From assembly GCA_944392655.1 (NCBI GenBank), contig CALXXL010000018.1, positions 1 through 40,809 on the forward strand: a stretch of DNA of 40,809 bases, in the 5' to 3' direction. The position numbers were made by a program, and so were the translations under genes. Of this stretch, positions 1 to 40,809 are shown piece by piece; the first letter of the stretch is position 1, and each line of letters opens with the position of its first letter. Origin of the DNA: an uncultured Victivallaceae bacterium (GTDB lineage: Bacteria; Verrucomicrobiota; Lentisphaeria; Victivallales; Victivallaceae). Below the pieces are notes generated by a model, which saw nothing but the letters and a program-made list of their open reading frames with translations, had not been told where the DNA came from and did no database searches.

Positions 1-3000
1 CTGCCGCCGAAGACGCGCTTCGTGCTGCCGCCGGTTACCAGAACGTTGGCATCGCCCATAGCCTGACCATTGCCACCGCCATAGATGTAGTTGCCGCTGC
101 CGCCTTCTACTTTGATCCAGCTGCCGCCGATTGCCTTATCGGCCGCGCCACCATAGATGTAGGAGTTGGTCTGAGCATCGGTTACGATCGCTCCGGTCGC
201 TACTACGCCGCCTACATAATTTACTCCATTGCCGCCGGCGTTTTCCATCGCTGCGCCAAGGTTGATGGTCTGGCCATCGCCGGCAGCGAGATCGTTCACA
301 TAACGGATCGCCATCGCGGCATCGCTCAAGGTGCCATCCCAAACCATCGCGGTATTGGTCGAGGCATCGGCACGGACAGACAGGAAGCCAATGTATACAT
401 TCCATTCTTCGTTAAGGATGGCTTCCATCTTGACAGTGTAACCATCAACCGTCATAGTGTCGCCGATCTTCATTTCGAAGGTCTGATCGCCGAGCTTCAT
501 GATGAAGGTCTGGTCAAAAGCGGTAGCGGTGCTGCCGATGTCGCCCAACCAGTAGTCACCCTGACCGAGACGGGACTGGAACGTCAGGTCTATAGTAGCA
601 TTCAGAGCAGAGAGATTGCTGACGATATTGATATATCCGCCGGCAGTCAATGCCGAATCAGTCAGGAACCAGCTGTCAGCCTGATCCAGCACGATATGGC
701 TTGCGGTTATTTTCTTATCATTATAGAAGTTGTTGCCAACTCCCTTGATAACAACGGTGCTTTCAACTGCGGTTTCAGTAACATCAACATAAAATGAGGT
801 GTTACCGCCAAGAGTGAAGCTTTTCATTGTATCGAGGCCCATCGCGACATTATAACCAAGACTGTTGCCATTGTTGTCACCATTCTGAACGCTGCAGCCT
901 TCCAGGTAGATATCGCCTCTGAATTCCCAATAGGCTCCGGAATCCTGACCGGCATTGCCAGCGCCGAAATAGAGACGACCTTCGTACATGGTGAGGTTTT
1001 CAATTGAACCGCAACGCAAAACAATGGAGTTGGATCTGCTGGCATCATCATCAGCAAGGACCGTCAAATTGATAACATGACCGGCTCTAACCCGCTCCCA
1101 GGACTGAGCAGAGCCATTGTCACCTATAAGCAACTGACCGGCACGCTGCATGGTAACATCTGTCCATACGAGTTCATGTTCGCCAGGGTCATTACCCATT
1201 GCTACATACTGTCCATCGCCCCAGTTGTCGTTTTTGACATTAATAAAGAGTCCATTAATGTCGGTCTTGAAGTCCATCCAACCGCTATTCCAGGTAACAT
1301 TGCTGATCTTGCTGCCATAAGCAGCAGTAAAGTTACCGCCGAAGCCATACCCACCATCAAATACAAATCCATCTATATCAACAATATTATTGCCTTTGGT
1401 GAACCCTTTGCTTTCATTGTTGTACGGGATATTTTTGATGGTGATATCTCTGTATTTCATGACACTGCTGTCTTCAAACTGGAATACATATCCATCTACA
1501 ACCCAACCATACAGTGTACCATCTTCAAACTTGACATTTTCATAACCAGGAAGCACAGTGTCAATTAACTGGAATCCGGCATCCGGATTTGTCCACTGAA
1601 TGGTAACTCCTTCACCGATGGTAACATTATCAAGTGTAAATGCACCAGAAAGTTTCAAAATTGCGCCTGATTGCAATTCAACATTTTTGGCCGTACCATT
1701 TGTACCAATCTGCAACACACTGTTACCAACGTTTGAGTTACCGCTGGCATCGCCGCGGGAACCTGTAATAATAGAATCTTCTATTACACTGTCACCAGCC
1801 GAATAATAGAACCCGCCATTGCTGATATAGAGATTCTTAGCAACGCCGTCAACCACACTGAAGTTGCGATATAAACTGTCTTCAGCAAAATCAAGGTTCA
1901 CACCGTTAGTTATATTGGCCGCGCCATAAATCTGCAATGCAGTATCATTTACCACGGTAATTCCATCATTCACCGAACCGCCGGCGATCACCAGCACCCC
2001 GCCATCGACATAAATATCGTTAGTTACAGCAGCAGAATTAACCACAGTACCGTCTGACGCGACATTCGCTCCCTGGATAATAAAGCAGGCGCTGTTAATC
2101 ACCAGACCGCTAGCTGAACCATTACCGAAACTCCAATTGCGCACGGTGCCGTCATTATATACGTAGGTACCGCTGTTGACATATGATCCGTCGTTGCCAC
2201 GTCCGGTAACGCAACCATCCAGAATACCGCCTTCCAGAATCATAAGATCGGATATTTCCATTGGAGATACGGCAGATGCATTCTGCAGACCATTTACATA
2301 TCCGACCAAACGCATACCACTGCCAAGCACAAAACTAGTAATCTTACCGGCACTCATATTGAGTTCTTTTGTAGTGCCGTCACTGAAGGTATAAGTACCG
2401 GTTACTGTTGAATAGAAGTTGATATCAGTAAAAAGACCGACATCCTGCTTAATAGTAATACCAGTAATAGTGGCCGCATTTTTAGTAGGATCAGCAACCC
2501 AGCCGCGATCGTAAAGAATAGTACCCTGTCCTTCATTCATGCCAGAAAGGTCAAAATCACGGATTACACCATTGGAATAAGTAATAGTATCATAGCCGCT
2601 GCCATTATACACTTCCAAGTTTCTTATGGTTGCCAAGACATGGAAACCGGTTACATAACCGCCCTTTTCAACTGTTACATTACGTACGTTCGCGCTGGAA
2701 CCGCCGATCCACAATGTACCACCGGATTTGACAGTAGCACCATCAACTTTACCATCCTGAGGACGCGGCAGTCCCTGCCAGTCCAAAGCGGTATCGAAAT
2801 CCCAGTCGGTCATGTAAAGCACACCACCGTTTTCAACAACTACATCATAAACAGCGCCCTGTGCATATACATGAGCAGAACCGCCGTTCTTAAGAGTCAA
2901 ACCTTCAACATAGCAGCCAGACTGGAAGACAATCAACTGTGCTGCGTTTTTAGTTTCGCCAACTACGGTTTCCTGACCGGCAGCGTCAACTGTAATATTG

Positions 3001-3380
3001 GCCAAGCCGCAACCGGCTCCGGCTGCTTCCAAGCGGGCTTCATCTTTTATCACAATATCGAAAGCAGAACCGCCTACAGTACACTGCAAAAAGGCACTTC
3101 CATTCACTGTGCCGCTGTTAATATTACCGGCATTACTGATAACGCCATTATTCATGGTCATATTGTTCAGTTTGCCGCCGCTGGCAACCACACCGATAGT
3201 TTCATTACCGCTGGCATAGCCGGTATATCCCTGAACTATACCGCCTTTTTCAATAGTGATGGAACCACCGGATACAACCGCATTGCTGGCGATACCGCCT
3301 GAACCGATTGTCTGAATACCGGAGTCAACAACTTCACCAGTTACGACCATTCCTGCAGATACATTTTGCGTATAAGCCAT
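1..3380 (-). CDS. Giant AIDA-like repeat surface protein (partial, C-terminus off the left edge)
   Basis: The minus strand is open from ATG 3380 to the left edge (about 1126 codons) with no stop, so only the N-terminal part is visible. The protein begins MAYTQNVSAGMVVTGEVV and runs as short turns rich in Gly, Asn, Ser and Val, of the type VxxGGxxxxxxVxxGG, as expected for a right-handed beta-helix of the AIDA/autotransporter passenger kind. Close to the left edge the turns become regular at about 25 residues, each with a Y-I-Y-G-G or V-F-G-G core and a V-x-G-G-S end. No N-terminal signal peptide is visible, so export by a type I or similar system is more likely than classical Sec autotransport, but the C-terminus that would decide this is missing. 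ATG 3380 has AAAGGG upstream at 7 nt; an in-frame ATG at 3425 has no good ribosome site. Plus-strand ORFs across this stretch are antisense shadows. An adhesin or surface-layer role is inferred. Confidence 0.75.
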   Translation of the reverse strand, partial: MAYTQNVSAGMVVTGEVVDSGIQTIGSGGIASNAVVSGGSITIEKGGIVQGYTGYASGNETIGVVASGGKLNNMTMNNGVISNAGNINSGTVNGSAFLQCTVGGSAFDIVIKDEARLEAAGAGCGLANITVDAAGQETVVGETKNAAQLIVFQSGCYVEGLTLKNGGSAHVYAQGAVYDVVVENGGVLYMTDWDFDTALDWQGLPRPQDGKVDGATVKSGGTLWIGGSSANVRNVTVEKGGYVTGFHVLATIRNLEVYNGSGYDTITYSNGVIRDFDLSGMNEGQGTILYDRGWVADPTKNAATITGITIKQDVGLFTDINFYSTVTGTYTFSDGTTKELNMSAGKITSFVLGSGMRLVGYVNGLQNASAVSPMEISDLMILEGGILDGCVTGRGNDGSYVNSGTYVYNDGTVRNWSFGNGSASGLVINSACFIIQGANVASDGTVVNSAAVTNDIYVDGGVLVIAGGSVNDGITVVNDTALQIYGAANITNGVNLDFAEDSLYRNFSVVDGVAKNLYISNGGFYYSAGDSVIEDSIITGSRGDASGNSNVGNSVLQIGTNGTAKNVELQSGAILKLSGAFTLDNVTIGEGVTIQWTNPDAGFQLIDTVLPGYENVKFEDGTLYGWVVDGYVFQFEDSSVMKYRDITIKNIPYNNESKGFTKGNNIVDIDGFVFDGGYGFGGNFTAAYGSKISNVTWNSGWMDFKTDINGLFINVKNDNWGDGQYVAMGNDPGEHELVWTDVTMQRAGQLLIGDNGSAQSWERVRAGHVINLTVLADDDASRSNSIVLRCGSIENLTMYEGRLYFGAGNAGQDSGAYWEFRGDIYLEGCSVQNGDNNGNSLGYNVAMGLDTMKSFTLGGNTSFYVDVTETAVESTVVIKGVGNNFYNDKKITASHIVLDQADSWFLTDSALTAGGYINIVSNLSALNATIDLTFQSRLGQGDYWLGDIGSTATAFDQTFIMKLGDQTFEMKIGDTMTVDGYTVKMEAILNEEWNVYIGFLSVRADASTNTAMVWDGTLSDAAMAIRYVNDLAAGDGQTINLGAAMENAGGNGVNYVGGVVATGAIVTDAQTNSYIYGGAADKAIGGSWIKVEGGSGNYIYGGGNGQAMGDANVLVTGGSTKRVFGG

Positions 3381-3787
3381 TTCTATACCCTTTTGTTTTT
3401 CAGAAGGAGCTTTATCCCCTTCCATGGTTAAAAATAAATATAGTTTAGATTTCTCTTTATTTATTTTTAGATTTTTATGTTTTAAGTGTTTGATTTGGTA
3501 ATTTTTTAATTTTATAATGACTATTCCCCTGCTACCTCCTGATATTTCATTACATCGCACATATATAAATGTTCCATAATCATAAAATACAATAAACACA
3601 GCAAAGACTTACCGGGTTTCGTAAAAACCGGCACAAATCCAGCTGTATTATCATATCCACAAACACTTTACAACTAAAAAAATACTTTTTGCCTTTTCTG
3701 GCACAGTGCTATAATAGCATAATAGAGTTTTTTTTTCAAGCGTTTAAGAAAAATTTTTTTAATTCTATGCTTTTTTTATGTTAATTT
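3381..3787 (-). other. AT-rich gene-free stretch: long leader of the surface-protein gene
   Basis: About 400 bases without a credible gene separate the surface-protein start from the end of ogt. It is strongly AT-rich. A promoter-like pair at 3711-3739 would give a leader of over 300 nt on the minus strand. Inside lies a nine-codon ORF (3550 to 3521, peptide MKYQEVAGE) that contains a perfect AGGAGGT with no start codon at a usable distance behind it. An imperfect CCGG-TTT/AAA-CCGG inverted repeat sits at about 3612-3631. No known riboswitch was recognised. Confidence 0.5.
3711..3739 (-). promoter_or_regulatory. Candidate promoter of the surface-protein gene
   Basis: Read on the minus strand: TTGAAA at 3739-3734, 17 bp spacer, TATTAT at 3716-3711. 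Both hexamers are close to the sigma-70 consensus and the spacing is ideal. It lies about 330 bp upstream of the start codon. Confidence 0.45.
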
Positions 3788-4258
3788 TTAAGCTTTATTA
3801 AATCGACGCTCCAATGCAAGCAATGCAATCTTAAAATCAACACCTCCGGCATAACCGCAAAGCCGTCCATCCTCACCTATCACCCTGTGACAGGGTACAA
3901 TTATCGCAATAGGATTGTTATGATTTGCCATTCCGACAGCTCTTGCAGCATAAGGATTACCGACACGTTCAGCGATATTTTTATAACTGACAGTTTCACC
4001 ATAAGGTATCTTTAATAGCTCCTGCCAAACCCGCCGCTGAAAATCTGTTCCATGCAATTCCAACGGCAAATCAAAATTTTTTCTTTCTCCTCTGAAATAT
4101 TCTTCCAACTGTCGGAATGCCTCCGTTAGAAGAGGGCTATCATCACCAGCTTGATTGATTTCATAATTGGAGATATTGACAAACTCAAGCCGGATGACTC
4201 GGCCTCTACTCTCCTGAATTCTTATCCACCCCATGACAGTATTAACTGTTTTCTGCAT
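3788..4258 (-). CDS. ogt: Methylated-DNA--[protein]-cysteine S-methyltransferase
   Basis: Suicide DNA repair enzyme that moves the alkyl group of O6-alkylguanine onto its own cysteine. The active-site motif PCHRVIG is present, preceded by the helix-turn-helix segment with IPYGETVSYKNIAERVG and the conserved GNPYAARAVG/NPIAIIVPCHR stretch. The product is 156 aa, normal for the Ogt/MGMT family. The open frame extends upstream to 4315, but the internal ATG at 4258 has AGGA 6 nt before it and gives a family-like N-terminus, so I chose it. It stands alone, divergent from the GH89 genes. No Ada-type regulatory domain is fused. Confidence 0.92.
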   Translation of the reverse strand: MQKTVNTVMGWIRIQESRGRVIRLEFVNISNYEINQAGDDSPLLTEAFRQLEEYFRGERKNFDLPLELHGTDFQRRVWQELLKIPYGETVSYKNIAERVGNPYAARAVGMANHNNPIAIIVPCHRVIGEDGRLCGYAGGVDFKIALLALERRFNKA

Positions 4259-4375
4259 ATTTTGTCCTATATATACTATGATATAATTAAAAACTAATAT
4301 CCGCTGTTCATGCAATATAGATATTATTTCTAATGATTACAACCCCGAAGAAGCAGTTTTATGCTGCATCATCAC

Positions 4376-4404
4376 TTGTTTTTTTAACGTTTCACAACTA
4401 TATT
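4376..4404 (+). promoter_or_regulatory. Candidate promoter of the first GH89 gene
   Basis: TTGTTT at 4376-4381, 17 bp spacer, TATATT at 4399-4404, 56 bp before the start codon. The same element, with small changes, stands before the second GH89 gene, and this conservation within otherwise divergent upstream DNA supports a real function. Confidence 0.55.
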
Positions 4405-4460
4405 CCGCATATGTGTTGTTTGAATAATTATAATATAGAAATAAGCAGAAAGGATTACTG

Positions 4461-7142
4461 ATGAGATTATTGCTCTATCTATTATGTGCCTTTACCTTAT
4501 TGTTTGCGGCGCAAGCTACAACACCGTTGATCGGCCCGGAATACACCGGAAACGTGGATGCTCAAATTCAGGCTCAGGCGGCAAAAGATGTTTTTACCCG
4601 GTTGCTGGGCAAGGAGAGAAGTGATCAGTTCTCTATAACTATTGTGAAAAAAGATGGCAATGATTACTTTCATATCGCTCCGCAGGACGATATTATTGCC
4701 ATAACCGCATCTAACGGGGTTTCCGCATGCCGGGCGCTAAAATGGTATCTCAACAACATTTGCAATGTCGGGATTACATGGCGCGGTGACAATCTGGTCA
4801 ATCTTCCGGAAGACCTGCCAAAGGATTTTGCGCCAACCGAAGAAGCAACTCCTTTCAAATACCGTTATATCTTCAATAACTGCGTATTCGGTTACGAGAC
4901 CGCATTCTGGCATTGGGAAGATTGGGAACATATGATTGACCTGCTTGCCTTCAATGGGATTAATATGCCGGCGATGCTGGCAGGACAGGAAAAAGTATGG
5001 CAGGAAACTTACAAGGAATTCGGACTAACAAAAGAAGATTTGGATGGATTCTTTGCCGGCCCGGCATGGCTTCCATGGCAGTGGATGGGGAATCTGGACG
5101 GCTGGGGTGGTCCATTGTCTCAGCATTTTATTGACCGGCAGAGTGAACTACAAAAGAAAATTCTTGCACGGGCAAGATCGCTTGGCATGACTCCGGTACT
5201 GCCGGGATTTTCCGGCCATATACCGCAGGCAATGGCGGAAAAATTCCCGGAAATAAAATTCCATAAATTGGAATGGGCCGGTTTTTCCACTATTATTCTC
5301 GACTGGCAGGATCCGCTTTTTACCAAAATCGGGCAAACATTCCTTCAGAAACAGAGTGAAATTTACGGTACGGATCACTATTATAATATTGATCCGTTTA
5401 ACGAAATGTCTCCGCCGACATACGAACGTGACTATATCTACAATATGGCTGAAACTATTTACAACTCCATTCTCGCCGGAGATCCGGATGGTATATGGGT
5501 GGCGATGACATGGTTTGCCAAAGTTCCGGTCGATGGGCAGTGGGACATCAACAACACCCGCAATTTCTTTGATGCCATCCCCAACGATCGTATGGTTGCG
5601 CTTGAACTGTGGGGAGAATCATGGAGCGGTACCGGCTGGTACCGTCAGGGCGGCTGGTTCGGGAAGCCGTGGATATGGTGCATATTGCAGAACTTCGGTA
5701 ACCGGGTTGACTTATATGGCGGTCTGCCGCAGATTTTTGAAAATTACAGCAAAGTGCAGAATTCGCCCGACAAGGGCAACCTCCAGGGAATGGGGATAAT
5801 GTCGGAAGGCATGGGATTTAATCCGGTAGTATTTGAACTCGTTCTGGATATGATGTGGGGCGACGGGGTAAAAGATCTTGATGCATGGAAAGATTACTAT
5901 TTGACCTGCCGTTACGGGAAAGAGGTTCCGGAAGAAGTACGTCAGGCATGGGATATAATGTTTGAAGAGTGCTATACCAGACCGTGGATGATAAATTTCT
6001 CACAGTTGTGCTTTAATCCGGCTTTCACTCAAATGCCAGATCCTGCTATAATCAAATTATATCAGGCCTGGGATTTGATGCAGAAAGGAGCAGACAAACT
6101 GGGAGCAAGCTCAAGTTATCAGTTTGACCTGGTTCACCTCGGTCGTGAAGTTATGAGCCGCATGTCCGACTATATGATAAACCGGATTGCCAATGCCTAT
6201 TACAATAAAGATATTGAAGCTTTACAGAAAGCATTAAACGATCTATATGCGTACGCGGCCGACTGGGATAAACTTATGGGAGCAAATGAATATTTCCTCC
6301 TTGGAAAATGGTTGGATGATGCCCGCAAGTGGGGTTCTACTCCAGATGAAGAGCAGCACATGGAGTGGTGTGCGAAGCGGCAGATCACCGACTGGGGCGG
6401 CCTTATCGGCACCTATTCAGTAAAAGAATGGGCAGGAGTAACTACAAAATCATTACCGGAATGGCAGCTTTACGTCGAGGAATTGATCAAAGCTATCCAG
6501 GATAACCGGAATATCGATATGGCCGCCTATGAAGCAAAACGACTGAAACTGTATGAAGAATGGCTTAATAGAAAGGACGTCCTTCCATCTGAACCGCAAG
6601 GTGATGCGGTTCAAATATCAGCGGAAATGCTCGAGAAATGCGGTAAACTGCTTGAAGCGTACAAAAAGGATTCAAATTATGACAATGTCTTGCTTCAAAA
6701 TACTATTTACGGCATGGCACTTAACAAAGCGGTCACTGCAACTGCAACCGAAAACGGCCATCCGGCAACAATGGCTGTGGACGGAGACCTGACACTCGGA
6801 AGCTCATGGTGGGCTAAAGCTCCGGCATCGTTGACCGTTGACCTGGGGACCCCAACAGTGATATCAGGCATTCTGCTTACTACATACTGGGGAGATAACC
6901 GTTATTATCAATACACAATTGAAGTTTCTGAAGATGGCATTAACTGGAATATGATTATTGATGAATCTGAAAACATCAGAGTCTCCGAGCCATCTGGAAG
7001 ATTATATCCTCTGGAAGATACAGTATGCCGTTATGTACGGTTAAATATGTTGAAAAACAGCGTCAATCCATCGGTGCATGTTGTGGAGTTAAAAGTTCTC
7101 TCCTCCGCCGACATGGATACCTTGACCGGCAAACAGAAATAA
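4461..7142 (+). CDS. Secreted alpha-N-acetylglucosaminidase (GH89) with C-terminal F5/8C domain, copy 1
   Basis: Removes terminal alpha-linked N-acetylglucosamine, the NAGLU activity acting on heparan sulfate and on gastric-mucin GlcNAc caps. 893 aa. Residues 1-20 form a signal peptide (hydrophobic core, cleavage near AQA-TTP), so the enzyme is exported. An N-terminal alpha/beta domain (about 25-125) is followed by the GH89 barrel. The motif DPFNEM places the likely acid/base at Glu315, and GMGIMSEGM places the nucleophile at Glu449; both match the NAGLU family. Residues from about 750 form a discoidin/F5-8C (CBM32-like) domain with the Y-W-G-D and R-Y-V-R-L signatures. AAAGGA precedes ATG 4461 by 7 nt. 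A strong terminator follows. The N-terminal third of the mature coding region is nearly identical in DNA to the second copy. Substrate is inferred from the family. Confidence 0.93.
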   Translation: MRLLLYLLCAFTLLFAAQATTPLIGPEYTGNVDAQIQAQAAKDVFTRLLGKERSDQFSITIVKKDGNDYFHIAPQDDIIAITASNGVSACRALKWYLNNICNVGITWRGDNLVNLPEDLPKDFAPTEEATPFKYRYIFNNCVFGYETAFWHWEDWEHMIDLLAFNGINMPAMLAGQEKVWQETYKEFGLTKEDLDGFFAGPAWLPWQWMGNLDGWGGPLSQHFIDRQSELQKKILARARSLGMTPVLPGFSGHIPQAMAEKFPEIKFHKLEWAGFSTIILDWQDPLFTKIGQTFLQKQSEIYGTDHYYNIDPFNEMSPPTYERDYIYNMAETIYNSILAGDPDGIWVAMTWFAKVPVDGQWDINNTRNFFDAIPNDRMVALELWGESWSGTGWYRQGGWFGKPWIWCILQNFGNRVDLYGGLPQIFENYSKVQNSPDKGNLQGMGIMSEGMGFNPVVFELVLDMMWGDGVKDLDAWKDYYLTCRYGKEVPEEVRQAWDIMFEECYTRPWMINFSQLCFNPAFTQMPDPAIIKLYQAWDLMQKGADKLGASSSYQFDLVHLGREVMSRMSDYMINRIANAYYNKDIEALQKALNDLYAYAADWDKLMGANEYFLLGKWLDDARKWGSTPDEEQHMEWCAKRQITDWGGLIGTYSVKEWAGVTTKSLPEWQLYVEELIKAIQDNRNIDMAAYEAKRLKLYEEWLNRKDVLPSEPQGDAVQISAEMLEKCGKLLEAYKKDSNYDNVLLQNTIYGMALNKAVTATATENGHPATMAVDGDLTLGSSWWAKAPASLTVDLGTPTVISGILLTTYWGDNRYYQYTIEVSEDGINWNMIIDESENIRVSEPSGRLYPLEDTVCRYVRLNMLKNSVNPSVHVVELKVLSSADMDTLTGKQK
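4521..5026 (+). repeat. Near-identical 506-bp block, copy 1 (shared with 7407-7912)
   Basis: By eye only three mismatches separate this block from 7407-7912. Identity begins just after the signal-peptide codons and stops abruptly at 5026, after which the two genes are clearly diverged. The pattern fits gene conversion. Confidence 0.9.
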
Positions 7143-7164
7143 CCTGTAAGCAGTTTACAAATAC

Positions 7165-7203
7165 AAACGGCCTGCCGCAATAAAATCGGCAGGCCGTTTT
7201 TTT
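7165..7203 (+). terminator. Rho-independent terminator after GH89 copy 1
   Basis: A 13-bp GC-rich stem (AAACGGCCTGCCG at 7165-7177 paired with 7187-7199), 9-nt loop, then a run of T. It lies just behind the stop and separates transcription of the two tandem genes. Confidence 0.9.
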
Positions 7204-7265
7204 GTTTTACAAGTCTTGATATTGAAATCATAATAAAAATATAACATTTACCTTCACCTCGCTAC

Positions 7266-7293
7266 TTGTTTTTTTATCTTTTTCAATTATATT
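7266..7293 (+). promoter_or_regulatory. Candidate promoter of the second GH89 gene
   Basis: TTGTTT at 7266-7271, 16 bp spacer, TATATT at 7288-7293, 53 bp before the start codon. It is embedded in a 33-bp stretch clearly related to 4374-4407 before copy 1. Confidence 0.55.
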
Positions 7294-7346
7294 CCGGGGT
7301 GTCTTAATATTAAAAGATTAACAAAGTATAACAGAAAGGTTAATTA

Positions 7347-10025
7347 ATGAGACTCGTATTGTCACTGTTGTGTCTCTTTGCTGCATTATTCGCGGTAAAA
7401 GCAGATACACCGTTGATCGGTCCGGAATACACCGGAAACGTGGATGCTCAAACTCAGGCTCAGGCGGCAAAAGATGTTTTTACCCGGTTGCTGGGCAAGG
7501 AGAGAAGTGATCAGTTCTCTATAACTATTGTGAAAAAAGATGGCAATGATTACTTTCATATCGCTCCGCAGGACGATATTATTGCCATAACCGCATCTAA
7601 CGGGGTTTCCGCATGCCGGGCGCTAAAATGGTATCTCAACAACATTTGCAATGTCGGGATTACATGGCGCGGTGACAATCTGGTCAATCTTCCGGAAGAC
7701 CTGCCAAAGGATTTTGCGCCAACCGAAGAAGCAACTCCTTTCAAATACCGTTATATCTTCAATAACTGCGTATTCGGTTACGAGACCGCATTCTGGCATT
7801 GGGAAGATTGGGAACATATGATTGACCTGCTTGCCTTCAATGGGATTAATATGCCGGCGATGCTGGCCGGACAGGAAAAAGTATGGCAGGAAACTTACAA
7901 GGAATTCGGACTCAACAAGGAAGACCTCGATAACTTCTTTTCGGGTCCGGCATGGTTCCCATGGCAGTGGATGGGCAACCTTGACGGATGGGGCGGTCCG
8001 CTCTCACAGGCATTTATTGACCGGCACAGCGAAATGCAGAAAAAGATCCTTGCCCGTTCAAGATCTCTGGGTATGACTCCTGTGTTGCCAGGCTTCTCAG
8101 GACATATTCCCAAAGCCTTGGCAGCAAAATTCCCGGAGATGAAGTATCATAAACTTGAATGGTGGGGATTTGACACTATTATTCTCGACTGGCAGGATCC
8201 CATGTTTACCGAAATCGGTAAAACATTCCTCGAAAAACAGCGGGAAATATATGGAACAGACCATTATTACAATATTGACCCATTCAATGAAATGGCGCCG
8301 CCGACATACGAACGTGACTATATTTACAATATGGCCGAAACTATTTACAACTCCATTCTCGCCGGAGACAAAGACGGTATATGGGTAGCCATGACCTGGT
8401 TTGCCAAAATACCGGTAGACGGCAATTGGGACATCAACAATACCCGCAACTTCTTCGACGCAGTACCCAATGACCGGATGCTGGCAATTGAATTGTGGGG
8501 TGAAAACTGGGAAGGAACTGGCTGGTACCGTCAGGACAGCTGGTTCGGGAAACCGTGGATCTGGTGTATTCTGCAGAGCTTCGGCAACCGGGTAGATATA
8601 TATGGCGGTCTGCCGCAGATTTTCACCAACTATAACAAAATGATAAACTCTCCGGAAAAAGGCAATATCCAGGGCATGGGTATAATGACGGAAGGCATGG
8701 ACTTCAACCCGGTAGTCTATGAGCTTGTGCTGGATATGATGTGGGGAGACGGTGTTCAGGATCTCGATGCGTGGAAAGAGTACTATCTCACCTGCCGTTA
8801 CGGCAAGGATATACCGGAATCGGTACGTCAGGCGTGGGATATACTTTTTGAAGAATGCTATACAAAATCACAGCTTATAAATATGACCCAACTGTGCTTC
8901 ACTCCGGGCTTTACTCAGATCCCGGACACTAGCGTGGTTAAACTCTATCAGGCGTGGGAGCTGATGCAACAGGGTGCTGATCAGCTGGGCAATTGTGCCA
9001 GTTATCAGTTTGACCTTATAAACCTGGGGCGCGAAGTAATGAGCCGCATGTCGGACTATGTTATAAACCGCATAAGTCAGGCATACAGCAATAAAGACGT
9101 CAAAGCACTGGAAGAATCCAGAAATGCACTGTTTGCGTATATCGCCGATTTTGATAAACTTATGGGCACAAATGAATATTTCCTCCTTGGCAAATGGTTG
9201 AACGACGCCCGCAAGTGGGCTTCATCTCCTGAAGAAGTACAGCACATGGAATGGTGTGCCAAGCGGCAGATCACCGACTGGGGCGGGCATATCGGACCAT
9301 ATTCAGTTAAAGAGTGGTCAGGATTGGGTACCAAAGCAGCCCCTGAATGGCGGATATATACGGATGAACTTATCAAATCGATTGAGGAAAACCGTGCTGC
9401 AGATATGACCGCTTACAACAACAAACGGCTGGAATTCTACAATCAGTGGTTAAACACAAAAGACGAACTGCCGTTTGAACCGCAGGGCAACGCGGTGGAA
9501 ATTTCAGCAGAAATGCTTGAAAAATGTGGTCAATTGCTTGAAGAATATAAAACTAAAACCAGTTATAATGAAATTGTCCGTCAGCAGGGGGTTGCCGGTC
9601 TCGCCCGTAATAAAAAAGTGATTGCTACAAATTCTGAAAATGGCGCTCACCCGGAATCAATGCTGGTTGACGGTGATCTGACCCTTGCCAGTTCATGGTG
9701 GGCTACTGCTCCGGCTACAGCCACTGTTGATATCGGAGCGCCGGCAGTAGTTGCCGGATTTCTGCTCACCACCTACTGGGGCGACAACCGTTATTACCAG
9801 TATACGATTGATATTTCTGAAGACGGCGTAACCTGGACCACCGTAGTGGACGAATCAGACAATACCAAAGTAGCAGGTCCGCAGGGAATACTCTATCCGA
9901 TTGATGGCACTGTTTGCCGCTATGTCCGGCTGAACATGCTTAGAAACAGCGTGAACTCATCAGTTCATGTTGTTGAACTCAAAGTGCTTTCACCTGATGA
10001 CATGAAAACAATCGAGCAGCAGTAA
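7347..10025 (+). CDS. Secreted alpha-N-acetylglucosaminidase (GH89) with C-terminal F5/8C domain, copy 2
   Basis: Tandem paralogue of the preceding gene, 892 aa, same architecture: signal peptide (residues 1-19), alpha/beta domain, GH89 barrel with Glu315 in DPFNEM and Glu449 in GIMTEGM, and a C-terminal F5/8C domain from about residue 750. Both catalytic glutamates are kept, so both copies should be active. After the shared N-terminal block the proteins differ at many positions, including the segment near residues 385-400 and the C-terminal binding domain, so the two may have drifted in linkage or aglycone preference. It has its own promoter and terminator, so the pair can be expressed independently. 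AGAAAGG stands upstream of ATG 7347. Confidence 0.93.
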   Translation: MRLVLSLLCLFAALFAVKADTPLIGPEYTGNVDAQTQAQAAKDVFTRLLGKERSDQFSITIVKKDGNDYFHIAPQDDIIAITASNGVSACRALKWYLNNICNVGITWRGDNLVNLPEDLPKDFAPTEEATPFKYRYIFNNCVFGYETAFWHWEDWEHMIDLLAFNGINMPAMLAGQEKVWQETYKEFGLNKEDLDNFFSGPAWFPWQWMGNLDGWGGPLSQAFIDRHSEMQKKILARSRSLGMTPVLPGFSGHIPKALAAKFPEMKYHKLEWWGFDTIILDWQDPMFTEIGKTFLEKQREIYGTDHYYNIDPFNEMAPPTYERDYIYNMAETIYNSILAGDKDGIWVAMTWFAKIPVDGNWDINNTRNFFDAVPNDRMLAIELWGENWEGTGWYRQDSWFGKPWIWCILQSFGNRVDIYGGLPQIFTNYNKMINSPEKGNIQGMGIMTEGMDFNPVVYELVLDMMWGDGVQDLDAWKEYYLTCRYGKDIPESVRQAWDILFEECYTKSQLINMTQLCFTPGFTQIPDTSVVKLYQAWELMQQGADQLGNCASYQFDLINLGREVMSRMSDYVINRISQAYSNKDVKALEESRNALFAYIADFDKLMGTNEYFLLGKWLNDARKWASSPEEVQHMEWCAKRQITDWGGHIGPYSVKEWSGLGTKAAPEWRIYTDELIKSIEENRAADMTAYNNKRLEFYNQWLNTKDELPFEPQGNAVEISAEMLEKCGQLLEEYKTKTSYNEIVRQQGVAGLARNKKVIATNSENGAHPESMLVDGDLTLASSWWATAPATATVDIGAPAVVAGFLLTTYWGDNRYYQYTIDISEDGVTWTTVVDESDNTKVAGPQGILYPIDGTVCRYVRLNMLRNSVNSSVHVVELKVLSPDDMKTIEQQ
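7407..7912 (+). repeat. Near-identical 506-bp block, copy 2 (shared with 4521-5026)
   Basis: Partner of 4521-5026 at an offset of 2886 bp. It covers the codons for mature residues 21-189 and ends in the codons around the EFGL sequence. Confidence 0.9.
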
Positions 10026-10049
10026 ATCTTTGTTGCTGTAACTGATTTC

Positions 10050-10088
10050 AAAACGGTTCACCGGACAAATACGGTGAACCGTTTTTTA
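10050..10088 (+). terminator. Rho-independent terminator after GH89 copy 2
   Basis: Stem AAACGGTTCACCG (10051-10063) paired with CGGTGAACCGTTT (from 10072), short loop, then T-run. Its sequence differs from the terminator of copy 1. Confidence 0.9.
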
Positions 10089-10172
10089 TTTGGCAATTCA
10101 GTATCTGAAAGTGGATAAAAACGCCGATATAATGTATATTAAAAAGATTTTATTATACTATCGGGTGAAAAA

Positions 10173-10649
10173 ATGAAAAAGACTAACGCTATGCGTCTGC
10201 TGGAAAATGCCGGCATCGCCTTTGAAATTCGTGAATACGATGTAGCGGACGGGCGGCTCGACGCAGTCTCCGCAGCACAGAAAATGGGGGAAGCGGTTGA
10301 CCGGGTATATAAGACTCTGGTCGCAGTTGCCAATGACCGCGAATATTGTGTTTTTGTAGTTCCGGCGGAACATACTCTTAACTTAAAAAAGGCGGCTCAC
10401 GCAGCTGGTAAAAAGAGCATTGAAATGCTTCCGTCAAAACAGCTTATGCCGCTAACAGGCTATATTCACGGCGGATGCTCTCCGGTAGGTATGAAAAAGC
10501 AATTTCCAACCTGGATCGATATAAGCGCGGCAGATAAGGATTACATCTGTGTTTCAGCCGGCAAAATCGGCTGTAATATGGCGGTAAAGCCCGGAGAACT
10601 GGCCGAATTCATACATGCTGATTTTGCAGAACTTTGCGATGAGGTATAG
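10173..10649 (+). CDS. ybaK: Cys-tRNA(Pro)/aminoacyl-tRNA deacylase, YbaK/EbsC family
   Basis: Cytosolic trans-editing protein that hydrolyses Cys-tRNA(Pro) formed by mistakes of prolyl-tRNA synthetase. The 158-aa length is typical. Family marks are the start KKTNAMRLLENAGIAFEIREY, the central VYKTLVAV segment, and the conserved GGCSPVGMKKQFPT loop near residues 98-111. GGGTGA stands just before ATG 10173. Only 3 bp separate it from the transporter gene downstream, so the two are co-transcribed, although no functional link is evident. Confidence 0.9.
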   Translation: MKKTNAMRLLENAGIAFEIREYDVADGRLDAVSAAQKMGEAVDRVYKTLVAVANDREYCVFVVPAEHTLNLKKAAHAAGKKSIEMLPSKQLMPLTGYIHGGCSPVGMKKQFPTWIDISAADKDYICVSAGKIGCNMAVKPGELAEFIHADFAELCDEV

Positions 10650-10652
10650 AAA

Positions 10653-11585
10653 ATGTTCAAGGCTTTACTGCGTCCGGCGATGATCTTTATTCCGTTTGCC
10701 CTGGGAGTTATGTTCCCTCAGGCACATGTGCTGAACGATCCGCCGATATCAATGGTACGGTGGGTTCTGATCTGTATGATTTTCATATCCTGTTTACAGA
10801 TCAACCTGAATCAGCTTAAACCCAAAAAAGAGCACTGGTATCTGCTGGCTGCCAATCTTTTTATGGGACTGGTTCCTTACGGGATAATCCGGTTGGCATG
10901 GCCGGAAAATGAGGAGCTGGCAAAAGCGGCATTTTTTGTCGGCATTACGCCAACCGCTACCGCCGCTCCGGTAGTTATTGCATTCCTAAACGGCAGAATC
11001 GGATTTGCTTTAACCGGTTTTACTATAACCAATATTTTTATCTCGCTATCACTGCTTCTGCTTCTGCCTATGGTTACCGGAAACTTTACTATCAACTTTA
11101 TCGGCAACGTTGCGGTAACCCTGCTTATGTTGATCGCTCTTCCTGCGGCTATGGCGGCAATTGTCCGCAAGATATACCCGAAAGCCAAAGAGTGGCCGAA
11201 AAAATGCAAAACATTCACCTTTTCGCTCTGGTCGCTGGTATTATTCATCCTGGCTGCGGTCGCCAGAGAATACTTTATTGAACACCCGTCAGAATCTCCG
11301 CTGGCGGTGGTGGAGATTGCGCTTGTATCTCTCGTATTATGCGCATGCAATTTTCTATTTGGGAAATATCTTGCACCCAAGCGTTACCGGCGGGAATGCA
11401 GTCAGCTGCTGGGGCAGAAAAATACCACTTTTACTATGTATCTGGCCCTGCAGTATGCCGGAGCACTGGTGGCCATGGGACCGATTTTTTATATCCTGTG
11501 GCACAATACCTGGAACGCATACCAGATGTATCAATATGACCGTCGGCGCAATATACGTCATGCGCATGACCATCAATTGGAATAG
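10653..11585 (+). CDS. Bile acid:sodium symporter (BASS/SBF) family transporter
   Basis: 310-aa inner-membrane protein with about nine hydrophobic segments. The family marks are TPTATAAPVVIAFLNG in the middle and the C-terminal GQKNTTFTMYLAL segment, matching the cross-over helices of the BASS fold. BASS members carry bile acids, pantoate, pyruvate or other organic anions with Na+; the substrate cannot be told from sequence. The C-terminal tail is polar and His/Arg-rich. The gene follows ybaK after 3 bp. Its 3' end overlaps that of the convergent MFS gene by 13 bp, with no terminator between them. Confidence 0.8.
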   Translation: MFKALLRPAMIFIPFALGVMFPQAHVLNDPPISMVRWVLICMIFISCLQINLNQLKPKKEHWYLLAANLFMGLVPYGIIRLAWPENEELAKAAFFVGITPTATAAPVVIAFLNGRIGFALTGFTITNIFISLSLLLLLPMVTGNFTINFIGNVAVTLLMLIALPAAMAAIVRKIYPKAKEWPKKCKTFTFSLWSLVLFILAAVAREYFIEHPSESPLAVVEIALVSLVLCACNFLFGKYLAPKRYRRECSQLLGQKNTTFTMYLALQYAGALVAMGPIFYILWHNTWNAYQMYQYDRRRNIRHAHDHQLE

Positions 11586-12763
11586 ACGTTGCCTTTTCTC
11601 CCGTCAACCATAACCTGAAGCACCAGCATCAAAGCAGCGGCAAGCATCACCAGAAACGGCAGCAGCATAAATGTGGTATGTGCGGCAAGCCAGCCGAATG
11701 CCGGCGGGATACAGGCAACGCCGAGCATGGCAGCACCACCCTGAAACCCTATGAGTTTCCCGGCCACAGCAAGATTGAACCTTTCCGGAGCAGCATGCAT
11801 CATTGCCGGATAAATCGGCGCTAAAGCAAATCCAATCATTCCCATGCCGATAACCGACAGCTGCGGCATTGCGAAAAGCAATATAACCCCGCCAGCTATA
11901 ACGCCGAAAAGCCCCCAGCGAATCTGACGTATATTGCCGAGGCGGTTGGCAAAAAAGCCAATCACAAAACGCCCGACCGTCAGCATTCCCCAATAGCCGG
12001 CCATAGTGTATCCGGCGACATCCGCAGCAGTTCCGGCACATAATGTAAGATACATATATCCCCAAAGCCCGACGGAAGATTCTATTCCGGTATAAAGCCA
12101 CATCATCACTACACAACTGTAAAAGCGTCCGCGGCTGTATGAAGCTGACTCAACCGCAGTTTTATGATTCAGATTTCCCTTATCCCCCGCACTTCGCTGC
12201 CACATACGGTTTGAAAACGCGAACATCAGCGCCAGAGTTATCTGAACTGCGGCAATTACACCGTACCCCCAGCGCCACGAAGAACCGGAGGCGATCAGCC
12301 AAGTTGTCAGCAACGGGCCAGTCCCGGCGCCAATGCCCCAGCAACAGTGAAGCCAATTCATCTGACTGCTGGAATAGTTTGCCGCGACGTAATAATTCAT
12401 CCCGGTATCGACCGCTCCCTGCCCGAAACCGAGTGGAATCGCCAATAACAGAACCACCCAGAATGCCGGAGACAGTGAATACCCCAGAAGCGAAACTCCG
12501 GTAACAAAACCGCAAATCGCCAGTAATCTTCCCACCGACACCCGCTTAAGTATTGCCCCGCTGCAAAAACTGGACACGGCGGAACAGCAGGTCAAAAGCA
12601 TGGAAATGAATCCGGCATACTGAACCGGACGGGAAAAGTCAATCCGCATATAATCCCAGGCGACCCCCAGCACTGCATCCGGAAGCCCCAAACTGATAAA
12701 ACCGAGGTAGATAATCACCAGAAGCAATATTGAACTTTTTATTCCAAATACTTTGTCAATCAT
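11573..12763 (-). CDS. MFS transporter (fucose-permease-like)
   Basis: 396-aa protein with 12 predicted membrane segments. The N-terminal IYLGFISLGLPDAVLGVAW and the segment MNWLHCCWGIGAGTGPLL resemble the FHS/fucose-permease-like branch of the major facilitator superfamily, which often imports sugars. In a glycan-degrading neighbourhood uptake of a released monosaccharide is plausible, but the substrate is unproven. The gene is divergent from the MATE gene and convergent, with 13 bp overlap, with the BASS gene. Confidence 0.82.
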   Translation of the reverse strand: MIDKVFGIKSSILLLVIIYLGFISLGLPDAVLGVAWDYMRIDFSRPVQYAGFISMLLTCCSAVSSFCSGAILKRVSVGRLLAICGFVTGVSLLGYSLSPAFWVVLLLAIPLGFGQGAVDTGMNYYVAANYSSSQMNWLHCCWGIGAGTGPLLTTWLIASGSSWRWGYGVIAAVQITLALMFAFSNRMWQRSAGDKGNLNHKTAVESASYSRGRFYSCVVMMWLYTGIESSVGLWGYMYLTLCAGTAADVAGYTMAGYWGMLTVGRFVIGFFANRLGNIRQIRWGLFGVIAGGVILLFAMPQLSVIGMGMIGFALAPIYPAMMHAAPERFNLAVAGKLIGFQGGAAMLGVACIPPAFGWLAAHTTFMLLPFLVMLAAALMLVLQVMVDGRKGNVYSN

Positions 12764-12959
12764 ATTAATAATTCCATATAATACAATAAAATCTGATAAT
12801 ATACCGCAACCTTTGATTGATGCAATCAGGAATAATTAAATATCATAAAAACAACCAATGCAGAATTGCAAAAAACATAAAAACTGTTACTTTAAATGGA
12901 ACAATTTTTTAATCTGTATTGCATATTGCAGATACGGATTCCTTTTATGAGGATAAAGA

Positions 12960-14330
12960 ATGGCAAAAGAATTTTTTGTTCACAACCGTGATTTTTATAA
13001 ATCATTCTTTGGGATGACCATAGTCATCGCATTGCAGAATGCGATTGTATTTGCGGTTAATCTGGCTGATGCTATTATGCTGTCGCGTTATTCCGAAACT
13101 GCCCTTTCCGGAGTCGCATTACTGAATCAGGTACAATTTTTACTGCAAATGATGGTTTTCGGTATAGCAGAAGGAGCATTAATCTTCTCGGCCCGCAGTT
13201 GGGGACAGAAAAATATCGGTGCTATTCATGAGGTTATCAACATCGCACTTAAATTCAGCCTTGCAACCGGAATTATTATGAGCGTTATTGCTATTTTTAT
13301 GCCGGAAAAACTGCTTGGATTAATGACATCGGATAAGGCAATTATTGCAGAAGGCGCCAGATATGCCCGAATAATAGGTTTTTCCTATCCTGTCTTTGCC
13401 GTTTCACAGATACTTATGATTATGCTCCGCAGTGTAGAAACAGTAAAGGTAAGTTTTTATGTATCAACAATAACCTTTGTAATCAATGTTACATTGAACT
13501 ATATGTTGATTTACGGCAATTTCGGTTTCCCGGAAATGGGATGCCGCGGTGCGGCTGTTGCAACCCTGTGCGCCAGAAGTGCGGAATTGGTTCTTACCAT
13601 TGCCTACTGTCGAATGATTGACCGGAAAGTCAAATTGCGTCTGCATCATATCTTGAATAAAATGAACCGGATTATGTTGAAAGATTATATACGAATCGGT
13701 ACGCCGGTTTTTCTGGCTGCGGCAACCTGGGGCATTGCTATGGGGATTCAAACCGGTATACTCGGCCATATGGGCAGCAGCGCCATTGCGGCAAATTCGG
13801 TAGCTACTACGGTCTTCCAGTTCGTTACTGTATTCATTGCGGCAAGTGCATCGGCGGCAGCCGTGATAACCGGCAAAACTATCGGTGAACGGCGTTACTG
13901 GTTGATTCGCCCTAACACAAGAACATTTCAAGTGTTATTTATTATAACAGGAATATGCAGTGCCGCAGTACTTTTCCTGCTGCGTTATCCAATAATAACT
14001 GTTTTTTCCAAGTTATCGCCGGAAGCAGTAGATTTATCGCTGCAATTTATGACAGTACTGTCTGTAACTACAATTGGGACATCGTACCAGATGCCGTCTC
14101 TGGTAGGAATTGTCCGGGCTGGTGGGGAAACAGATTTTGTATTGAAAAACGACTTTATTTTCATGTGGTTGATTGTACTGCCGGCTTCGCTGTTAGCGGC
14201 ATTTTACTTCCATGCCTCGCCACTGATCGTTTTTATCTGCCTGAAAGCGGATCAAGTTCTCAAATGCGCAGTGGCAGCGGTGAAACTGAATCGCTACACC
14301 TGGATAAAACGCATTTCCACCGCCAAGTAA
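12960..14330 (+). CDS. MATE family efflux transporter
   Basis: 456 aa, about 12 membrane segments in two similar halves, the usual MATE length. The start ALQNAIVFAVNLADAIMLSRY and the internal EMGCRGAAVATLCAR segment are typical of the NorM/DinF-type superfamily. It would expel cationic drugs or metabolites using Na+ or H+. GAGG stands 8 nt before ATG 12960. It is monocistronic, with a bidirectional terminator behind it. No dedicated regulator is adjacent. Confidence 0.88.
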   Translation: MAKEFFVHNRDFYKSFFGMTIVIALQNAIVFAVNLADAIMLSRYSETALSGVALLNQVQFLLQMMVFGIAEGALIFSARSWGQKNIGAIHEVINIALKFSLATGIIMSVIAIFMPEKLLGLMTSDKAIIAEGARYARIIGFSYPVFAVSQILMIMLRSVETVKVSFYVSTITFVINVTLNYMLIYGNFGFPEMGCRGAAVATLCARSAELVLTIAYCRMIDRKVKLRLHHILNKMNRIMLKDYIRIGTPVFLAAATWGIAMGIQTGILGHMGSSAIAANSVATTVFQFVTVFIAASASAAAVITGKTIGERRYWLIRPNTRTFQVLFIITGICSAAVLFLLRYPIITVFSKLSPEAVDLSLQFMTVLSVTTIGTSYQMPSLVGIVRAGGETDFVLKNDFIFMWLIVLPASLLAAFYFHASPLIVFICLKADQVLKCAVAAVKLNRYTWIKRISTAK

Positions 14331-14340
14331 TTCATACATA

Positions 14341-14373
14341 AAAAAGGCAGATCACTGCCGACCTGCCTTTTTA
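14341..14373. terminator. Bidirectional terminator between the MATE and phosphodiesterase genes
   Basis: AAAAAGGCAG (14341-14350) pairs with CTGCCTTTTT (14363-14372). The A-run on the left and T-run on the right let it serve both convergent genes. Confidence 0.85.
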
Positions 14374-14390
14374 CTGATAATAGTATTGCA

Positions 14391-15836
14391 TTACTCTTCA
14401 GTCATATATCTGCGACAGAACTCCAACATCTGTTCCGGATATAACGGCTGCTCCAATATACGGACATCCTTTATTGAGCCGTTGAACGTATATGGATATT
14501 TCCCTGTCCCATCCTGCCCGAAATAGAATGGCATACCGGACTCCATATTGGTACCGGGAACTGGTTCTGTAAGCAGATAGCACTCACCATCCGGGCGATA
14601 TTCCATAAAGAAGCATCTGTCATCTGGAAAAACCGAAACGATTAAGCCTACTTCCTGCCCCGGAAGCGGATCAAAAGAACCGATATCACTACGGTTCGGC
14701 TTATCTTTTAAACCTATATTAACAATATATCCCGGTCCCGTTCCGCCGTACGGGTAATTGCAGGCCATAACAATACCGGGATTACTGCCATTCTGCCAAT
14801 CTTTATTGCCGAAAAGCGGAGCATCGCCGGATTGACTCTCCGCCGCATTGACACGCATATAGACGGTAAAACCGTTCTCAGTATCTATATTGACCGCGAA
14901 AGGCAGTTCATCTCCACTGCGTTCATAGGAGACAAAGTCAAGATTTTCCGGTAATTCCATTAACGGGCGCACATTGCCTTGAACTGCTTTGCCATCCAGA
15001 TCATGTTCTTCCGGCTTCACACCGAAATGTGCCAGAAGCGTTGCCGCGGCATCAGCGACAGACAATGAGTCTGTAAAAACCCCGTCTTTGTATTTTTTAC
15101 TTATAATACTCAAATGAGGATAGCGGGCGTGAGCGCTGGCCATTCCGTGACTCAACCCGTACCCGCCATGATCGCCGACAATGATTACCAACCAATCCTC
15201 GTTGGCGAAATCTGGACGTTCGGCGATTGCAGCCAGGAGATTATTAATAATATCCACCGTAAAATCGAGTTTTTCCCGATATTGCCGGGAATGTGGATAA
15301 AAACCATAACCGTGACCGCCTTCATCCGGGGCATTGATATATATCTGCATAGCATCAACATCATCAGCAAGCGCTTTAAGCGCGGCGGCTTCAACTTCCA
15401 TATCCCCAACATTGATATATGTAACTTCTGGCGAGCTTGAAGCAATCTGACCGGATTCAGCCCAACCAAACAGGAATGCAGTTTTGAAATTGCCGGCTAA
15501 ATAACTTAATACATTGGGATAATTACTGTAATTTCCTCCGGCGGTATAACCGTTATCTTTGACTCCGCTTTTGGTGGCAAATACACCGGTAGCGATTGCA
15601 GTATGATTCGGGGCTGAATTGGCCGGTGCGTCCGGAATGGTCATGGTTGAAAAAGATACAGTTGAATGATAATCCGGCCCCAGTGGAGTTGGATTATTGA
15701 ACGGATAATAACCTTGACTTAGAAATGCGTCATTACGCGCACCGTCAAGCATAATCAGCACTGCCTTAGGTTTATCCGCCGCCATAAGAGCCGCCGAACA
15801 AAAACCTGCGAGAAAAACGAGTAACAACTTTTTCAT
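14391..15836 (-). CDS. Secreted type I phosphodiesterase/alkaline-phosphatase-superfamily enzyme with LamG-like C-terminal domain
   Basis: Exported hydrolase of the nucleotide pyrophosphatase/phosphodiesterase-like clan. From the chosen start (481 aa) residues 1-19 form a signal peptide ending AALMAA. The catalytic domain carries metal-ligand motifs LDGAR (Asp31), D-x3-H at Asp171/His175 (APDEGGHG), and GDHGGYGLSHG. The nucleophile position in SAPNHTAIATG is Ser74, where many NPP enzymes have Thr. From about residue 330 a concanavalin/LamG-like domain follows (NGFTVYMRV to GSIKDVRILEQPLYPEQM), suggesting binding to a glycan or surface. Start: the open frame runs up to 15911, but ATG 15836 has AGGAGG 7 nt upstream and begins the signal peptide; ATG 15839 is the alternative. 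The substrate (phosphodiester, phosphonate or sulfate ester) is not determined. Confidence 0.8.
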   Translation of the reverse strand: MKKLLLVFLAGFCSAALMAADKPKAVLIMLDGARNDAFLSQGYYPFNNPTPLGPDYHSTVSFSTMTIPDAPANSAPNHTAIATGVFATKSGVKDNGYTAGGNYSNYPNVLSYLAGNFKTAFLFGWAESGQIASSSPEVTYINVGDMEVEAAALKALADDVDAMQIYINAPDEGGHGYGFYPHSRQYREKLDFTVDIINNLLAAIAERPDFANEDWLVIIVGDHGGYGLSHGMASAHARYPHLSIISKKYKDGVFTDSLSVADAAATLLAHFGVKPEEHDLDGKAVQGNVRPLMELPENLDFVSYERSGDELPFAVNIDTENGFTVYMRVNAAESQSGDAPLFGNKDWQNGSNPGIVMACNYPYGGTGPGYIVNIGLKDKPNRSDIGSFDPLPGQEVGLIVSVFPDDRCFFMEYRPDGECYLLTEPVPGTNMESGMPFYFGQDGTGKYPYTFNGSIKDVRILEQPLYPEQMLEFCRRYMTEE

Positions 15837-16018
15837 CATCCCACCTCCTTGTTTAAACTGATGAAAAATCCCACCCTGCTTTATTAATATCCCCTCAATA
15901 TGAAAAAGCAAATTGAAAATAAAATTTTACCTTAATCGAGAAATATGTTCCGTACCAATTTTATATAATTGTTATATAAAAATTTTTCCTGAAATATTAT
16001 TTACCAGCCATTTTCCAC

Positions 16019-17056
16019 TTAGCTCATCGTCACAGCTACTTTTATTACGTTATCCCGGCGTTGCTCAAAAAGTTCGTAGCCACTGACTATATCTTTTAGT
16101 GGATAAGTGTGTGTGATTAATGGCGTAGTATCAAGTTTGCCTGCGGCAATCAGGTTTAAGATCTCTTTGCAGTTGCAGCCATCTACTCCACCGGTCTTGA
16201 AAACCAGATTCTTGCCATACATATCCGGCAATGGCAGTATCTGCGGCGCATCATAAAGCGCAACCACAGTAACAATGGCATTCGGTCTGGCACACTTCCA
16301 AGCCATTTGAAATGTCTCTTTACTGCCTGCCACCTCCAACACTGCATCAGCTCCGCCGTGATCTGAATGCGCCCGGACAAAATCCCCAATATTTTCAGGC
16401 AAAACCGTCAATACATCAGGATAATGTTTGTGGACAAAGGCCAAACGGCTCTCATCAATATCACAGACAATAACCCGTTTAGGATTATGCAAACGCACAC
16501 ACTGTAACGTACAAAGTCCGGTAGGTCCCGCTCCGATAATCAATACTGTATCGTCTTTCTTAATTTCGGAAATTTTTGCCGCCCAGTAACCAGTTGCCAA
16601 CACATCGCCAACCAGTAGAGCCTGTAAATCAGTAACCCCATCCGGAATTTTATCCAGTCCAGTATCCGCATAAGGCACACGGACATATTCAGCCTGTCCT
16701 CCATCAATGCGGCACCCCAACGCCCAACCGCCATTTCTATCGACACAATTATTTACCCAGCCATGCTTACAGAAAAAGCATTCTCCACAAAAAGTTTCCA
16801 CGTTTACTGTTACGCGGTCGCCGGGTTTTATATTAGTTATGGCTGAACCTGTCGCTTCTACAATACCAACCATTTCATGGCCAACAGTTATCCCGGGAAC
16901 AGCACGCGGCACACTTCCATGTTTTATATGCAAATCACTGGAACAGATACTGGCCAAAGTTACTCTAACAATAGCGTCACGCGCATCTAAAATAGTTGGT
17001 TTTTCTTTTTCAATCAAGGCAAATTTCCCTCGTTCAATATAGGTATAGGCAAGCAT
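16019..17056 (-). CDS. Zinc-dependent alcohol dehydrogenase (MDR superfamily)
   Basis: 345-aa cytosolic NAD(P)-dependent dehydrogenase. Catalytic zinc ligands are visible as Cys38 (SICSSDLH) and His60-Glu61 (VGHE). Structural zinc ligands are Cys90, Cys93, Cys96 and Cys104. The Rossmann motif is IIGAGPTGLCTLQ. The conserved ALGCRIDGGQAEYVRVPYAD and LLVGDVLATGYWAA segments place it with the medium-chain secondary-alcohol/sorbitol-type dehydrogenases common in fermenting anaerobes. The exact alcohol is unknown. GGGG precedes the start by about 8 nt, and a perfect palindrome sits in the leader. It is monocistronic. Confidence 0.88.
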   Translation of the reverse strand: MLAYTYIERGKFALIEKEKPTILDARDAIVRVTLASICSSDLHIKHGSVPRAVPGITVGHEMVGIVEATGSAITNIKPGDRVTVNVETFCGECFFCKHGWVNNCVDRNGGWALGCRIDGGQAEYVRVPYADTGLDKIPDGVTDLQALLVGDVLATGYWAAKISEIKKDDTVLIIGAGPTGLCTLQCVRLHNPKRVIVCDIDESRLAFVHKHYPDVLTVLPENIGDFVRAHSDHGGADAVLEVAGSKETFQMAWKCARPNAIVTVVALYDAPQILPLPDMYGKNLVFKTGGVDGCNCKEILNLIAAGKLDTTPLITHTYPLKDIVSGYELFEQRRDNVIKVAVTMS

Positions 17057-17071
17057 GATGATTCCCCTTTT

Positions 17072-17087
17072 TAACTTAATTAAGTTA
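17072..17087. promoter_or_regulatory. 16-bp perfect palindrome, possible operator of the alcohol dehydrogenase gene
   Basis: TAACTTAATTAAGTTA lies 15 bp upstream of the start codon. A weak promoter-like pair (TTGAAA, 17 bp, TAGATT) lies further upstream on the minus strand. Palindromes this long occur by chance in AT-rich DNA, so this is tentative. Confidence 0.35.
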
Positions 17088-17165
17088 TTGAATTGAAAAT
17101 AATCTAATGCGGAATGACAGTTTTTTCAATCTCATATTTATCACTCTGATAATTCAGATTGCAAT

Positions 17166-17205
17166 AAAAAAAACAGACGCAACCCGTAAAGAGTCGCGTC
17201 TGTTT
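17166..17205 (-). terminator. Rho-independent terminator after serC
   Basis: On the minus strand AAACAGACGC (17205-17196) pairs with GCGTCTGTTT (17180-17171), followed by a run of T. Confidence 0.85.
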
Positions 17206-17224
17206 ATATTAAGATAATTAACTG

Positions 17225-18307
17225 TTACGCGTTCTTGGAAGCAAAGTCGTCCATGAAAGCAATCAGTTTTTCCACGCCAGCAAGCGGCATCGCGTTGTAA
17301 ATGCTCGCACGGATACCGCCAACCAAACGGTGACCTTTCAAGCCGGTCAGCTGTTCTGCCGCAGCCGCCTTGACAAAGGCTGCATCCAGCTCTTCCGACG
17401 GAGTACGGAATACAACATTCATCTTGGAACGACTGTCTTTCGCAACCGGTGAACGGTAGAATTCGCTCTTGTCCAGGTAAGCATAGAGCTTGGCAGCCTT
17501 TTCATCATTCCATTTTTCAATCACATCCAGACCACCTACTTCTTTAACCCAGTCGGTAACCAGTGCCAACATATAGATAGCGAACGTCGGAGGAGTATTG
17601 AACAGCGAACGATTTTCAATATATGTGCTGTAACGCAACATGGTCGGAACATTTTCCGGAGTACGTTCAGCCAAATCTTTGCGGATAACCACCAGAGCCA
17701 CACCACTGGGACCGAGGTTCTTCTGCGCACCGGCATAAATCAAACCGAAGTCATTTACATTGATTTTGCGCGACATAATATCGCTAGACATATCCGCAAT
17801 CATCGGAACTCCCGGCAGAACTTCCGGGAATTTGGCATACTGTGTTCCGGCAACCGTGTTGTTGCTGGTGATATGCAGATAAGTGGCGTTCGGATTACGC
17901 GTCCAGGTGTCAAACGCCGGAATGTGATCGTATTTGGTTTCTTTGCTGCTGCATACAAGTTTTGCATCGCCGAAAAGCTTGGCTTCCTTAAATGCCTTGG
18001 CGGACCATACGCCGGTATCGGCATAGTCAGCAGATTTGCCTTTTTCAAGCAAATTCATCGCCAGCATGGCAAATTGCATACTCGCACCGCCCTGAATAAA
18101 ACATACGGCATAATCATCCGAAATACCCATGATATCACGGAAGTTCTGTTCTGCACGTTCAATCACTTCGGTAAACAATGCACCGCGGTGAGAGAGTTCA
18201 ACAATACCGTTGCCGCAATCTTTATAGTTACAAAACTCCGCCTGAGCTCTTTCCATAACCTTGGCTGGAAGCATAGCCGGGCCCGCACTGAAATTGTAAA
18301 CAGTCAT
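17225..18307 (-). CDS. serC: Phosphoserine aminotransferase
   Basis: PLP enzyme of serine synthesis (3-phosphohydroxypyruvate to phosphoserine), also used in pyridoxine synthesis. 360 aa, normal length. The start MTVYNFSAGPAMLP is diagnostic, and the PLP lysine is Lys196 in AGAQKNLGPSG. The open frame continues upstream to 18415, but ATG 18307 gives the family start and has AAGGAG before it. It is divergent from the ACT/paaK/que operon. serA is not its neighbour here. Confidence 0.96.
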   Translation of the reverse strand: MTVYNFSAGPAMLPAKVMERAQAEFCNYKDCGNGIVELSHRGALFTEVIERAEQNFRDIMGISDDYAVCFIQGGASMQFAMLAMNLLEKGKSADYADTGVWSAKAFKEAKLFGDAKLVCSSKETKYDHIPAFDTWTRNPNATYLHITSNNTVAGTQYAKFPEVLPGVPMIADMSSDIMSRKINVNDFGLIYAGAQKNLGPSGVALVVIRKDLAERTPENVPTMLRYSTYIENRSLFNTPPTFAIYMLALVTDWVKEVGGLDVIEKWNDEKAAKLYAYLDKSEFYRSPVAKDSRSKMNVVFRTPSEELDAAFVKAAAAEQLTGLKGHRLVGGIRASIYNAMPLAGVEKLIAFMDDFASKNA

Positions 18308-18349
18308 CTTAAAACTCCTTAACAAAGGGGGTTGCGTTTTTATCTTATT

Positions 18350-18377
18350 AAAATACCACTTATAAATGAAAATACAA
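18350..18377 (-). promoter_or_regulatory. Candidate serC promoter
   Basis: On the minus strand TTGTAT (18377-18372), 16 bp, TATTTT (18355-18350), 43 bp before the start codon. Confidence 0.4.
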
Positions 18378-18460
18378 TACCATATTCTTGAAAAACCAAC
18401 TTTTTGCTCCATCATACAATAATCAATATGTCAATCAGAAAATAATCGCCCCGGCAGGAT

Positions 18461-18488
18461 TTGCAACCGGACAATCTAAGGTTATATT
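18461..18488 (+). promoter_or_regulatory. Candidate promoter of the ACT-paaK-que operon
   Basis: TTGCAA (18461-18466), 16 bp, TATATT (18483-18488). It fits the pattern seen before several other genes in the window and would give a leader of about 50 nt. Confidence 0.5.
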
Positions 18489-18544
18489 ATCCTTGATAAT
18501 ACTCTTTATAAATAAGTAAACAAAGTTCAGGAGCATGAACAACT

Positions 18545-18973
18545 ATGAAAATCAAACAACTCTCTCTCTTTATTGAAAACAAACCGGGAAGTTTGAACGC
18601 CGTATGCCAGATACTCAAAAACAACAATATCAACATCCGTACTCTTTCGCTGGCCGATACTGAACAGTTCGGCATACTCAGACTTCTGGTGGAAGAGTGG
18701 GAATTTGCTAAAAAGGTTCTGGAAGAAGCCGGGCTGATTGTCCGCGTAACCGAGGTCCTGGCACTGCCGGTGGATGACCGTGTCGGTGGCTTGGCCGCTG
18801 TACTTGATGTATTGGACCGCAACAACTTGAGCGTTGAATACATGTATGCATTCACTTTCGGCAAGGAAGGACGCGCTGTAATGGTATTCCGGTTTGAAGA
18901 CCCGGACAAAGCGCTGGAGGCTCTCACCAAAGAAAAGATCGATATTATCGAAAGCATAGGATTGTTTCACTAA
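18545..18973 (+). CDS. Tandem ACT-domain protein
   Basis: 142 aa made of two ACT-like halves: KQLSLFIENKPGSLNAVCQIL (residues 4-24) and GGLAAVLDVLDRNNLSVEYMY (about 81-101). ACT domains bind amino acids and give allosteric control. Small double-ACT proteins are often encoded beside phenylacetate-CoA ligase in anaerobes, as here, where they probably sense an amino acid related to the ligase pathway. First gene of a seven-gene plus-strand run, 17 bp before paaK. The AGGAG site is 11 nt from ATG 18545, rather far. Confidence 0.85.
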   Translation: MKIKQLSLFIENKPGSLNAVCQILKNNNINIRTLSLADTEQFGILRLLVEEWEFAKKVLEEAGLIVRVTEVLALPVDDRVGGLAAVLDVLDRNNLSVEYMYAFTFGKEGRAVMVFRFEDPDKALEALTKEKIDIIESIGLFH

Positions 18974-18990
18974 AGGTTCGGTGTGCTGAA

Positions 18991-20316
18991 ATGGGAGAAT
19001 TTGTTATTGAAAACCGGATATGGAATCCGGAAATGGAGACCATGCCGGTCGAGGATATAAAAAAATTACAACTGAAAAAATTAAAAGAAACAGTGGCACA
19101 CGCTGCCAACGTTCCTTTTTACCGGAATGAGTTTGCAAAAAGGAAAATAACTCCGGAAAGCATAAAATCATTGGACGACCTGGCCAGACTGCCGTTTACG
19201 ACCAAGGAGGAGATGCGCTCCGGATATCCTTTCGGACTCTTTGCCGTTCCGCCATCCCAACTTATCCGTATTCACGCATCCAGCGGTACAACCGGAAAAC
19301 CAACTATCGTTGGTTATACCAAAAAGGATTTGGCTTTGTGGGCGGAGCTCTGCTCACGTTTTCTGGTTGCCGGCGGATTGACGCCAAATCAGATTACCCA
19401 GGTGGCATTCGGATACGGCCTGTTCACCGGCGGATTCGGGTTGCATTATGGAATTGAAAATGTCGGTGCTGCAGTGGTTCCCGCCTCCAGCGGCAATACC
19501 AAACGGCAGATAACCTTGATGCACGACCTGAATGTTGAAACGCTTATCTGTACTCCGTCGTACGCGCTGAATATTGCGGAAGTCATTGAAGAAATGGGGT
19601 TGAAGGGTAAACTTGCACTTAAATACGCCCATTTTGGCGGAGAACAGTGGACAGAGGATATGCGTATTGCGGTTGAAAGCGCATTGAACATTCACGCTTT
19701 CAACAATTACGGCTTATCAGAAATCATCGGCCCCGGAGTTGCCGGCGAATGTGCAGCACGCAACGGTATGCATATTCAGGAAGATTGCTTCATTTTTGAA
19801 TGCATTAATCCTGACACTCTCGAACCGGTTCCGGAAGGTGAAGAAGGTGAACTGGTTATTACCGCTCTCGGTAAGGAGGCATGTCCGGTAATCCGTTACC
19901 GTACTCGCGACCTGGCCAGACTTTACCGGATGAAATGCCCGTGTGGACGTACCGGTATGCTGATGAGCCGGGTAAAAGGCCGCACCGACGACATGCTGAT
20001 TATCCGCGGCGTAAATATTTTCCCGTCGCAGGTTGAAGAGGCGCTGCTGAGAATCGATGGTGTGGCGCCGCATTATCTGATCGAACTCTACCGGCCGAAT
20101 AATCTGGATGAAGCGGTGTTGAAAGTAGAGATGACCCCGCAGTCATTCAGCGATAAAATGGAGGCAATGATCAAACTCAAAGAGCGGATCACCAGAGAGG
20201 TCTCCACGGTAACCGGTATTCACTTTAAAATTGAACTTGTTGCGCCTAATTCGCTGGAACGCTCTCTGGGCAAGGCAAAACATGTCAATGATATGCGTAA
20301 TTTAAAAGTGGAGTAG
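18991..20316 (+). CDS. paaK: Phenylacetate--CoA ligase family protein
   Basis: ATP-dependent AMP-forming acyl-CoA ligase, 441 aa, the usual PaaK length. The phosphate-binding motif HASSGTTGKPT is at about residues 94-104. NNYGLSEIIGPGVAGEC and the RYRTRDLARL segment form the adenylation core. KGRTDDMLIIRGVNIFPSQVEE marks the mobile C-terminal domain, and LERSLGKAKHV supplies the C-terminal lysine region. Likely substrates are phenylacetate or related aryl acids from aromatic amino-acid fermentation. Indolepyruvate oxidoreductase genes, often nearby in other anaerobes, are absent here. The ribosome site of the next gene overlaps its end. Confidence 0.9.
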   Translation: MGEFVIENRIWNPEMETMPVEDIKKLQLKKLKETVAHAANVPFYRNEFAKRKITPESIKSLDDLARLPFTTKEEMRSGYPFGLFAVPPSQLIRIHASSGTTGKPTIVGYTKKDLALWAELCSRFLVAGGLTPNQITQVAFGYGLFTGGFGLHYGIENVGAAVVPASSGNTKRQITLMHDLNVETLICTPSYALNIAEVIEEMGLKGKLALKYAHFGGEQWTEDMRIAVESALNIHAFNNYGLSEIIGPGVAGECAARNGMHIQEDCFIFECINPDTLEPVPEGEEGELVITALGKEACPVIRYRTRDLARLYRMKCPCGRTGMLMSRVKGRTDDMLIIRGVNIFPSQVEEALLRIDGVAPHYLIELYRPNNLDEAVLKVEMTPQSFSDKMEAMIKLKERITREVSTVTGIHFKIELVAPNSLERSLGKAKHVNDMRNLKVE

Positions 20317-20320
20317 TATC

Positions 20321-21589
20321 TTGAGCTTAACAATGACAGAGATGCTCCGGCAACTTCAACTGCCGGAGCCGGAGGCGGCTTCCGGATTTGCCAACCGTTT
20401 TGAAGAGTCCGTAACCGGATTTTCAGGCTTGCCGGAATATATGACAATGGAATTTGTCCGTCGTTATTATCCATGGGTTGGCGGAGACGAAAAGCATTAT
20501 ACCGCATTTGAACGGGTTGCGGAAAAGGTGGCGGCAAGCGAAGCATTGCAACTATATGCTCATCATGCACACAATGTTCTTTTTGTCTACCCGTTGGAAG
20601 AGTGCCGGTTCGGCTCATGGCCGGTATTAAGTACCGTACTGGGCGATGACAGCGGTATGTTCGATTTTATGATCGCCATGAGTGCAATACCTATGTGGGC
20701 TGAAACCCACCGCAAAATGGGGATTCCGGAAAATTACAGCCGGGCATCAGCTGAATGGCTGAATGGGACGCTGAGGATATATAATTCAGCGCATCCGGGA
20801 TGTTACGGAATTGACCGCTCACAGGTTTACTGGCTTAGATTCAATATCGACGGAAAACTTTTCCGCATCGGCCGTTTTGAGTATATGATTGAGGAACTGC
20901 CCGGCTATATGCCAAGAGTATTCCGCCATAAAACCACCGGAAAAACCATCGCATTATGCGGCGATAATTGTGGACTGCTTGGTGATGGCACACGTATGTT
21001 CAATAAAGGCGCCGAAGAGACCATTCCACTACGCGCTAAAGTTACTGAAAAAGACAACCACGTTTACGGTATAAGGATATCCCCGACCGGCAAGGCAGTG
21101 ATAAACGAGATATGTGATCTTGATTTGAATGAATACGAAGAAATTCTGCATAAAGGAGATTTCACTCCAGGCATGCATATTCCCGGAGGCGGAGGCATGA
21201 CCGTGGAAAAGGCCTATGCATCATGGCAGGAAGCATTGGAATTTTTCCCGAAATACCTTAACAAAACACCAAAGGCGATCAGCTGTCTGTCATGGATATT
21301 CAACTCAAGTTTTGAACGTGAATTACCAGACTCAAACCTGGCAAAACTGATGCGGGAGGTATATCTATTCCCCGAATGCAGTTACGGCAGAGACGGAGCG
21401 TTTTTTATTTTCGGCCGTTCCGACGGTGATTTCTCTGTTTACCCGCAGGACAACTCTGTACGAAAAGCATTTCACCGGATTGTCGATGCTGGCGAACTCC
21501 TGAAATCCGGAGGAATGTTTATTCTGCCGCAGGAAATCAGAGAACATAACGGTAACCGATACAGGAGAGAAGAAAAGTGTACGAATTAG
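20321..21589 (+). CDS. Putative acyltransferase (NAT_N/GNAT-like C-terminal type)
   Basis: 422 aa. It resembles the two-domain acyltransferase-like proteins whose C-terminal half is GNAT-like; the best mark is the stretch from about residue 282 with GMHIPGGGGMT, then ASWQEALEFFPKYL and ISCLSWIFNSSFERELPDSN. Cofactor and substrate are unknown. Start: TTG 20321 has GGAG 7 nt upstream (20310-20313), overlapping the end of paaK; ATG 20333, in frame, lacks a well-placed site. The coupling suggests the product works with PaaK, perhaps using its acyl-CoA, which is inference. Its end overlaps queD by 13 bp. Confidence 0.6.
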   Translation: MSLTMTEMLRQLQLPEPEAASGFANRFEESVTGFSGLPEYMTMEFVRRYYPWVGGDEKHYTAFERVAEKVAASEALQLYAHHAHNVLFVYPLEECRFGSWPVLSTVLGDDSGMFDFMIAMSAIPMWAETHRKMGIPENYSRASAEWLNGTLRIYNSAHPGCYGIDRSQVYWLRFNIDGKLFRIGRFEYMIEELPGYMPRVFRHKTTGKTIALCGDNCGLLGDGTRMFNKGAEETIPLRAKVTEKDNHVYGIRISPTGKAVINEICDLDLNEYEEILHKGDFTPGMHIPGGGGMTVEKAYASWQEALEFFPKYLNKTPKAISCLSWIFNSSFERELPDSNLAKLMREVYLFPECSYGRDGAFFIFGRSDGDFSVYPQDNSVRKAFHRIVDAGELLKSGGMFILPQEIREHNGNRYRREEKCTN

Positions 21590-21945
21590 AGGTTTTCAGA
21601 TCATTTTCAGCTGCCCATCAGCTGAAAGGATATAACGGCGATTGCGCCAAACTGCATGGGCACAACTGGCAGGTGGCAATTGTCATGCAGGTAAAAGAAC
21701 TGGACAATGTTGGCATAGGAGTGGATTTCAAAGTTCTCAAGCGTGAGCTTGACCGGATTCTGGATGAGTTCGATCATTCCAATCTCTCTGAGCTTGAGTG
21801 TTTCAAAACCATGAATCCCACCAGCGAGAATATTGCCCGTCTGATTTATAAAAAACTGGCAGAATCAATGAATGACGGCAATGTAAAAGTTGCAAAAGTA
21901 AAAATTTCCGAATCGCCGAACTCAACTGCCGCGTATTATGAGTAA
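21577..21945 (+). CDS. queD: 6-carboxytetrahydropterin synthase
   Basis: Converts dihydroneopterin triphosphate to 6-carboxy-5,6,7,8-tetrahydropterin in preQ0/queuosine synthesis. 122 aa. Zinc-binding histidines appear as His14 (SAAHQL), His27 and His29 (KLHGHNW), with catalytic Cys23 in GDCAKLHGH. The C-terminal ISESPNSTAAY segment is also conserved. It starts at GTG 21577 inside the end of the acyltransferase gene, with AGGAG about 10 nt before. It overlaps queE by 8 bp. Confidence 0.95.
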   Translation: MYELEVFRSFSAAHQLKGYNGDCAKLHGHNWQVAIVMQVKELDNVGIGVDFKVLKRELDRILDEFDHSNLSELECFKTMNPTSENIARLIYKKLAESMNDGNVKVAKVKISESPNSTAAYYE

Positions 21946-22591
21946 CTCTGATAAATGTCTGAAGATCTGCGAACGCTTTGTAAGTCTTCAGGGAGAATCT
22001 ACTCAGGCGGGCAGAATATGTTATTTTATCCGGCTATCGGGATGCAATTTGTCATGTGTGTATTGTGACACGCGTTACGCGGAAACGGGCGAAACAATGT
22101 CGCTCGATGCAATCATGACAGAAGTACGCCGTGCCGGAGTAAAATTAGTTGAGATAACCGGTGGTGAACCGTTGATGCAGAAAGCCACGCCAACTCTGGC
22201 GGGAATGCTGCTGAATGAGGGATTTGAGGTCATGCTTGAAACCAATGGGGCATGCGATATCACTGTTATGCCGGATGGTGCGCGCAGAATAGTAGACTGC
22301 AAACTGCCCGGTTCCGGCATGTGGGAATATAATTTATGGAGCAACTTTGACCACTTGACCAGACTTGACGAAGTAAAATTTGTCGTTTCCAGCAAAAGTG
22401 ATTTTGAGTGTGCCTTAAAGGTGATAAAAGATTATTCGCTGGATGGTAAGTGTGAAGTTCTTTACAGTCCCGTTTTCGGCAAAGTTGAGTTTGCCGATCT
22501 GGCAAAGTGGGTTATTGACAGCCGTGCGCCGGGACGTATGCAGTTACAGATGCATAAACTGATCTGGGGCTGTGATGCTACCGGGGTGTAG
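21938..22591 (+). CDS. queE: 7-carboxy-7-deazaguanine synthase
   Basis: Radical SAM enzyme making 7-carboxy-7-deazaguanine from carboxytetrahydropterin. 217 aa. The cluster cysteines are Cys36, Cys40 and Cys43 in the standard CxxxCxxC spacing (SGCNLSCVYC). The N-terminal ICERFVSLQGEST and the EITGGEPLMQ glycine motif are typical, as is the C-terminal QLQMHKLIWG. It overlaps queD and precedes the small Nif11-like gene by about 32 bp. Confidence 0.95.
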   Translation: MSNSDKCLKICERFVSLQGESTQAGRICYFIRLSGCNLSCVYCDTRYAETGETMSLDAIMTEVRRAGVKLVEITGGEPLMQKATPTLAGMLLNEGFEVMLETNGACDITVMPDGARRIVDCKLPGSGMWEYNLWSNFDHLTRLDEVKFVVSSKSDFECALKVIKDYSLDGKCEVLYSPVFGKVEFADLAKWVIDSRAPGRMQLQMHKLIWGCDATGV

Positions 22592-22623
22592 ATAGATATA
22601 AATAGAATAAGAACGGGTTGAAT

Positions 22624-22824
22624 ATGTCCAGAAAAAGCATGGATGAGTTTGCCGTAAAGTTGGCAACCACCCCTGAATGGGTGGCATTAAGCAAGGCAAA
22701 GCAGCAGGAGGCTGCCGACCGCAACGAATTTATGAGTTGGCTTGCCAACTTTGCCTGTCAGCAGGGATACGATGTTACAGTAGATGATATTATTGATATG
22801 AACAGGGAGTTTAACCGGCAATGA
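22624..22824 (+). CDS. Small Nif11-like domain protein inside the preQ0 operon
   Basis: 66 aa (68 if TTG 22618 is used), starting [13 protein letters not shown]. The layout is an N-terminal helix with F-x2-K-L followed by a pair of residues P-E, then a second helix, then the terminal [10 protein letters not shown], which resembles the Nif11-like fold (leader-type domain of some RiPP precursors). There is no Gly-Gly leader cleavage site and no core peptide, and no RiPP enzyme is nearby. Its stop overlaps the start of queC by 4 bp (ATGA), so its translation is coupled to queC. The coupling suggests a role linked to preQ0 synthesis, but function is unknown and the family call is a visual one. 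Confidence 0.6.
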
Positions 22825-23495
22825 AAAAAGCGGTGGTATTGCTCTCCGGAGGATTGGATTCAGCAACAGTGTTAGCCGTTGCTAAAAGCCGGGGATTTCA
22901 GTGTTACGCTATGAGTTTTGATTATGGCCAGCGCCATGAGTGTGAACTTGCCGCAGCAAAAAAAGTGGCGGCATCTATTGGCGTGGAAGATCATAAACTG
23001 GTAAAAATAGATCTCTGTGCCTGGGGCGGTTCGGCATTAACTGACAATATTCCGGTTCCGGACGCACACAGTTACCAGGAAAAAGTTCCAGTAACCTATG
23101 TGCCGGCACGCAATATGATTTTTCTGGCTTTTGCCGTAGCATATGCGGAGGTATTGGAAGCAAGAGATATTTTTATCGGAGTAAATTCCGTAGATTATTC
23201 AGGGTATCCGGATTGTCGGCCGGAATTTATCAAAGCGTTTGCCCGGGCGGCTAAACTTGGAACCAAAGCTGCGGACGAAGATTGGGAATACACTATTCAA
23301 TCACCATTACAGAATCTTTCTAAAGCAGAAATTATAAAACTCGGAACATCGCTTGGAGTAGATTACAGCATTACTCACAGCTGTTATAATCCTGATGCCA
23401 ACGGTCTGGCCTGCGGCAAATGCGACAGCTGTGACTTACGCCGCAACGGCTTTAAAGAAGCTGGAGTTCCAGACCCTACCCGCTATCAGAAATAG
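22821..23495 (+). CDS. queC: 7-cyano-7-deazaguanine synthase
   Basis: ATP-dependent conversion of 7-carboxy-7-deazaguanine to preQ0. 224 aa. The PP-loop ATP motif is SGGLDS (residues 9-14). The zinc site is the C-terminal set [19 protein letters not shown], and VPARNMIFL is also conserved. It completes queD-queE-queC. The GTP cyclohydrolase, QueF and Tgt steps are not in this window. Its end overlaps the convergent prepilin peptidase gene by 10 bp. Confidence 0.96.
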
Positions 23496-24289
23496 TTGCT
23501 GAACCAATCACGGAAAAATATATAAGTTATACCAGCAATGGCAATAAATACGCCGTACCGGATCTCCTGTGCGGCGATTTTTTCTTTACGTTTTACTGCA
23601 CCGGCAACCCCGGAAATAATCCCCAGTACAGCTGACAATGCAATAATTCCAGCCAGTGGCATTAAACCAAACGCCGTGCCAAGAGCAGTCAGAAGTTTTA
23701 CATCTCCCCACCCAAGTACAGTGCGCTTGAAGATAATCTTGCCTGCCCAGGCGATAATTCCGGTTACGGCCGCAACTGCCACCGCAACAGCCAGAAAATC
23801 AAACATTACACTCATTCCATTTATCCACCAATGCAGACAGCCTGCGGCAATTAAGAGAAATATAGTAAGTTTATCTGGAATTATCCCGTGTTCAAAGTCA
23901 ATTATCCCGGCGGCTATAAGAACAGCCGTCGTCGTCAACGCTATCGGCAGAAATGAATAATCTGAATTGTTCTGTAACGCAGTAATACCACAGAATAAAA
24001 CAGCGGTGATAAGTTCCACGACAAAGTAACGTATTGTATAATGCTCATGACAATGGCGGCATTTTCCACGCAAAACGATATAACTCACCAGAGGGATATT
24101 GTCATACCATGCAATTTTTGCGTTGCATTTGGTACAATGAGACGGAGCAAAGACAATTGATTCATTCAACGGCATCCGCCAGATACAGACGTTTAAAAAA
24201 CTACCGACGCACGCACCAAACAGAAACATTACTACAAGGAACCAGCCGCGCATTTCCGGTTCCAGCAGTTGACCATAAAACTCCAGCAT
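23486..24289 (-). CDS. Prepilin peptidase (A24 family)
   Basis: Inner-membrane aspartic protease that cleaves and N-methylates type IV prepilins and pseudopilins. 267 aa with about eight membrane segments. The methyltransferase part shows [15 protein letters not shown] and two zinc pairs, Cys52/Cys55 and Cys77/Cys80. The catalytic aspartates are Asp131 ([11 protein letters not shown]) and Asp196 (GWGDVK). Bifunctional length. Its ATG overlaps the aroE stop by 1 bp, the last gene of a four-gene run. Substrate pilins are not in the window. Confidence 0.93.
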
Positions 24290-25128
24290 TACAATTTTCT
24301 CCTGCGTTCAGCCTCATGATATAATGCACAGCGCATCGCTTCAACCGGAGCTGTTTTTCCGGTCCAGATTTCAAACGCCTTCGCACCCTGATACAATAAC
24401 ATGGCCAGACCGTTGGCAACCGGGATACCGAGCTCTATGGCAACCCGTTGAAGTTCTGTGGGCAGATACACCATATCAAATATCGACCGGCATATTTCAA
24501 TTTCACTTTTATCAAGCGGAGACGGATCACCCGGCTTGAGTCCAAGCGATGTACTGTTTATAACCACTGCGGCAGAAGATAAAAACGGTATCAGTTTTGC
24601 TTTATCTTCAAGTGCAACTGCACTTCCGTCAACCATTGCCGCCAATTTTTCCGCCTTGCCCAATGAGCGATTTGCAATAGTAATATGTTTTACGCCGTAA
24701 TGCTTCAGCGCGACAGCAGCGGCTGACGCCGCTCCTCCAGCGCCGACAATCACGATTTCAGACTCCGGCACATCAATCTTCAATTCATACTCTAATGCCT
24801 TCAACAACCCATAGCCGTCGGTTGAATAACCATACATCACCCCATCGACAATTTTAACGGTATTGACACTGTCCGCCTCCAATGCCTCAGCATCAATTTC
24901 TCCGCAAAAACGCATTATATCCCGCTTGTATGGGGCTGTAATATTGAATCCTTTCAGATTTTTCGCAGCAAATTCAGCAAAAGAATCCAGATCGTCAATA
25001 TCAAGTTCCCTGTAACCGTAAACCGCCCCCTCCCCGATGAGTTCAAAGGCCGCATTCTGCATTACCGGCGACAGCGAGTGTCTGGCCGGATTACCGATCA
25101 CCATATATTTTATACTGCTGATATCCAT
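24289..25128 (-). CDS. aroE: Shikimate dehydrogenase
   Basis: NADP-dependent reduction of 3-dehydroshikimate to shikimate. 279 aa. Substrate site: HSLSPVMQN, Lys68 in NITAPYK, and Asp104 in YSTDGYG. Rossmann motif: VGAGGAASAAAVAL, followed by NRSLGKAEKL. It lies 4 bp behind hrpA and overlaps the prepilin peptidase start by 1 bp. Confidence 0.95.
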   Translation of the reverse strand: MDISSIKYMVIGNPARHSLSPVMQNAAFELIGEGAVYGYRELDIDDLDSFAEFAAKNLKGFNITAPYKRDIMRFCGEIDAEALEADSVNTVKIVDGVMYGYSTDGYGLLKALEYELKIDVPESEIVIVGAGGAASAAAVALKHYGVKHITIANRSLGKAEKLAAMVDGSAVALEDKAKLIPFLSSAAVVINSTSLGLKPGDPSPLDKSEIEICRSIFDMVYLPTELQRVAIELGIPVANGLAMLLYQGAKAFEIWTGKTAPVEAMRCALYHEAERRRKL

Positions 25129-25132
25129 AAAT

Positions 25133-28100
25133 TCATATCCTCAAATTATCCCACATATCCTGCACCATTTTCAGTGAAATTTTTCTTTTCGGTCGAACCT
25201 CCGGAGCAAATACCGCCAATCGCAACTCCTCCAGTGCAATAAATAATTCGCAAAGCTGAGGATGCGCGGAAATATCACCATCCGCCGCAATCCCAAAGCG
25301 CTCCAGCAGCGGGGCAAGCTCCTCAAGCTTTTCTTCATCTTTAAGCGGAGAGCTGTTCATCCGTTCCAGTCTGATTTTCATCCCGCGCAGATAACGGCTG
25401 TATCCCTCCAGAGCATTCATTGTGTTGATGAATCCGCTCCGGAACAGAAATTTCATCTGTCTTTTCACATCTGCGACACCATCCGGCGCGCGTCGTCCGA
25501 TCTTCCGCCGCAAGTCATCAATCTGTTCAATTTTATCAGCCCAGTCTGTCAACTCAAGGATTATTGCATCAACCTCATCCGCTAAATTCATTTTCGCTTC
25601 AGTCGCGCGTTCAAGAAAAAGAGCTTCAGAACGGATATCCCATAAATCATCCACTCCTCCCATAGTGCGCGCCACCGCCCAATTCACAATGGAATCCACA
25701 TAAGAACGATCGACATCGTCGTAAAATAATGATAACTTTACATTATTGGCTAATTTTATCCCTTTCCGCACAAATTTTACAAAATCCATGTTTTGACAGC
25801 GGAACAATGCGATTATGCCTCTACGGTGCATAAGTTCAGCATCACTCTTGCGCAGAAACAGCGCCCGGCTTATTCCGTCATCAGAACTGCATAGTGCGGG
25901 ATAAACTGTTATTTTGTCATTATCCGGTAAAACTGTCTCTTCCGGCAGTGATTCGTGTCCCGGCCATCCGCTCCCAGGAGTTACAGCATAATTTCTGGCC
26001 AATCTGCCGCTGACACGACTGCCGGAATCCAATCCGGCAGGCACGCTGGTTAAATACTCTTCAACAGCACCTGAATTATTAAGTACACCTATCTTCATAA
26101 CCAGATAACCTGGCAATTCATAATCACCAAAATCAGCCGGTATAAAAGCACCTTCATAATTTTCCGAAAGGTAGTCGCACAAAGTCTCTTTCAAACTCAA
26201 ATCAACTGGAACCCTGCCGGAACGGAATTCGTTCATATACCCTTCTACTGCCGAGATAACAGGATTAATTGTCATCCGTTTGGTCTTGGGCAACCGCCGC
26301 AACATGAACTCCACCTTTTCCGGCAGATATCCGGGAATCAGATAATCCAGATGCGTTCCGGAAATAATATTCAATTCAGCCCTTGGAATCATAACCGCAA
26401 CCCCATCGGCCGGAGATTCCGGATCAAATGTATACTGCAATGGATATCTTTCGCCTGAAATCTCCATGAAATCAGGGTAATCCGCCATTTCTACCGGATG
26501 ATATTGATAGAACATCATCTCATCATCAGGCAGCGGAAATACCCGTTTGCCATTCAGATATTGTTCCAGAGATTTTGTCGATACAACTTCACGCGGCAGA
26601 CGTTTCATTAAGGATTCAAAAATTGCCTCTTTATCAACCACTGTTCCAGGACGGCGCACCTTTTCCTCCAACAGCCATAATGCCGCCAGACGATTAAGAT
26701 GCGCTTTTATCTGTTTATTACGCGATTGTATCAACCCCTCGCACAGTCCCTCGCGGATAAATATTTTTCTGGCTTCATCCGGATCAACCGCACCATAGTG
26801 AACTCTCCTGCCGCTGTGAATCAGCAATCCTCCGGAAACTACCCGCTCTCTGGCATAGACGAATCCGGATTTAGGCTCAAAATAGGCCTGATCATAAGTT
26901 GCGCTGCATAGATGCGGTGCAACCAATTCCAGAAATTCCGGCTGAATAATAGCGTTCTGCCGGGCAAATACCCTTGTTGTCTCAACCAACGCCAGCGACA
27001 TCACCCATTTCGGCGGATTTTTCAATTTAGCCAGGCCAGAACCGGGGAAAAGTTGAAATCTGCGGTTGCCGGTTCCCTGATAATATCCACGCTCGCTGAA
27101 ATAACACCCTATATTACGCGGTATGCCTGAGAGAACAGCCTGATGGATTATATTCACTGGATAATCCGCCACCTCTGACCACAATTTATCCGGGACCTGC
27201 CACTCCTGATCACGGACAAATTCATAAATATCCGCGGTAAGATTACGCCACTCCATAACCCGGTTGGCATTTAAGAAGTTGCGTTTGGCAAGCTTTCTCA
27301 GCGAAGTATTGGATGTACTGTTGGATACTAAAAAATTCCATATATTGAGTATTGTAATAAAATCCGACTCTTTATCCCGCCACTGAGCGTGAGCGGTATC
27401 TGCCGCCTGCTGTTTATCTTGCGGTCTTTCCCTGGGATCGAGAATCGAGAGAAATCCCACAATAATCATCACCTCATGCAAAACTCCGGCTTCCGACGCC
27501 TTCAATACCATTTTGGCCAAATGCGGATCCAATGGAAACCCGGCAATTTTTCTGCCCGCCGCAGTTATACTTCCCTGTTCATCAATCGCCCCTATATCCT
27601 GTAAGGTTCTCCTGCCCTCGCGGATAAGATTGTTCAATGGAGGATCAATAAATGGGAAATTCTCTATTTTCCCCAGGCGCATCATCGCCATTTGCAGAAT
27701 TACACCGGCAAGACTTGTCCGCCTTATCTCCGGATCAGTATACTGCGGTGCACGCGATAAATCATCTTCACTGTAAAGATATACGCATATCCCGTCTGCC
27801 AAGCGCCCGCATCGGCCGCGTCGCTGCTTGGCGCTGGCCTGCGAAATCTGTTCTATCTGCAACTCCTGAATGCCTGTACGCCCATTGTAACGGCTTATTC
27901 GGGCTAAACCGGAATCAATTACATAGTGAATCCGGGGAATGGTAACCGATGTTTCAGCAACATTGGTCGCCAGAATAATACGCCTCCGGTTGCCGGGTGA
28001 AAAAATTCTCTGCTGATCGGCCATTGATAATCGGGCAAACAGAGGAAGTACTTCGGTATTTTTTAATTTTCTACCTTCAAGTAAATCGGCAGCATCGCGA

Positions 28101-29050
28101 ATCTCACGTTCTCCCGGCAGGAAAACCAGAATATCACCATGAGGATCAATTTCATCAATAAACTGCACTGCCCGGGCAATATGGCTGGATAACTCCTCGT
28201 CATCTTCCGGAGGCAGAAAAAAGTCCTCCACCGGATATCCACGCCCCTCTACCATAATTACCGGCGCATTATTAAAAAATATCGAAAAACGCTCGGCATC
28301 CAGTGTAGCAGATGAAATTATCAGCTTAAGCTCCGGACGTTTACGGCACAGCCGCTTAAGAAATCCCAGAAGGAAGTCTATATTCAGACTGCGTTCATGA
28401 ACTTCATCTATAATCAACGTATCATAGTAAAGCAGATCCGGGTCACCGGCAATTTCGGAAAGCAGCATGCCGTCAGTCATAAATTTGACCACCGTATCCC
28501 CGGAGGTACGATTGTCAAACCTCACCTTGTATCCAACCTCGCGCCCAATTGTACACTGAAGCTCATCCGCTACGCGACCAGCCATCGCGGTTGCCGCCAA
28601 CCGCCGCGGCTGAGTACAGCCTATGGCTCCAAATTTTCCCCGCCCCAATTCCAGCGCTATCTTGGGAAGTTGCGTAGTCTTGCCGCTGCCCGTAGAACCA
28701 CATACAACAATAACCTGATTCTCTTTTAGCGCGTTCAAGATCTCCTGCCGATGGGCAGATATCGGCAGATTTTCCGGATATTCTATCTTCAAACGGTCGG
28801 CAACGCCAACCAGGGAACGCTCTTTGGCCTTTAAGGCCAATTTTATGAACTGCTCAATTTCACGACGGCAATCCCGTCCGGCCTGCAGATGGTTTGACAG
28901 CAGTTCTATACGCCGCCGTAAACGAACCCGGTCGTACTCTCTTACCTCTTTTAAGATAGAGAGCAACTCAGGCATCTCATTTAATAACGGTGAAACCTCT
29001 TTATTCCATGGCCGATGCGCTCCATTGCGGCCGGTTCGTTTTATCGCCAT
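25133..29050 (-). CDS. hrpA: ATP-dependent DEAH-box RNA helicase HrpA
   Basis: 1305 aa, matching long HrpA. Walker A is GSTGSGKTT (residues 118-126) and the DEAH-like motif is DEVH (215-218). SATLD and QRRGRCGR follow as motifs III and VI. After the helicase core come the HA2/OB region and the long C-terminal DUF3418-type domain ending SLKMVQDMWDNLRI. HrpA resolves stalled ribosomes and processes some mRNAs. The start ATG 29050 lies 10 bp inside the end of the MlaA-hydrolase gene, so translation is probably coupled. Confidence 0.95.
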   Translation of the reverse strand: MAIKRTGRNGAHRPWNKEVSPLLNEMPELLSILKEVREYDRVRLRRRIELLSNHLQAGRDCRREIEQFIKLALKAKERSLVGVADRLKIEYPENLPISAHRQEILNALKENQVIVVCGSTGSGKTTQLPKIALELGRGKFGAIGCTQPRRLAATAMAGRVADELQCTIGREVGYKVRFDNRTSGDTVVKFMTDGMLLSEIAGDPDLLYYDTLIIDEVHERSLNIDFLLGFLKRLCRKRPELKLIISSATLDAERFSIFFNNAPVIMVEGRGYPVEDFFLPPEDDEELSSHIARAVQFIDEIDPHGDILVFLPGEREIRDAADLLEGRKLKNTEVLPLFARLSMADQQRIFSPGNRRRIILATNVAETSVTIPRIHYVIDSGLARISRYNGRTGIQELQIEQISQASAKQRRGRCGRLADGICVYLYSEDDLSRAPQYTDPEIRRTSLAGVILQMAMMRLGKIENFPFIDPPLNNLIREGRRTLQDIGAIDEQGSITAAGRKIAGFPLDPHLAKMVLKASEAGVLHEVMIIVGFLSILDPRERPQDKQQAADTAHAQWRDKESDFITILNIWNFLVSNSTSNTSLRKLAKRNFLNANRVMEWRNLTADIYEFVRDQEWQVPDKLWSEVADYPVNIIHQAVLSGIPRNIGCYFSERGYYQGTGNRRFQLFPGSGLAKLKNPPKWVMSLALVETTRVFARQNAIIQPEFLELVAPHLCSATYDQAYFEPKSGFVYARERVVSGGLLIHSGRRVHYGAVDPDEARKIFIREGLCEGLIQSRNKQIKAHLNRLAALWLLEEKVRRPGTVVDKEAIFESLMKRLPREVVSTKSLEQYLNGKRVFPLPDDEMMFYQYHPVEMADYPDFMEISGERYPLQYTFDPESPADGVAVMIPRAELNIISGTHLDYLIPGYLPEKVEFMLRRLPKTKRMTINPVISAVEGYMNEFRSGRVPVDLSLKETLCDYLSENYEGAFIPADFGDYELPGYLVMKIGVLNNSGAVEEYLTSVPAGLDSGSRVSGRLARNYAVTPGSGWPGHESLPEETVLPDNDKITVYPALCSSDDGISRALFLRKSDAELMHRRGIIALFRCQNMDFVKFVRKGIKLANNVKLSLFYDDVDRSYVDSIVNWAVARTMGGVDDLWDIRSEALFLERATEAKMNLADEVDAIILELTDWADKIEQIDDLRRKIGRRAPDGVADVKRQMKFLFRSGFINTMNALEGYSRYLRGMKIRLERMNSSPLKDEEKLEELAPLLERFGIAADGDISAHPQLCELFIALEELRLAVFAPEVRPKRKISLKMVQDMWDNLRI

Positions 29051-31044
29051 TCCCGGAGAAGCTCCAATATGTACCCCTGTACCACAGGCAGATAAAGCGC
29101 TCCAAGATGACCGCCGCGATCAAAAACAATCAACCGTTCGCCAAAAGTGTTTTCCAGGAATTCACTATCATTGTCGGACAGCAGGAAATCATTCCTGCTG
29201 TGAAAAACATGTATCCTTTCATCCGCTGCAAGTTTATCCCCAATTACCCTCATCGTGCTTCGCGCCTTTAAGTCTTCCAGCGCAAGATTGGGATTATTGT
29301 ATCTGGCACGATAACCCGGCAACAAGACTTTATTCATATACCAGTTGAAATCCAGCTGATTTATCTCCAGATACAATGGATAACGGTTACCCCACTCATA
29401 AGGTGTCCTCAACTCCGGAATACCACGATAGCGCTGGGCTGTAAATATTGCATCGCGCAACGTTTGCCGGAATGCAACGCCAACTGCGGCAGCGGCGGTC
29501 TCCGCATCAATTGAATCTATTGCCATAATGCCGGCAGGTGATGAGTAGAGAGTCACGGCATCGGCAATTCTTTTCTGGGCCTCTTCTGCGCTCCAATTTT
29601 CAGCGATTTTCATCATGGAATCGACTTTTTCAACCGCATAAACCGGATCAACCGGCGGATTAATAGCAATCACACCCTTGATCGGCAAACTGAGCAGGCT
29701 TTCATAATTTTCTGCAATGAACATCGACTGAAGCGCTCCGAGTGAATAGCCTACCAGAATCACCGATTCAGGTTTGATATCTTTATTCTCAATAAGATCT
29801 TCTATTGCCCGATTTACCGCAAAAGCCAGCTCTTCCGCATCCTGCGGAGTATAACCGCCGCAATAATCCGGAGTCGCAGCCATCAAAAACTTAGCATTAA
29901 GCGTATTGGTAAAAGTCGCCGCCGGATAACCGCAATCATGCGCCATCTGAGCCAATGCCGTAGCTGCGGCAGAACTGTAATGCCCACCGATACCGGTTAA
30001 TACTATCACCAGAGGAGCATCTTCTCCACTTTCTTCAGCACGGTAATACTTGTAATCCAAATCAGGACGCCCATCAATAAGCTCAAGCGAACGGACTTCA
30101 CCATTTCTGGAAAAATCACTGTTCCATGGCGAAAGATAAGGCCATATTGTCTCACTCCGTTCACCGAACCATAAATGCCGCATACTATCCTGAGCTGCTG
30201 ATCCATTCCCATAACCGTCTAATTTTACCATATTTGCATTGCTGAATCTCGAGGCATAAAGCTCTTTATCTTCGCATGAAGCTGTATTGACGTCTTCAGC
30301 CGCGGCGACATATTTATGGTCGTTGACTTTTATATAACGCTGCTGCAATGAAAGATCGCGCAACAGCTCATACCCATCGACATAACTCCGTTGCAGCATA
30401 TCAAAATCTCCATATCCGGACGCCAAACGGTTAAATCCGGTAAACGCCTGGCCGCCGTAAAAATAGCTCTTGGGATCCAAGGCATAATCGAATATAGCGC
30501 CAACCCCATCCCGGACATTGGTCGGCCCATACAACGGCAGAAACAGATAGCACCCCGGGCCGATTCCCCAGCAGGCAAAAACCTGTCCGAAATCTTCATC
30601 CTGCCGCTCCAATCCAAAATGCGGCTCGGCAACTTCAAAAAATCCAAGTATCCCAACCGTGGTATTCAATCCAAAACGACCGAGTTCTATTGCACTGCCC
30701 AGGAATTTTGCCTGGAACAGACAACTGAACATCCGAACCGTAAACCCTATGTTGTCAGTAAAATTATTAAATCCGGTAATCACACAACGTGGAAAAATTG
30801 TTCCCCATACATATCCCAACGGGCGATATCCCCAGCGAAGAATAAATTCGTTGGTATCATACATTGCCCGGTTGAAAGGTTCTATTGGATCCGTACCGCC
30901 CAAATCGGTACTTAATGTATAAACCGGTGGAACATTATTCTCAACTGGCGTATTATCTGAAGTATCATTGTCACTTGAAGCACAACCGGCAAGCAATAGC
31001 ATTACACTAAATGCAACCGGCAATAAAATGAAATGTTTTTTCAT
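29041..31044 (-). CDS. Lipoprotein fusing MlaA (VacJ) to an alpha/beta hydrolase
   Basis: 667 aa. A lipobox LLLAG-Cys21 gives a lipoprotein signal, so it is anchored in a membrane, presumably the outer one. Residues about 52-245 match MlaA/VacJ: DPIEPFNRAMYDTNEFI, then FGLNTTVGILGFFEVAEPHFGL, DFGQVFACWGIGPGCYLFLPL and GPTNVRDGVGAI. MlaA extracts mislocalised phospholipids from the outer leaflet. MlaA is normally about 250 aa; here a second domain follows from about 340: TGIGGHYSSAA (oxyanion region), nucleophile Ser434 in GYSLGA, Asp619 in SRNDF and His646 in GGHLGA, a complete hydrolase triad. AAGGAG precedes ATG 31044. First gene of the run to hrpA, aroE and prepilin peptidase. A lipase/phospholipase role is inference. 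Confidence 0.85.
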   Translation of the reverse strand: MKKHFILLPVAFSVMLLLAGCASSDNDTSDNTPVENNVPPVYTLSTDLGGTDPIEPFNRAMYDTNEFILRWGYRPLGYVWGTIFPRCVITGFNNFTDNIGFTVRMFSCLFQAKFLGSAIELGRFGLNTTVGILGFFEVAEPHFGLERQDEDFGQVFACWGIGPGCYLFLPLYGPTNVRDGVGAIFDYALDPKSYFYGGQAFTGFNRLASGYGDFDMLQRSYVDGYELLRDLSLQQRYIKVNDHKYVAAAEDVNTASCEDKELYASRFSNANMVKLDGYGNGSAAQDSMRHLWFGERSETIWPYLSPWNSDFSRNGEVRSLELIDGRPDLDYKYYRAEESGEDAPLVIVLTGIGGHYSSAAATALAQMAHDCGYPAATFTNTLNAKFLMAATPDYCGGYTPQDAEELAFAVNRAIEDLIENKDIKPESVILVGYSLGALQSMFIAENYESLLSLPIKGVIAINPPVDPVYAVEKVDSMMKIAENWSAEEAQKRIADAVTLYSSPAGIMAIDSIDAETAAAAVGVAFRQTLRDAIFTAQRYRGIPELRTPYEWGNRYPLYLEINQLDFNWYMNKVLLPGYRARYNNPNLALEDLKARSTMRVIGDKLAADERIHVFHSRNDFLLSDNDSEFLENTFGERLIVFDRGGHLGALYLPVVQGYILELLREWR

Positions 31045-31158
31045 GATTTACTCCTTAATATAATATAAACCAGGCAACTGTGATTAATAATTTATTGCTA
31101 TTGCAGAAAAAAACAAACTTCTCTCGATTAAATAGCAAAATTATATATTATCACTATA

Positions 31159-31186
31159 TAAAAAAAGACGGCCCGAAAGCCGTCTT
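31159..31186 (-). terminator. Rho-independent terminator after rpsO
   Basis: AAGACGGC (minus, from 31186) pairs with GCCGTCTT (ending 31165) around a 6-nt loop, with a T-run behind. It closes rpsO before the MlaA-hydrolase promoter region. Confidence 0.88.
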
Positions 31187-31212
31187 CCAACTCACAAAAG
31201 CAATACCGTAGA

Positions 31213-31479
31213 TTACTTGCGGCGAATACCGAGTTCATCAGTCAAGGTAATATAGCGTTCATGATTTTCACTGGCGAGATAGCGAAGCAGACGTTTCCGA
31301 CGGCTTACCATCGCCAACAGACCACGACGGGTGCTGTGGTCCTTTTTGTTATTGCGGAGATGTTCGGTAAGTTCTTTGATCCGGGTGGTCAAAATCGCAA
31401 TCTGCACTTCGGGAGAACCGGAATCGCCTTCTTTGCGGGCGTACTTCGCAATAACCTGACTCTTTGTCGCTTTGTCCAT
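31213..31479 (-). CDS. rpsO: 30S ribosomal protein S15
   Basis: 88 aa, the standard length. The conserved SGSPEVQIAILTTRI, LRNNKKDHSTRRGLLAMVSRRKRLLRYL and YITLTDELGIRR segments are unmistakable. S15 binds the 16S rRNA central domain early in 30S assembly. It has a leader of roughly 80 nt with potential structure, and S15 is known to autoregulate through its leader in several phyla. AAAAAGGA precedes the start. pnp is not next to it. Confidence 0.98.
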   Translation of the reverse strand: MDKATKSQVIAKYARKEGDSGSPEVQIAILTTRIKELTEHLRNNKKDHSTRRGLLAMVSRRKRLLRYLASENHERYITLTDELGIRRK

Positions 31480-31567
31480 TTTTTATTCCTTTTTATTCGC
31501 GTTCCGCAGCCTTCCAGATACAGGACATCCGCATCCGGCACCACTGAACCGTTTCAGTTAGAATTAT

Positions 31568-31595
31568 AATATACAACACTGTAGTGATTTGTCAA
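31568..31595 (-). promoter_or_regulatory. rpsO promoter
   Basis: On the minus strand a perfect TTGACA (31595-31590), 16 bp, TATATT (31573-31568). It is the best -35 match in the window and leaves a leader of about 80 nt. Confidence 0.65.
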
Positions 31596-31658
31596 GTATA
31601 ATCAATTGCAATTATATAACTGAACATGATAAAAAACTGGCAACTTATGCATCCAGTC

Positions 31659-31686
31659 TTGTATTTGCTGCTCATTTCATTATATT
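31659..31686 (+). promoter_or_regulatory. Candidate gpsA promoter
   Basis: TTGTAT (31659-31664), 16 bp, TATATT (31681-31686). It provides a 5' leader of about 42 nt; no clear Shine-Dalgarno is visible before ATG 31735. Confidence 0.5.
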
Positions 31687-31734
31687 ACTGTTTCAAAGTA
31701 AAAAAGCAAAAATCCACAACAAAAAAATATAATT

Positions 31735-32727
31735 ATGAATGTAACTGTTTTAGGTGATGGCGGCTGGGGAACAGCATTGGCAACGGTTTTGGCCGGCAAC
31801 TCAGTTCCGGTAACTATGTGGGGAGCATTTCCCGACTATCTTGAAGAAATGGCGGCAACCAGAACTAATCACAGGTTCCTCCCAGGAGTGGAGCTGCCCA
31901 AAGAGATCCTGTTTGAACCAGATCTTGGCAAAGCTGTGGTTAATGCCGATGTAATTCTTCTGGCAGTTCCGACTCAATATTTGCGTAATGTACTGGAAAA
32001 GTTCCAGCCCTTTTTTGAAGTAAGAAAACATCATATTCTGAATGTAGCTAAAGGTATTGAGGAAAAATCCTTAAAAAGAATAAGCGAAATTACTCTTGAT
32101 ATTCTGGGGCCACACTCATACGCGGTTCTGTCCGGACCGAGCCATGCTGAAGAGGTTGCAAGAAAAGTCCCGACCGCCGTAGTCGCAGCCGCAGGACAGC
32201 CTTCTCTGGCAGAGTTGATTCAGAAATTATTCATGAATGATTTTTTCCGGGTATACCGTTCCAACGACATTATCGGAGTAGAGCTTGGCGGCGCCCTGAA
32301 AAACGTAATAGCTCTGGCAGCCGGAATCGTTGATGGTATGGAATTGGGCGACAATCCCAAAGCTGCTCTTCTGACTCGCGGAATTGCAGAAATGAGCCGT
32401 CTTGGAGAGGCCTTAGGCGGCAACTCCGCCACATTTGCCGGATTGAGCGGAATAGGTGACCTTATCGTCACATGTTCCAGCCGGCACAGCCGCAATCGCC
32501 ATGTGGGGGAAGAGCTCGGCCGTGGACGCAAATTAAAAGAGATTATTGAATCAATGCAAATGAGTGTTGCGGAGGGAGTGAAATCGGCGCCAGGAGCTTA
32601 TGAACTTGCCAGAAAATCTGGAGTCCAGACACCGATAATAGATGAAATTTACTCCGTGCTCTATCAGGACAAATCACCACGCCAGGCATTGAAAGACCTT
32701 ATGACAAGAGACCCCAAGTCAGAATAA
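31735..32727 (+). CDS. gpsA: Glycerol-3-phosphate dehydrogenase [NAD(P)+]
   Basis: Makes sn-glycerol-3-phosphate from dihydroxyacetone phosphate for phospholipid synthesis. 330 aa. N-terminal nucleotide motif VLGDGGWGTALATVLA; LSGPSHAEEVARKVPTAVV and the catalytic lysine in ELGGALKNVIALAAGIVDG; C-terminal FAGLSGIGDLIVTCSSRHSRN. No strong ribosome site precedes the start, which may be A/U-rich initiation. It is followed after 30 bp by the GH20-type gene, with no terminator between, so probably co-transcribed. Confidence 0.96.
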   Translation: MNVTVLGDGGWGTALATVLAGNSVPVTMWGAFPDYLEEMAATRTNHRFLPGVELPKEILFEPDLGKAVVNADVILLAVPTQYLRNVLEKFQPFFEVRKHHILNVAKGIEEKSLKRISEITLDILGPHSYAVLSGPSHAEEVARKVPTAVVAAAGQPSLAELIQKLFMNDFFRVYRSNDIIGVELGGALKNVIALAAGIVDGMELGDNPKAALLTRGIAEMSRLGEALGGNSATFAGLSGIGDLIVTCSSRHSRNRHVGEELGRGRKLKEIIESMQMSVAEGVKSAPGAYELARKSGVQTPIIDEIYSVLYQDKSPRQALKDLMTRDPKSE

Positions 32728-32757
32728 TACAAAACACCCAATAAAGGAGCAATATAA

Positions 32758-35514
32758 ATGAAAAAAATTATTGGATGTCTTTTTATGGCAATGGCACTAT
32801 TCACTGGTGCAAGTGGATTTGCAGATAATTCTGTATCCATGACAACTAAATCAGGCCTTATAATAAAAACACAGGTATGTGAACTGTCAATGGGATCAAG
32901 AGTTATAGCAATTGAACCGCCATGGAATGCACGTTATTTTATGAGTATTGGCGATATAACTGAATTTGAACACTCGGAAAACAGTGTAAAAATGATTCAG
33001 ACAAGTTCATCAAAATTCAAATTGGAAAACTATTCCGCAACAGTGCAACCGGATGGGGCAATTACAGTTGAACTCAGCGGGAAAATGATCGAAAATCTGC
33101 CTTCAATGCTGGAATATTCAGCTTTTTGTGTACCGGAATATGTATTCAGCGGATGTAGATTTTCAGGGATAACAATGAACGGAAGCAAGTTTTCCGGAGA
33201 GATCAGTCCCGTGGTCAACAAGGAAATGGATCGACTGGCGGAAAATTTTAAAGAGCTGACAGTTGAATCACCTTTTGGAAAGATAAAATTTGAAATCCTC
33301 GAAGGTCCGGGAATGAATATGATTGACCGCCGCGGAACCACCTTTATGGATATGCCGTGCTTCTGGATCGGCAATCCGAGTATCCCTCTGGAATTCAACA
33401 AATCCTGCAAATCTGTAATCAAATTAACGTTTACTGTTTCCGGCACGCTTAATCCGGCAGAACCGATAACGGTCAAAGATTACCCGGATGAAATTCTGAT
33501 TGCAGAAAACACCTTGATATCCCCAATGAAGATTGATACGCCTCAAATGATACCTCCCCCAAAGGAGATAGAATATTCTTCCGAAATTATGTCTGTTCCG
33601 GCAGACAGCTCATGGTCAATCGCGCCAGAGTTGCTGAAAGAGGATGGTCAACGTTTGAATCGTGCCTTTGAGCGTATTCTCAATCACGATCTTAAGCTGA
33701 ATATGTTCAATCGCGATATAGCAGTAGGCATCTCATGCAACGCCGGCGAATGCGAAAGCAAATTGGTATCGGAACAGGCATTGATAAAGATCGAATATAA
33801 GCCGGAACTGGCGGAAGAAGAATACTATCTCACGGTTTCTACCAATGGCGCAGTTATAAGTGCATCGACTCCGCGGGGAGCATTCTATGGATTGATCACA
33901 TTGAAAAATCTTTATCAGGGCAACGGCTTTGCCGGAGCTGTTATTCATGACTATCCGGATATGCCAATCCGCAGCGTACACCTGTGCCTCGATGCAGGTG
34001 ACCGTACCTATTTTAACCTGGTTGAGGATGTGTTCGCTCCAACAAAAATCAATGCGATTATCGGTGAAGTCGAATATGTACAATGGAATGCCACCAAACA
34101 CCTCGGTATACATAAGCCCACCGGCATGACACCGGAAGAACTGGCAGAATTTGCCCAATTGTGTTATGACAACTATATAGAATTCATACCTCTGCTGCAA
34201 ACGCTGGGACATTCCGAATGGCTCTTTGTCAACGGCAAAAATACCGATATGGCAGAAGACCCGGATGAACCATACGCATATAATGTTTCCCATCCTGACA
34301 CATATCCTCTTATGACTGCAATTCTGGATGAGTTGCTGGGAATATGCAATGTAAAATATCTCCATATCGGTCATGATGAAGTAACCATGCGCGGACGATT
34401 CCCTTATCGGCCGGAAAATGTGGAAAAAGGAATAAAAAAGATTGTCTTTGACGACGTGATGTTCTATTACAATTATGCCAAAGCTCACAATATCCGCATT
34501 ATGATGTGGCATGATATGTTTATGAATGAGGACGAATCAGGAGTATCTTCAGGCGGCCCGCCGCACAATCTCTACACTCTGCGCAAAGAGTTCCCGCGTG
34601 ATATAATTATATGCGTCTGGCGATACAGCGGTCAGAACTTCCCTGAGTTTGAACTGTTGAAGAAAGAAGGGTTTGAAACTATTGGCTGTTCATGGTACAA
34701 TAAAGGGAATCCCGAGCAGCTGGCGGCTGAAGTTGCCAGAACAAAATCACTTGGTATGATGCAGACAACATGGGCCGGATATTTCGGCAGCACTACATTG
34801 CTTACTGATAACTTCCACCAGGTGGAGCCGTATGTACGTGGCGGCAGCCACTTCTGGAACAGTGACAGAACGGTCAATAACTTTGATTTCAGCAGAATTC
34901 TCTGCAATATGTTATATGATGCTGATGTTATTCATCCGGAACAGCAGACAAACGGTTTTATGGTCGATCTCTCTGGCGTTGCCAACCTGAAGCTCACACC
35001 GGAATTTGCCCCATTCCTTTTGAATTCAACCAGTGGGATGGAAAACCTTCCTGAAGAAGACTATTATGGCGAAGTCAAGTTTAAGATTCCCCAGATTGAC
35101 GGCGAAAATGCGGCAATAGCTTTTAAATCAAGAAACAACCCGCTCTTCCCTGATACAGAGATTCAGATTGATATAAACACCAAGGCAACTGAACTATACA
35201 TTCTGAATACTTCGGTCGGTGTTATTCCCGCGCCAAGAACGGTTATGGGAACGACAACATTATATTATGCTGATGGAACAAGCTATAGTTATCAGGTAAA
35301 ATATGGTGTTGATGTGGCAATTTCCAAAAGTGATTTCAATTATAAACTAAGTACCTACAACTCATATACATGGTCTTTTGACGGTGTCACACAGCACATC
35401 TGGTATTACACCATAAAAAATCCGCATCCGGATAAAGAGATTGCCAGAATAGGTTTTTCCGGTTCACCGGAAGAGTTCAGTTATTATATTCTAGGACTGT
35501 CTTTTATCCAGTAA
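32758..35514 (+). CDS. Secreted GH20-type beta-N-acetylhexosaminidase with extra N-terminal domain
   Basis: 918 aa with a signal peptide (residues 1-21). An N-terminal region (about 24-255) is a beta-rich domain I do not recognise. A GH20b-like domain (about 262-400) ends in the typical STPRGAFYGLITL segment and DYPDMPIR. The barrel follows with the catalytic pair Asp540-Glu541 in HIGHDEV, where most GH20 enzymes have HIGGDE. These retain the substrate-assisted mechanism on terminal beta-GlcNAc or GalNAc. From about 740 a C-terminal beta-rich domain follows. AAAGGAG precedes ATG 32758. The family call is firm on the DE pair; exact specificity is not known. It has a strong terminator behind it. 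Confidence 0.78.
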   Translation: MKKIIGCLFMAMALFTGASGFADNSVSMTTKSGLIIKTQVCELSMGSRVIAIEPPWNARYFMSIGDITEFEHSENSVKMIQTSSSKFKLENYSATVQPDGAITVELSGKMIENLPSMLEYSAFCVPEYVFSGCRFSGITMNGSKFSGEISPVVNKEMDRLAENFKELTVESPFGKIKFEILEGPGMNMIDRRGTTFMDMPCFWIGNPSIPLEFNKSCKSVIKLTFTVSGTLNPAEPITVKDYPDEILIAENTLISPMKIDTPQMIPPPKEIEYSSEIMSVPADSSWSIAPELLKEDGQRLNRAFERILNHDLKLNMFNRDIAVGISCNAGECESKLVSEQALIKIEYKPELAEEEYYLTVSTNGAVISASTPRGAFYGLITLKNLYQGNGFAGAVIHDYPDMPIRSVHLCLDAGDRTYFNLVEDVFAPTKINAIIGEVEYVQWNATKHLGIHKPTGMTPEELAEFAQLCYDNYIEFIPLLQTLGHSEWLFVNGKNTDMAEDPDEPYAYNVSHPDTYPLMTAILDELLGICNVKYLHIGHDEVTMRGRFPYRPENVEKGIKKIVFDDVMFYYNYAKAHNIRIMMWHDMFMNEDESGVSSGGPPHNLYTLRKEFPRDIIICVWRYSGQNFPEFELLKKEGFETIGCSWYNKGNPEQLAAEVARTKSLGMMQTTWAGYFGSTTLLTDNFHQVEPYVRGGSHFWNSDRTVNNFDFSRILCNMLYDADVIHPEQQTNGFMVDLSGVANLKLTPEFAPFLLNSTSGMENLPEEDYYGEVKFKIPQIDGENAAIAFKSRNNPLFPDTEIQIDINTKATELYILNTSVGVIPAPRTVMGTTTLYYADGTSYSYQVKYGVDVAISKSDFNYKLSTYNSYTWSFDGVTQHIWYYTIKNPHPDKEIARIGFSGSPEEFSYYILGLSFIQ

Positions 35515-35524
35515 TCTGATATAG

Positions 35525-35564
35525 AAAAGACAGCTCTCAACATAATTGGGAGCTGTCTTTTTTT
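35525..35564 (+). terminator. Terminator of the gpsA-GH20 unit
   Basis: AAAAGACAGCTC (35525-35536) pairs with GAGCTGTCTTTT (from 35550), with T-run to 35564. Confidence 0.9.
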
Positions 35565-35573
35565 GCTGATTGT

Positions 35574-35610
35574 AAAAAAATCCCGGCAGAATTTCAATTG
35601 CCGGGATTTT
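35574..35610 (-). terminator. Terminator of the GH84-like gene
   Basis: TCCCGGCA (35581-35588) pairs with TGCCGGGA (35599-35606). On the minus strand a T-run follows (plus-strand A-run 35574-35580). The stem may act in both directions. Confidence 0.88.
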
Positions 35611-35628
35611 ATATTTTTATTCAGAATA

Positions 35629-37962
35629 TTACTTAAGTTCAACAGTGCCGAAATAGCTTGGCAGATGGAATTTAAATCCGCCACGTCCCCAGGATTGAAC
35701 TTTGCCTGAACTGTTCTCGATACGATGGACATTGACTTTCCACTGCTGTCCGGCAGCCGGAGCAGGAGGTGTCACACCAGGATGCTTTTCAGTATTATAC
35801 ATCTTGTCTTCCATCTGAGTGGCATATCGGGTAAAATTGGTTGCTGTCGGGCGGATAAACACTTCTGCACTCCAACCGGTTTCCGTTGGCGCAGTGCGGA
35901 CCTTCCAATCACCGTTCCAGAACACATTGCCGTTGCATGCGGCTTCATCAAACATATTGCCGGCAAAGTCAAAGCAATAGTGGGCATATGAACCGATATT
36001 TTCCTGCGTGTCCGGCAATACCTGAAGCATTATCTCCACACAATCCGGGTTGGCAAATACCGCATCGTCAAACTTGGTTCGCGGATTCTCGGGAAGAGGA
36101 GTCTTGGCCGGAACATCAAACGCCATATAAACGCCGTCATCGGTATAACTCATATAGACCTTGGTCGGAGCATTGTCTTCCGAACCATCTGCATTTTTCA
36201 ACAACAATATCGTTGCATCATCCCATTCTCCTGGAGCGAGCACACCGTCAAGCACCACAGCACTCGTCTGTTTCTTTATTTCAGCTTTCGGCAGTTCAGC
36301 TGCAAGCAATGACTTTGCGCGTTCAATTCTGGCCTGAATACGATCAAGACCAAACGCATAACCGACATTGAACGGTTTGCCATTCAATGTATTCATCTTA
36401 GCAACTTCATCAAGCGCCGCCTGATACTGTTCAACAGACAGATCTTTCAGCTGATCGCGGAAACCGGTATATTCAACGTCGTCAAACACGGTAAGAATAC
36501 TGCGAAGATTATTGATCGGCTTTACAAATGACGGATCGAACACCATCGCCAGAGCGGTATTATATGACCGTTCTGCATTGTATGCTTCCGGATTCCACAG
36601 ATAATCGCAGGTGGAAAGGAACCGCAACGCTTCATAGTTGCGGCAGCCATTACGATAGAAACAGCCGTTGAGATAAATCATATCGGCATTATCCCGTTCC
36701 ATGCCGGGATAGAATCTGGTTTCCCAGCGCGGAAGCGGAGAATAAAATCCATTGGAGTTATCAAAAAGGAAGATCTCCTGACCATTCAAAAGATTTTGCA
36801 AACGTTCAATTTCATATCCCTGAATTTCCGGAGAGAATACTCCACGGCCGGTCCAAACCCACATAACCTCTTTGGGCGCAGCTTTCCCCCAGTCACGGAT
36901 ATACTTGTCAACCATCGGACGGCCAACGCCATGGCTGAATGCATACGGTGCGCCAACCATACTCAGTTTAAGGTTCGGAAAATCCGGAATAAGAGTATCA
37001 TAAAGATACTTCATCATATAACCATGCGCTTCACCAATCGAGTTGTGAAACATATCCATCTCTTCCTGGTTGTAAGCGTAGAAACCTTCATTAATATCGT
37101 ACGGAGTAAGGTCATCAGCGCCGATCATAATATAAGTATAACCGCTTTCTGCCATTTTGCGGCATGCATCGGCCAGCATCTTGAGATCAGCCGGATCAGC
37201 AATATTGAACTGTTTATTGGTAGCCGGCTTGCTGTAAATATGCGGCAATGCCATAAATTCCATTGCCCCCATATCGCTCAGTTTCTTGATTGCCTCAAAC
37301 ACATGCTTATTCTGTTCCCACCATTCCGGTTTGGTCCAGTTGTTCTGAAGAATTGATGCGGTGCTGCCGACTTTGAACTGTAACGCAAACAAATAACCGT
37401 CTTCAGATTGATTGGAAAGATAGTCACTGATAAAACGGTGACGCCATACCGGATAATCTTCCACTTCGGCGATTTTCTGTATTGTTTCGCCATCTTTCTC
37501 ATAAAGCAGCTGAGCCAGAGAACAGAAACCGAAAAGAACACCCTTTTCATCAGTTCCTGTAATAATTACCGACATCTTTTCCGGACTATTTTCCAACAAT
37601 TTCAAGGCATAGCCCTGAGTCGGTAAAAGCGGCATATCGTAATTGTAAAGTTTTTGAATTTCAGCATTTGCCAGTAAACCGGCATGAATTTCCAATGCGA
37701 CGGCATCTTCACCATGTTTTAACGAGGAGACAGCATCGCGATAGAATTTTTCACCCAGCTTGCAAACTTCCGGCATTTCACCACCATGCCAGATAACATT
37801 CACTTTGTCCGGAGTCACTGCGGCTTCCTGATATTCAGAAAGTACATAGTGAGGTTCCGGATAGATCTTTCCAATCGGGTGCGGAGGGGCAATTTCAGCT
37901 TGCACTGCACCAACGGAAAATACCGTTAGCACAGATACAGCAATCTGATAAAATTTGTTCAT
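35629..37962 (-). CDS. Secreted GH84-like beta-N-acetylglucosaminidase with CBM9-like C-terminal domain
   Basis: 777 aa, signal peptide residues 1-22 (ending AVQA). Residues about 30-170 resemble the GH20b/N-terminal domain of GH84 enzymes. The barrel follows, with adjacent Asp283-Asp284 in IGADDLTPYD matching the catalytic DD pair of GH84 O-GlcNAcase-like enzymes. From about 567 a CBM9/DOMON-like beta-sandwich begins (LDGVLAPGEWDDA, then YMSYTDDGVYMAFDVP) and extends to the end. Such binding modules often hold the enzyme on carbohydrate. AAGGA lies before ATG 37962. It is convergent with the GH20-type gene. The GH84 assignment is by motif only; other GH20-like clans cannot be excluded. Confidence 0.68.
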   Translation of the reverse strand: MNKFYQIAVSVLTVFSVGAVQAEIAPPHPIGKIYPEPHYVLSEYQEAAVTPDKVNVIWHGGEMPEVCKLGEKFYRDAVSSLKHGEDAVALEIHAGLLANAEIQKLYNYDMPLLPTQGYALKLLENSPEKMSVIITGTDEKGVLFGFCSLAQLLYEKDGETIQKIAEVEDYPVWRHRFISDYLSNQSEDGYLFALQFKVGSTASILQNNWTKPEWWEQNKHVFEAIKKLSDMGAMEFMALPHIYSKPATNKQFNIADPADLKMLADACRKMAESGYTYIMIGADDLTPYDINEGFYAYNQEEMDMFHNSIGEAHGYMMKYLYDTLIPDFPNLKLSMVGAPYAFSHGVGRPMVDKYIRDWGKAAPKEVMWVWTGRGVFSPEIQGYEIERLQNLLNGQEIFLFDNSNGFYSPLPRWETRFYPGMERDNADMIYLNGCFYRNGCRNYEALRFLSTCDYLWNPEAYNAERSYNTALAMVFDPSFVKPINNLRSILTVFDDVEYTGFRDQLKDLSVEQYQAALDEVAKMNTLNGKPFNVGYAFGLDRIQARIERAKSLLAAELPKAEIKKQTSAVVLDGVLAPGEWDDATILLLKNADGSEDNAPTKVYMSYTDDGVYMAFDVPAKTPLPENPRTKFDDAVFANPDCVEIMLQVLPDTQENIGSYAHYCFDFAGNMFDEAACNGNVFWNGDWKVRTAPTETGWSAEVFIRPTATNFTRYATQMEDKMYNTEKHPGVTPPAPAAGQQWKVNVHRIENSSGKVQSWGRGGFKFHLPSYFGTVELK

Positions 37963-38014
37963 TTTCTACATCCTTATTTTGTTAATGGTTGCTTTTTTTG
38001 CGATTCAGTCCTCT

Positions 38015-38042
38015 AATATATTATGTTTATCTGGTTTGTAAA
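38015..38042 (-). promoter_or_regulatory. Candidate promoter of the GH84-like gene
   Basis: On the minus strand TTTACA (38042-38037), 16 bp, TATATT (38020-38015), about 50 bp before the start codon. Confidence 0.5.
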
Positions 38043-38088
38043 GTTGTTTTTCTTTATGCTTTCGAAAATTTTAACGTTTAAACTATCA

Positions 38089-38106
38089 ATAATCAATATT
38101 GATTAT
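38089..38106. promoter_or_regulatory. 18-bp perfect palindrome, candidate operator of the sulfur-fusion gene
   Basis: ATAATCAATATTGATTAT lies in the divergent region and covers the -35 hexamer of the plus-strand promoter candidate. A partial ATCAAT repeat lies directly to its left. Position and symmetry suit a repressor site; the regulator is not in the window. Confidence 0.45.
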
Positions 38107-38128
38107 CATTTTTATAGATTTTTATAAT
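38099..38128 (+). promoter_or_regulatory. Candidate promoter of the CoA-disulfide-reductase fusion
   Basis: TTGATT (38099-38104), 18 bp, TATAAT (38123-38128). The -35 hexamer is inside the palindrome at 38089-38106. Confidence 0.4.
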
Positions 38129-38187
38129 TATTGCTATATATTATGCTGAATTTATTATTTTCAAACTTATTTAGAAAGAAATAGAAA

Positions 38188-40602
38188 ATGAAAATTATTA
38201 TAATCGGAGCGGTAGCGGCAGGAGCCAGCGCAGCAGCCAGACTTAGAAGACTCGATGAAAATGCGGAAATAGTCCTTCTTGAACGCGGTCAATATATGTC
38301 GTATGCCAACTGTGGATTACCATATCATCTCGGCAATGTTATTCCGGACAGAGATTCTCTGCTTGTTATGCCGGAGAAAAAGTTTAAAGCCTGGTTCAAT
38401 ATCGATGTCCGACTCGGCAACGAAGTCATCGCTATAAATCGTGCAAATAAGAGCGTATCTGTCCGCAAAACCGATGGAACTGAATATGAAGAAAATTACG
38501 ATAAACTTCTTCTCGCCACAGGTTCCAGGCCAATAGATCTGCCATTACCTGGAATTGACGACTCACGCATTCATACCTTATGGACTATTCCAGATATGGA
38601 CGCAGTGAAAAAACTGGTGGGAGAAGGTGTAAAAAAAGCTGTTGTCGTGGGTGGCGGATTTATTGGTCTTGAAACAGCAGAAAATCTGCACGCCTGTGGC
38701 ATTGAAGTAACAATTGTCCAGCATTCCACTCATGTTATGCCTAATTTTGACCGGGAAATGGCCTATTTTATCCATTCTGAACTGGCAATGTCCGGCATTG
38801 ACGTACTGCTTAACAGCGAAGTTACAGGCTTTACCTCTACCGGCGAAGCAGTAACCGTAAATCTGAAAGATGGCGCTGGCTTATCTGCCGATTTAGTGAT
38901 AATCAGTGCCGGAGTAAAACCGAATTCTGAGTTGGCTGGAGACGCCGGTTTGCTGCTTGGAGCACGCGGACATATTCAGGTGAATAAATTTCTGCAAACC
39001 TCAGATGAAAACATCTATGCTGCCGGAGACGCTATTGAATTTACCGACCCAATAACCGGTACGCCTTCGGCAATACCTCTTGCCGGACCGGCAAATAAAC
39101 AGGGACGCATTGCCGCCGGCAATATGCTGGGCGGAAAAACCGCATATCCAGGTAGTTTCGGTACTTCAGTGATAAAAATAGGAAGTTTAACTGCCGCAGG
39201 AGTCGGTCTTACCGAAGGCCGTCTTTTGCAACTCGGTCTGCCATTTCATAAAGTCTATACCCATCCCGCATCCAACGCCTCATATTATCCGGGTGGCGAA
39301 CAGTTGCATATGAAACTGCTCTTTGCGCCGGATGGAAAGATTTACGGTGCCCAGATTGTCGGGCGGAAAGGAGTTGATAAACGTCTTGACGTAATCGCTT
39401 CAGCCATGGAATCCGACAGAACGGCTCCTGATTTGGCAGAACTTGAACTTGCCTACGCTCCGCCGTACAGTTCGGCAAAGGATCCGGTCAACTTCCTCGG
39501 TATGATTGCTCAGGACATTCGTGACGGCCTGACTGAACTTGCCTATGCTGACTCTATTCCGGAAGACGCAATCTTAATTGACGTCCGGGAAGAAGCGGAA
39601 CATCAGCTTGGCTCAATTCCAGGTGTGCAAAATATCCCATTGGGGCAACTGCGCACTGCGTTGGCCGGACTGGATAAGAGCAAAGAGTATATTGTGCATT
39701 GTCAAGTTGGCTTGCGCGGTTATCTGGCGGAAAGAATTATGAAGCAGAATGGCTTCCGGGTAAAAAATCTCTCCGGCGGCTACCTCACATGGAAACAGTA
39801 TTTTGCTCCGCTTCCCGCAACTAAAAAAGTTCCGACTTCTAAGGTTCCTTCCACAACCTTGGAGGCAAAAACAGTTCTTGACGTCCGCACCCTCGCCTGT
39901 CCGGGACCAGTTGTCCGGTTGAAAAATGAGTTTGAAAAACTCAATCAGGGAGAAACATGTAAACTTATGGCGGCAAAATCATTTGCACCTGATCTTGCCG
40001 CATGGAGTTCCTCAAACGGCAACACTGTTATTTCCCAACAAAACAAAGACGATTATTTGGAAGCGTTGATTATGAAAGGCGCTCCCGCAACTACGGATGC
40101 CGGAGCCGTTGCAACAAATAATACAGTACAGGTAAAAAACGGAGCCATAATCCTTTTCAGCAATGATTTTGACAAAGTGATGGCCGCATTAATTATCGCC
40201 TGCGGGATGGCTGCTGCTGGCATGAAAACCGGAATATTCTTCACTTTCTGGGGATTGAATGCGCTGCGCCGCAATCCGGCTCCGCCGGTAAAAAAGAGCT
40301 TTATTCAAAAGATGTTCGGATTTATGATGCCGTGCGGAGTGAATAAACTTGTTCTTTCCAAAATGAATTTCGGTGGTATGGGCACTGCAATGATGAAAGA
40401 CATTATGAAAAAGCAAAACGTCATGTCTCTGCCCGACTTACTGCGGCAGGCCAGAGAATTGGGAGTGAAATTCACTGCCTGTGAAATGGCGATGAACGTT
40501 ATGGGCATAACCCGCGAAGAACTGATTGAAGTTGATGAGGTTGCCGGTATCGCCAGCTTTGTTGAATCCGCAAAAGGCAATGCCAATACACTGTTTATCT
40601 GA
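38188..40602 (+). CDS. CoA-disulfide reductase-rhodanese-TusA-DsrE fusion protein
   Basis: 804-aa multidomain cytosolic flavoprotein for reduction and transfer of sulfane sulfur. Residues 1-440: FAD/NAD(P)H oxidoreductase with GAVAAGASAA, redox Cys42 in YANCGLPYH, and VVVGGGFIGLETAENL, as in CoADR/NADH polysulfide reductases. Residues about 450-548: rhodanese with active Cys505 (HCQVGLRGY). About 562-632: TusA-type domain with Cys571 in ACPGPVVRL. About 650-804: DsrE-like domain with Cys765 (ACEMAMNVMGI), preceded by further Cys in IIACGMA and MPCGVNK. So persulfide could pass along Cys505, Cys571 and Cys765 to or from the flavin site. Similar fusions are known in anaerobes. It is monocistronic, with a weak AGAAAG site before ATG 38188. 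Confidence 0.9.
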   Translation: MKIIIIGAVAAGASAAARLRRLDENAEIVLLERGQYMSYANCGLPYHLGNVIPDRDSLLVMPEKKFKAWFNIDVRLGNEVIAINRANKSVSVRKTDGTEYEENYDKLLLATGSRPIDLPLPGIDDSRIHTLWTIPDMDAVKKLVGEGVKKAVVVGGGFIGLETAENLHACGIEVTIVQHSTHVMPNFDREMAYFIHSELAMSGIDVLLNSEVTGFTSTGEAVTVNLKDGAGLSADLVIISAGVKPNSELAGDAGLLLGARGHIQVNKFLQTSDENIYAAGDAIEFTDPITGTPSAIPLAGPANKQGRIAAGNMLGGKTAYPGSFGTSVIKIGSLTAAGVGLTEGRLLQLGLPFHKVYTHPASNASYYPGGEQLHMKLLFAPDGKIYGAQIVGRKGVDKRLDVIASAMESDRTAPDLAELELAYAPPYSSAKDPVNFLGMIAQDIRDGLTELAYADSIPEDAILIDVREEAEHQLGSIPGVQNIPLGQLRTALAGLDKSKEYIVHCQVGLRGYLAERIMKQNGFRVKNLSGGYLTWKQYFAPLPATKKVPTSKVPSTTLEAKTVLDVRTLACPGPVVRLKNEFEKLNQGETCKLMAAKSFAPDLAAWSSSNGNTVISQQNKDDYLEALIMKGAPATTDAGAVATNNTVQVKNGAIILFSNDFDKVMAALIIACGMAAAGMKTGIFFTFWGLNALRRNPAPPVKKSFIQKMFGFMMPCGVNKLVLSKMNFGGMGTAMMKDIMKKQNVMSLPDLLRQARELGVKFTACEMAMNVMGITREELIEVDEVAGIASFVESAKGNANTLFI

Positions 40603-40740
40603 GGATATCTGTATTTGCAATATCACAAACATTCTTGAAAATTTCTTAACCCAAGAATATTGTGAAATAAAATAAATTGTCTCAGACGTAAGAAAATTCG
40701 TTCAGATAAAGATTTTACCCTATAAGATTAATCAATCAAA

Positions 40741-40809
40741 ACCACCGGCTAAGCCGGTGGTATGCACCACGCCTTCAAGGCGATATTACCGGCAACCCGA
40801 CACGGGTTC
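40741..40809. repeat. Cluster of three hairpins at the right edge
   Basis: Three inverted repeats stand in 69 bp: ACCACCGGCT/AGCCGGTGGT (40741-40761), CGCCTT/AAGGCG (40770-40782) and AACCCG/CGGGTT (40794-40808). A competing stem GTGGT/ACCAC between the first two is also possible. No T-run follows, so simple terminators are unlikely. The set looks like the end of an IS200/IS605-type element, its guide RNA, or a REP-like unit, but the window ends before any gene. Confidence 0.45.

Follow-up and report, generated by a model that had tools for sequence, protein, structure and literature searches.

What does a gene encode that joins an MlaA domain to a serine hydrolase in one reading frame, and is such a gene real? 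The window (the whole stretch of DNA analyzed, 40,809 nucleotides from the draft genome of an uncultured Victivallaceae bacterium) contains one (Table 1). It has an ATG start and 667 codons with zero internal stops. Its product is predicted from the sequence to be a lipoprotein and is probably located at the outer membrane. The preliminary description had placed both domains in this one reading frame, and the Pfam matches and predicted folds bear this out. PF04333 matched at 171 bits (cutoff, 25) and was covered from profile position 2 to 192 of 195. The C-terminal half scored 22.7 bits with Abhydrolase_1 and 23.6 bits with Abhydrolase_6. These scores are under the curated Pfam cutoffs of 25.8 and 26.3, respectively, but the matches are real. 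The downstream helicase gene begins inside the fusion gene, with an overlap of 10 bases. A helicase gene likewise follows the fusion in a genome of the same genus (G001).

Table 1. Positions in the window of the fusion gene, its parts, and its downstream neighbor
Feature	Coordinates	Strand	Evidence
MlaA/MlaZ-MlaY fusion lipoprotein gene, 667 aa	29041..31044	-	ORF, Pfam
Signal peptide (residues 1-20) and lipobox Cys21 (LAG-C)	30982..31044	-	Sequence, lipobox scan
MlaA domain, residues 51-236	30337..30894	-	Pfam E 3.1e-50 (second run 2.2e-51); 5nuo fold match
Linker, low confidence, residues 246-270	30235..30309	-	pLDDT <50 at 246-264
MlaY-type alpha/beta hydrolase domain, residues 271-667	29044..30234	-	Model pLDDT 90.3; hhalign and BLASTP to MlaY
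Catalytic Ser434 codon (predicted nucleophile, GYSLG; equals MlaY Ser187)	29743..29745	-	Conservation, MlaY alignment
Catalytic Asp619 codon (equals MlaY Asp388)	29188..29190	-	Conservation
Catalytic His646 codon (equals MlaY His415)	29107..29109	-	Conservation
HrpA-type helicase gene, downstream neighbor, outside the system	25133..29050	-	ORF, Pfam

The preliminary description had allowed that a sequencing error might have joined two genes. The window comes from a draft genome, and related families carry the two genes separate and adjacent, which would suit a merger by assembly or sequencing error. Against this, the identical single-ORF layout recurs in independent assemblies. The same fusion was found in dozens of genera, in a type strain, and in a complete genome. 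It is full length in Victivallis vadensis DSM 14823, the type strain (720 aa; L219), and in Lentisphaerota strain zth2, whose chromosome sequence is complete (751 aa; L177). We dropped the artifact on these grounds and consider its chances practically nil. The search for this architecture across Lentisphaerota, which had been proposed along with the original claim, recovered the fusion throughout the window's family and order and in other families of the class. A few fusions were found elsewhere in the phylum. Named relatives that encode it are nearly all Lentisphaeria, and many are Victivallales.

The full chain was modeled with AlphaFold2 on 26 aligned fusions (pLDDT 86, pTM 0.86). The hydrolase domain alone was modeled on 21 domains. 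The concern that the C-terminal half might fail to fold as an alpha/beta hydrolase did not materialize (pLDDT 90.3, pTM 0.91). This half matched 1,253 PDB chains at an E value of ≤0.001, including the bacterial membrane phospholipase A 6i8w. The MlaA half matched the solved MlaA structures (5nuo series) with a TM-score by target of up to 0.84 and an rmsd of about 2.5, and by this comparison the MlaA ring fold is present in the model. The linker, at residues 246 to 264, is the sole poorly modeled internal stretch between the two domains. The high pTM suggests that the MlaA and hydrolase domains have a defined mutual arrangement. The three catalytic residues named in the preliminary description were all exact, with Ser434 inside the GYSLG motif. 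When 45 homologous hydrolase domains were aligned, the Ser and the His were conserved in 45/45 and the Asp in 44/45. The sole Asp exception is the MlaY homologue of Fusobacterium (L151 3785-5068), in which Glu replaces the catalytic Asp.

Pseudomonas aeruginosa encodes a related pair of proteins. MlaZ (PA3239) is a second MlaA-family protein that is proposed to hand outer-leaflet phospholipid to MlaY (PA3238), and MlaY is a periplasmic lipase whose part in degrading phospholipid is supported by genetics (PMC11977310, PMC11131202, PMC12569750). One report gives the MlaY active site as Ser187, Asp388, and His415 (PMC11977310). Our reference sequences were the adjacent hydrolase and VacJ-family genes of a P. 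aeruginosa plasmid record. The plasmid hydrolase gene was identified as mlaY because its triad-aligned residues, S187, D388, and H415, equal the published positions. The fusion hydrolase matched MlaY with an hhalign probability of 100 (E value, 3.9e-43) and with 28% identity by BLASTP (E value, 9e-36). S434, D619, and H646 align exactly with S187, D388, and H415. By these alignments, the fusion hydrolase is an MlaY homologue. The MlaA half has 36% identity to the adjacent MlaZ over 137 aa.

The fusion is a single-chain member of the MlaZ-MlaY extract-and-degrade kind that has already been described. Both systems combine an MlaA-family lipoprotein with a homologous alpha/beta hydrolase that has the same Ser/Asp/His triad. 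In P. aeruginosa, neighboring genes arranged Y-Z encode the two as separate proteins, whereas the fusion is one chain in the order Z-Y. P. aeruginosa also has the canonical MlaA-MlaC pathway, whereas the window genome does not encode MlaC. The idea that such a system had never been described was dropped, since MlaY-MlaZ is in the literature. What looks new is that the two are one chain and that MlaC is replaced. The literature search retrieved no report of the fusion, of Mla in this phylum, or of the exclusion of MlaC; the primary MlaYZ paper may mention the fusion or the exclusion. Homologues of mlaY and mlaZ are likewise adjacent, as Y-Z pairs, in Skermanella and Fusobacterium. On Skermanella plasmids (L152 and L226), they are flanked on one side by an RND transporter gene together with one hypothetical gene and on the other by a gene of the TamB family, whose product is another lipid transport protein.

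We consider it likely that this single-chain MlaZ-MlaY extracts phospholipid from the outer membrane and that the attached hydrolase then degrades it. The lipoprotein would be anchored to the outer membrane, on its inner face. Phospholipids misplaced in the outer leaflet would be drawn through the channel of the MlaA ring. The periplasmic serine hydrolase, which is of the MlaY type and covalently attached, would sit where MlaC does in Escherichia coli and would receive the lipid directly in its pocket. It would cleave the lipid, probably by deacylation to a lyso-lipid and a fatty acid. Lipid removal would then end in degradation at the outer membrane and not in MlaC shuttling to the inner membrane. 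The outer membrane location, lipid extraction, the hydrolytic activity, its substrate and product, and the intramolecular hand-over are parts of the scheme that we infer. As a counterpoint to a degradation end point, MlaE, MlaF, and MlaD are retained and could receive the lipid or lyso-lipid by another route.

The position of the hydrolase can be compared with E. coli, in which MlaC docks under the MlaA channel, takes the lipid, and is recruited by the C-terminal tail of MlaA (PMC10245069, PMC10719372). The hydrolase is joined where this tail begins in E. coli MlaA. Loss of the MlaC-recruiting tail through the fusion was considered as a discriminating feature. It was unsupported, since the MlaC-linked MlaAs of the phylum are mostly without the tail as well. 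Capture followed by hydrolysis is strengthened by the homology to MlaY, the near absence of MlaC alongside MlaY, and the adjacent gene pairs in neighboring families. The 'remove and degrade' function suggested in the preliminary description is the best-supported reading of our analysis.

The distribution of MlaY and MlaC was obtained by cross-tabulating the lists of MlaA, hydrolase, and MlaC matches from 388 genomes of the phylum. MlaA was present in 153 of these. It occurred with the hydrolase only in 105, with MlaC only in 44, with both in 1, and with neither in 3. The hydrolase was found without MlaA in 0/388 genomes. The exclusion between hydrolase and MlaC gave a Fisher p value of about 1e-33, which is not to be read as a probability, since the genomes are related and the independent switches are few. 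Closer to the window, MlaA was found in 50/61 genomes (the window genome and 60 relatives), with the hydrolase fused or adjacent in 49/50. This count includes two drafts (G022 and G044) in which the MlaA and hydrolase parts are divided, in whole or in part, between separate short contigs. MlaC (PF05494) had no match in the window genome and none in 60/61 of the genomes searched. G047 is the only MlaC genome among the 61. It encodes mlaC beside mlaA, and this MlaA is the only one there without a hydrolase. From these sequence matches, MlaY appears to replace MlaC as the partner of MlaA.

The sole genome with both partners, G206, contains two mlaA genes at separate loci, the first within an mlaEFDCA operon and the second within a fusion. 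The operon is complete and encodes a short MlaD of 152 aa. Between them, L159 1973-3844 and L160 1-3347 (G206:C1) cover the operon and the fusion. This genome offers a natural comparison. The three MlaA genomes with neither partner are G290, G293, and G323; in G290, the MlaA gene is at a contig end. In G293 (L169 4159-7363), the MlaA gene lies beside what appears by eye to be an MMPL/RND-type transporter gene, with no MlaC or hydrolase. Roseomonas (L227) also has an MlaA gene beside an annotated MMPL/RND-type transporter gene and again no MlaC or hydrolase. Such a transporter is possibly a third type of MlaA partner. A broader proposal is that, in Lentisphaeria and related groups, retrograde transport by MlaA and MlaC was replaced by an extract-and-destroy enzyme of one polypeptide. 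MlaA would then be a modular extractor with an exchangeable carrier or lipase, and MlaEFD would be independent of it. We give this proposal an even chance of being right.

Two other accounts of the fusion bear on these data. One is that the MlaA part is mainly an outer membrane anchor or porin-binding platform and that the hydrolase acts on some other periplasmic ester, for example, a dietary or cell wall ester. The fold matches of the hydrolase do include many unrelated esterases and dehalogenases, and its substrate is unreadable from the sequence. Its homology to MlaY, a lipase whose role in phospholipid degradation has genetic support in P. aeruginosa, argues against this account. So do the strict co-occurrence of MlaY with MlaA among the 388 genomes, the mutual exclusion with MlaC, and the conservation of the MlaA fold. 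We regard this account as quite improbable.

The other account is that the fusion makes lyso-lipid, which MlaEFD carries to the inner membrane. The fusion would then be part of a modified Mla route and not an end point. MlaE and MlaD were found in 58/61 genomes, and the fusion is near an mlaEFD or MCE cluster in G021, G032, and G057, which favors such a route. The absence of MlaC from 60/61 genomes argues against it. MlaD and MlaE are also present in 11/61 genomes without MlaA, and no MlaE or MlaD was detected in two fusion-bearing genomes that are 95 to 97% complete (G034 and G039). Because each is present without the other in some of the 61 genomes, the fusion and MlaEFD look mutually independent. 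The check for mlaBCDEF in the window genome had a divided result. MlaE, MlaF, and MlaD are encoded at another locus, on contig C2 (L070), and MlaC is not encoded. This MlaD is long (334 aa), and long MlaD belongs to MlaEFD systems without MlaA and MlaC (PMC10665443), which is a further point against the route. We consider the lyso-lipid route rather unlikely and prefer extraction followed by degradation at the outer membrane. Divergent from the mlaEFD genes of the window genome is a gene for a protein of 891 aa that has a membrane anchor at its N terminus and matched no Pfam family (L070 6913-9588). By eye, it looks like an AsmA-type protein.

LpxC was found in 59/61 genomes, including the window genome, which leads us to expect an asymmetric outer membrane that bears lipid A. 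LpxC was used in place of LptD (PF04453), which matched in 4/61 genomes only and was uninformative as an LPS marker. PldA was found in 0/61 genomes, and the E. coli control was positive. PldA (OMPLA) destroys mislocalized outer-leaflet phospholipid (PMC11131202), and the same role is proposed for the fusion. PldA is a beta-barrel that acts in the outer leaflet, whereas the fusion hydrolase is a predicted periplasmic alpha/beta hydrolase that would be fed by MlaA. The minimal MlaEFD system of Veillonella parvula resembles that of the window genome in its long MlaD and its lack of MlaC. Veillonella is without MlaA (PMC10665443), whereas the window genome keeps MlaA, joined to a putative lipase. 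The window genome shares the MlaA fold and MlaE, MlaF, and MlaD with the canonical OmpC-MlaA-MlaC-MlaFEDB system of E. coli. It differs in its lack of MlaC and in the hydrolase attached past the MlaA core, on the MlaC docking side.

If this reading is true, destruction alone could maintain outer membrane lipid asymmetry, with neither PldA nor an MlaC shuttle, and MlaA would be an extractor whose partners are interchangeable. The fusion would then be physical evidence for direct lipid hand-over from an MlaZ-type protein to an MlaY-type lipase, which has so far been proposed from genetics. For structural work, it also offers a stable target in a single chain. The separation of MlaA from MlaEFD bears on the long dispute over the direction of MlaEFD transport. 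Surveys that use Pfam would miss the MlaY partner, because MlaY scores below the Pfam hydrolase cutoffs.

Several families of the window's order encode the two proteins as separate adjacent genes in the order Z-Y; other families are fused. The separate hydrolases in the order carry their own signal-like N termini. The hydrolase tree set apart the MlaY of proteobacteria and fusobacteria, a clade of fusions from other families in the class and phylum, and a clade of Lentisphaeria in which split and fused forms both occur. It requires the state to change twice between fused and split. In the MlaA tree, the hydrolase-linked MlaAs of the phylum are apart from the MlaC-linked ones, and the split forms from Lentisphaeria diverge outside the fused ones. 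The history is therefore either a pair of fusions or a single fusion plus a single split. The two trees imply few independent switches between MlaY and MlaC. One fusion from a distant family (G345:C107, L164 1868-3874) is placed by both trees within the fused clade of Lentisphaeria. It is on a contig of 13.6 kb and is either a horizontal transfer or a contaminating contig.

The window contains other genes of interest. One ORF (38188-40602) encodes pyridine nucleotide-disulfide oxidoreductase, rhodanese, TusA, and DsrE-type domains. The window also encodes tandem NAGLU-type alpha-N-acetylglucosaminidases with F5/8 type C domains (4461-7142 and 7347-10025) and GH20-type and NAGidase genes (32758-35514 and 35629-37962). 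We note in passing that the NAGLU-type, GH20-type, and NAGidase genes may be used for mucin or glycan use.
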